Shown piece after piece: positions 1 through 38,841 of a stretch of 38,841 nt of DNA. Each line of letters begins with the position of its first letter. Position 1 is the first letter of the stretch. The DNA is from Pseudomonadota bacterium (GTDB taxonomy: Bacteria > Pseudomonadota > Gammaproteobacteria > Burkholderiales > JAKAFK01): contig JAKAFK010000031.1 of NCBI GenBank assembly GCA_021817985.1, positions 1-38,841 of the forward strand. The letters run 5' to 3'. Both the position numbers and the translations under genes were made by a program. The notes beneath the pieces are model-generated. The model saw only the letters and a program-made list of their open reading frames with translations. It had not been told where the DNA came from and made no database searches.

Positions 1-1
1 C

Positions 2-718
2 GGCGAGATTTGCCGCGCCCGGGGGATCATCTTCCACGTCGATGCGGCCCAGTCGACTGGAAAAGAGGCGATCGACCTGTCGCGGCTCAAGGTGGACCTG
101 ATGTCGTTTTCCGCGCACAAGACCTACGGGCCGAAGGGCATCGGCGCCTTGTACGTGCGCCGCAAGCCGCGCGTACGGATCGAGGCGCAGATGCATGGCG
201 GGGGGCATGAACGGGGCCTGCGCTCCGGGACGCTCGCCACGCACCAGATCGTCGGCATGGGAGAGGCGTTCCGGATCGCGGGTGAGGAAATGGGCCAGGA
301 GAACGCGCGCATTCGCCGCCTGCGGGACAGGCTGCTTACAGGCCTGTCCCGCATGGAGGAGGTTTATGTGAACGGGGACCTGGAGCGTCGGATCCCGCAC
401 AATCTCAACATGAGCTTCAACTTCGTGGAAGGCGAGTCTCTCATCATGGCGGTCAAGGATCTTGCCGTCTCGAGCGGGTCGGCCTGCACCTCGGCCAGCC
501 TGGAGCCGTCGTATGTCTTGAAGGCGCTGGGCCGCAACGACGAGCTGGCCCACAGCTCGATCCGCTTCACGATCGGGCGCTTCACCACCGAGCAGGAAGT
601 CGATTACGCCGTCTCTTTGCTCCAGGAGAAGATCGGCAAATTGCGCGAGCTGTCCCCGCTGTGGGAGATGTACAAGGACGGCGTCGACCTGACCAGCGTC
701 CAGTGGGCGGCCCACTGA
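2..718 (+). CDS. iscS: Cysteine desulfurase IscS, 5'-truncated by the window edge
   Basis: PLP-dependent cysteine desulfurase that takes sulfur from L-cysteine and passes it as persulfide to the scaffold IscU in the cytoplasm. The open frame enters from base 2 without a start, and 238 residues remain, so about 165 N-terminal residues of the usual ~404 lie upstream. Visible features are the HVDAAQ region, the PLP-binding lysine in [12 protein letters not shown] (codon 119-121), and the mobile catalytic-cysteine loop [10 protein letters not shown] (Cys codon 485-487). The C-terminus [13 protein letters not shown] is typical of group I IscS and contacts IscU. It is the first visible gene of the isc operon, and an iscR gene would be expected upstream outside the window. 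Confidence 0.97.
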
Positions 719-772
719 CGCGGGAAACGCCTGTTTGATTCTGCATTCGATTCACGGTAAGGAGGTTCACCG

Positions 773-1186
773 ATGGCATATAGCGACAAGGTGTTGGACC
801 ATTACGAGAACCCGCGTAACGTGGGGGCTTTCGACAAAGGCGACGAGGGTGTCGGCACCGGCATGGTGGGTGCTCCGGCGTGCGGCGACGTCATGAAGCT
901 GCAGATCAAGGTCAACGACGAAGGCGTGATCGAGGATGCACGCTTCAAGACCTATGGCTGCGGTTCGGCCATCGCCTCGAGCTCGCTCGTGACCGAATGG
1001 GTGAAGGGCAAGACCCTGGACGAGGCGCTCGCGATCAAGAACACCCAGATCGCGGAAGAATTGGCGTTGCCGCCGGTCAAGATCCACTGCTCGATCCTGG
1101 CGGAAGACGCGATCAAGGCCGCCGTCGCCGATTATCGCGAGAAGAGCGGTCATACGGGGCACGCCAAGGCGGCGTCCAACAACTGA
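773..1186 (+). CDS. iscU: Iron-sulfur cluster scaffold protein IscU
   Basis: Scaffold on which [2Fe-2S] clusters are built from IscS-derived sulfur and iron, then released by HscA/HscB. The 137 residues contain all three cluster cysteines, C37 (GAPACGD), C63 (YGCGS) and C106 (KIHCS), with the assisting D39. The HscA recognition motif LPPVK is at residues 99-103. A strong ribosome site, AAGGAGG at 759-765, sits 7 nt before the ATG and fixes the start. The gene follows iscS by 54 nt. Length and residues are those of a normal, functional IscU. Confidence 0.98.
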   Translation: MAYSDKVLDHYENPRNVGAFDKGDEGVGTGMVGAPACGDVMKLQIKVNDEGVIEDARFKTYGCGSAIASSSLVTEWVKGKTLDEALAIKNTQIAEELALPPVKIHCSILAEDAIKAAVADYREKSGHTGHAKAASNN

Positions 1187-1208
1187 CAAGGATTTTTGAG
1201 GTACCACG

Positions 1209-1532
1209 ATGGCTATTACGCTTACGGAAGGGGCGGCGACCCACGTCAAGAAATTTCTCGCCAAGCGGGGAAAGGGCGCGGGCCTGCGTTTCGGGGTGCG
1301 GACATCCGGATGCTCCGGCTTGGCTTACAAGCTCGAGTTTGTCGACCTGCCCGGGGAAGATGACCTTCGTTTCGAGAGCCATGGGGTGACCGTGTTCGTG
1401 GATCCGAAGAGCCTCGAATACATCGATGGGACAGAACTCGATTTCGTCCGCGAAGGCCTGAACGAAGGCTTCAAGTTCAACAATCCAAGGGTGAAGGACC
1501 AGTGCGGTTGCGGCGAGAGTTTTAACGTCTGA
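1209..1532 (+). CDS. iscA: A-type iron-sulfur carrier IscA
   Basis: A-type carrier thought to accept or transfer Fe-S clusters, or iron, between IscU and target proteins. It has 107 residues, the standard length. The three conserved cysteines are present: C35 in TSGCSGLAY, and C99 and C101 in the C-terminal CGCGESF motif. A GAGGT ribosome site at 1198-1202 precedes the ATG. It lies 22 nt after iscU and shares its operon. The start-proximal [10 protein letters not shown] matches the usual IscA N-terminus, so I do not expect a different start. Confidence 0.97.
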
Positions 1533-1586
1533 GCGAATGGACACAGCGCGGCCTCGCACGCATGTGCGATGCCGCGCCCATGCACG

Positions 1587-2123
1587 ATGAGCCACTACGA
1601 TTTCCATAAGAACCACTTCGAGCTACTCGGGCTTGCACCCCGTTTCCATCTCGATGCTGCGCGACTGGACCAGGCCTACCGGGAGATCCAAGCCCAAGTC
1701 CATCCGGATCGGGTGGCTCACCTGGGCTCTGCGGAGCGGCGAGTGTCCATGCAATGGGCGACGGCCGCCAACGAGGCGTATCAGACCCTGCGCGAACCGC
1801 TCGCTCGTGCGCGCTACCTGTTGCACCTGCGCAACGTCGACACACAGGAAGAGACCAACACCGCCATGCCGGCGGCGTTCCTGATGGAGCAGATGGAATA
1901 CCGCGAGGCCATCGCCGAAGCGAAGGCCACGCAGGATGCGCATGCGCTCGAGCGGCTGGAAGGGCAGCTCAAGGAGAAAATCGCCCAGCACCTCGCCGGG
2001 CTGGAGCGTGCGCTCGACCATGCCCATGACGATGCGGCCGCGGCGGCGCTGGTGCGGAGCCTTCGTTTCCTGAACAAGATTTCGGCGGAGATCGCGGATG
2101 CGCTCGATGCCCTGGAGCAGTGA
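1587..2123 (+). CDS. hscB: Fe-S assembly co-chaperone HscB (J-domain protein)
   Basis: J-domain co-chaperone that binds IscU and stimulates the ATPase of HscA. With the chosen ATG at 1587 the protein has 178 residues, starting MSHYDFHKNHFELLGL. An in-frame ATG at 1569 would add six residues unlike the family. The J domain fills the first ~75 residues, with HPD at 39-41. The C-terminal three-helix IscU-binding part follows, containing the conserved NTAMPAAFLMEQMEYRE region. The ribosome site is weak. The stop codon abuts the hscA ATG directly, indicating translational coupling. The MQWATAANEAYQTL wording resembles betaproteobacterial HscB as I remember it. Confidence 0.96.
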   Translation: MSHYDFHKNHFELLGLAPRFHLDAARLDQAYREIQAQVHPDRVAHLGSAERRVSMQWATAANEAYQTLREPLARARYLLHLRNVDTQEETNTAMPAAFLMEQMEYREAIAEAKATQDAHALERLEGQLKEKIAQHLAGLERALDHAHDDAAAAALVRSLRFLNKISAEIADALDALEQ

Positions 2124-3992
2124 ATGGCCTTAATGCAGATCGCCGAACCGGGCATGAGCACCGATCCCCATCGCCACCGGCTGGCGATCGGGATCGATCT
2201 GGGAACGACCAATTCCTTGGTGGCGACCGTGCGTAACGGCATCGCGGTGGTCATCAACGACGAGCAGGGCAGAGCCTTGCTTCCGTCCGTGGTGCGCTAC
2301 CGTCCGGAAGAGGAGCCGCACGTGGGCTATGCCGCCCAGCGCGCACAGAGCGAGGACCCCTACAACACCATCGTGTCCGTCAAGCGGCTGATGGGGCGCG
2401 GCCTTCACGATCTGGCGGACGCGGGCAGCCTGCCCTATGCGTTCGTCGATGCGCCCGGCATGGTGCAGCTCAAGACCGCGTGCGGGATCAAGAGCCCGGT
2501 CGAGGTCTCGGCAGAAATTCTGAAGCGTCTGCGCGAGCGCGCAGAGCATGCGTTGGGCGGCGAGATGGTTGGCGCGGTGATCACCGTGCCCGCCTACTTC
2601 GACGATGCGCAGCGGCAAGCGACCAAGGACGCGGCCAAACTGGCGGGGCTCAATGTCCTGCGGCTGCTCAACGAACCCACCGCAGCCGCCGTGGCCTACG
2701 GTCTGGACAACGCGGCCGAAGGGATTTACGCGGTCTACGATTTGGGCGGTGGGACCTTCGACATCTCGATCCTGCGCCTTTCGCAAGGCATCTTCGAAGT
2801 CCTGGCGACCAATGGCGATGCGGCGCTCGGCGGGGACGACTTCGATCACCGCATTTATTGCTGGATCCTTGAACAGTCGTCGCTGGCCCCGCTTTCGGCA
2901 CACGACACGCGCTTGTTGTTGACGAAGGCGCGGGAGGCGAAGGAGACACTGACCGAATACCCCGAGGTGCGCATCACGGCGGTCTTGTCGACCGGCGAGA
3001 TGGTGGATCTCTTGCTGACGGCCCAGGTCTTCGATGCGCTTACCGCGAGCCTGGTCGGCAAGACGCTCGGGCCGACCCGGAAGGCGTTGCGGGATGCGGG
3101 GCTCACCGCCGATCAGGTCAAGGGGGTGGTGATGGTGGGGGGGGCGACCCGCATGCCCCAGATCCAGCGCACCGTTGCACAGTTTTTCAAGCAGGAACCG
3201 CTCAACAACCTGGACCCGGACAAGGTCGTGGCCCTGGGGGCAGCGATTCAGGCGAACGTGCTGGCCGGCAACCGGGTTGCCGACGACTGGCTGCTGCTTG
3301 ACGTCATCCCGCTGTCCCTGGGGATCGAGACCATGGGCGGGCTCGTGGAGCGGATCGTTCCGCGCAACTCCACGCTGCCGACGGCCCGGGCGCAGGATTT
3401 CACGACCTTCAAGGATGGCCAGACGGCCATGAGTTTTCATGTGGTGCAAGGCGAGCGCGAGCTGGTCGCCGACTGCCGTTCGCTCGCGAAGTTCGAGTTG
3501 CGCGGGATTCCCCCCATGGCGGCAGGGGCGGCGCGCATCCGGGTCACGCTGCAAGTGGACGCCGACGGCCTCCTGAGCGTGTCCGCGCGCGAGCAAAGCA
3601 CGGGGGTGGAGGCCTCGGTGGCCGTGAAGCCGTCGTACGGATTGACCGATGACGACATTACCCGGATGCTCAAGGATTCTTACGTGCATGCCAAGGAGGA
3701 TGTGCACGCGCGCGCGCTGCGCGAAGCGCAAGTCGAGGGCAAGCGCTTGGTCGAGGCGACGCAGGCGGCCCTGGCCGAGGATGGGGAAGCGCTGCTGTCC
3801 GCCGCAGAGCGCGCGGACATCGCCCGGGGGTTGAGCGCGCTTGCGGCAGCGCTTGAAGGCAGCGATCTGACCGCGCTCAAGCGGGCGGTCGAGACGCTCA
3901 ATGGCCTGACCGTCGAGTTTGCCTCGCGCCGCATGGATGCGAGCGTGCGCAAGGCCCTGGCGGGCCATCGGATCGAGGATGTGGAATGTTGA
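2124..3992 (+). CDS. hscA: Fe-S assembly Hsp70 chaperone HscA
   Basis: Specialised Hsp70 that drives cluster release from IscU through the LPPVK motif. It has 622 residues, against about 616 in E. coli. The N-terminal ATPase domain shows [12 protein letters not shown] (~residue 24 onward), the [10 protein letters not shown] phosphate loop and [11 protein letters not shown]. The substrate-binding domain begins after the [14 protein letters not shown] linker, followed by the helical lid. The start [10 protein letters not shown] agrees with E. coli MALLQISEPG, which supports using the ATG that follows the hscB stop without a gap. It ends 28 nt before fdx. All expected motifs are intact. Confidence 0.98.
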
Positions 3993-4020
3993 TGGATGCA
4001 CGAGACCGGGAGAGTGGCCG

Positions 4021-4362
4021 ATGCCCCAGCTGATCGTCCTGCCCCATGAAGAGTTGTGCCCCGAAGGCGCTGTCATCGACGCCGTCCCGGGCGCGTCGAT
4101 TTGCGACACCTTGCTGAATAACGGCATCGAGATTGAGCACGCCTGCGAGAAGTCGTGCGCGTGCACGACGTGCCACGTCATCGTGCGGGAAGGATTCGCG
4201 TCGCTCAACCCGTCGGAGGAGGAAGAGGACGATCTCCTCGACAAGGCGTGGGGCTTGGAGCCGACCTCCCGTCTGAGCTGCCAGGCAGTGGTCGATTCCG
4301 CCGACCTGGTGATCGAAATTCCCAAATACACCATCAACATGGTCAAGGAGGGGCGCTCATGA
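4021..4362 (+). CDS. fdx: ISC [2Fe-2S] ferredoxin
   Basis: Adrenodoxin-type [2Fe-2S] ferredoxin that supplies electrons for cluster assembly. The ATG at 4021 has a GGGAGAG ribosome site at 4008-4014 and gives 113 residues beginning MPQLIVLPHEELCPEG, as in E. coli Fdx. Cluster ligands C42, C48 and C51 lie in ACEKSCACTTC and the fourth is C87 in RLSCQA. An upstream in-frame ATG within the hscA tail adds only unlikely residues. Its TGA overlaps the iscX ATG by four bases (ATGA), implying coupled translation. Confidence 0.97.
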   Translation: MPQLIVLPHEELCPEGAVIDAVPGASICDTLLNNGIEIEHACEKSCACTTCHVIVREGFASLNPSEEEEDDLLDKAWGLEPTSRLSCQAVVDSADLVIEIPKYTINMVKEGRS

Positions 4363-4553
4363 AGTGGACCGATACGCTCGACATCGCGCTGGCGCTTTGC
4401 GAGCGCCACCCCGACGTGGACCCGCAATACGTGCGATTCACGGACCTCCATCGCTGGGTGACGGAGCTTGAAGGCTTCGCCGACGCGCCCGAGCGCTCCA
4501 ACGAGAAAACCCTCGAAGCCATCCAGATGGCCTGGATCGAGGAGATGGACTGA
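4359..4553 (+). CDS. iscX: Fe-S assembly protein IscX
   Basis: Small acidic protein that binds IscS and iron and is thought to modulate cysteine desulfurase activity. It has 64 residues starting MKWTDTLDIALALCERHPDV. The conserved YVRFTDLHRWV core and the C-terminal LEAIQMAWIEEMD are both present. The start ATG overlaps the fdx stop, which marks it as the last gene of the isc operon. A GC-rich hairpin follows its stop by 6 nt. The length agrees with E. coli IscX (66 residues). Confidence 0.96.
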   Translation: MKWTDTLDIALALCERHPDVDPQYVRFTDLHRWVTELEGFADAPERSNEKTLEAIQMAWIEEMD

Positions 4554-4559
4554 GCCGCC

Positions 4560-4577
4560 TCGGCCCTCCCGGGCCGA
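4560..4577 (+). terminator. Hairpin after the isc operon
   Basis: Perfect 7-bp stem TCGGCCC/GGGCCGA with a TCCC loop, 6 nt after the iscX stop. No T-run follows, so it is either a weak terminator or a 3'-end stabiliser. Position is the main support. Confidence 0.5.
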
Positions 4578-4672
4578 ACCGTATGCGCCGGGTTCGCGCA
4601 CGCCCGGGCCGGTGGCACCCCCCCCTTCAGGATTTTCTCCAACAACCCAACCTAATTCGGTGTCATTAAACG

Positions 4673-4707
4673 TTTTGTCGTCAATGACGACGTGTTAAAC
4701 TAACACG
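4673..4707 (+). promoter_or_regulatory. Candidate flhB promoter overlapped by two perfect palindromes
   Basis: Two perfect inverted repeats abut, sharing base 4691. One is GTCGTCA-A-TGACGAC (4677-4691) and the other is CGTGTTA-AAC-TAACACG (4691-4707). A sigma-70-like pair, TTTTGT (4673-4678) and TAAACT (4696-4701) with 17-nt spacing, can be drawn through them. A poor sigma-28-like alternative is TAAACGTT (4667-4674)-N11-GACGACGT. The flhB ribosome site GAGAGG (4711-4716) and ATG (4722) follow at once. The palindromes are seen directly. Their role as operators for the flhBAFG-fliA operon is inferred. Confidence 0.55.
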
Positions 4708-4721
4708 CCAGAGAGGACGGC

Positions 4722-5864
4722 ATGGCAGATGACAGCGATCTAGAACGAACAGAGCCTGCGTCAGGCAGACGCCTTGACCAGGCACGCTCGAAGGGGCAGG
4801 TTCCGCGCTCGCGGGAACTGAACACGCTGGCCATCTTGTTCGCCGGCGGCGGGACGCTCATGCTCATGGGGAACACGCTCATGGGGCGTCTTGAGGCGCT
4901 GATGCGGCAAGGCCTCACCCTGGCGCCCGGCGAGCCGTTGGGCGGCACCGCGTTATTCGAGCGCTTTCAGCATGAAGCCTATGGGACCTTGCTTGCGTTT
5001 CTTCCGTTCCTCGCGGTCCTTGCCGTCGCCGCAGTGGGCTCCTCGGTGCTTCTGAGCGGCTGGCTGTTCTCGTTCGAGGCCCTTCAGCCCAGTTTCTCGC
5101 GTCTAAACCCCGTTTCCGGCCTGTCGAGGCTCGTCTCCCTGCATGGACTGATAGAGCTCGTCAAGGCGCTGATCAAGACCGTGGTGGTCGGCGGCATCGC
5201 CGCCTGGGTCATCTGGGGACGGCTGGGCGCACTGATGGGCCTCGCGCAGGAGCCTTTCGGCCAGGCGACGGCGCACATGGCCCACTTGACCGGCACGACC
5301 TTCCTGCTGGTGTCCGCGTCGATGATGCTGATCGCCCTGTTCGACGTGCCTTACCAGATTTGGGATTACAACGAGAACCTCAAGATGACCAAGGAGGAGG
5401 TTCGCCAGGAAGCCAAGGATAGCGAGGGGGATCCGCACATCAAGTCGCGCATTCGCTCCCTCCAGCGGGAGGCCGCCCGTCGCCGCATGATGGCAGCCGT
5501 GCCCAAGGCGGACGTGATCGTGGTCAACCCCACCCATTACGCGGTGGCGCTGCAATACCAGGATGATCGAATGCGAGCGCCCCAGGTGGTGGCCAAGGGC
5601 GAACGGCTGGTGGCCAAGCGCATTCTGGAGTTGGCGGAGGGCAGCCATGTGCCGGTGCTGCGTGCGCCGCCGCTCGCCCGTGCGCTGTACCATCATGCGG
5701 AACTGGGAGCGGAGATCCCGGCGGCCCTGTACACCGCGGTGGCCGAAGTGCTGGCCTACATCTATCAGCTGCGTCGCTATCACAGCGCCGGAGGGGTTCC
5801 CCCAGCGCCTCCGGATGCCTTGCCTGTGCCGCCCGATCTGGATCCAGGAGGTGAGGCCGCATGA
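4722..5864 (+). CDS. flhB: Flagellar export apparatus protein FlhB
   Basis: Export-gate membrane protein of the flagellar type III system. It switches substrate class from rod/hook to filament after self-cleavage. It has 380 residues. The N-terminal TEPASGRRLDQARSKGQVP region is the FlhB signature, four hydrophobic segments follow up to about residue 215, and the cytoplasmic domain carries the autocleavage motif NPTH at 269-272, intact. The C-terminus ends in a proline-rich tail. The ribosome site GAGAGG lies 5 nt before the ATG. It is the first gene after the isc operon and starts the flhB-flhA-flhF-flhG-fliA string. Its TGA overlaps the flhA ATG by four bases. Confidence 0.97.
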   Translation: MADDSDLERTEPASGRRLDQARSKGQVPRSRELNTLAILFAGGGTLMLMGNTLMGRLEALMRQGLTLAPGEPLGGTALFERFQHEAYGTLLAFLPFLAVLAVAAVGSSVLLSGWLFSFEALQPSFSRLNPVSGLSRLVSLHGLIELVKALIKTVVVGGIAAWVIWGRLGALMGLAQEPFGQATAHMAHLTGTTFLLVSASMMLIALFDVPYQIWDYNENLKMTKEEVRQEAKDSEGDPHIKSRIRSLQREAARRRMMAAVPKADVIVVNPTHYAVALQYQDDRMRAPQVVAKGERLVAKRILELAEGSHVPVLRAPPLARALYHHAELGAEIPAALYTAVAEVLAYIYQLRRYHSAGGVPPAPPDALPVPPDLDPGGEAA

Positions 5865-7945
5865 ATGCCCAGGTCAACACGCCGTCCATGCTGGGCGGCT
5901 TCGACTTGAGAAGGCTCGCCGGCCCGGTGCTGGTCATCATGATTCTTGCCATGATGATCCTGCCCCTGCCCCCCTTTCTGCTCGATCTGCTGTTCACCTT
6001 CAACATCGCCCTCGCGATGATCGTGCTGCTGGTGGCCCTTTACACGCGGGAGGCCCTGGAATTCTCGGTGTTTCCCACGGTTCTGCTGCTCACCACGCTG
6101 CTGCGCCTGTCGCTGAACGTCGCCTCGACGCGGATCGTGTTGCTGCGCGGCCACACGGGCCCGGCGGCGGCGGGCCACGTGATCGAGGCGTTTGGCCATT
6201 TTCTGGTCGGGGGCAATTACGCCGTCGGGCTGGTGGTGTTCGCCATCCTGGTCGTCATCAATTTCGTCGTGATCACCAAGGGTGCCGGGCGGATCGCCGA
6301 AGTGAGCGCCCGCTTCACCCTGGACGCCATGCCCGGCAAGCAGATGGCAATCGATGCCGACCTCAATTCGGGCCTCATTGCCGAGGACGAGGCGCGCAGC
6401 AGGCGCGCACAGATCGCGCAGGAGGCGGACTTCTACGGTGCCATGGATGGCGCGAGCAAGTTCGTCCGCGGCGATGCGGTGGCCGGCATCATCATCATGG
6501 TGATCAACATCGTCGGCGGTTTGGCGGTGGGTGTGTTCCAGCACGATATGCCGCTCGCCAAGGCGGTGAACAACTATACCCTGCTGACCATCGGCGACGG
6601 GCTCGTCGCCCAGATTCCGGCGCTGGTGATCTCGACCGCCGCCGGTATCGTGGTGAGCCGCGTGTCCACGGAAGAGGACCTGAGCCAGCAGTTGCTTGGC
6701 CAGATCTTCCAGAGGACCCAGGTGCTGTACATCGCCGGTTCCGTGCTCGCGATCCTCGGGCTCATCCCGAGCATGCCGCACGTCGCTTTCCTGATGGTGG
6801 CGGCCATTCTGGGCGGCATCGCCTACTACAAGGAACGCCAGGAGGCGCTGCGTGCCACGGTGCCACCCTCGCCGCCGACGGCTCCCCCCGAGCCGGTCGA
6901 GGTCAGTTGGGACGACGTCCAGCCGGTCGATATCCTGGGGCTCGAAGTCGGCTACCGGCTGATTCCCCTGGTCGACAAGGCGCAAGACGGCGAGCTGTTG
7001 CGCCGGATTCGCGGCATCCGCAAGAAGTTTGCCCAGGAAGTCGGGTTCTTGGTCCCGGCGGTGCATATCCGCGACAATCTCGAACTGCGGCCGAACGGCT
7101 ATCGGGTGCTGCTGAAGGGCGTGGAGGTCGGCTTCGGCGAGGCGTTCGCCGGCATGTTTCTGGCCATCAACCCAGGCCGCGTGCTGGGCGCCTTGCCCGG
7201 ACCGGAGACGCGTGATCCGACCTTCGGGCTGCCGGCGGTGTGGGTCGACGCAGGGATGCGCGAGCAGGCGCAAGGCTTCGGCTATACCGTCGTGGACGCC
7301 AGCACGGTGGTCGCCACCCATCTGAGCAACGTGATCCAAGGCCATGCCGCGGAGCTCCTTGGGCGCGAGGAGGTCCAGCAACTGCTCGATCACTTGGCCA
7401 AGGACGCCCCCAAGCTGGTGGAAGAGGTGGTGCCCAAGCTCGTGCCCTTGGGCGTCTTGCACAAGGTGCTGCAAAATCTGCTGGAAGAAGAGGTGCACAT
7501 CCGCGACATGCGCTCGATCATCGAAGCGCTGGCGGAGACGGGCGCGCGCACCCAGGATGCCGACGAGCTCACGGCGGCGGTGCGGGTGAAACTGGGGCGT
7601 GCTATCATTCACGAGATCTTTTCGGGCGCGGGCGAATTGCAGGTCATCAGCCTGGACCCCTCTCTTGAGCATGTACTGATGCAGGCGACGCTGACCAAAG
7701 GCGCTGAAGGCGCGGGTTTCGAGCCAGGTTTGGCGGAAAACCTGCTCCGCCAGGCCGCAGGCCTCACCCAAGCCCAGGAGCAGTTGGGGCTTCCGGCCGT
7801 CCTGCTGGTGCCGGCCCCGCTGCGCACCGTGCTCTCCCGCTTCTTGCGCCGCGGCATTCCTCAGCTTAAAGTGGTCTCCCACGACGAGATTCCCGATTCC
7901 AAGACCATTAAGGTGACCGCTGTGCTGGGAGGCCGCGCATCGTGA
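5861..7945 (+). CDS. flhA: Flagellar export apparatus protein FlhA
   Basis: Main export-gate protein of the flagellar type III system. It forms the cytoplasmic nonamer that receives chaperone-substrate complexes and helps couple export to the proton gradient. It has 694 residues. About eight membrane segments lie in the first ~310 residues, with the family (FHIPEP) motifs LNVASTRIVLL and DAMPGKQMAIDADLNSGLI between them. The linker is proline-rich (PPSPPTAPPEP), and the cytoplasmic domain runs from ~345 to the end. The start overlaps flhB (ATGA), with GGAGGTGAG just upstream. The end overlaps the flhF GTG by four bases. Complete and ordinary. Confidence 0.97.
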   Translation: MNAQVNTPSMLGGFDLRRLAGPVLVIMILAMMILPLPPFLLDLLFTFNIALAMIVLLVALYTREALEFSVFPTVLLLTTLLRLSLNVASTRIVLLRGHTGPAAAGHVIEAFGHFLVGGNYAVGLVVFAILVVINFVVITKGAGRIAEVSARFTLDAMPGKQMAIDADLNSGLIAEDEARSRRAQIAQEADFYGAMDGASKFVRGDAVAGIIIMVINIVGGLAVGVFQHDMPLAKAVNNYTLLTIGDGLVAQIPALVISTAAGIVVSRVSTEEDLSQQLLGQIFQRTQVLYIAGSVLAILGLIPSMPHVAFLMVAAILGGIAYYKERQEALRATVPPSPPTAPPEPVEVSWDDVQPVDILGLEVGYRLIPLVDKAQDGELLRRIRGIRKKFAQEVGFLVPAVHIRDNLELRPNGYRVLLKGVEVGFGEAFAGMFLAINPGRVLGALPGPETRDPTFGLPAVWVDAGMREQAQGFGYTVVDASTVVATHLSNVIQGHAAELLGREEVQQLLDHLAKDAPKLVEEVVPKLVPLGVLHKVLQNLLEEEVHIRDMRSIIEALAETGARTQDADELTAAVRVKLGRAIIHEIFSGAGELQVISLDPSLEHVLMQATLTKGAEGAGFEPGLAENLLRQAAGLTQAQEQLGLPAVLLVPAPLRTVLSRFLRRGIPQLKVVSHDEIPDSKTIKVTAVLGGRAS

Positions 7946-9366
7946 TCAGAAAATTCCACGCGAGCACGACGCGCGAGGCGCTGCGTCAGGTGCGCGACGC
8001 GCTGGGGGCGGACGCCATCATCCTCTCGAATCGCCAAGTGGCGGGGGGCGTCGAGATCATGGCTGTGGCCGACATGGATGTGGCGGCTTTGACCGCCCAA
8101 CAGCTGCAGTTCGCCACCGCCCGCGTCGGAGATCCCGTGGCCCCCCGCCGTGAGCCCGTCCGGCTGCCTGCACAGGCCGACGTGCCGCCGAGGCCGGTTG
8201 CGCGCGAGGTCCAGCCCCCCGCGCCGGCACCAGCACCGCAGGTCCTGGCGCCCGCGGTTCCCGAGATGCCGCCGACGCCCAACCTGGCGGCGGTGCCCCC
8301 GATACCGGCGGCATCGGCCCCCCAGGCGAGTACGCCGCCGCCCAACGGCGCCGAAACACTCCCCGGTGCCGTGTCCTACGACGAATTCAGGAACGAGCTG
8401 TTTCGCGAAATCAGGTTCTTGCGCGGCCTCCTGGAGGGCCAGCTCGCGGGGCTTGCGTGGACCGACCTGCGGCGGCGCGATCCGGCCAAGCTCGAGATCA
8501 TGCGGCGCATGCTCAGTGCCGGCTTCAGCGCAACGCTGGGCCGTCAGCTGCTGGACAAGATGCCCGAGGGGTGCGACTTCGAGCGGGGATTCAAATGGGT
8601 CAAGGCGGCACTGGCCCATAACCTGCACGCGGTGTCCATCGGCGAGGATCTGGTCGAACGGGGCGGGGTCTATGCGCTGGTGGGGCCCACCGGAGTCGGC
8701 AAGACGACCACGGTCGCGAAGTTGGCGGCCCGCTGCACGTTGCGGCATGGCGCCGGCAAGCTGGCGCTGCTGACCACGGACAGCTATCGGATCGGCGCCC
8801 ATGATCAGCTGCGCATCTATGGCCGCATTCTGGGGGTGCCCGTCTACTCGATCAAGGACGAGTCGGATCTTCAGCTCACGCTCGCCGATTTGAAGAACCG
8901 GCACCTTGTGCTCATCGATACCGTTGGCATGAGCCAGCGCGATCGCCGGCTCGCCGACCAGGTGGCGCTCTTGTGCGGCGATGGGCGGGAGGTGAAGCGC
9001 CTCCTCCTCATCAGTGCCGTCTCTCAAGGCAGCACGCTAGACGATGTCGTGCGCAGCTACCAGGGAACGGGCATGAGCGGATGCATCCTGACCAAGGTCG
9101 ATGAAGCCGTCGGCGTGGGGTCGGGGCTTGACGTCATTATCCGTCACCGCCTGAGCCTGCATTACGTGACCAACGGGCAGCGCGTGCCTGAGGACCTGCA
9201 TCTGGCCAATTCGACCTATCTGGTGGACCGTGCCTTCAAGTCGGGGCAGGAGCTGGGCCCGTTCGGCGTCGAGGAAGCCGAAGCCCCGCTCCTCATGGCC
9301 ACGGACTTCGGGAGCCAGTTGGAAGAGGCCGAGTCCCGCCGCCTCAAGGCGACGCGACAGGGGTGA
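7942..9366 (+). CDS. flhF: Flagellar SRP-like GTPase FlhF
   Basis: SRP-type GTPase that marks the site of polar flagellum assembly and works with FlhG. It starts at GTG 7942, overlapping the flhA stop as GTGA, and has 474 residues. The N-terminal B domain (MIRKFHASTTREALRQVRD) is followed by a long Pro/Ala linker, residues ~70-135. The NG domain has the P-loop GPTGVGKT at 248-255, DTVGMSQRD as the G3 box and TKVDE as the G4 box. All GTP-binding motifs are intact, in contrast to the neighbouring FlhG. FlhF implies polar flagellation, but this is not proven here. Confidence 0.95.
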   Translation: MIRKFHASTTREALRQVRDALGADAIILSNRQVAGGVEIMAVADMDVAALTAQQLQFATARVGDPVAPRREPVRLPAQADVPPRPVAREVQPPAPAPAPQVLAPAVPEMPPTPNLAAVPPIPAASAPQASTPPPNGAETLPGAVSYDEFRNELFREIRFLRGLLEGQLAGLAWTDLRRRDPAKLEIMRRMLSAGFSATLGRQLLDKMPEGCDFERGFKWVKAALAHNLHAVSIGEDLVERGGVYALVGPTGVGKTTTVAKLAARCTLRHGAGKLALLTTDSYRIGAHDQLRIYGRILGVPVYSIKDESDLQLTLADLKNRHLVLIDTVGMSQRDRRLADQVALLCGDGREVKRLLLISAVSQGSTLDDVVRSYQGTGMSGCILTKVDEAVGVGSGLDVIIRHRLSLHYVTNGQRVPEDLHLANSTYLVDRAFKSGQELGPFGVEEAEAPLLMATDFGSQLEEAESRRLKATRQG

Positions 9367-9367
9367 T

Positions 9368-10252
9368 GTGGGGCGGGCGCCGCACGATCAGGCCGAAGGG
9401 TTGCGTCGCCTCCTCGCTCGCGGGGAGACGCGCATCATCGCCTTCGCCAGCGGGTGCAAGGGCAGCGGCCAGACCAGCGCAATCCTGAATCTGGGCGCCG
9501 CCCTTTCGAGAGGCGGGCGGCATGTCGTGGTGCTCGACGAGGCCGGCGGCCGCGCCAGTCTTTCGCATGCCCTGGGCGTCGACCGTTCCCGCGACCTCGT
9601 GAGCCTGGCGCGCACGGACGAAGGGGTGCGTGCGCTTCTCGAGGAGAACGCGGATGCCCTTCGCGTGATCCCGGTGGCACACGGCCTGCGCGGGCTGTCC
9701 GAGTTGTCGTCGGAGGCGGTGGAGCGGCTCGCGCAATCACTCGCCGCCTCGCCCCGCCCGATCGACGTGCTGATGGTGGACGCAAAGCCGGGGGGCGAGG
9801 GCGTTCCCATCTGCCTCGCCGCGCCCGAAGTGGTCGTGGTCGTGAGCAACTCCCGTTCCTCGATCAAGGAGGCCTACGCGTTGATCAAGGTCCTGAGCCA
9901 GGAGTATGGGAGGCATCGCTTCCACCTCTTGGTGACGCGAGCGGGACAAGGCGACGGGGAGACCATCTTCGCCAACATGGTGGAGGCGACCAGCCGTTTT
10001 CTCCAGGTTTCCCTGGACTTCATGGGCTGGGTGGCGCCCGACGAAAAAGTCGCCCAGTCGGTGCGGACCGGGCGCACCGTGGTGGAAGCATGGCCCGCAT
10101 CGGATTGCGCCAAGGCGTTCCGCGGCTTGGCCGATGTGATCGAGCGCTGGCCGTATCCGCGCGAAGAAGAGGGCAGGATGGACGTTTTCGTGCGGCGGCT
10201 GGTCTATAGCAGTCGAATTGCGGCAAAACAGTTGAGTTCGGCCTCGACATAG
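9368..10252 (+). CDS. flhG: FlhG/FleN-type flagellar number regulator with degenerate Walker A
   Basis: MinD/ParA-like protein that normally limits flagellar number by antagonising FlhF and the flagellar master regulator. I chose GTG 9368, one base after the flhF stop, with AGGGG just before it. This gives 294 residues. Aligned without gaps to the usual GGKGGVGKT, the deviant Walker A reads SGCKGSGQT (residues 28-36): the signature lysine is Cys30 and the second lysine is Gln35. The usual LDAD motif reads LDEA. VLMVDAKPGG occupies the Walker B/switch area, and the C-terminal MDVFVRRLVYSSRI resembles the FlhG membrane-targeting helix. Gene position supports FlhG. ATPase activity is doubtful. 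It may belong to a divergent FlhG branch. Confidence 0.85.
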   Translation: MGRAPHDQAEGLRRLLARGETRIIAFASGCKGSGQTSAILNLGAALSRGGRHVVVLDEAGGRASLSHALGVDRSRDLVSLARTDEGVRALLEENADALRVIPVAHGLRGLSELSSEAVERLAQSLAASPRPIDVLMVDAKPGGEGVPICLAAPEVVVVVSNSRSSIKEAYALIKVLSQEYGRHRFHLLVTRAGQGDGETIFANMVEATSRFLQVSLDFMGWVAPDEKVAQSVRTGRTVVEAWPASDCAKAFRGLADVIERWPYPREEEGRMDVFVRRLVYSSRIAAKQLSSAST

Positions 10253-10258
10253 TATTAT
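10232..10258 (+). promoter_or_regulatory. Possible sigma-70-like promoter before fliA
   Basis: TTGAGT (10232-10237) and TATTAT (10253-10258) are 15 nt apart, somewhat short, at the flhG 3' end. This could give fliA a second transcript besides read-through from flhB. The match is weak. A GGGAGGAG at 10269-10276 has no start codon at useful distance, and fliA itself begins after an A-rich, poor ribosome site. Confidence 0.3.
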
Positions 10259-10320
10259 GCTTGCGCCCGGGAGGAGCAGACACGGGACATCCCGCGTGCT
10301 CGCAAATTAAAAAGACCGTT

Positions 10321-11034
10321 ATGCGTGACACTGCAACGAATCTCGACAAGGACAAGGCGGTCGCGGACTATGCGCCTCTCGTCAAGCGCATCGCCTATCA
10401 CCTCATGGCGAGATTGCCTTCCAGCGTGCAGATCGACGATCTTATCCAGGCGGGCCTCATTGGCCTGCTGGATGCCGCCACCCATTTCGACGCGTCGCAA
10501 GGGGCCCAGTTCGAGACCTACGCCGTGCAGCGCGTGCGCGGCGCCATGCTGGACGAATTGCGGCAGGCCGACTGGCTCCCGCGCAATGTGCGCAAGTCCT
10601 TGCGCGTCATCGAGGCGGCGGTGGCCAAGCTCGAGCAGAAGAGCGGACGCCCGCCGACCGAGCGGGAGCTGGCCGAGGAACTCAACATGCCCCTGGCGCA
10701 ATATCAGCAGATGCTCCACGATGCCCGTGGGTGCCAGCTGCTCTACTACGAAGATTTCCAGGAGGGGGAAGGGGCCGATTTCTTTGACCACTATGGCGCC
10801 GAACAACGGGTCAATCCGCTCGACATTCTCTCGGATGGGCGTTTCCGGAGCCAGCTCGTGAAGGCTATCGAGGGGCTTCCCGAGCGCGAGCAGCTGGTGA
10901 TGGCCCTCTATTACGAACAAGACCTCAACCTGAAGGAAATCGGCGAGGTCTTGGGCGTGAGCGAGTCGCGGGTCTGCCAGCTGCACGGCCAGGCCGTATC
11001 CAGGCTCCGAAGCCGCCTGCGCGACTGGACCTGA
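10321..11034 (+). CDS. fliA: Flagellar sigma factor FliA (sigma-28)
   Basis: RNA polymerase sigma factor for late flagellar genes. The ATG at 10321 gives 237 residues beginning MRDTATNLDKDKAVADYAPL. A longer frame from TTG 10261 has a non-conserved extension. Region 2 includes DLIQAGLIGLLDAATHFD and the -10-contacting segment around FETYAVQRVRGAMLDELR. Region 3 follows, and region 4.2 is the helix-turn-helix NLKEIGEVLGVSESRVCQL. It lies 68 nt after flhG. Its predicted targets in this window are the promoters before motC, flgM and flgK. Its antagonist FlgM is encoded about 2.3 kb away on the other strand. Confidence 0.97.
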   Translation: MRDTATNLDKDKAVADYAPLVKRIAYHLMARLPSSVQIDDLIQAGLIGLLDAATHFDASQGAQFETYAVQRVRGAMLDELRQADWLPRNVRKSLRVIEAAVAKLEQKSGRPPTERELAEELNMPLAQYQQMLHDARGCQLLYYEDFQEGEGADFFDHYGAEQRVNPLDILSDGRFRSQLVKAIEGLPEREQLVMALYYEQDLNLKEIGEVLGVSESRVCQLHGQAVSRLRSRLRDWT

Positions 11035-11050
11035 CGCCGCGGGCGGCGTC
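11033..11050 (+). terminator. Hairpin at the end of fliA
   Basis: Stem GACGCCG/CGGCGTC with a CGGG loop, overlapping the fliA stop codon. No T-run follows. It separates fliA from the motC promoter and may cause partial termination. Confidence 0.45.
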
Positions 11051-11100
11051 CGCTTCACCCCGAAGGGTTGCCCGCCCTGAGCCCGGCACCGGTCCGGCGG

Positions 11101-11127
11101 TCAAGAAATGCCCCGCCGCGCCGATAT
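11101..11127 (+). promoter_or_regulatory. Sigma-28 (FliA) promoter for motCD
   Basis: TCAAGAAA (11101-11108), exactly 11 nt, then GCCGATAT (11120-11127). The known sigma-28 consensus is TAAAGTTT-N11-GCCGATAA. The -10 differs only in the last base. The start of transcription would be near 11134, giving a leader of about 78 nt before motC. Confidence 0.8.
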
Positions 11128-11211
11128 GCTATTGACTTAAGAACAAACACACCATAGGGCTTGCCGGATCTTGAAGTTTCCCCTGATTGACCTCCAGAAC
11201 GGGCGCGCGGG

Positions 11212-11952
11212 ATGGATCTGACCAGCATCGGGGGCATTCTGGTCGCCTTGACCGCGATTCTTGGCGGGCAGCTTCTCGAAGGCGGGCGCATCGGCTCGTT
11301 GCTGCAGGTCACCGCATTCATCATCGTCATCGGCGGGACCATGGGCGCGATCATGCTGCAAAGCTCGTTGCCCACGTTCCTCCTCGGCGTCAAGATGATC
11401 GGCTGGGCCTTCAAGCCGCCCGTACGCGCGCCACAGTCGCTGATCGACGATGTGATCCGCTGGAGCACCCTGTCGCGCAAGGGGGGCCTGCTTGCCCTCG
11501 AGCCGTTGATCGAGGACCTCGAGGACCCTTTCATGCGGAAAGGCTTGCAGCTCCTGGTGGATGGTGCCGAGCCGGAGGTGCTGCGCGAGTCGCTGGAGCT
11601 CGAGATCGGCGCGGCGGAAGAGCGCCTTCGGGCGGGCGCCAAGGTGTGGGAGTCCGCCGGCGGCTATGCGCCCACGATCGGGATCCTCGGTGCGGTTTTG
11701 GGGCTGATCCATGTCATGGAGAACCTCTCGGATCCGAGCAAACTGGGCGGAGGCATTGCGGTGGCCTTCGTGGCAACGATTTATGGGGTGGGATCGGCCA
11801 ACCTGTTTTTCCTGCCGGTCTCCAACAAGCTCAAGGCCCATGTCGCGCACGAGGTCATGTTGCGCAACATGCTGATCGACGGTCTGGTGTCCATCGCCAA
11901 CGGGGAAAATCCCCGCGTCATCGAGACCAAGCTGCAAGGTTACCTCGCCTAG
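11212..11952 (+). CDS. motC: Flagellar motor stator protein MotC (MotA/PomA family)
   Basis: Stator subunit A that forms the ion channel with the MotB-like partner and pushes on the rotor protein FliG. It has 246 residues. Four membrane segments can be seen: near residues 5-22, 30-50, ~145-165 and ~178-200. The large cytoplasmic loop between the second and third is charged, as needed for rotor contact. The sequence fits MotC/PomA (MDLTSIGGILVALTAILGGQ) better than enterobacterial MotA, which is longer. It sits behind a FliA promoter and 25 nt before motD. The coupling ion (H+ or Na+) cannot be told from this alone. Confidence 0.92.
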   Translation: MDLTSIGGILVALTAILGGQLLEGGRIGSLLQVTAFIIVIGGTMGAIMLQSSLPTFLLGVKMIGWAFKPPVRAPQSLIDDVIRWSTLSRKGGLLALEPLIEDLEDPFMRKGLQLLVDGAEPEVLRESLELEIGAAEERLRAGAKVWESAGGYAPTIGILGAVLGLIHVMENLSDPSKLGGGIAVAFVATIYGVGSANLFFLPVSNKLKAHVAHEVMLRNMLIDGLVSIANGENPRVIETKLQGYLA

Positions 11953-11977
11953 AGGGCACCCCACCTGGAGTCGGCGG

Positions 11978-12757
11978 ATGGCTCATCGCAAGCGCCATGA
12001 AGAGCACGAGAATCACGAGCGGTGGCTGGTATCCTATGCCGACTTCATCACCCTCCTGTTCGCCTTTTTCGTGGTGATGTATTCGATTTCCCAAATCAAT
12101 GTCGGAAAATACCGCGTCCTGAGCCAGTCGCTCGTGAGCGCCTTTCGCAATACGCCGCGCTCGAGCATGCCCATTCCGCTGGGAGCGGAACCCGGCGGGG
12201 AACGCGTGCGCGCGCCGCATGCGGTTTTCCGCCCCACCATGCTGGTGAGTCCGCATGAGGGGGCTCCCACGGCGCAGGAGGTGGCGCATGTGCAACAGGA
12301 GCGGCAGATGCGCGGCATCGCGGACAACATCCTGCAAGTGCTGGAACCGCTGGTCAAGGAAGGGCAGGTCCGGATCACCCAGAATAGTCTGGGCGTGGCG
12401 GTCGAGATCAACGCCAGCGTGTTGTTTGCCTCGGGGCAGGCCATCCTGCAGCCGACATCCGTCAAGGCGTTGACTGCGGTGGCCAAGGTTCTCGCCGGGC
12501 AGCGTAACGCCGTTCAGGTGCAAGGTTACAGCGACAACACGCCCATTCGAACGCCCCAGTACCCGTCCAACTGGGAATTGTCTTCCGCGCGCGCAAGCAG
12601 TGTGGTGCGCATCTTCATCCGCAACGGCGTCGCGCCGGGACGCTTGGTGGCAATGGGGTTTGCGGCCAACGCACCGGTCGCCAGCAATGCGACGGCCGCA
12701 GGACGGGCGAGGAATCGTCGGGTCACGGTGTTGATTTTGCCCGACCGCGCGGCGTGA
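11978..12757 (+). CDS. motD: Flagellar motor stator protein MotD (MotB family)
   Basis: Stator subunit B that anchors the stator to peptidoglycan and carries the ion-binding aspartate. It has 259 residues. A short His/Glu-rich N-terminus is followed by one membrane helix. This starts at WLVSYADFITLLFAFFVVMY, with Asp22 equivalent to E. coli MotB Asp32. A plug/linker follows, then an OmpA-like peptidoglycan-binding domain (~residues 145-255) with GYSDNTPI and the conserved RARNRRV end. CTGGAG at 11966-11971 serves as the ribosome site. It is co-transcribed with motC and ends 13 nt from the convergent flgN stop. Confidence 0.93.
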   Translation: MAHRKRHEEHENHERWLVSYADFITLLFAFFVVMYSISQINVGKYRVLSQSLVSAFRNTPRSSMPIPLGAEPGGERVRAPHAVFRPTMLVSPHEGAPTAQEVAHVQQERQMRGIADNILQVLEPLVKEGQVRITQNSLGVAVEINASVLFASGQAILQPTSVKALTAVAKVLAGQRNAVQVQGYSDNTPIRTPQYPSNWELSSARASSVVRIFIRNGVAPGRLVAMGFAANAPVASNATAAGRARNRRVTVLILPDRAA

Positions 12758-12770
12758 GCCGTGAGCGGGG

Positions 12771-13271
12771 CTAGATTTTTGCCAGCGGACGACCGAAATG
12801 GGCGGCTGCGGTCCGCCCATCCGGTCCATAGAGGTCGAGTTGCCCGCGTGCCACCTGAAGCACGGCCAGCGCCTCCCGGTTGTAGCGCATCTTGGTTTGC
12901 ACCATGGCGCCATTGGCGTCGTTGAGGCGCCGGGCGGTCTGCGCGAGGTCCAGCAGTTCACGCCAATGCCGGGCGGCAACCTGTGAGCGCTCGGCATCCA
13001 GATAGGGCGTCCATGAGCCGGGCGCTTCGCGCATCGGATCCAATCCGCGGGATGAGAGGAAGCGCCGGCGCCGTTCCGCCAGCTGAGTGAGCGTCACCAC
13101 CGCCTGGGACTTTCGTCGGGCAAGCTCCAGCAGCGGCTCGACATCCATCTGTGCGAGAACGGCTTGCTCGGAGCGCAGGAGATCGACGAACTGTCGGAAG
13201 GCCGCCACCTCGGCGCGAAGGTCGTCTAGGAACGCGTCTGGATTGCCCGGTGTCATGCCCGTCTCGACCAT
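12771..13271 (-). CDS. flgN: Flagellar export chaperone FlgN
   Basis: Cytoplasmic chaperone for the hook-filament junction proteins FlgK and FlgL, both encoded in this window. It has 166 residues and is largely alpha-helical. The C-terminal LNDANGAMVQTKMRYNREAL and LDLYGPDGRT regions are typical FlgN signatures. The start ATG at 13269-13271 has a GAGG site about 11 nt upstream. A second ATG five codons later is possible. It follows flgM by 13 nt, so the two form one transcript from the flgM promoter. It converges with motD. Confidence 0.9.
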   Translation of the reverse strand: MVETGMTPGNPDAFLDDLRAEVAAFRQFVDLLRSEQAVLAQMDVEPLLELARRKSQAVVTLTQLAERRRRFLSSRGLDPMREAPGSWTPYLDAERSQVAARHWRELLDLAQTARRLNDANGAMVQTKMRYNREALAVLQVARGQLDLYGPDGRTAAAHFGRPLAKI

Positions 13272-13284
13272 GGTTTGCGCGACC

Positions 13285-13593
13285 TCACGCCTTTCCGGAA
13301 AGCACGAGTTCCTTCACGGTATCGAGAAGGCGCTCGGCGATGACGCTGGAGTCGATCTGGAAGCGGCCTTCGCTGATGGCCCGCTTGATTTCTTCCACGC
13401 GTGCCGTGTCCACCTCGCCGACCCCGGCGAGGCTTGCCTCCAACAGGCTGAGCTGCGCCGAGAGCGACGTGATCCGGACGCTGTCGTCCCCCGACGGCCC
13501 GGACGTGCCGGGCGAATTGCGCGAAGCTCGGCCCTTGGTCTGGCTTTGCGTGACCCCCGCCCCGCGTGATGGCTTGGAGGAGCCTACTTTCAA
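13285..13593 (-). CDS. flgM: Anti-sigma-28 factor FlgM (TTG start)
   Basis: Binds FliA and holds late flagellar transcription off until the hook is complete, when FlgM is exported. It has 102 residues. The N-terminal half is low-complexity, Gly/Ser-rich and probably disordered, as needed for export. The C-terminal half contains the FliA-binding helices: DTARVEEIKRAISEGRF, then the IDSSVIAERLLDTV stretch. The start is TTG (13591-13593) with GAGGT upstream, since no ATG lies in frame. It is preceded by a very good FliA promoter, as expected for feedback, and followed by flgN. Confidence 0.92.
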   Translation of the reverse strand: MKVGSSKPSRGAGVTQSQTKGRASRNSPGTSGPSGDDSVRITSLSAQLSLLEASLAGVGEVDTARVEEIKRAISEGRFQIDSSVIAERLLDTVKELVLSGKA

Positions 13594-13684
13594 ATGGGTG
13601 ACCTCGCGTAAAGTGGGTGCGTGTCGATGCGTCTAGAGGGACAGCGCTGGTTCAGTTAGGCCGGAAACGACGATCGTTGGTTCC

Positions 13685-13711
13685 TTATCGTCCGGTACCT
13701 GTAAAACTTTA
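13685..13711 (-). promoter_or_regulatory. Sigma-28 (FliA) promoter for flgMN
   Basis: Read on the minus strand: TAAAGTTT (13704-13711), exactly 11 nt, then GACGATAA (13685-13692). This is a full -35 match and one mismatch in the -10 to TAAAGTTT-N11-GCCGATAA. The leader to the flgM TTG is about 85 nt. The rest of the 13594-13823 gap shows no other clear signal. Confidence 0.88.
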
Positions 13712-13823
13712 GAGGGGGGACGTGGCCCCGAGCGGCCTCGGCGGGCCTCCTCTTCATTGTAAGAAAGCACAGCCGATGGGCGCCGTCAAGCTGAGGTGGC
13801 GGACGCGTTGCGCGACGGGGGGC

Positions 13824-14951
13824 TCAAGCCAGGGCGGGCTGCCCGACGTCGGGGCTTGGCGCAGGCCCGATGATGCGATTCTTGCCCAGCTGCTTTGCCT
13901 GGTACATCCGTTCGTCGGCCATGGCGACCAGGGCGCGCCAATCCGTCGGGCGGTCCGCGTCTGAGGCGATGCCGACGCTGGCCGTGAGAACCTTCTCGTC
14001 CGGCCGAACGATGCTCGTGCCGTGAAGGAGCGCCTCGAGGCGACGAGCGGCTTGCGGCGCGCTGGCGTGCGGAAAGAGGAGCACGAATTCCTCGCCGCCC
14101 CAGCGAACGATGGCATCGGAGGCGCGCAGGCCGGAGCGTAGTCGAGAGGCCAGGGCGACGATGATGCGGTCGCCCGCCGAGTGGCCGAAACGGTCGTTGA
14201 TCGACTTGAAATCGTCGATGTCCAGGAATGCGAGCGCCAGCGGGTAGTGATGACGGGCCGCGAGTCTGATCTGGAGGGCGATGACCTCTTCGCCGGTCTT
14301 CCGGTTGAGGGCACCGGTCAGGGCGTCGGCGCTGGAGCGGGCAAAGAGTTCGCGCATCAGGAAGAGTTGCATGGCGGCCGAAATGGCGGCCACGCCGCTG
14401 ACCAGCACCAGCAGCCACAGAATCGCGATGCCGTCGATACCGGGCAGGAGGGATTGCGAGGGCAGGAGGAACGGCGCGGCGAGGGCTGCCGCCAGGATGG
14501 GCGCCGCAAGCGCCAAGGATTCGGAAAATGTGAGGGGAAAGACGGCGATTCCCGAGGTCAGGATGAACGGCAGGAAGGTGTAGCCACTGGCCATGGCGGC
14601 ACCGATGTAATCGAGATGGGTGCCGCTTAGCACAGCCCGGGAGTAGACGAAGAACGTGGCCGGGATGAGGAAGAGCAGGAGCAGCCCCGAGCGCATGCGG
14701 GCCAGCTGCGGTTCGCAGCGGCACAAGAGTGCGACCGCCATGAAGGCAGCACTCACGGCAAAGCGACCGATTTCCAGGCGAATGGCGATGCGCGGCGGCA
14801 GGGCCAATTGATCGAGGATGGCCCACAACGGCGTGACCACCGCAAACAACGCCGCAATCAGCCGCACCCGGTAGAGCACGACCCGGGCTCGCTCGCGGGA
14901 AAAGATCTCTGAGTGCGTGCGGCTCGTGAGGCCCGCCTTGAGGTCGATCAT
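13824..14951 (-). CDS. Membrane-bound GGDEF diguanylate cyclase between flgA and flgMN
   Basis: Predicted to make c-di-GMP from two GTP at the inner membrane. With the ATG at 14949-14951 (MIDLKAGL, GGGTGG upstream) it has 375 residues. An in-frame ATG at 14991-14993 would add 14 and has no clear ribosome site. About six hydrophobic segments cover residues ~25-195 and form a sensor region I cannot name. The GGDEF domain follows, with the GGEEF active site at 285-289 and an RASD inhibitory (RxxD) site five residues before it. The enzyme therefore looks active and product-inhibited. It lies in the same direction as flgA upstream and flgM downstream. Substrate and signal are unknown. Confidence 0.88.
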   Translation of the reverse strand: MIDLKAGLTSRTHSEIFSRERARVVLYRVRLIAALFAVVTPLWAILDQLALPPRIAIRLEIGRFAVSAAFMAVALLCRCEPQLARMRSGLLLLFLIPATFFVYSRAVLSGTHLDYIGAAMASGYTFLPFILTSGIAVFPLTFSESLALAAPILAAALAAPFLLPSQSLLPGIDGIAILWLLVLVSGVAAISAAMQLFLMRELFARSSADALTGALNRKTGEEVIALQIRLAARHHYPLALAFLDIDDFKSINDRFGHSAGDRIIVALASRLRSGLRASDAIVRWGGEEFVLLFPHASAPQAARRLEALLHGTSIVRPDEKVLTASVGIASDADRPTDWRALVAMADERMYQAKQLGKNRIIGPAPSPDVGQPALA

Positions 14952-15067
14952 CGTGTGTCCACCCAGTTGACAAACCAATCCGTCAAATCCCATGCGGAAG
15001 CGTCTGGGCGTGCGCAGCGCTTGGGCCTTCCATACGATAGGAACTTACGCTATTGGGGGAGGGGGGT

Positions 15068-15089
15068 CAATGGCCCCAAACGGCCATTG
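15068..15089 (-). other. Inverted repeat between flgA and the GGDEF gene
   Basis: Perfect 8-bp arms CAATGGCC/GGCCATTG around a 6-nt loop, 52 nt after the flgA stop and 117 nt before the GGDEF start. No T-run follows on the minus strand. It could be a 3' hairpin of flgA or an operator for the GGDEF gene. The 15090-15140 remainder is featureless. Confidence 0.4.
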
Positions 15090-15140
15090 TCAAGAATGGC
15101 GACTGGAGGTGCAACCGGTGGCGCGGGCGTCTTCAGGGAG

Positions 15141-15845
15141 TCAGTAGGCGACCGCCACCGTCCCTTGTCCCGTGGCGATGCCGGTGATGATGCTTCCCGA
15201 GGGCACGCGCACGGGCACGGGTTGCCCGACGGCGGCGTTGGCGAGGGCGCGCCCCTGGGAGGTCACGGTAAATCCTTGCCCCGTCGCCGCCAGCGTGACA
15301 TTCTGCCCCAGGTGAATCACCAGGGGGGCCCGCAGGATATCGAGGCGCAGGGCGTAGCCCGCGGGTACGCCATACGTCAGGATGCGTCCGACCGGTTGCG
15401 CGGGATCGGACAGCACGCCGTTGGGCAGTTGCGAGAGATCCTCCTTCCTGAGCGTGACATCGCCCGGACTGATGACTTGTCCTTGCGGCAGAGGCCGGGC
15501 GGCCACCACCACGGGAGCGAACACCTGGACATCGACCGGAACATACAACGACCAATCCGGCGACAAGCATCGCACGCCGACCGAGCTGTTGCCCCACAGT
15601 CGTCCGCCGACAGGCACGAAGGCCTTGAGGTGCGCGCAACGGGGCAACTCGAGCCGCGGGTCGATGGTGCCGACCGAGAGCTTGACGGTGCCCGGCAGCT
15701 GCGCGGCATGGGCACGCACATAGTCTCGCACGGCCTGCCGGATAGCGGCGTGCGGTTCGGGTGCGGCGGCCAAGGCGGGGGGCGCCTGCCAGAGGGCCAG
15801 CATCAGGCAGAGGGGGACGGCGAACAGGCGGCGTTGTAGCGGCAT
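15141..15845 (-). CDS. flgA: Flagellar P-ring assembly chaperone FlgA
   Basis: Periplasmic chaperone for assembly of FlgI into the P ring around the rod. It has 234 residues. A signal peptide is evident (basic MPLQRR, hydrophobic LFAVPLCLMLALW, then PPALAAA as the likely cleavage area). A cysteine-bearing N-terminal part follows (ELPRCAHLKAF, GVRCLSPDWS), then the SAF domain (ARPLPQGQVISPGDVTLRKEDLS) and the C-terminal GSIITGIATGQGTVAV. The ATG at 15843-15845 has a poor ribosome site. It is transcribed away from the flgB operon, with a hairpin-bearing leader upstream. Confidence 0.93.
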   Translation of the reverse strand: MPLQRRLFAVPLCLMLALWQAPPALAAAPEPHAAIRQAVRDYVRAHAAQLPGTVKLSVGTIDPRLELPRCAHLKAFVPVGGRLWGNSSVGVRCLSPDWSLYVPVDVQVFAPVVVAARPLPQGQVISPGDVTLRKEDLSQLPNGVLSDPAQPVGRILTYGVPAGYALRLDILRAPLVIHLGQNVTLAATGQGFTVTSQGRALANAAVGQPVPVRVPSGSIITGIATGQGTVAVAY

Positions 15846-16178
15846 GGCAAGGCTTGCGACGGGCAGTGCCTCTATTCTAACAGAGGCCGGTGCCCCTGAT
15901 CGACTGGAAACGTTTCCGGTTGAAGAGAATAGGTGCTCTGTCCGGGTCTGCAGGAAACGGGCGCAGTGGCCGCAGGAACCTGGGAAGGGGACCTTCGACG
16001 GGGCTCATGAAGGCCGAGGACTGGACTCAGGCACTCCCCTTAGGTCGCGCGAACCCGGCCAATTCGCTATCATGATGCTCTGTCGCCTTGCCCCGCGAGC
16101 CCGCCGCGGCGGCGCGATCGGCCGGGCGATGACGGAATCGTTCGGAAATCTTGTCAGAACCAGAAGAAAGCGCTTCGC
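15846..16178. promoter_or_regulatory. Divergent control region between flgA and the cytoplasmic GGDEF gene
   Basis: A 333-nt gap with no convincing gene. It holds an inverted repeat, GCCTCT (15868-15873)/AGAGGC (15882-15887), extended by GGGCA (15861-15865)/TGCCC (15891-15895). This lies 16-50 nt upstream of flgA. A perfect 12-bp palindrome, GGAAACGTTTCC, follows at 15906-15917. A minus-strand TAGAAT (15875-15880) could be a -10 for flgA, but its -35 is poor. I see no clear sigma-28 or sigma-54 site in either direction. Confidence 0.45.
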
Positions 16179-17966
16179 ATGAGTACTCGTTCGACGGCCA
16201 ATCCTACCGACATCGCGCGCGAGACCCTGAAGGTCCTGGCGACGCGCCGCATGCTGCCCACCCCGGAGAATTATCAGAAGGTTTACCACGAAGTCGCCGG
16301 TACCGCGCCGGAGGCGCCCGGGCTGGAAGAGCTCCAGATGATCGTGCGCCGGTTGGCCGAGCATGCGGCCACCGCGAAGCGCCCTCTGCTGTCCTTGGAT
16401 CGTGCGCTGGGGGAGCGCCAATGGGCGAAGGTCGAGGAAGCCCTTGCAAAGCTCTCGGGCGGCGGGTCCGATACCGTGTCCTGGCCCGACCTGATTCGGG
16501 AATTATTGAAACAATGGCAGACGGCCCATAGCGGGCTGACCACTCAGCGCAAGCGCGAGGGGGTCGAGCAGGTGCTCATCCATTTCGGTTCCGATCCCGC
16601 GATGCTGGGGCCCAAGCTCCAGGCGCTGGTGGCCTCGTGGGCCCAGTCGCCTGCGGCGCCCGGCGGGAGCCTCACGGAGGGCGAGGCACTTGCCGCGGCC
16701 GTTGAGGCCACCCCATCCCCCGCCCAGGCGGTGCGCGCGGCGCCGCAGGCGCCCGACGGCGCGGTTGCGGGCATGCTGCGCGATCTCGTCGCCCAGACGC
16801 TTGAGCAAGGGGTGGTGCCCCGGCTGGTGCGTTTTCCCGACCTGGCCGACGGCGCCCGGAGTCTGGTGGCGCGCGTGCGGGAAGCCACCGATGTCCTCGC
16901 GCTGCAGGGACTGTCGAAGGAGCTGAAGGCCCTATGGGTGCGCATCGAACTGCGCGGCGAGGACGACGCGCAATTGCTCGCTTCCGTGCTCTCGCTGCTG
17001 CGCCTTCTGCTCGACAATGTGGCCGAGCTCGTTTCCGACGACCAGTGGCTGGCCGGGCAGATCGATGTCGTCCGCAAGGTGATGACGGGCGAAGTGGATC
17101 GCCGGTCGATGTTCGAGGCGGAGCGGCGCTTCAAGGAAGTCCTTTACAAGCAAGGGACCTTGAAGAAGAGTCTGGACGAGGCCAAGAGCACGTTCAAGCA
17201 TATGATCGCCACCTTCGTCGATCGCTTGGGGCAGATGGCCGAAAGCACGAGCGGCTATCATGACAAGATCTCGGCTTACTCCGAACGGATCAGTGCGACC
17301 GAGACCATTCATCAGCTCTCCTCCGTCGTGCACGAATTGATGGCGGATACCCGCGGGATGCAGCTGGACATCGCGCGCTCGCGCGACGAGTTGATCGAGA
17401 CGCGCCGCCAGGTGGATGAGGCCGAAAGAAAGGTCCATGAGCTCGAGCTCGAGCTCGAACGGGTCAGCGGACTCGTGCGCTCGGACCAGCTCACCGGCAC
17501 CCTCAACCGGCGCGGCCTGGAGGATGCGTTTGAGCGAGAGCTCGCGCGCGCGGCGCGGTCCGGCGCCGCGTTGAGCCTCGCGCTTCTGGATGTGGACCAT
17601 TTCAAGAGGCTCAACGACCGTTATGGCCACCAGGCCGGCGATGCCGCCTTGGTCCATCTGGCGCGCGTCGTGCAGGAGACGTTGCGTCCGGTGGACGTGG
17701 TGGCGCGCTATGGGGGCGAAGAGTTCATCATCGTCATGCCCGAGACGCCGGCCGCACAGGCCGTCAAGGCCATGACGCGGCTGCAGCGCGAACTCACCAA
17801 GCGGTTCTTTCTCCATAATCAGGAGCGCCTGCTCATCACCTTCAGCGCAGGGGTGGCCCAGTGGCGCGCGGACGAGCCGGTCGATGCGCTCATCGCGCGC
17901 GCCGACCAGGCGGTCTATGAAGCCAAGGAGCACGGGCGTAACCGCGTGGTTCTGGCGGGCGCCTAG
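16179..17966 (+). CDS. Cytoplasmic GGDEF diguanylate cyclase with long helical N-terminus
   Basis: Predicted c-di-GMP synthase of 595 residues without signal peptide or membrane helix. Residues 1-~400 form a family-specific alpha-helical region I cannot assign to a named sensor domain. An Ala/Pro-rich linker lies around 155-195. A coiled coil just before the catalytic domain includes the ELELELE stretch, encoded by three tandem GAGCTC hexamers at 17439-17456. The GGDEF domain starts at DQLTGTLNRRG. Its active site GGEEF is at 512-516, and an RPVD inhibitory site lies five residues earlier, so catalysis is expected. The ribosome site is weak. It is divergent from flgA and stands immediately before the flgB promoter, with a strong terminator between. 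Confidence 0.9.
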   Translation: MSTRSTANPTDIARETLKVLATRRMLPTPENYQKVYHEVAGTAPEAPGLEELQMIVRRLAEHAATAKRPLLSLDRALGERQWAKVEEALAKLSGGGSDTVSWPDLIRELLKQWQTAHSGLTTQRKREGVEQVLIHFGSDPAMLGPKLQALVASWAQSPAAPGGSLTEGEALAAAVEATPSPAQAVRAAPQAPDGAVAGMLRDLVAQTLEQGVVPRLVRFPDLADGARSLVARVREATDVLALQGLSKELKALWVRIELRGEDDAQLLASVLSLLRLLLDNVAELVSDDQWLAGQIDVVRKVMTGEVDRRSMFEAERRFKEVLYKQGTLKKSLDEAKSTFKHMIATFVDRLGQMAESTSGYHDKISAYSERISATETIHQLSSVVHELMADTRGMQLDIARSRDELIETRRQVDEAERKVHELELELERVSGLVRSDQLTGTLNRRGLEDAFERELARAARSGAALSLALLDVDHFKRLNDRYGHQAGDAALVHLARVVQETLRPVDVVARYGGEEFIIVMPETPAAQAVKAMTRLQRELTKRFFLHNQERLLITFSAGVAQWRADEPVDALIARADQAVYEAKEHGRNRVVLAGA

Positions 17967-17977
17967 CCCGCGCCACC

Positions 17978-18003
17978 AATTCTTGCCGGGCCCGGCAAGA
18001 ATT
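17978..18003 (+). terminator. Perfect 26-bp palindromic terminator after the GGDEF gene
   Basis: Perfect inverted repeat with 13-nt arms (AATTCTTGCCGGG and its complement) and no spacer bases, starting 11 nt after the GGDEF stop. The A/T-ending arms supply T-rich flanks in both directions, so it may act bidirectionally. It insulates the flgB promoter from upstream transcription. Confidence 0.8.
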
Positions 18004-18130
18004 TCCGTCCGGCGGTTCCCGCGGCTTGCGCATCAGGCGACGCTCCCCGCCTACGCCCGCATCCGCCGCCAGAGTCATCCTGCCCCTCCTGTCTTTTCGA
18101 CGCGCCCGCCTTCGCGCCAATAGACCTGCT

Positions 18131-18146
18131 TGGCACGTTTCATGCT
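18131..18146 (+). promoter_or_regulatory. Sigma-54 promoter for the flgB operon
   Basis: TGGCAC (18131-18136), five bases, then ATGCT (18142-18146). The invariant GG (18132-18133) and GC (18144-18145) have the exact -24/-12 spacing, against consensus TGGCAC-N5-TTGCW. Transcription would begin near 18157, about 24 nt before the flgB GTG. This implies an enhancer-binding activator (FleQ/FlrC type) encoded elsewhere. Confidence 0.85.
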
Positions 18147-18180
18147 TTGTTCCTTTTGCAGGATACGAAGGAGGGAAGCC

Positions 18181-18576
18181 GTGCCGAGTGGCCTTGATGC
18201 GATGTTTGGCTTTTACCAGCGCGCCCTGGATTTGCGGGTGCAGCGCCAGCAGGTGCTGGCGGCCAATATTGCGAATGCCGACACGCCGGACTACAAGGCG
18301 AGGGATTTCAATTTCCATGGTGCCCTGAGCCGTGCCGTCGGCGCCACCTCCTTGCCGCTGGTCACGACGTCGTCGCGGGACCTGGACCCGCCGCAGGGTG
18401 CGGGCCCGTCGCCCAAGCTTCTCTATCGTGTTCCGCTGCAGCCGTCGATAGACGGCAACACCGTGGATTCTGACGTGGAAATGGCGCAGTTCAGCGACAA
18501 CGCGGTGCGCTATGAAGCGGGACTTACGTTTCTCACCACGCAGATCAAATGGATGACAACCGCGATCACGGGGTAA
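18181..18576 (+). CDS. flgB: Flagellar proximal rod protein FlgB (GTG start)
   Basis: Proximal rod component of the flagellar basal body, exported by the flagellar type III system. I chose GTG 18181, six bases after a strong AAGGAGG (18168-18174). This gives 131 residues beginning MPSGLDAMFGFYQRALDLR. An upstream in-frame ATG at 18142 lies inside the sigma-54 promoter and cannot be used. The N-terminal rod motif QQVLAANIANADTPDYKARD is present, and the C-terminal helix (YEAGLTFLTTQIKWMTTAI) is typical. It is the first gene of flgBCDEFGHIJ. Confidence 0.95.
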   Translation: MPSGLDAMFGFYQRALDLRVQRQQVLAANIANADTPDYKARDFNFHGALSRAVGATSLPLVTTSSRDLDPPQGAGPSPKLLYRVPLQPSIDGNTVDSDVEMAQFSDNAVRYEAGLTFLTTQIKWMTTAITG

Positions 18577-18582
18577 CGGGCA

Positions 18583-18990
18583 ATGTCCTTATTCAGCGTG
18601 TTTAACATCGCCGGAACGGCACTGACTGCGGAGTCGCAGCGTCTTAATGTCGTCGCGAGCAACTTGGCCAACGCGAACAGCACGACGAGCTCGACTGGGC
18701 AGCCCTACCGTGCGCGCGAGGTGGTCTTCTCGGCGATCCCGCTCAATGGCGGCCCCATGGCGGGCGGGGTCAGGGTGGCCGAAGTCGTCAACGATCCCGC
18801 CCCGCTCAAAGAGGTCTACGACCCGAGCAATCCTTCCGCCGATGCCAACGGGTACGTGGCGATGCCCAACGTGAATGCGGTCGATGAAATGGTCAATATG
18901 ATCTCCGCCTCCCGTTCCTACCAGAACAACGTCGACATGATGAATACGGCCAAGAATTTGTTGGCCAAGACATTAACCCTGGGTCAGTGA
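18583..18990 (+). CDS. flgC: Flagellar proximal rod protein FlgC
   Basis: Proximal rod protein of 135 residues. The N-terminal motif [16 protein letters not shown] and the C-terminal [19 protein letters not shown] identify the family. It starts 6 nt after the flgB stop with a poor ribosome site, so its translation may depend on coupling to flgB. The remaining sequence has the usual GVRVAEV and [17 protein letters not shown] segments of FlgC. Nothing unusual. Confidence 0.96.
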
Positions 18991-19013
18991 CTTTTGCCCG
19001 ATCGGAGAGCGCC

Positions 19014-19679
19014 ATGAGCATTTCCCCTGTAACGGCCGCCTCGCAAGCCACGGCGGCGAGCGGCGCGTCGGCGTTGAGCGCGAGCTCGCTGCAGAACATG
19101 AGCCAGACTTTCCTGCAGCTCCTCGTCGCCCAGATCCAGAACCAGGATCCCACCAATCCGATGGACAACGCGCAGATGACCTCCCAGCTGGCACAGTTGT
19201 CGACTGTCGACGGGATCAATCAGCTCAATTCCACGGTGAGCAGCCTGGCCTCGAGCCTGACCCAGGCGAGCAGCCTGCAAGCCGCAGGGCTGGTCGGGCG
19301 GGGGATTCTGGCGCCGGGCAACGCCTTGAGCCTGGCGAATGGGCAGTCCCAAGGCGGGGTCTCGCTCGCGCAGCCGGCGGGCGATCTGCAGGTCACCATC
19401 AAGGATGCGGCGGGCAATGTGGTGAATACACTCGATCTTGGCGCGCAGCCGGCCGGGGTCGTGCCGTTCCAGTGGAATGGCGCAACGAACGCGGGGGGCA
19501 CGGCGCCGAGCGGCACCTACACCTTCACGGCGAGCGCGGCCCAGGGCGGCAGCGCCGTGCAGACCAGCCCCCTCGCCTATGCGACGGTGCAAAGCGTGAC
19601 GCTGGGGCCGAGCGGGGCCACCCTGAATACGGACACGCTGGGCGCGGTCGGCCTCGCCAACGTCGACCAAATCTTCTAA
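19014..19679 (+). CDS. flgD: Flagellar hook-capping protein FlgD
   Basis: Scaffold cap that directs polymerisation of the hook protein FlgE and leaves the finished hook. The ATG at 19014 follows GGAGAG (19004-19009) and gives 221 residues. An in-frame GTG at 18987 overlapping the flgC stop is less likely. The diagnostic N-terminal segment FLQLLVAQIQNQDPTNPMDN is present, then the Gln/Ser-rich DNAQMTSQLAQLSTVDGINQ part, then a FlgD Ig/Tudor-like region with VVPFQWNGATNAGG. It lies between the rod and hook genes as usual. Confidence 0.95.
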   Translation: MSISPVTAASQATAASGASALSASSLQNMSQTFLQLLVAQIQNQDPTNPMDNAQMTSQLAQLSTVDGINQLNSTVSSLASSLTQASSLQAAGLVGRGILAPGNALSLANGQSQGGVSLAQPAGDLQVTIKDAAGNVVNTLDLGAQPAGVVPFQWNGATNAGGTAPSGTYTFTASAAQGGSAVQTSPLAYATVQSVTLGPSGATLNTDTLGAVGLANVDQIF

Positions 19680-19713
19680 GTCTGACTCACGGAACCCATT
19701 TCAGGAGAACAGC

Positions 19714-20928
19714 ATGCAATTCCAGTCAGGACTGAGCGGATTGAACGCCGCTTCGCAGAATCTGGATGTGATCGGGAACAACATCAGCAACGTGTCCACC
19801 ATCGGCTACAAGGGGTCGACGGCACAATTCGCGGATGTCTATGCGAACGCGCTGCAGGCCTCGGGAGGCGTGCAGATCGGGATCGGAGCCAATCTTTCTG
19901 CGGTCTCCCAGCAATTCTCCCAGGGCAACATCGAATCCACCAACAATCCGCTGGATGTCGCCATCAACGGCGGTGGGTTCTTCCAGCTCGCCACCAATGG
20001 CGTGACCACCTACACCCGAGACGGGGAGTTCCAGGTGAACAACGCGGGTGATCTGGTGACGAGCACGGGCGCCTACGTGCAGGGATATTCGGTCGACGCG
20101 AACGGGAACATCGTTCCGACCAACCCGGGCAACCTCCAGCTGTCGACCGCAGGGATCGCGCCGGCGGCGACCACGACGTCCACCATGCAGCTCAACCTGG
20201 ATTCCACGCAACCGGCGATCACGGCGACGTTCAATCCGAATGATCCGACGACCTACACCTATTCGACCTCGCAGACGGTCTACGACAGCCTGGGCAATTC
20301 CCACGTGTTGTCGACGTATTTCGTCAAGACGGGCTCCAATGCCTGGACGATGTATCCGGCCGTGGACGGGACCCAGACCAATGTGTCGCCCGCATCGGTC
20401 AACCTGACCTTCGGTTCCGACGGCGCGCTCACCGCCCCCACCAGTCCCACGACGATCAGTTTCCAGCCGGGCACCGGGGCGACCAGTCCCCAGAGCTTCA
20501 CCCTCTCCCTCACCGGAACGACCCAGTACGGGATGACCTCGTCGGCGAACGCGATGACGCAAAACGGCAATACCGGGGGCTCGTTGTCCAATTTCAGCAT
20601 CAACAGCGATGGCACGGTCGTCGGCAACTATACGAACGGGCAAAGCAAGACGCTCGGCCAGATCGTGCTGGCGAACTTCACCAATCCACAGGGATTGGCG
20701 TCGCTGAGCGGCAACCAATGGGCGCAGACCGCCGCGTCCGGGCAGCCGCTCGTGGCAGCCCCGGGGACCTCCAACTTCGGCGTCCTGCAGGCGTCGTCGC
20801 TCGAACAGTCCAACGTGGACCTGACCTCCCAATTGGTCAACCTGATGACCGCGCAGTATGACTATCAGGCGAATGCGCAGACCATCAAGACGGACAGCCA
20901 ACTGATGCAGACCATCGAGAGCCTGTAA
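19714..20928 (+). CDS. flgE: Flagellar hook protein FlgE
   Basis: Structural subunit of the hook, the universal joint between rod and filament. It has 404 residues, close to the Salmonella length. The N-terminal LNAASQNLDVIGNNISNVST and the C-terminal NVDLTSQLVNLMTAQYDYQANAQ helices form the D0 core. The middle is Thr/Ser/Asn-rich, as expected for the outer D1-D2 domains. AGGAG precedes the ATG. The motif FSQGNIESTNNPLDVAINGGGF is the shared hook/rod signature. Ordinary gene. Confidence 0.97.
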   Translation: MQFQSGLSGLNAASQNLDVIGNNISNVSTIGYKGSTAQFADVYANALQASGGVQIGIGANLSAVSQQFSQGNIESTNNPLDVAINGGGFFQLATNGVTTYTRDGEFQVNNAGDLVTSTGAYVQGYSVDANGNIVPTNPGNLQLSTAGIAPAATTTSTMQLNLDSTQPAITATFNPNDPTTYTYSTSQTVYDSLGNSHVLSTYFVKTGSNAWTMYPAVDGTQTNVSPASVNLTFGSDGALTAPTSPTTISFQPGTGATSPQSFTLSLTGTTQYGMTSSANAMTQNGNTGGSLSNFSINSDGTVVGNYTNGQSKTLGQIVLANFTNPQGLASLSGNQWAQTAASGQPLVAAPGTSNFGVLQASSLEQSNVDLTSQLVNLMTAQYDYQANAQTIKTDSQLMQTIESL

Positions 20929-20956
20929 TCCGTCACCCGCTCGAGGAAGCCCACCC

Positions 20957-21697
20957 ATGGATCGCCTCATCTACATCGCGATGACCGGAGCGCAGCATGC
21001 GCTCACGCGCCAGGACACCGTCGCGCAGAACATCGCGAACGCCAGCACGACGGGTTACAAGGCGGCAGTGGACGGGTTTCGCGCGCTGCCGGTGTTCGGG
21101 CAAGGCGCCCCCACCCGCGCGTACGTGGTCGACGCGACGGAAGGGGCCGACTTGAAGGCCGGCGCCATTGTGAATACGGGGCGCAACCTGGACGTGGCGG
21201 TGAACGGGAAAGGGTGGATAGCGGTACAGGCGCAGGACGGGAGCGAGGCCTATACGCGCGACGGCAGCTTGAAGGTCAGCCCCAACGGGATCTTGCAGAC
21301 GCGCGATGGCTTGAACGTGTTGGGGGACGGCGGGCCGATCGCCATCCCCCCCAACGCGAAGATCTCCATCGGCCAGGACGGCACGGTGTCGGCCGTGCTG
21401 TTTAATGACCAGACCAACGCGGTCAACGTGGTGGGGCGGATCAAGCTCGTCGATCCCCCGGCCTCCACGCTGGTGCGCGGCGACGACGGCCTGTTTCGCC
21501 TGGCAAATGGCCAGCCGGCGGCTGCAGATGCCAACGTCAAACTCGTCTCGGGCGCGCTGGAGTCGAGCAACGTGAACATTGCCGATGCGCTGGTGAACAT
21601 GATCAGCGTGTCGAGACAGTACGACCTCGAAATGAAGATGCTGCAGACGGCCGACAGCAACGCGCAGGCCGCCTCGCAACTCCTCGTCGTCAACTAA
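20957..21697 (+). CDS. flgF: Flagellar proximal rod protein FlgF
   Basis: Proximal rod protein, 246 residues, related to FlgG and FlgE. It begins MDRLIYIAMTGAQHALTRQD, typical of FlgF, with VAQNIANASTTGYKA after it. The conserved NTGRNLDVAVNGKGWIAVQ section is in the middle, and the C-terminal helix includes NIADALVNMISVSRQYDLEM. A GAGGA site precedes the ATG. It lies between flgE and flgG at short spacing in the same transcript. Confidence 0.96.
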   Translation: MDRLIYIAMTGAQHALTRQDTVAQNIANASTTGYKAAVDGFRALPVFGQGAPTRAYVVDATEGADLKAGAIVNTGRNLDVAVNGKGWIAVQAQDGSEAYTRDGSLKVSPNGILQTRDGLNVLGDGGPIAIPPNAKISIGQDGTVSAVLFNDQTNAVNVVGRIKLVDPPASTLVRGDDGLFRLANGQPAAADANVKLVSGALESSNVNIADALVNMISVSRQYDLEMKMLQTADSNAQAASQLLVVN

Positions 21698-21713
21698 GGG
21701 ATAGGACAACCCC

Positions 21714-22496
21714 ATGATACGATCCCTCTTCATCTCGGCCACCGGCCTTGACGCCCAACAGACCCAGATGGACGTGATCGCCAACAACCTGGCCAACGTC
21801 AGCACCAACGGCTTCAAACGCAGCCAGGCGGTGTTCCAGGATCTGCTCTATCAGACCTTGCGTCAGCCGGGGGCGCAGTCCTCGCAGCAGACGCAGCTGC
21901 CGTCCGGATTGCAGCTCGGCACCGGGGTGCGGCCGGTTGCCACCGAGAAGATCTTCACGCAAGGCAACCTTCAGCAGACGGGGAATTCGCTCGACGTCGC
22001 CATCAACGGCCAAGGCTTTTTTCAGGTCCTGATGCCGGATGGCACCACCGACTATACGCGCGACGGTTCCTTCCAGGTGAACAGCCAGGGCCAGGTCGTC
22101 ACCGCGAGCGGCTACCCGGTCCAGCCGGCCATCACCATTCCCCAGAACGCGCTGACCGTCACCATCGCCGCCGACGGCACCGTTTCGGTGACCCAGCCGG
22201 GGTCCTCGGCGGCCACCCAGATCGGCCAGGTCCAGCTGGCGAATTTCATCAATCCCGCCGGCCTGCAAAGCGTCGGCGACAACCTCTACGAGCAGACCTC
22301 CGCTTCCGGCACGCCGGCGACCAATACGCCGGACTCCAATGGACTGGGTGCGCTTCAGCAGGGGTTCGTCGAGACCTCCAATGTCAATGTGGCGGAGGAG
22401 CTGGTCAACATGATCGAGACGCAGCGGGCTTATGAAATCAACTCGAAGGCCATCACGACGTCCGACCAGATGCTCCAGACCCTCTCGCAGATCTGA
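21714..22496 (+). CDS. flgG: Flagellar distal rod protein FlgG
   Basis: Distal rod protein, 260 residues, the usual length. The N-terminus [20 protein letters not shown] and [16 protein letters not shown] form the D0 helix. The segment [13 protein letters not shown] is the FlgG-specific insertion that stiffens the rod relative to the hook. Next comes [20 protein letters not shown]. The C-terminal [20 protein letters not shown] is strongly conserved. It starts 16 nt after flgF. Confidence 0.97.
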
Positions 22497-22552
22497 CGGT
22501 AGGCACGATAATTGCTCCTCTCAGGGCATGCCGTCGAAGAACAGGTAAGCGT

Positions 22553-23239
22553 ATGAACTCCCTGAGACCGATCCGTCGCCCGCTTTTGTGGGCATTGCTT
22601 GCCACCGGCCTGCTGGGCGGCTGCATGAGCCCCCCGAAACCGGACGTGCTGCAGCCCATGACGGCGCTCCCGAAGGAAGTCTCGCCCCCGCCGAGCCGCG
22701 ACGGCGCCATCTATCAGCCCGGATACGGGCGCTTGGCGCTCTTCGAGGACCGGCGGGCGCGCCACGTGGGCGATATCATCACCATTCTGATCGCCGAGAA
22801 TATGTCCGCGACTTCCAGTGGGAACAGCAGCGCCCAGCGCAGCGGCGACACGGAAGTTTCCGTCCCGACGATCTCCGGCGTCCTCGGCAAAACTTTCCAG
22901 GGGATGGCAATTTCCGGCACGGATGCGACCAAATTTGCCGGGCAGGGGGCAACCTCCAGCAGCAACGTCTTCACGGGATCGATCGGCGTGACCGTGATCC
23001 GGGTGCTGGCGAACGGTGATCTGGTGGTCAGCGGTCAGAAGGAACTGGCGATCGGCCAGCGCACCGAATACATCCGCTTTTCGGGGGTGGTCAATCCCGC
23101 CGACATCACGGCGCAGAATACGGTTGCATCCACCCAGGTGGCCGACGTGACGCTTGAGGACAGGGGCCGCGGCTACATCGACGAGGCGCAGGTCATGCCT
23201 TGGCTGTCGCGCATCTTCATGTCCGTGCTGCCGTTTTGA
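22553..23239 (+). CDS. flgH: Flagellar L-ring lipoprotein FlgH
   Basis: Outer-membrane lipoprotein forming the L ring around the distal rod. It has 228 residues. A lipoprotein signal peptide ends in LGGC with the acylated cysteine at residue 24. The mature part has LFEDRRARHVGDIITILIAEN and the conserved NGDLVVSGQKELAIGQ and IRFSGVVNPADI motifs, typical of FlgH. AGG lies upstream of the ATG. It follows flgG by 56 nt and precedes flgI by 12 nt, as expected for ring genes. The lipoprotein signal implies a Gram-negative envelope. Confidence 0.97.
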   Translation: MNSLRPIRRPLLWALLATGLLGGCMSPPKPDVLQPMTALPKEVSPPPSRDGAIYQPGYGRLALFEDRRARHVGDIITILIAENMSATSSGNSSAQRSGDTEVSVPTISGVLGKTFQGMAISGTDATKFAGQGATSSSNVFTGSIGVTVIRVLANGDLVVSGQKELAIGQRTEYIRFSGVVNPADITAQNTVASTQVADVTLEDRGRGYIDEAQVMPWLSRIFMSVLPF

Positions 23240-23251
23240 GGACCGGTTCGT

Positions 23252-24358
23252 ATGATCACGCTCTTTAGACGGGAATGGTGGGCCGCGGTACTGCTGGTGC
23301 TGGCGGCCTCGGCGCATGCCGATCGGATCAAGGATCTCGCCTCGGTGGAGGGGGTGCGCGTCAATCAGTTGATCGGGTATGGGCTGGTGGTGGGCCTGGA
23401 CGGCACCGGCGATCAGACGACCCAGACGCCGTTTACCGTGCAAAGCCTGGAAAGCATGCTGACGCGCCTGGGCATCAACGTGCCCCCCGGCACGAGCTTG
23501 CAGCTCAAGAATGTGGCCGCGGTGACCGTGACGGCCGATCTCCCGCCGTTCGCCGTGCCTGGGCAGCAAATCGACGTCACCGTGTCGTCGATCGGCAACG
23601 CCGGGTCATTGAGCGGCGGCACGCTCCTCATGACGCCGCTCAAGGGGCTGGATGGGAAGGTCTACGCGATCGCCCAGGGCAATGTCTCGATCGGCGGCGC
23701 GGGCGCGTCCGCGGGGGGCAGCAGCGTGCAGATCAATCACCTGAGCGCAGGACGCATTCCCGATGGGGCGACCGTGGAGCGCGCCCTGCCCATCGTGCTG
23801 GGACAAGGCCCCTATGTCAATCTGGACCTTGCCAACGCGGATTTCACGACCGCCGCACGCATCGTGCAGGCGATCAATCAGGCGATGGGGAACGGAACGG
23901 CGCAGGCGATGGACAGCCGCCTCATCCAGGTGCGTGCGCCGGACGATCCCAATGCGCGCGTGGCGTTTGTCTCCCGCCTGGAAAATCTTTCGGTTGATCC
24001 GGGGGAGGCCGCGCCGAAGGTGATCCTCAACGCGCGGACCGGTTCGATCGTCATGAATGAGGCGGTGACCGTGGACGATTGCGCGATCGCCCACGGCAAC
24101 CTCTCGGTGGTCATCAACACGCAGCCTGTCATCAGCCAGCCCACGCCGTTTTCGAAGGGACGCACGGTCGTGGCCCAGCAGTCCCAGATTTCGGTGACCA
24201 CCGAGAAGGGGCACCTCATCGTCGTGCCGACCAGCACGTCGCTCGACAGCATCGTGCGCGCCCTCAATGCGGTGGGCGCGACGCCCCAGGACCTCTTGTC
24301 GATCCTGCAGGCCATGAAGGCCGCGGGTGCCTTGCACGCGGACCTGGAAATCATCTGA
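23252..24358 (+). CDS. flgI: Flagellar P-ring protein FlgI
   Basis: Periplasmic protein that forms the P ring in the peptidoglycan layer, assembled with help from FlgA. It has 368 residues with a Sec signal peptide ([14 protein letters not shown], cleavage near residue 23). The mature start [20 protein letters not shown] is strongly conserved, as are [13 protein letters not shown] and the C-terminal [25 protein letters not shown] precedes the ATG. It sits between flgH and flgJ in the basal-body operon. Confidence 0.97.
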
Positions 24359-24370
24359 GGAGGCTTTGAG

Positions 24371-25282
24371 GTGCTAGGAGCCTACGATCTTTCGCCGAGT
24401 TTTGCCGTCGATGCGCAGTCCATCGGGCAGCTGAAGCTCGCGGTCAAGCGAGATCCGAAGGATGCGCTGAAGCTCGCCGCACGGCAGTTCGAAGCCCTCT
24501 TCGTCGACATGATGCTGAAGAGCATGCGCGATGCGACCCCGCACGACGGCCCGCTCGACAGCGCCCAGAGCAATATGTACACGGATTTCCTGGACCAGCA
24601 GCTCGCGCAGTCGCTGGCCTCCGGCAAGGGATTCGGGCTTGCCGGCCTCATGCTCCGGCAGTTGACCACGGGCCAGGCGGGCACCGCGTCGGGGAGCCAG
24701 GCGAGCGCGGCATCGGGGAGCCAGGGGGGCGCGGTGACCGGCCTTGGCGGCGCGCAGGGCGGACTGGGGGCGGAAGCCGACGGTCCCGCCGCGGGGGCCA
24801 CGACGAGCGCTTCGCGCAAGGCGTTTGTCAATACGCTGTGGGCGCCGGCGCAAGCCGCCGCCCAGTCGCTGGGCGTGCCGCCCAGCTTTCTGATTGCCCA
24901 TGCGGCGCTGGAAACCGGCTGGGGGATGCACGAACCGGTCGGACCGGACGGACAGAAGAGCTACAACCTCTTCGGCATCAAGGCCGGCCCGGGGTGGAAG
25001 GGCAAGGTGGTGCATGCCCTCACGACCGAGTACGTCAACGGCGTCCCGCAAAAGACCGTGCAAGCCTTCCGCGCCTACGATTCCTACGCGCAAGCCTTCC
25101 AGGACTATGCAAACGTGTTGCGCGACAATCCCGGCTATGCGGCAGCGCTGGCGAGCGGGGGCAATGCGCAGGCCTTCGCGCAAGGTCTGCAGCGGGGCGG
25201 CTATGCCACGGATCCGGCCTATGCGGCGAAGCTCTCGCGGATCATCCAGAGCGCTTCTTTCGCGAGCGCGCTGGCAGCCTGA
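24371..25282 (+). CDS. flgJ: Flagellar rod-cap protein and muramidase FlgJ (GTG start)
   Basis: Two-domain export protein. The N-terminal part caps the growing rod and the C-terminal part cuts peptidoglycan to let it through. It starts at GTG 24371 with GAGGAGG overlapping the flgI stop, and has 303 residues. Residues ~25-100 are the rod-binding domain (QFEALFVDMMLKSMRDA). A Gly/Ala/Ser linker with an eight-residue repeat follows, ~105-150. The glucosaminidase-type domain, ~153-303, carries the probable catalytic glutamate in HAALETGWG and the SYNLFGIKA motif. It is the last gene before the flgK promoter. Confidence 0.95.
   Translation: MLGAYDLSPSFAVDAQSIGQLKLAVKRDPKDALKLAARQFEALFVDMMLKSMRDATPHDGPLDSAQSNMYTDFLDQQLAQSLASGKGFGLAGLMLRQLTTGQAGTASGSQASAASGSQGGAVTGLGGAQGGLGAEADGPAAGATTSASRKAFVNTLWAPAQAAAQSLGVPPSFLIAHAALETGWGMHEPVGPDGQKSYNLFGIKAGPGWKGKVVHALTTEYVNGVPQKTVQAFRAYDSYAQAFQDYANVLRDNPGYAAALASGGNAQAFAQGLQRGGYATDPAYAAKLSRIIQSASFASALAA
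24689..24725 (+). repeat. Short tandem repeat in the FlgJ linker
   Basis: TCGGGGAGCCAGG occurs at 24689-24701 and 24713-24725, a 24-nt period giving two SGSQ-type eight-residue units. It lies in the flexible linker between the FlgJ domains, so length change here would be tolerated. Confidence 0.6.
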
Positions 25283-25283
25283 T

Positions 25284-25310
25284 TAAAGACGGGCCTGGAA
25301 AGGCCGTAAT
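25284..25310 (+). promoter_or_regulatory. Sigma-28 (FliA) promoter for flgKL
   Basis: TAAAGACG (25284-25291), exactly 11 nt, then GCCGTAAT (25303-25310), against consensus TAAAGTTT-N11-GCCGATAA. It begins just after the flgJ stop (25280-25282) and gives a leader of about 60 nt before flgK. This makes flgKL a late unit that may also be read from the flgB promoter. Confidence 0.75.
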
Positions 25311-25322
25311 AAGAATCGAGCG

Positions 25323-25356
25323 GGGAGGGTACGGCGTTCCAGGTGCCGCTCCTCCC
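25323..25356 (+). promoter_or_regulatory. Hairpin in the flgK leader
   Basis: GGGAGG (25323-25328)/CCTCCC (25351-25356) encloses CGGC (25332-25335)/GCCG (25345-25348), ten base pairs in all with small internal loops. It would form in the untranslated leader downstream of the sigma-28 promoter. The flgK ribosome site AGGGGAG lies just 3' of it. A regulatory role is inferred. Confidence 0.45.
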
Positions 25357-25376
25357 GAGGAATAGGGGAGCAAGAG

Positions 25377-27377
25377 ATGGCGGATATTCTTGGGATCGGC
25401 GTGAGTGCGCTCAATGCGGCGCAGATCGGGCTCATGACCACCGAGCAAAATATCGCGAACGTCAACACGCCCGGGTACAGTCGGCAGACCATCGTGCAGA
25501 GCGCGGCGACCCCTCAGGATACCGGGGTGGGCTTCCTCGGCAGCGGCGTGCAGGTGGACACCGTTCAGCGTCAGTACAGCCAGTTTCTGACCGATCAGGT
25601 CAATCAGGCCCAGACGCAGGCAAGTTTCTACAGCACCTACAATACGCAGGTCGGGCAAATCAACAGCATGCTCGGCAGTTCGAGCACGGGCCTTTCGCCC
25701 GCGCTGCAGAACTTCTTCTCGGCCGTCCAGGCCGTGGCCAACAACCCCGCCGATATTCCGTCCCGGCAAGGCATGATCGACAGCGCTCAAACCCTGGTCG
25801 ACAACTTCCAGACCCTGGGCAATCAGATGTCGCAGCTGCAGCAAGGGGTCAACAGCCAGCTCTCCGGATCGGTCGCCCAGATCAATTCCGACGCGGCCCA
25901 GATTGCGGCCCTCAACAAGCAGATCGTGTCCGCGCAAGGAGGCACGCAGGCGGCCCAGCCGGCGAACGATCTGCTGGATCAGCGCGATGCCTTGATCGCC
26001 GACCTGAACCAGCAGGTCAAAACCACGCAGGTCCAGCAGGCCAATGGCTCCGTGAGCGTGTTCATCGGCAACGGCCAGCCCATGGTCCTCGGAAATTCCG
26101 CCTATACGCTCGCCGCGGGCCCGTCCAGTTCCGACCCTTCGCAATATGCCATCTCCTATGTTTCGGCGAGCGGCCAAAGCGCTCCCATTTCCTCCGCCGA
26201 TTTGACGGGCGGCAACCTAGGGGGGCTCCTGGCCTTCCAGAGCCAATCGCTCGTGCCTGCCGAGAACGCGTTGGGACAAATGGCGATCGGGGTGGGCCAG
26301 GCGTTCAATGCCCAGAACAAGATGGGCGTGGACCTGAACGGGAATCAGGGATCGAATGTCTTCGATTTCTCGAGCCCGAGCGGCGGCGTGGCAGGCACCG
26401 CCTCCGCCACCGTGGTGGCGGACAGCAACAATACGGGCACCGCGCAGGTGACGGGCACGATCACCGATCCGTCGCAGCTCACGACGAGCGATTATCGCCT
26501 GTCCTATGACGGCACGAACTATACCGTGACGCGCCTGACGGACAATGCCGTCATGTACCAGGGGGCAAGTTTCCCGAGCGCTCCGATCGATGGGGTGCAG
26601 TTGTCGAAGTCCGGCCCCATGAGCGCGGGCGACAGCTACCTCATCGAACCCACCCGCAATGCGGCCTTGGAACTCGGGGTGGCGATCACCAATCCGTCGG
26701 CGGTGGCCGCCGGCGCCGCGGTGGTGATGGCCCCAGGCACGTCCAACGCGGGCACCGCGACCATCACCGCCAACCCCAGCACGGGTGCGGTGACCAGCCC
26801 GTCGACCCTCCCGAAGGGGACACTGACGCTGACATACAGCACAACGACCAACCCGCCTTCGTTCAGCGTCACGGAGAATCCGCCGGAAGCGGGCAATCCC
26901 TATGTCACGACGCTGCCGGTGAGCGCCAACGGCAACTATACGCTCGGACCCATCAGTTTCAGCATCAACGGCACCCCCGCCAACGGCGACACCTTCACGA
27001 TCACCCCCAATTACAACGGCAGCGCGCCCGGGTATACCGGGGGCGTCGGCGACAACCGAAACGCGCTGCTGCTCGGCAATCTGCAGACGGCCAACACGCT
27101 GGCCGCGACGCCGGGCGGTGCGCCGACCGAATCATTCCAGGGGGCCTACGGCACGCTCGTGAGCGACGTGGGCAATCAAACGAACAATGCGCAGGTGATG
27201 CAGCAAGCGCAAAGCACGCTGGCGACGCAGGCCACGCAAACCCAGCAGTCCTTGTCCGGCGTGAATCTCGACGAAGAGGCCTCCAATCTCGTGCGCTACC
27301 AGCAGGCCTATCAGGCGGCCGGCAAGATGGTTTCGGTGGCTGGCACGATGTTCCAGACACTGCTGACTGATCTCTGA
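25377..27377 (+). CDS. flgK: Hook-filament junction protein FlgK (HAP1)
   Basis: First hook-filament junction protein, exported with help from FlgN. It has 666 residues, clearly longer than Salmonella FlgK (553). The N-terminal helix GVSALNAAQIGLMTTEQNIA leads into NVNTPGYSRQ and the C-terminal helix is GVNLDEEASNLVRYQQAYQA, both family hallmarks. The extra length lies in the middle (~residues 330-565). There a Thr/Asn/Ser/Gly-rich stretch with many short beta-like segments forms extra outer domains exposed on the junction. It is preceded by its own FliA promoter and a leader hairpin, and followed by flgL 17 nt later. Confidence 0.96.
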   Translation: MADILGIGVSALNAAQIGLMTTEQNIANVNTPGYSRQTIVQSAATPQDTGVGFLGSGVQVDTVQRQYSQFLTDQVNQAQTQASFYSTYNTQVGQINSMLGSSSTGLSPALQNFFSAVQAVANNPADIPSRQGMIDSAQTLVDNFQTLGNQMSQLQQGVNSQLSGSVAQINSDAAQIAALNKQIVSAQGGTQAAQPANDLLDQRDALIADLNQQVKTTQVQQANGSVSVFIGNGQPMVLGNSAYTLAAGPSSSDPSQYAISYVSASGQSAPISSADLTGGNLGGLLAFQSQSLVPAENALGQMAIGVGQAFNAQNKMGVDLNGNQGSNVFDFSSPSGGVAGTASATVVADSNNTGTAQVTGTITDPSQLTTSDYRLSYDGTNYTVTRLTDNAVMYQGASFPSAPIDGVQLSKSGPMSAGDSYLIEPTRNAALELGVAITNPSAVAAGAAVVMAPGTSNAGTATITANPSTGAVTSPSTLPKGTLTLTYSTTTNPPSFSVTENPPEAGNPYVTTLPVSANGNYTLGPISFSINGTPANGDTFTITPNYNGSAPGYTGGVGDNRNALLLGNLQTANTLAATPGGAPTESFQGAYGTLVSDVGNQTNNAQVMQQAQSTLATQATQTQQSLSGVNLDEEASNLVRYQQAYQAAGKMVSVAGTMFQTLLTDL

Positions 27378-27393
27378 GCGGGGCGATACCATC

Positions 27394-28308
27394 ATGCGCA
27401 TCAGCACTAACATGATCTTCAACCTGGGGATCACGAGCATCCAGCAGCAGGAAGCGAACCTCGTCCAGACCCAGCAGCAGCTCTCGTCCGGCCTGAGCGT
27501 GATGACGCCGGCGGATAACCCGGTGGCGGCGGCGCAGGCGGTCAACCTGCAGCAGACGCTGGCAGTGACCCAGCAATACACCCAAACCAATGCCAGCAGC
27601 GCGACGAGCTCGCTGCAGCTCGAGGACAACGTCCTCGGGAGCCTCACCGGCACCCTCCAGCAGATTCAGAATGCCGTGGTGCAGGCGGGCGATGGTACCT
27701 TGTCGAGCGCGAACCTGCAGAATCTGGCGGCCGAAGTCCAAGGCTACGCCCAGAATCTGCTGGGCCTCGCGAACAGCACGGCCGAGAACGGACAATACAT
27801 GTTCGCGGGCTACAAGGGATCGAGCACCCCTTTCGTGGCGCAAACCAACGGCAATGTCACCTATCAGGGCGACAGCGGCCAGCAGCGCGTTCAGGCGTCG
27901 ACCTCCCGGCAGATCCCGGTCAGCGATCCCGGCAACACGCTGTTCTCCACCGACGCCTCGGGCAACGTCGCCCTTTTCGACCAGCTCAACACGTTCCAGC
28001 AGGCGCTGGCGAGCGGCACCACCAGTTCCGGCACCGTGAACGTCAACAGCATGTTGAACACGCTGCAATCGGCGATGACGCAGGTATTGCAGGTGCGCGC
28101 CTCGGTGGGTTCGAGGCTGCAGGAACTGAGCGCGTTGCAGACGACAGGCCAGTCCGAGGGGTTGCAGTACCAGACGGACATTTCCAACCTGACGAGCCTG
28201 GACTACGCCAAGGCCATCAGCAACTTCACCGAGCAGCAAACCTACCTGCAGGCGGCGGACAAGAGCTATAGCCAGGTCACGCAGCTCTCGCTATTCAACT
28301 ACATCTAG
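27394..28308 (+). CDS. flgL: Hook-filament junction protein FlgL (HAP3)
   Basis: Second junction protein, joining FlgK to flagellin. It has 304 residues. The N-terminus MRISTNMIFNLGITSIQQQE and the following QQQLSSGLSVMTPADNPVAA are the flagellin-like D0-D1 signature. The C-terminal NLTSLDYAKAISNFTEQQTY helix is also typical. The ribosome site is weak. It is the last flagellar gene of this block. No flagellin gene (fliC) or cap (fliD) follows within the window. Confidence 0.95.
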   Translation: MRISTNMIFNLGITSIQQQEANLVQTQQQLSSGLSVMTPADNPVAAAQAVNLQQTLAVTQQYTQTNASSATSSLQLEDNVLGSLTGTLQQIQNAVVQAGDGTLSSANLQNLAAEVQGYAQNLLGLANSTAENGQYMFAGYKGSSTPFVAQTNGNVTYQGDSGQQRVQASTSRQIPVSDPGNTLFSTDASGNVALFDQLNTFQQALASGTTSSGTVNVNSMLNTLQSAMTQVLQVRASVGSRLQELSALQTTGQSEGLQYQTDISNLTSLDYAKAISNFTEQQTYLQAADKSYSQVTQLSLFNYI

Positions 28309-28333
28309 CCGGAGGCCGGGCCCCCTCGAGTCG

Positions 28334-28350
28334 CCGCCCCCAAGGGGCGG
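28334..28350 (+). terminator. Hairpin after flgL
   Basis: Perfect 7-bp stem CCGCCCC/GGGGCGG with a CAA loop, 26 nt after the flgL stop, with no T-run. It is the likely 3' end of the flgKL transcript. The rest of the gap to 28590 holds no gene or signal I can support. Confidence 0.5.
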
Positions 28351-28590
28351 GTGGCCCGCCGCGCGGCCGGGGCTTGACCTAGGGATAGAGCCCTTTCGGC
28401 GTGCGGCACTGAGACCTTTCATCGGGAATGGGACCGGCAGTCAGACGCCGACGTGCCTGCGCAAATGCTCTGCCGGCAACGGGCTGTTGGCAAAGCCATG
28501 CAGAGTGCACGTCCAGCCTGGCAAGCCGTTTCCCAGGCCTCATCGTTCGGCCCTGACGATCAGCCGCCCAGCGTGTTCGGGCGCCACGGC

Positions 28591-29043
28591 TCAGCTTTTC
28601 CCGGCCCCCGCGCCCTGGCGGAACAGCGCCTGCAACCTGCGGTGCAATGCCATCCGTTCCACGATGAGGTGCGCCACGGCATCGCCGATTCGCGCGGCAT
28701 GGCGTTGAGCGGCCTGGGCGTTCCATTTGGGTGCGAGCGCGAGCCGCTGGAGCGCGAAGCGCTCGTCCACGATCTCCTGGCGATCGGTGAGCGAAGAAAG
28801 CCGCGCCTGCCGCAGGAGTTCACGCATCTGCGCGCGCTGCTGCGCGCTGAGCGATGGCAGGCCACGGCGATGTGGCCCCCACGCGGAGCGGCCCCATCGA
28901 TCATGATAGGCATGGGCAGCGCACGCATACGGCGCGTATCCGCAGCCGGATAAGGCCTCCGGCGAAGCGGCCATGGCGGAGCCGGCGAGGGCAAGGGTTG
29001 AAGCAAGGGTCACGATCAAGGCGATCGTTCGGGGCGTGCTCAT
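28591..29043 (-). CDS. Spy/CpxP-like periplasmic protein
   Basis: Probable periplasmic stress chaperone or sensor modulator. The ATG at 29041-29043 follows GAGGAAAA and gives 150 residues. A longer frame adds eight unlikely residues. The signal peptide is clear (MSTPRTIALIVTLASTLALAGSAMAA, split here only as a description of residues 1-26). The mature protein is helical and basic, with LSAQQRAQMRELLRQARL and LTDRQEIVDERF resembling the LTxxQ repeats of the Spy/CpxP family. Two cysteines lie near the mature N-terminus (GCGYAPYACAAH). It is divergent from a CpxRA-like pair, as cpxP is from cpxRA in enterobacteria. This context raises confidence in the family call. Confidence 0.75.
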   Translation of the reverse strand: MSTPRTIALIVTLASTLALAGSAMAASPEALSGCGYAPYACAAHAYHDRWGRSAWGPHRRGLPSLSAQQRAQMRELLRQARLSSLTDRQEIVDERFALQRLALAPKWNAQAAQRHAARIGDAVAHLIVERMALHRRLQALFRQGAGAGKS

Positions 29044-29240
29044 GACATTTTCCTCAATTGCGTGCATCGGTTGCGGGACGCGCTCCGGGCCACCCCAGTC
29101 GCGGAAGCTCGGGCGCCCTTTCTTGTAACGGTCATAGCGTACCTGAGGATGCTGGCCGGTGCTGTCAGCATGTCCGGGAATTCGTCAAGAAACGTTACGG
29201 GAGCCTTGTCAGGGATGCCCTGCCACAGCATGATGTCGAA
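29044..29240. promoter_or_regulatory. Divergent region between the Spy-like gene and the response regulator
   Basis: A 197-nt region that should hold both promoters. GTAACG at 29125-29130 and its reverse complement CGTTAC at 29193-29198 recall half of a CpxR box (GTAAA-N5-GTAAA), but no full tandem box is visible. Promoter hexamers are not clear. Confidence 0.3.
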
Positions 29241-29942
29241 ATGGAAGCTCATGGTGCGCAGCGCATCCTCCTGGTGGAGGACGACGCCGAATTGGCCGCA
29301 TTGCTGGCGGATTACCTGCGCCTCGAAGGCTATGGCTGCGAGGTGGTGGGCGACGGACAATCGGCGCTCGCCCGCTTGCTGAACGAAGACTTTCAGGCCG
29401 CGGTGCTGGACGTGATGCTGCCGGGTCTGAATGGGTTCGAGGTGCTGCGTCGCCTGCGCGAGAAAAAGAACGTGCCGGTGATCATGCTGACCGCGCGCGG
29501 GGATGACGCCGATCGCATTGTCGGACTCGAAATCGGGGCCGACGACTACCTTCCCAAGCCGTGCCATCCGCGCGTGCTGTTGGCGCACTTGCAAGCGGTG
29601 TTGCGGCGCGCCGGCGCAGGGCCGGCGGCGCGCGCCGACAGCATCGAGGTGGGGGGCGTGTGTCTTTACCGCCGCGCCCACCGGATCAGTGTCGATGGGC
29701 ATGAGGTGGTGCTGACCGGCGCGGAGTTTTCCCTGCTGGAGATCCTGATGCGCGCGGCCGGCGAGACGGTGACGAAGGACGCCCTGTCGGAGCAGGGACT
29801 CCATCGGAAGCTGCTGGCCTACGACCGCAGCGTGGACATGCACATCAGCAATCTGCGCCGCAAGCTCGGCCCTTATGCGAACGGGGCTTCGCGCATCGTG
29901 ACGGTGCGCAACAGCGGTTATTTGTTCGCCATCCCGGTTTGA
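29241..29942 (+). CDS. OmpR/CpxR-family response regulator
   Basis: DNA-binding response regulator, partner of the adjacent histidine kinase. The ATG at 29241 (MEAHGAQRILLVEDD) gives 233 residues. A longer in-frame extension upstream is not conserved, and the ribosome site is weak. The receiver domain has acidic residues 13-15 (EDD), phospho-acceptor Asp57 (AVLDVMLPG), Thr85 and Lys107. The C-terminal winged helix (~135-233) includes LTGAEFSLLEILM and DRSVDMHISNLRRKLG, matching CpxR closely. The receiver contains GADDYLPKP, another Cpx-like trait. Its stop is 3 nt before the kinase start. Confidence 0.88.
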   Translation: MEAHGAQRILLVEDDAELAALLADYLRLEGYGCEVVGDGQSALARLLNEDFQAAVLDVMLPGLNGFEVLRRLREKKNVPVIMLTARGDDADRIVGLEIGADDYLPKPCHPRVLLAHLQAVLRRAGAGPAARADSIEVGGVCLYRRAHRISVDGHEVVLTGAEFSLLEILMRAAGETVTKDALSEQGLHRKLLAYDRSVDMHISNLRRKLGPYANGASRIVTVRNSGYLFAIPV

Positions 29943-29945
29943 TCC

Positions 29946-31235
29946 GTGCGCATTTTTCTTAAGATCTTTCTGACCTTCTGGCTCACGATCGTGTTGATCG
30001 CGTTGGTGGTCGGGTGGGTGGGGTACCAGTTCCGCGGCGAGGTGGAGTCTCACGCAAGGCTGCAATGGACCCAGCTGCTCAGTCAGCGGCAGAGGCTGTG
30101 GACCATGCTGGAGACCCAGGGACCTGCGGGGGCGCGGGCATGGCTTGCGGCGAGCCCTTTCCGCCAACGGTTCTTCGTTGTCGATCGCGCAGGCCGCGAG
30201 CTGCTCGGGCGGACGCTCCCCCCGTTCCTGCGCGCGCGGACCCGAATCCCGGACGCGCCCTTCGATCCCATCGGGCCCTGGACCAAGACGGGTTATCGCA
30301 TCTTGCTTGCGCCGCCGAAGCACCCCTTGCTCGGCCTGTTATTCCATCGCCCCTGGCTGTTGATGCTGGCCTTCGCGGTGAGCGCCTTGGTGGCCGCTTT
30401 TCTCGCCCGGCATTTCTCGCGCCCCATCGACCGGCTGCGGCTCGCCGCAAGCCGCCTGGCGCAAGGCGAACTGGCGGCTCGGGCCGGTCCGCTGTCGCGT
30501 CGCCTGCGCGATGAGCTGTCGACGCTGACGGTCGATTTCGACCGCATGGCCGAACGCCTGGAAGGGCTGGTGGCCGCGCATCGGCGCCTGCTGCAGGATG
30601 TTTCGCACGAACTTCGCACCCCGCTGGCCCGCATGCGGATTGCGCTCGCCATCGAGGAGCGAAGCCAGGAGGCCATTGGGGCGAGGGCGCGCATCGAGCA
30701 GGAGGTCAACCGGCTGGAGCAATTGGTGGCGCAGATCCTGGACGTGTCCCGGCTGGAGGGCGAACAGGTGGTCCGCGAGGTTTGGGTCGATCTCCCGGAA
30801 CTGGTGGACATGGTGGCTCGGGATGCCGATTTTGAGGCGGGGCCCCAAGGCAAGGATGTTCGCTTTGAGCGTCCCGCCAGCGATGCCGTCGTGCTCGCTG
30901 ACGATCGGCTCTTGCGCGCGGCCCTCGAGAATGTCATCCGCAACGGCGTGCGCCATACGCCTCCCGGCACATCGGTCGAAATCGGCATGAAGGCGCGGCA
31001 AGGGCGTGTGGAAATACGGGTGCGCGACCATGGGACGGGCGTGCCGCTGCCCTTGCTCGCCGACATCTTCAAGCCTTTTTTTCGCGCGGACGAGGCGCGC
31101 GACCGGAAGAGCGGCGGGTACGGCTTAGGGCTCGCGATCGCGGCCCGGGCGGTGCGCGCGCATGGCGGCGAGATCCTTGCCCGCAACCATCCGGCCGGCG
31201 GGCTCGAAATCGCCATCGAGCTGCCGCTGGCCTAG
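29946..31235 (+). CDS. CpxA-like sensor histidine kinase (GTG start)
   Basis: Inner-membrane sensor kinase, probably of envelope stress, phosphorylating the adjacent regulator. It has 429 residues from GTG 29946. A membrane helix (~5-27) is followed by a periplasmic sensor loop (~28-134) and a second helix (~135-157). The FHRPWLLML segment here recalls E. coli CpxA FDRPLLLL. HAMP comes next, then the HisKA domain with His221 in DVSHELRTPL. The ATPase domain has the N box (ENVIRNGVRH), RDHGTGVP, FFRADEARDR and GGYGLGLAIA. All catalytic motifs are intact. It converges with the GGDEF-EAL gene 53 nt downstream. Confidence 0.9.
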   Translation: MRIFLKIFLTFWLTIVLIALVVGWVGYQFRGEVESHARLQWTQLLSQRQRLWTMLETQGPAGARAWLAASPFRQRFFVVDRAGRELLGRTLPPFLRARTRIPDAPFDPIGPWTKTGYRILLAPPKHPLLGLLFHRPWLLMLAFAVSALVAAFLARHFSRPIDRLRLAASRLAQGELAARAGPLSRRLRDELSTLTVDFDRMAERLEGLVAAHRRLLQDVSHELRTPLARMRIALAIEERSQEAIGARARIEQEVNRLEQLVAQILDVSRLEGEQVVREVWVDLPELVDMVARDADFEAGPQGKDVRFERPASDAVVLADDRLLRAALENVIRNGVRHTPPGTSVEIGMKARQGRVEIRVRDHGTGVPLPLLADIFKPFFRADEARDRKSGGYGLGLAIAARAVRAHGGEILARNHPAGGLEIAIELPLA

Positions 31236-31288
31236 ACGCCGCCGCGGCATGAGGCCATCCGTCAGGGTTCCGGGCGGGCGCTCCCCGC

Positions 31289-33607
31289 TCATGGGGTTTT
31301 CGCCATCGAGCGGCTCTTGCGCCGCCTGCCGGGGTGGGAGGAATCCCGGTCGCGCGCCGGCGCGGGGTCAGACCCTCGCGATGCCTCCTGCCATTCCTCG
31401 ATGGGGGTAGGCCGCCCAAACAGATAGCCTTGATAGTGGCCGCAGCCGCTGTTGCGCAGGAATGTCAGCTGCTCGCCCGTCTCGACGCCTTCCGCGATGA
31501 CCTCGACGCCGAGCGTTTGGCTCATCGCGATGATGGCGCGCACGATCGCCGCATCGTTGGGGTCGCTCGACACGTCGCGAACGAAGGATTGATCGATTTT
31601 CACCTGATCCACCGGCAGCCGCTTGAAATGAGACAAGGAGGAGTATCCCGTACCGAAGTCGTCCAGCGCGAAGGTGACGCCCAGTGCCTTGATTTCCTGC
31701 ATGCGGTGAATGGCTTCTTCGACATTCTCCACCACCATGCTTTCCGTCAGCTCAAGCTTCAGCCGTCTCGGATCGGCACCGGAATAAGCCAGGGCGGCGT
31801 GGACCTGGTCGACGAAGTCGGGGTGGCGGAACTGGCGGGCGCTGACATTGATCGCAATGATCCGGTTCCGAGTGAGGTCGTTGCGCGCCCATGCCCGCAG
31901 CTGGTTGCATGCCGTTTCGATGACCCACAGGCCCAGCGGGAGGATGAGGCCCGTTTCCTCCGCCAACGGGATGAACTGGCTGGGCGCCACCGGGGAACGG
32001 CCGGGCGGGAGCCAGCGCAGCAACGCTTCAGCGCCCGTCACCTGCCCCTCGTGATCGACCTGCGGCTGGTAAAACAGGCGAAATTCCCCGCGCTGCAGCC
32101 CCCTGCGCAAGGCCGTTTCCATCTCCGCGCGCGCCTCGATGGCCGCCTGCATCTCCGGGTTGAAGAAGCGGATCGTGTTGCGTCCGGCGCCTTTGGCCTG
32201 ATAAAGGGCGACATCCGCCTGCTTGAGCAGGTCTTCGCTGGTGAGTCGGCGACCCCGAAAAAGCGTCACCCCAAAACTTGCCGTGCTGAAGTGGCGGGGT
32301 CTGTTTTGCGCGGTGGAGAAGGGCACGCCGAGCGCCACACGCAGTTTTTCCGCGATGTGCTCGGCCTTCTTGGCGGCTGTCCTTGCATCGCTCCCCAGCC
32401 TTTCCATCATGACGACGTATTCATCGCCCCCCAAGCGGCAAACCGTGTCGCCTGAGCGCATGTGGGCCACGATGCGCTGGGCGACTTCCACCAGCAGACG
32501 GTCGCCCGCATCGTGCCCCTGGGTGTCATTGAGCCCCTTGAAATTGTCGAGATCGAGCATCATCAGGGCACCGAATTCCCGCGTCCTGACGCTATTGAGC
32601 AACGCTTGGCCCAGACGGTCCAGCAGGAGACGGCGGTTCGGCAGCCCGGTGAGGGAATCGAAGTAAGCGAGCCCATAGATCTGTTCCTCGGTTTGTCGGC
32701 GGGCGGTGATGTCGACGAAGGTCATCACGGCTCCGATGACCTTCCCATCCTGCATCTTGGGATGAGCCCAGCACTCCACCGGGAAGGCGGTTCCGTCACG
32801 GCGCCAATACACCTCGGTGTCGGCGTGGATCGTGCTGCCGCACGCTGCCAGGCGGTGAGCGGGGCAATCGGCGAGCGGCAGGGGCGTGCCGTCCGCACGG
32901 GCGTAATGGATCAGCGCGTGCATGGGCTTGCCCAGCAGCTCGTCCTCGCGCGCATAGCCCAGCAACCGCAGGCAAGCGGGGTTGGCGAATGTGCAGCGCC
33001 CCTCCGTGTCGATGCCATAGATGGCTTCACCCACGGCGTCGAGGACGAGGCGCACGCGCTCTTCGTCCGCACACAATTGTTTGAACAGGCGCGCATTGTC
33101 GATCGCGATGCTGGCCTGGTTGGCAAACAAGGTGAGGAGGGTCTGGTCGCGCAGGTTGAACGGCGACGGCCCGCGCTTCCCTAGCGCGGAGAGGCCGCCG
33201 ATGACGGCCCCTCGGCACACCAGCGGCACGAGAAGACTCGACGCCATGCCCTTTTCCCAGACCGCGCTGGCATCCAGGGCAAAGCCTCCGCCCTCGCCGA
33301 ACAAGAGCGGCTGGCGGTTCCGGAATACCCACCCGCAGGCGCCTTCGCTGATCGCGAAGGTCTGGCCGCGGATGGCCGCGCCATACTTGCCACTGGCCGC
33401 GCGGTAGGTAAAGGTCTCGCCATTCGCGTCGATCAGCGGTACCGTCAGGGTCTCGGCCTGCACGACCTGGCGTGCGGTTTCTGCCACGAGGGCAAGCACG
33501 TTCTCAAGGTCCAACTCGGTCCCCAGTTGCTCCCCCAGGCGCAAGAGCAGGGCGAGTTCCTGATAGGACAGGTCGGGGGCAGGCGTTTTCTTGTTCAGGA
33601 GGCGCAT
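31289..33607 (-). CDS. GAF-PAS-GGDEF-EAL c-di-GMP turnover protein
   Basis: Soluble dual-domain protein that may make or break c-di-GMP. I chose the ATG at 33605-33607 (MRLLNKKTPAP, 772 residues). A GTG at 33620-33622 would add five. The order is GAF (~40-180), PAS (~185-305), GGDEF (~325-490), EAL (~505-750), then a basic tail ending RRRKSRSMAKTP. The GGDEF active site reads GGDEY, a variant of GGDEF, with an RSGD inhibitory site five residues before it. The EAL domain is complete: AEALLRW, INVSARQF, ELTES, DDFGTG, VKID and EGVET. Phosphodiesterase activity is therefore expected, while cyclase activity is uncertain. It lies 43 nt after dsrE2 and may be co-transcribed. Confidence 0.92.
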   Translation of the reverse strand: MRLLNKKTPAPDLSYQELALLLRLGEQLGTELDLENVLALVAETARQVVQAETLTVPLIDANGETFTYRAASGKYGAAIRGQTFAISEGACGWVFRNRQPLLFGEGGGFALDASAVWEKGMASSLLVPLVCRGAVIGGLSALGKRGPSPFNLRDQTLLTLFANQASIAIDNARLFKQLCADEERVRLVLDAVGEAIYGIDTEGRCTFANPACLRLLGYAREDELLGKPMHALIHYARADGTPLPLADCPAHRLAACGSTIHADTEVYWRRDGTAFPVECWAHPKMQDGKVIGAVMTFVDITARRQTEEQIYGLAYFDSLTGLPNRRLLLDRLGQALLNSVRTREFGALMMLDLDNFKGLNDTQGHDAGDRLLVEVAQRIVAHMRSGDTVCRLGGDEYVVMMERLGSDARTAAKKAEHIAEKLRVALGVPFSTAQNRPRHFSTASFGVTLFRGRRLTSEDLLKQADVALYQAKGAGRNTIRFFNPEMQAAIEARAEMETALRRGLQRGEFRLFYQPQVDHEGQVTGAEALLRWLPPGRSPVAPSQFIPLAEETGLILPLGLWVIETACNQLRAWARNDLTRNRIIAINVSARQFRHPDFVDQVHAALAYSGADPRRLKLELTESMVVENVEEAIHRMQEIKALGVTFALDDFGTGYSSLSHFKRLPVDQVKIDQSFVRDVSSDPNDAAIVRAIIAMSQTLGVEVIAEGVETGEQLTFLRNSGCGHYQGYLFGRPTPIEEWQEASRGSDPAPARDRDSSHPGRRRKSRSMAKTP

Positions 33608-33650
33608 CGCAAAGTGTGGCACCCTTTCGCCGAAGGTTGTGGCCGCATGG

Positions 33651-34226
33651 TCAGAAGGCTGCGTTGTAGTCGGCGGCGGCCACTTCGAGATAGTACGTGC
33701 TGACCCCCTTGACCTCGGCCTGCACGATCAAATCATCGGGCACCGAAAACGCCATCGCGTCGACGCAGATCTGGCAAATGGTGAAGCGCACGCCCAGATC
33801 CCGCGCGCGATGAATGAGGTCCTCCAGCGGCGCCATTCCCTTGGCCCGCATGATGCGGCGGACCGCCCAGGGGCCGATGCCGCCAAGGTTGAGCTGCGAA
33901 AGGGGCAAATGGGCGGCCCCGGCGGGGTTAAGGCCGCGCACCAGGTGCTGAAGCGCCACGTCGGTTTCGGGCACCCGCCCCGCGCCTGCGCCGAGTCTTC
34001 GCCACCATTTCGCGGGCGACAGAAGGGCGCGGGGCTTGAGAAGGCAGTTGGCGCCATAGAGCACGAACCACATGCTCATGTCCATGCCCATCGCCTGAAA
34101 TCCGGCCGCCACCTCGAAGGCCACCAGCGCCTTGTCCAGTTCGCCGCTCACGAGCAGGATCGTGCCCTTGCGCCGGGCCTTGGCGGACGGCTGGGGCGCG
34201 GCGGACAGGCTATCGACAGGGGGCAT
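33651..34226 (-). CDS. DsrE2-type DsrE/F/H-like sulfur-transfer protein
   Basis: Small protein of the DsrE superfamily, 191 residues. It resembles the membrane-associated DsrE2 type often linked to tusA in sulfur oxidisers. After a ~20-residue basic N-terminus, TILLVSGELDKALVAFEVAA begins the fold. A hydrophobic segment (FQAMGMDMSMWFVLYGANCL) follows, then LSQLNLGGIGPWAVRRIM and the paired-cysteine stretch TICQICVDAMAF. It lies 2 nt after tusA, so the two are surely one transcript. A role in passing sulfane sulfur with TusA is inferred from family and context. The substrate protein is unknown. Confidence 0.82.
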   Translation of the reverse strand: MPPVDSLSAAPQPSAKARRKGTILLVSGELDKALVAFEVAAGFQAMGMDMSMWFVLYGANCLLKPRALLSPAKWWRRLGAGAGRVPETDVALQHLVRGLNPAGAAHLPLSQLNLGGIGPWAVRRIMRAKGMAPLEDLIHRARDLGVRFTICQICVDAMAFSVPDDLIVQAEVKGVSTYYLEVAAADYNAAF

Positions 34227-34228
34227 GG

Positions 34229-34468
34229 CTATGCGCTCACCCGGATGAGCATGGCGATGCGGCGCCGGTCGATTCTCCGCACCTCAAGGATCGTGTGTCC
34301 GTTGGCTTGACAAAAATCGCGTACGGAAGCCTCGAAGACAGGGTCGTTGCCCATGATCTCGAGGGTCTGGCCGGGCTTCAGCGCTGCAATGGATTCGCCG
34401 AGCCGGATGATGGGCAGGGGGCAGCACACGCCGCAAACGTCCAACCGCTTGTCGATCGAATCCGCCAT
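34229..34468 (-). CDS. tusA: Sulfur carrier protein TusA
   Basis: Small sulfur relay protein that carries persulfide on the cysteine of its CPxP motif. The ATG at 34466-34468 (MADSIDKRLDVCG) gives 79 residues, the family length. The longer frame adds an 18-residue Lys/Arg-rich extension that is not typical. The motif here is CGVCCPLPIIRL, with an additional cysteine just before the CPLP. IMGNDPVFEASVRDFCQANG is the usual second half, and the C-terminal RRIAMLIRV strand completes the fold. It is followed by dsrE2 at 2 nt and preceded by a repeat-rich leader. In sulfur oxidisers such pairs serve cytoplasmic sulfur trafficking. Confidence 0.92.
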   Translation of the reverse strand: MADSIDKRLDVCGVCCPLPIIRLGESIAALKPGQTLEIMGNDPVFEASVRDFCQANGHTILEVRRIDRRRIAMLIRVSA

Positions 34469-34526
34469 TCCCGAGCATTTCCGCTTTTTTTGCGCTCCGC
34501 GGGGCGCCCCCGCCTGCCTCAAGCCT

Positions 34527-34592
34527 GGGCCATCAGGGTGTTATGGCCCTTGATAACACAAAAGCCGAAAAGGGCCTATGTGATATCGCATA
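34527..34592 (-). promoter_or_regulatory. Competing inverted repeats upstream of tusA
   Basis: Four overlapping or adjacent symmetries can be read. GGGCCAT (34527-34533) pairs with ATGGCCC (34543-34549). GTGTTAT (34538-34544) pairs with ATAACAC (34553-34559). GGCCCTT (34545-34551) pairs with AAGGGCC (34570-34576). TATGTGATATCGCATA (34577-34592) is a one-mismatch palindrome. The first three pairings exclude each other in part, as in attenuators. GGGGCGCCCC (34501-34510) lies further downstream. The tusA promoter itself is not clear. Confidence 0.5.
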
Positions 34593-34616
34593 CAAAGCGA
34601 GGCATCCGACCCGCAA

Positions 34617-34670
34617 GGACGGGAGGAGGAACGCGCGGGCCCGGTAAGGCTTTTGCGATTGGACGGGAGG
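34617..34670 (+). repeat. 10-bp direct repeat between serB and tusA
   Basis: GGACGGGAGG occurs at 34617-34626 and again at 34661-34670, 44 bp apart, between the end of serB and the tusA leader. It may be chance in GC-rich DNA. It is recorded because it stands in a non-coding control region. Confidence 0.35.
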
Positions 34671-34679
34671 CGTGCGCCG

Positions 34680-35516
34680 TCAGCTGAAGAGGTTCACCAC
34701 GCCGTCGAGGCCGACGTGATTGATGGCGAAAAGCGCCTGCTCGCGCACGCGCGGCTTGGCGTGGTAGGCGACGCTGACGCCCGCGAGGGCCATCATCTTG
34801 AGGTCGTTGGCGCCGTCGCCCACCGCGATGACTTGGGCCGGCGAGAGGTTGAGCGTGGTGCGTACCCTTTCCAGCGCCTGGGCCTTGCCCTGCGCGTCGA
34901 GTATGGCGCCCACGATGCGGCCGGTCAGGCAGCCATCCCGCACCTCGAGGGTGTTGGCGGCGGTGAAATCGAGGCCGAGACGATGCTTCAGGCGCTCGGT
35001 GAAGAACGTGAAGCCGCCCGAGACGAGCAAGGTGCGGATCCCGTGCGCCTTGAGGCGTGCCAGGGTCTCCTCGGCGCCGGGACTCAGCTTGAGGCGCTCG
35101 TCGTAGACCCGCGTGAGCATGCTTTCCGGCAAACCGGCGAGGAGTGCAACCCGTTGGGTGAGGCTTTCGGCAAAGTCGATCTCTCCGCGCATCGCCGATT
35201 CCGTGATCGCCGCGACTTTGGGCTTCACGCCTGCCATGTCGGCGATCTCGTCGATGCACTCGATCGTGATCAAGGTCGAATCCATGTCCATGGCGAACAG
35301 GCCGAACCGGTCGAGCGGCATGGGGGCGTCAACCCAGGTGCAGTCCAGCTGAGCCCCGTCGCAGTATGCGCGCACGGCGGGCATGCGATCTTCCGGGCTG
35401 GCGCTCAGCCGAAGGGCCTTGTCATCAATGGGGTGAACCGAGACTGCGCCGCTTAACCGCACCACCTCGTTCACGTCACGATCGGTCAGCGCGAGCCCTT
35501 GCACGATGAGGTCCAT
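34680..35516 (-). CDS. serB: Phosphoserine phosphatase SerB
   Basis: Final enzyme of serine synthesis, hydrolysing phosphoserine to L-serine. It has 278 residues. The N-terminal ~70 residues form a short ACT-like regulatory part. The HAD phosphatase core then has the nucleophile motif DMDST at 77-81, SGGF at 166-169, the conserved Lys211 and GDGANDL at 233-239. AMRGEIDFAESL is the SerB cap signature. It follows mfd by 12 nt on the same strand, with a weak ribosome site, so coupling to mfd transcription is likely. It ends 211 nt from the tusA start. Confidence 0.96.
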   Translation of the reverse strand: MDLIVQGLALTDRDVNEVVRLSGAVSVHPIDDKALRLSASPEDRMPAVRAYCDGAQLDCTWVDAPMPLDRFGLFAMDMDSTLITIECIDEIADMAGVKPKVAAITESAMRGEIDFAESLTQRVALLAGLPESMLTRVYDERLKLSPGAEETLARLKAHGIRTLLVSGGFTFFTERLKHRLGLDFTAANTLEVRDGCLTGRIVGAILDAQGKAQALERVRTTLNLSPAQVIAVGDGANDLKMMALAGVSVAYHAKPRVREQALFAINHVGLDGVVNLFS

Positions 35517-35528
35517 GATGGTTCTGCG

Positions 35529-38500
35529 TCAGGAGAGTTCTTTGAATAGTGTTTTAACGGCGTTCACCCGCTCCGCCACGCTGGGGGCGTGTACCTCGAT
35601 GCGCAGCTTGTCGGGTCCGCTCAGGCGGTAGCGGGTTCGCCCGTTAAGCAGCGCCATGATTTTGGCGGCCTCCACCGGGGGATCGGGGACGAATTGTACC
35701 AGAATGCTTTCTGCGCTGGCATCGATTCGCGCGATGCCGAAGGGCTGGGCGAGAAGGCGCAGACGATGCGTCTCGAGCAAGGCTTGCGCAGGGTCGGGAG
35801 GCAAGCCGAAGCGGTCGATCAGCTCCTCATGGAGCCGATCGAGGTCGTCGAGGCTCGCGCAATTCGCAAGCCGCTTATAAAGGACCAGGCGCTCATGGAT
35901 GTCGCCGCAATAGTCGTCCGGCAGCAGGGCGGGCACGTGCAGATTGATGTCCGTCGTGGCGCCGAGCGGTTGCGCCACATCCGGCTCCTTGCCCTGGCGC
36001 AGCGCCTCGACGGCCTGCGTGAGCATTTCCGTATAAAGGTTGAAGCCGACCTCTTGCATTTCCCCGCTTTGGGCCTCTCCCAGCACCTCGCCCGCCCCAC
36101 GGATCTCGAGATCGTGCATGGCGAGGTAGAAGCCCGACCCCAATTCCTCCAGGGCCTGGATGGCCTCGAGCCTTTTCTTGGCCTGCACCGTGAGGGCGTC
36201 CTCGGACGGCGTGAGCAGGTACGCATAGGCTTGGTGATGCGAGCGCCCGACCCGCCCGCGCAACTGGTGCAACTGCGCAAGGCCGAAACGGTCCGCGCGG
36301 TTGATGATGATCGTGTTGGCGCTGGGGACGTCGATGCCCGTCTCGATGATGGTCGTGCACAGGAGCACGTTGAAGCGCTGTTGGTAGAATCCGCGCATCA
36401 CCTGTTCCAGCGCACGCTCGCGCATCTGCCCATGGGCCACTTCGATACGCGCCTCGGGCAGGAGTTGGGTGAGCTTTTCCTGCATGTTGTAGATGGTCTC
36501 CACCTCGTTGTGCAGGAAGTAGATCTGGCCCCCGCGCTTCAGTTCGCGCAAGGCGGCCTCGCGGATGATGCCCTCACTGTAAGGCGAGACGAAGGTCTTG
36601 ATGGCGAGGCGGCGCTGCGGCGCGGTCGCGATGACCGAGAACCCTCGCAGTCCTTCGAGGGCCATGGCGAGCGTGCGGGGAATCGGCGTCGCGGTGAGGG
36701 TGAGCACGTCGACCTCTGCCCGCAGGGCCTTGAGGCGTTCCTTCTGGCGTACGCCGAAACGATGCTCCTCGTCGATGATGACGAGTCCCAGGTTCTTGAA
36801 CTTGACGTCCCCTTGGAGGAGGCGATGGGTGCCGATCACGAGGTCGATGCGACCCTCGGCGATGCCCTTGAGCGCGTCCGCTTGCTCCTTGGCCCCGCGG
36901 AAACGGGAAAGTTCGGCGAGTCTTACCGGCCAGTCGGCGAATCGATCCGAGAAGTTCTGGAAATGCTGTTCGGCCAGCAGCGTCGTCGGCACCAAAACCG
37001 CCACCTGGCGGGCATCCATGAGCGCGATGAAGGCCGCCCGCAGGGCGACCTCGGTCTTGCCGAAGCCGACGTCCCCGCAGATCAGGCGATCCATCGGTCG
37101 CCCGCTTCGCATGTCTTCGGTGACGGATTGGATGGCCGCCGCCTGGTCGGAGGTCTCTTCGAATCCGAAGGCGTCCGCGAACGCTTCGTAGTCGTGCTGA
37201 TTGAAGCCGAAGGCGTGGCCCTGACGCGCCGCGCGCTGGGCGTACAGGTTGAGCAGTTCGGCGGCGGTGTCGCGCACCTGCTTCAAGGCGCGCCGCTTGG
37301 CCTTTTCCCATTGGCCACTGCCCAGCCGATGCAGCGGGGCGGCTTCGGGCGCCGCGCCGCTATATCGCCCGATGAGATGAAGCTGCGAGACGGGAACGTA
37401 GAGCTTGTCGCCCCCGGCATATTCGAGCTGCAGAAACTCGGTCTCGCCTTCCCCGAGGTCCATCCTGATGAGGCCGAGGTAGCGGCCGATGCCATGTTCC
37501 TCATGGACCACGGGATCGCCCACCTTGACCTCGGAGAGGTCCCGCAGCATGCCCTCGACCGGGCTGCGGCGCTGGTCCCGTGCGCTCCTGGGGCGTATCG
37601 GGGTGGCATAGAGTTCGTTCTCGGTGATGACGGCAAGACGTTCCGTCGTCAGCACGAATCCGGTGCTGACGGGAGCCACGCCGAGCATGAAGCGCCCTTG
37701 GCCGGCCTTGAATTGTTCAAAGCTTTCGCACACCGCCGGGGACAGCCCATACTCCCTGAAGTAGCCCAGCATGGTCTCCCGGCGCCCCGGGCTTTCGGCA
37801 GCCACCAGGATGCGGCCGTCGAAGCTTTGCACGTAGTCCGCCAGGAAATGGACCGGATTGTCCGCGCGGCGGTCGATCTGGAGCCCGGGCAGAGTGTCCG
37901 TCGCGCAGCGCGCCGCATCGGCCGGCTCGCCACCAGGGAGTATTTCTATGCGCGGATACGCCTTGAGCGCACCGAGGAAAGCGTCGGCGCCCAGGAAGAG
38001 CGCCTGTGGCGGCAGGGTGGGGCGCCCGCGGTCCCCCCGCAGAAGGTCGTAGCGCGAACGGGTGTCCCGCTCGAAATTCTCAATGGCGCTCTTGAGATCC
38101 CCATGAAGGCACAGCAGGCTGTTGGGCGGGAGGTAGTCAAACAGGGTGGCGGTCTTCTCGAAGAAGAGCGGCAGGTAGTATTCGATCCCGGCAGGTGCGA
38201 GGCCCTGGCTGACATCGCGATAAAGCGGGCTTTTGGAAGGGTCGCCCTCGAACGTCTCCCGAAAACTCTGGCGGAAGCGCGCGATGCCCGCCTCGTCGAG
38301 GGGGAATTCCCGGGCGGGCAGGAGACGGATGGCCTTGATGGGATAGATGGACCGCTGCGTGTCCACGTCGAAGGTCCGCAACGTTTCGACTTCGTTGTCG
38401 AAAAGGTCGAGCCGGTAGGGCACTGCGCTGCCCATCGGGAAGAGGTCGATGATCCCCCCGCGCACGCTGTATTCGCCGGGACTCAAGACCTGGGTGACGT

Positions 38501-38841
38501 GGGTATAGCCCGCGAGGGACAACTGCGCGCGCAAGCCCTCCACATCGATCCTGTCACCTTGCGCGATGAAGAACGTGTGCGCAGCCAGGAATTCCAGCGG
38601 CGGCAGGCGATAGAGCGCGGTCTGGGCCGGGACGATGGTGATGTCCGCCGCCCGGCTTTGCATCTGATACAGCGTGGCAAGGCGTTCGGATACGAGGTCC
38701 TGATGCGGCGAGAAATTGTCGTAGGGCAGCGTTTCCCAGTCCGGCAGCAAGTGAATGGACACCTGCGGCGAGAAGTAGGGAATCTCCTCACGCAACCGCT
38801 GCGCCTCCAAGGCGGTCTGCGTCAAGAGGACGAGCGGCTTC
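35529..38841 (-). CDS. mfd: Transcription-repair coupling factor Mfd, 5'-truncated by the window edge
   Basis: Removes RNA polymerase stalled at DNA damage and recruits UvrA. The frame runs off the window end; 1103 residues remain, so about 40 N-terminal residues are missing. The visible order is the UvrB-like N-terminal domain (LLPDWETLPYDNFSPHQDL), then the polymerase-interacting domain (VGDPVVHEEHGIGRYLGL). The RecG-like motor follows, with Walker A GDVGFGKTE (~37050-37077), the DEEH box (~36763-36773), LTATPIPRTLAMAL and GRVGRSHHQAYAYLL. The C-terminal TRCF domain ends the protein. All motor motifs are intact. It heads a probable mfd-serB operon. Confidence 0.97.
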   Translation of the reverse strand, partial: KPLVLLTQTALEAQRLREEIPYFSPQVSIHLLPDWETLPYDNFSPHQDLVSERLATLYQMQSRAADITIVPAQTALYRLPPLEFLAAHTFFIAQGDRIDVEGLRAQLSLAGYTHVTQVLSPGEYSVRGGIIDLFPMGSAVPYRLDLFDNEVETLRTFDVDTQRSIYPIKAIRLLPAREFPLDEAGIARFRQSFRETFEGDPSKSPLYRDVSQGLAPAGIEYYLPLFFEKTATLFDYLPPNSLLCLHGDLKSAIENFERDTRSRYDLLRGDRGRPTLPPQALFLGADAFLGALKAYPRIEILPGGEPADAARCATDTLPGLQIDRRADNPVHFLADYVQSFDGRILVAAESPGRRETMLGYFREYGLSPAVCESFEQFKAGQGRFMLGVAPVSTGFVLTTERLAVITENELYATPIRPRSARDQRRSPVEGMLRDLSEVKVGDPVVHEEHGIGRYLGLIRMDLGEGETEFLQLEYAGGDKLYVPVSQLHLIGRYSGAAPEAAPLHRLGSGQWEKAKRRALKQVRDTAAELLNLYAQRAARQGHAFGFNQHDYEAFADAFGFEETSDQAAAIQSVTEDMRSGRPMDRLICGDVGFGKTEVALRAAFIALMDARQVAVLVPTTLLAEQHFQNFSDRFADWPVRLAELSRFRGAKEQADALKGIAEGRIDLVIGTHRLLQGDVKFKNLGLVIIDEEHRFGVRQKERLKALRAEVDVLTLTATPIPRTLAMALEGLRGFSVIATAPQRRLAIKTFVSPYSEGIIREAALRELKRGGQIYFLHNEVETIYNMQEKLTQLLPEARIEVAHGQMRERALEQVMRGFYQQRFNVLLCTTIIETGIDVPSANTIIINRADRFGLAQLHQLRGRVGRSHHQAYAYLLTPSEDALTVQAKKRLEAIQALEELGSGFYLAMHDLEIRGAGEVLGEAQSGEMQEVGFNLYTEMLTQAVEALRQGKEPDVAQPLGATTDINLHVPALLPDDYCGDIHERLVLYKRLANCASLDDLDRLHEELIDRFGLPPDPAQALLETHRLRLLAQPFGIARIDASAESILVQFVPDPPVEAAKIMALLNGRTRYRLSGPDKLRIEVHAPSVAERVNAVKTLFKELS

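Follow-up and report, generated by a model that had tools for sequence, protein, structure and literature searches.

Two abutting palindromes before flhB overlie a probable sigma-70 type extended -10 promoter, and their symmetry is confined to one betaproteobacterial genus

Why do two perfect palindromes lie end to end immediately before a flagellar operon? The question is raised by a stretch of DNA of 38,841 nucleotides (the window) from a betaproteobacterial genome assembly (3.97 Mb, 184 contigs, 96% complete), whose class was assigned from named relatives. A first look at this stretch, the sequence-only reading, had reported two end-to-end perfect palindromes before flhB, and their coordinates and sequences are borne out (Table 1). 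Both are located in the 168-bp gap between iscX and flhB, and they have one base in common, C4691. As described below, the site is probably a sigma-70 extended -10 promoter of flhBAFG-fliA, and the palindromic symmetry would be sequence local to the genus.

Table 1. Features around the flhB leader, with coordinates in the window
Feature	Position	Strand	Remarks
iscX	4359-4553	+	upstream neighbour, same direction as flhB
flhB leader kept in sister genome	4636-4721	+	83/86 identical vs 62/82 in 4554-4635
-35 candidate TTTTGT, weak	4673-4678	+	17 nt before -10; 2/6 to TTGACA
palindrome 1, GTCGTCA-A-TGACGAC	4677-4691	+	perfect inverted repeat, 7-1-7
palindrome 2, CGTGTTA-AAC-TAACACG	4691-4707	+	perfect inverted repeat, 7-3-7
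extended -10 element TGTTAAACT	4693-4701	+	sigma-70 type; probable promoter of flhBAFG-fliA
candidate ribosome-binding site AGAGAGGA	4710-4717	+	purine-rich; by eye
flhB	4722-5864	+	Bac_export_2, E 1.8e-126
flhA	5861-7945	+	gene call and domain match
flhF	7942-9366	+	SRP54-type GTPase; name by gene order
flhG	9230-10252	+	MinD/ParA type; named from gene order; listed GTG is probably too early a start
fliA, flagellar sigma factor	10261-11034	+	sigma-70 regions 2, 3, 4; name by order

Single short palindromes are ordinary in this DNA, because the window contains 21 inverted repeats (arms of 7 or more, loops of 3 or fewer), and 60 shuffled versions contain a mean of 17.5 (sd 4.2). No other abutting pair occurs in the window; shuffled windows have a mean of 0.033 such pairs with loops of at most 3 and 0.15 with loops of at most 8. 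When the 168-bp leader was shuffled 20,000 times, at least two palindromes appeared in 0.21% of the shuffles and an abutting pair in 0.01%, which makes the arrangement unusual, but it was singled out after all 38.8 kb had been read. A search for phage relatives of 4300-5864 gave no match, and a search of the open-licence literature for palindromes at an flhB promoter found none.

The left arm of palindrome 2 coincides with the extended -10 element, and palindrome 1 fills the spacer between the -35 and -10 positions. The -10 hexamer, TAAACT at 4696-4701, is 20 nt before the flhB start codon, and TGTTAAACT has the TG one base 5' of a TAnnnT hexamer by which extended -10 promoters are recognized. 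A poor -35 can be compensated by the TG of an extended -10. The site resembles known promoters of this type (TGn-TAnnnT) in the TG one base before TAAACT, in its poor -35 and in its conservation before flhB across families. It differs from them in that the -10 matches TATAAT at only four of six positions and in that a strict consensus scan of 4300-4900 called no sigma-70 promoter, the latter because the -35 is poor. We predict that flhB-flhA-flhF-flhG-fliA are read from this housekeeping (sigma-70) promoter, consisting of TGTTAAACT and the poor, T-rich -35 TTTTGT, and that transcription starts near 4708, which would leave about 14 nt of leader. Both palindromes would then be upstream of the start and so would be absent from the operon's own mRNA.

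The sequence-only reading had proposed TAAACT as the -10, TTTTGT as the -35, and the gene set flhB-flhA-flhF-flhG-fliA downstream. The -10 and the gene set are supported by the leaders of relatives and by the gene calls; the two hexamers are 17 nt apart. The -35 itself is weakly supported: by eye, a T-rich hexamer (TTTTTG or TTTTTC) is present 17 nt 5' of TAAACT in five relatives (L011, L156, L157, L159 and L168), whereas the match of TTTTGT to TTGACA is poor.

The conservation of the element can be seen in the flhB leaders of betaproteobacterial relatives. A total of 149 leaders were collected, and 10 that equalled others in the last 60 nt were dropped, which left 139 distinct ones; 18 more were added to give 157. 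The additions came from 20 leaders fetched later, less L214 and L222, which duplicated other leaders; L114 (a partial flhB) and L192 (the same place as L180) were left out. Part of the leaders came from the upper part of the matches listed, in a draw of 399 genomes from a larger order, and a few begin at residue 2 to 4 of the match and so contain a few coding bases. The element TGNTANACT occurs within 110 nt of the flhB start in 30 of the 139 leaders, as compared with a mean of 0.9 and a maximum of 5 in 300 rounds of shuffling; the leaders are related to each other, so that these counts are not independent, and the shuffles, like those used for the NrdR scores below, keep single-base composition only. 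On the reverse strand TGNTANACT is found in none of the 139.

After the additions the element is present in 35 of the 157 leaders and in at least eight families besides the window's own (f1), namely f15, f29, f30, f39, f43, f45, f47 and f50. It is not universal, because 122 of the 157 leaders do not have TGNTANACT in the 110 nt searched. The distance to the start codon is 19-24 nt in 20 of the 33 sites outside the genus. For example, two leaders (L013 and L039) have GTGGTAAACTA at the same 20 nt as the window; the near relatives L010 and L011 have ATGTTACACTAAC and ATGGTAAACTAGC, respectively; and L157, L159 and L168 all have ATGTTAAACT with TTTTTG 17 nt upstream.

In the 33 sites outside the genus, conservation is seen in the TG, in TAnACT and in the C at relative position -2. 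This C is present in 25 of the 33, and position -1 is G in 11 of the 20 sites that are 19-24 nt from the start. Since these two bases are also kept outside the genus, the left arm CGTGnTA of palindrome 2 corresponds to the conserved element. The right arm past the hexamer (relative positions 9-14) has no column of at least 0.5 bits outside the genus, and the same is true of palindrome 1 (relative -16 to -2), except at -2. When symmetry was counted on 30 aligned sites, all seven pairs of palindrome 2 were present in the two members of the genus and one to five in the other 28, so palindrome 2 is perfect in two of the 30 sites, both of the genus. At the position of palindrome 1 the two genus members have seven and six pairs and the other sites have at most four, with a mean of 1.6, and the palindrome is perfect in one of the 30. 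These alignments show conservation of the promoter but not of the symmetry. Bases 4702-4707, which make palindrome 2 complete, and palindrome 1 in the spacer would be sequence particular to the genus, and nothing in it points to selection for symmetry.

In the genome collection the window's family consists of two genomes only, the source assembly and a sister genome, G001, which aligns with the window nearly end to end in three pieces at 90-92% identity. The leader differs between them at 4636, 4648 and 4681. The last of these, T4681C, breaks one pair of palindrome 1, and palindrome 2 is unchanged. The survival of palindrome 2 alone says little, because 7 of the window's 21 short palindromes are still perfect in G001. 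Nor is the conservation of the leader exceptional, since an identity of 84/86 to G001 is reached by 52 stretches of the window, the leader included. Conservation of the palindromes in relatives, which had been put forward as a test of their importance, is therefore lacking for palindrome 1 inside the genus and for both palindromes outside it.

Could the palindromes be genus-specific operators, at which one or more dimeric repressors bound over the spacer and the -10 would shut off flhBAFG-fliA? We regard this as unlikely. In its favor, the arms are perfect and sit where a repressor would act, across the spacer and the -10, as in the palindromic operators of TetR, LacI or GntR type dimeric repressors that cover a core promoter. 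In addition, the abutting pair is rare in the leader shuffles described above, palindrome 2 is intact in the sister genome, and boxes of a repressor type, resembling those of NrdR, occur in the same promoter region of other families. However, unlike such operators, the symmetry is not conserved outside the genus and has no regulon. The genome contains palindrome 2 exactly once, and the next best two places have 2 mismatches; one of these is in open frames and the other (L122) is at the edge of an open frame and may be intergenic. With up to 3 mismatches palindrome 2 has 38 places in the genome, as compared with 111 for its reversed control. Palindrome 1 has three one-mismatch copies, all within open frames, and it is broken in the sister genome. 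The centres of the two palindromes are 15 bp apart, which would put them on opposite faces of the helix. To our knowledge neither palindrome is a known operator. Because the family is represented by only two genomes, drift and selection are inseparable, and the genus may have a local operator here, though we consider this unlikely.

These results also bear on what had been expected of the palindromes. The sequence-only reading suggested a scan of the genome for further copies; that scan found no set of sites in leaders, and so no regulon, for either palindrome. It had envisaged two regulators or two hairpins, for which the symmetry outside the genus and the genome-wide sites give no indication, and direct control of flhBAFG-fliA through the palindromes, which as two-operator control is unsupported.

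A broader version of the operator idea is that the flhBAFG-fliA promoter serves as a docking point for differing repressors in different betaproteobacterial lineages: several families would have paired NrdR boxes there, which sense nucleotides through NrdR, and the genus of the window would have two new palindromic operators on opposite helix faces, covering the spacer and the -10. This seems to us improbable. If it were true, production of the flagellar export apparatus, and of its sigma factor, would depend on two unrelated signals.

It is very unlikely that the palindromes work at the RNA level, as hairpins that mask the flhB start codon in read-through transcripts from iscX and so restrict translation to mRNA made from the flhB promoter. 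Such hairpins would need read-through from iscX, since the palindromes are upstream of the promoter's start. Read-through is conceivable in that no terminator-like site was found on the plus strand in 4300-4900, both hits being on the minus strand. The predicted fold of 4620-4740 has a z score of -2.5, with 2 of 200 shuffles as good; in it UGUCGUC is base-paired to GACGGCA at the start codon, and hairpin 2 is present. However, nothing marks out the shorter fold of 4670-4740 (z -1.5, with 15 of 200 shuffles as good), and the best fold has no separate hairpin for palindrome 1. No Rfam family reaches its gathering score in the window, and, as noted above, the symmetry is not conserved outside the genus.

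That flhB has a promoter of another class, either sigma-28 (TAAA at 4667, N15, GACGA) or sigma-54 (TGGCAC at 4613), is highly improbable, even though the window has one 15/16 sigma-28 site and two sigma-54 sites with 1 mismatch elsewhere. The match TAAACGTT-N11-GACGACGT at 4667 agrees at 10 of 16 positions with TAAAGTTT-N11-GCCGATAA, which we take to be the sigma-28 consensus, but 135 window sites score at least 10 (both strands, spacers 10-12), and the sigma-28 promoter was rejected. The sigma-54 promoter was rejected because the core TGGCAC-N5-TTGC has no match with 2 or fewer mismatches in 4554-4721; the TGGCAC at 4613 is also altered in the sister genome.

The possibility that the two palindromes are a degenerate NrdR box pair is practically nil and was rejected: NrdR-type pairs are present in the flhB leaders of f15, f35, f39 and f50, but the best pair in the window leader scores 16/32, below the shuffled mean of 16.8, the centre spacing is 15 bp and not 32, and the genus has no pair at flhB, its two leaders (L008 and L009) ranking 90th and 117th of 139 by NrdR pair score.

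The pairs in the other families are a separate matter. For scoring we used ACACwATATaTwGwgT, which we take to be the NrdR box consensus. With paired boxes exactly 32 bp apart, 21 of the 157 flhB leaders score at least 21, versus 12 of 3140 shuffled leaders. Nine of the 21 are from f50, five from f15, three from f39 and two from f35, and the remaining ones are L040 and L044; leaders with such a pair include L015, L017, L044, L155, L162, L163, L164, L171, L184, L187, L190, L211-L213, L215 and L216. The pair is to either side of the -10 or overlaps it in f15, L044, L163, L017 and L190, and it is upstream of, not over, the TANACT site in f39 and most of f50. The pairs of L040 and L153, at 150-200 nt from the start, may be due to chance. 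The pair score also peaks at offsets of 30 and 34 (14 and 13 leaders versus 21 at 32), which we take to be register shifts of the same boxes. The same scoring was applied to RNR loci. In the 11 best of them, one per genome examined and including the window's genome, the best pair occupies one and the same position ahead of the RNR domain and scores 21-28; six other RNR loci score 17-20, and of 204 shuffled loci five reach 22 and none 24. The NrdR pairs at flhB should be considered a lead, because the consensus is our assumed one and because some second boxes do not have the conserved G at position 13.

The 16-bp spacer of the pairs falls within the 14-17 bp with which NrdR proteins bind paired boxes, according to PMC12051234. 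The window palindromes share with the box pairs of RNR promoters a position at the core promoter and the presence of NrdR-type pairs in orthologous flhB leaders of other families. They differ in that they do not match the box and in that their spacing is 15 bp, as opposed to the roughly three helix turns described in PMC9110341 and PMC12051234. The pairs in other families suggest that flagellar export genes may be under dNTP-sensing control; if they are real, the onset of flagellum assembly would be linked to dNTP levels. A search of the open-licence literature for NrdR together with flhB gave a single paper, on a Bacillus cereus genome. Effects of NrdR on motility and chemotaxis have been reported in E. 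coli, with the mechanism described as unknown in PMC4898720. NrdR boxes at flhB, if real, would be one possible direct route for these effects.

If the site before flhB is the sigma-70 extended -10 promoter that we favor, how does it fit with the rest of the flagellar genes? No Pfam match to FlhD, FlhC or FleQ was found in the 96% complete genome, and therefore flhBAFG-fliA is probably not a classical class 2 target of FlhDC or FleQ; a class 2 promoter controlled by either was rejected for want of a match to a master regulator. The genome has eight strong matches to sigma-54 activators. A sigma-28 type promoter, TAAAGTTT-N11-GACGATAA, matches at 15 of 16 positions at 13685-13711 on the minus strand, before flgM (13285-13593, minus strand), and both of its boxes are intact in G001. 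Two sigma-54 type sites, each with 1 mismatch and each unchanged in G001, are TGGCACGTTTCATGCT at 18131-18146, near an flgB-like start, and AGGCACGATAATTGCT at 22501-22516, just before flgH; the whole window has no excess of sigma-54 matches (16 versus 19.4 expected). Three GGDEF or GGDEF-EAL proteins are encoded in or beside the flagellar cluster, at 13824-14993, 16179-17966 and 31289-33622. The sigma-54 and sigma-28 type sites would fit early expression of flhBAFG-fliA from a housekeeping promoter. The operon would then have a housekeeping-type promoter in a genome where FlhDC and FleQ were not found, and would share its gene cluster with sites of the sigma-54 and sigma-28 types.

Two other patterns were noted by eye in the collected leaders. 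Some of them (such as L063, L073, L079, L086 and L102, from Dechloromonas, Azonexus and similar bacteria) have a long conserved block, approximately TTTAATTTTTCTnGTTTTTTCCTATAATRGCC, upstream of flhB; its TATAAT is near consensus, and the promoter type differs from that of the window. Leaders L053-L059, L070 and L076, from Chitinibacter, Iodobacter, Silvimonas, Deefgea and similar bacteria, have a sigma-54 type site, approximately TGGCAC-N5-TTGCTT, on the opposite strand just upstream of flhB, as would be expected for a divergent gene.
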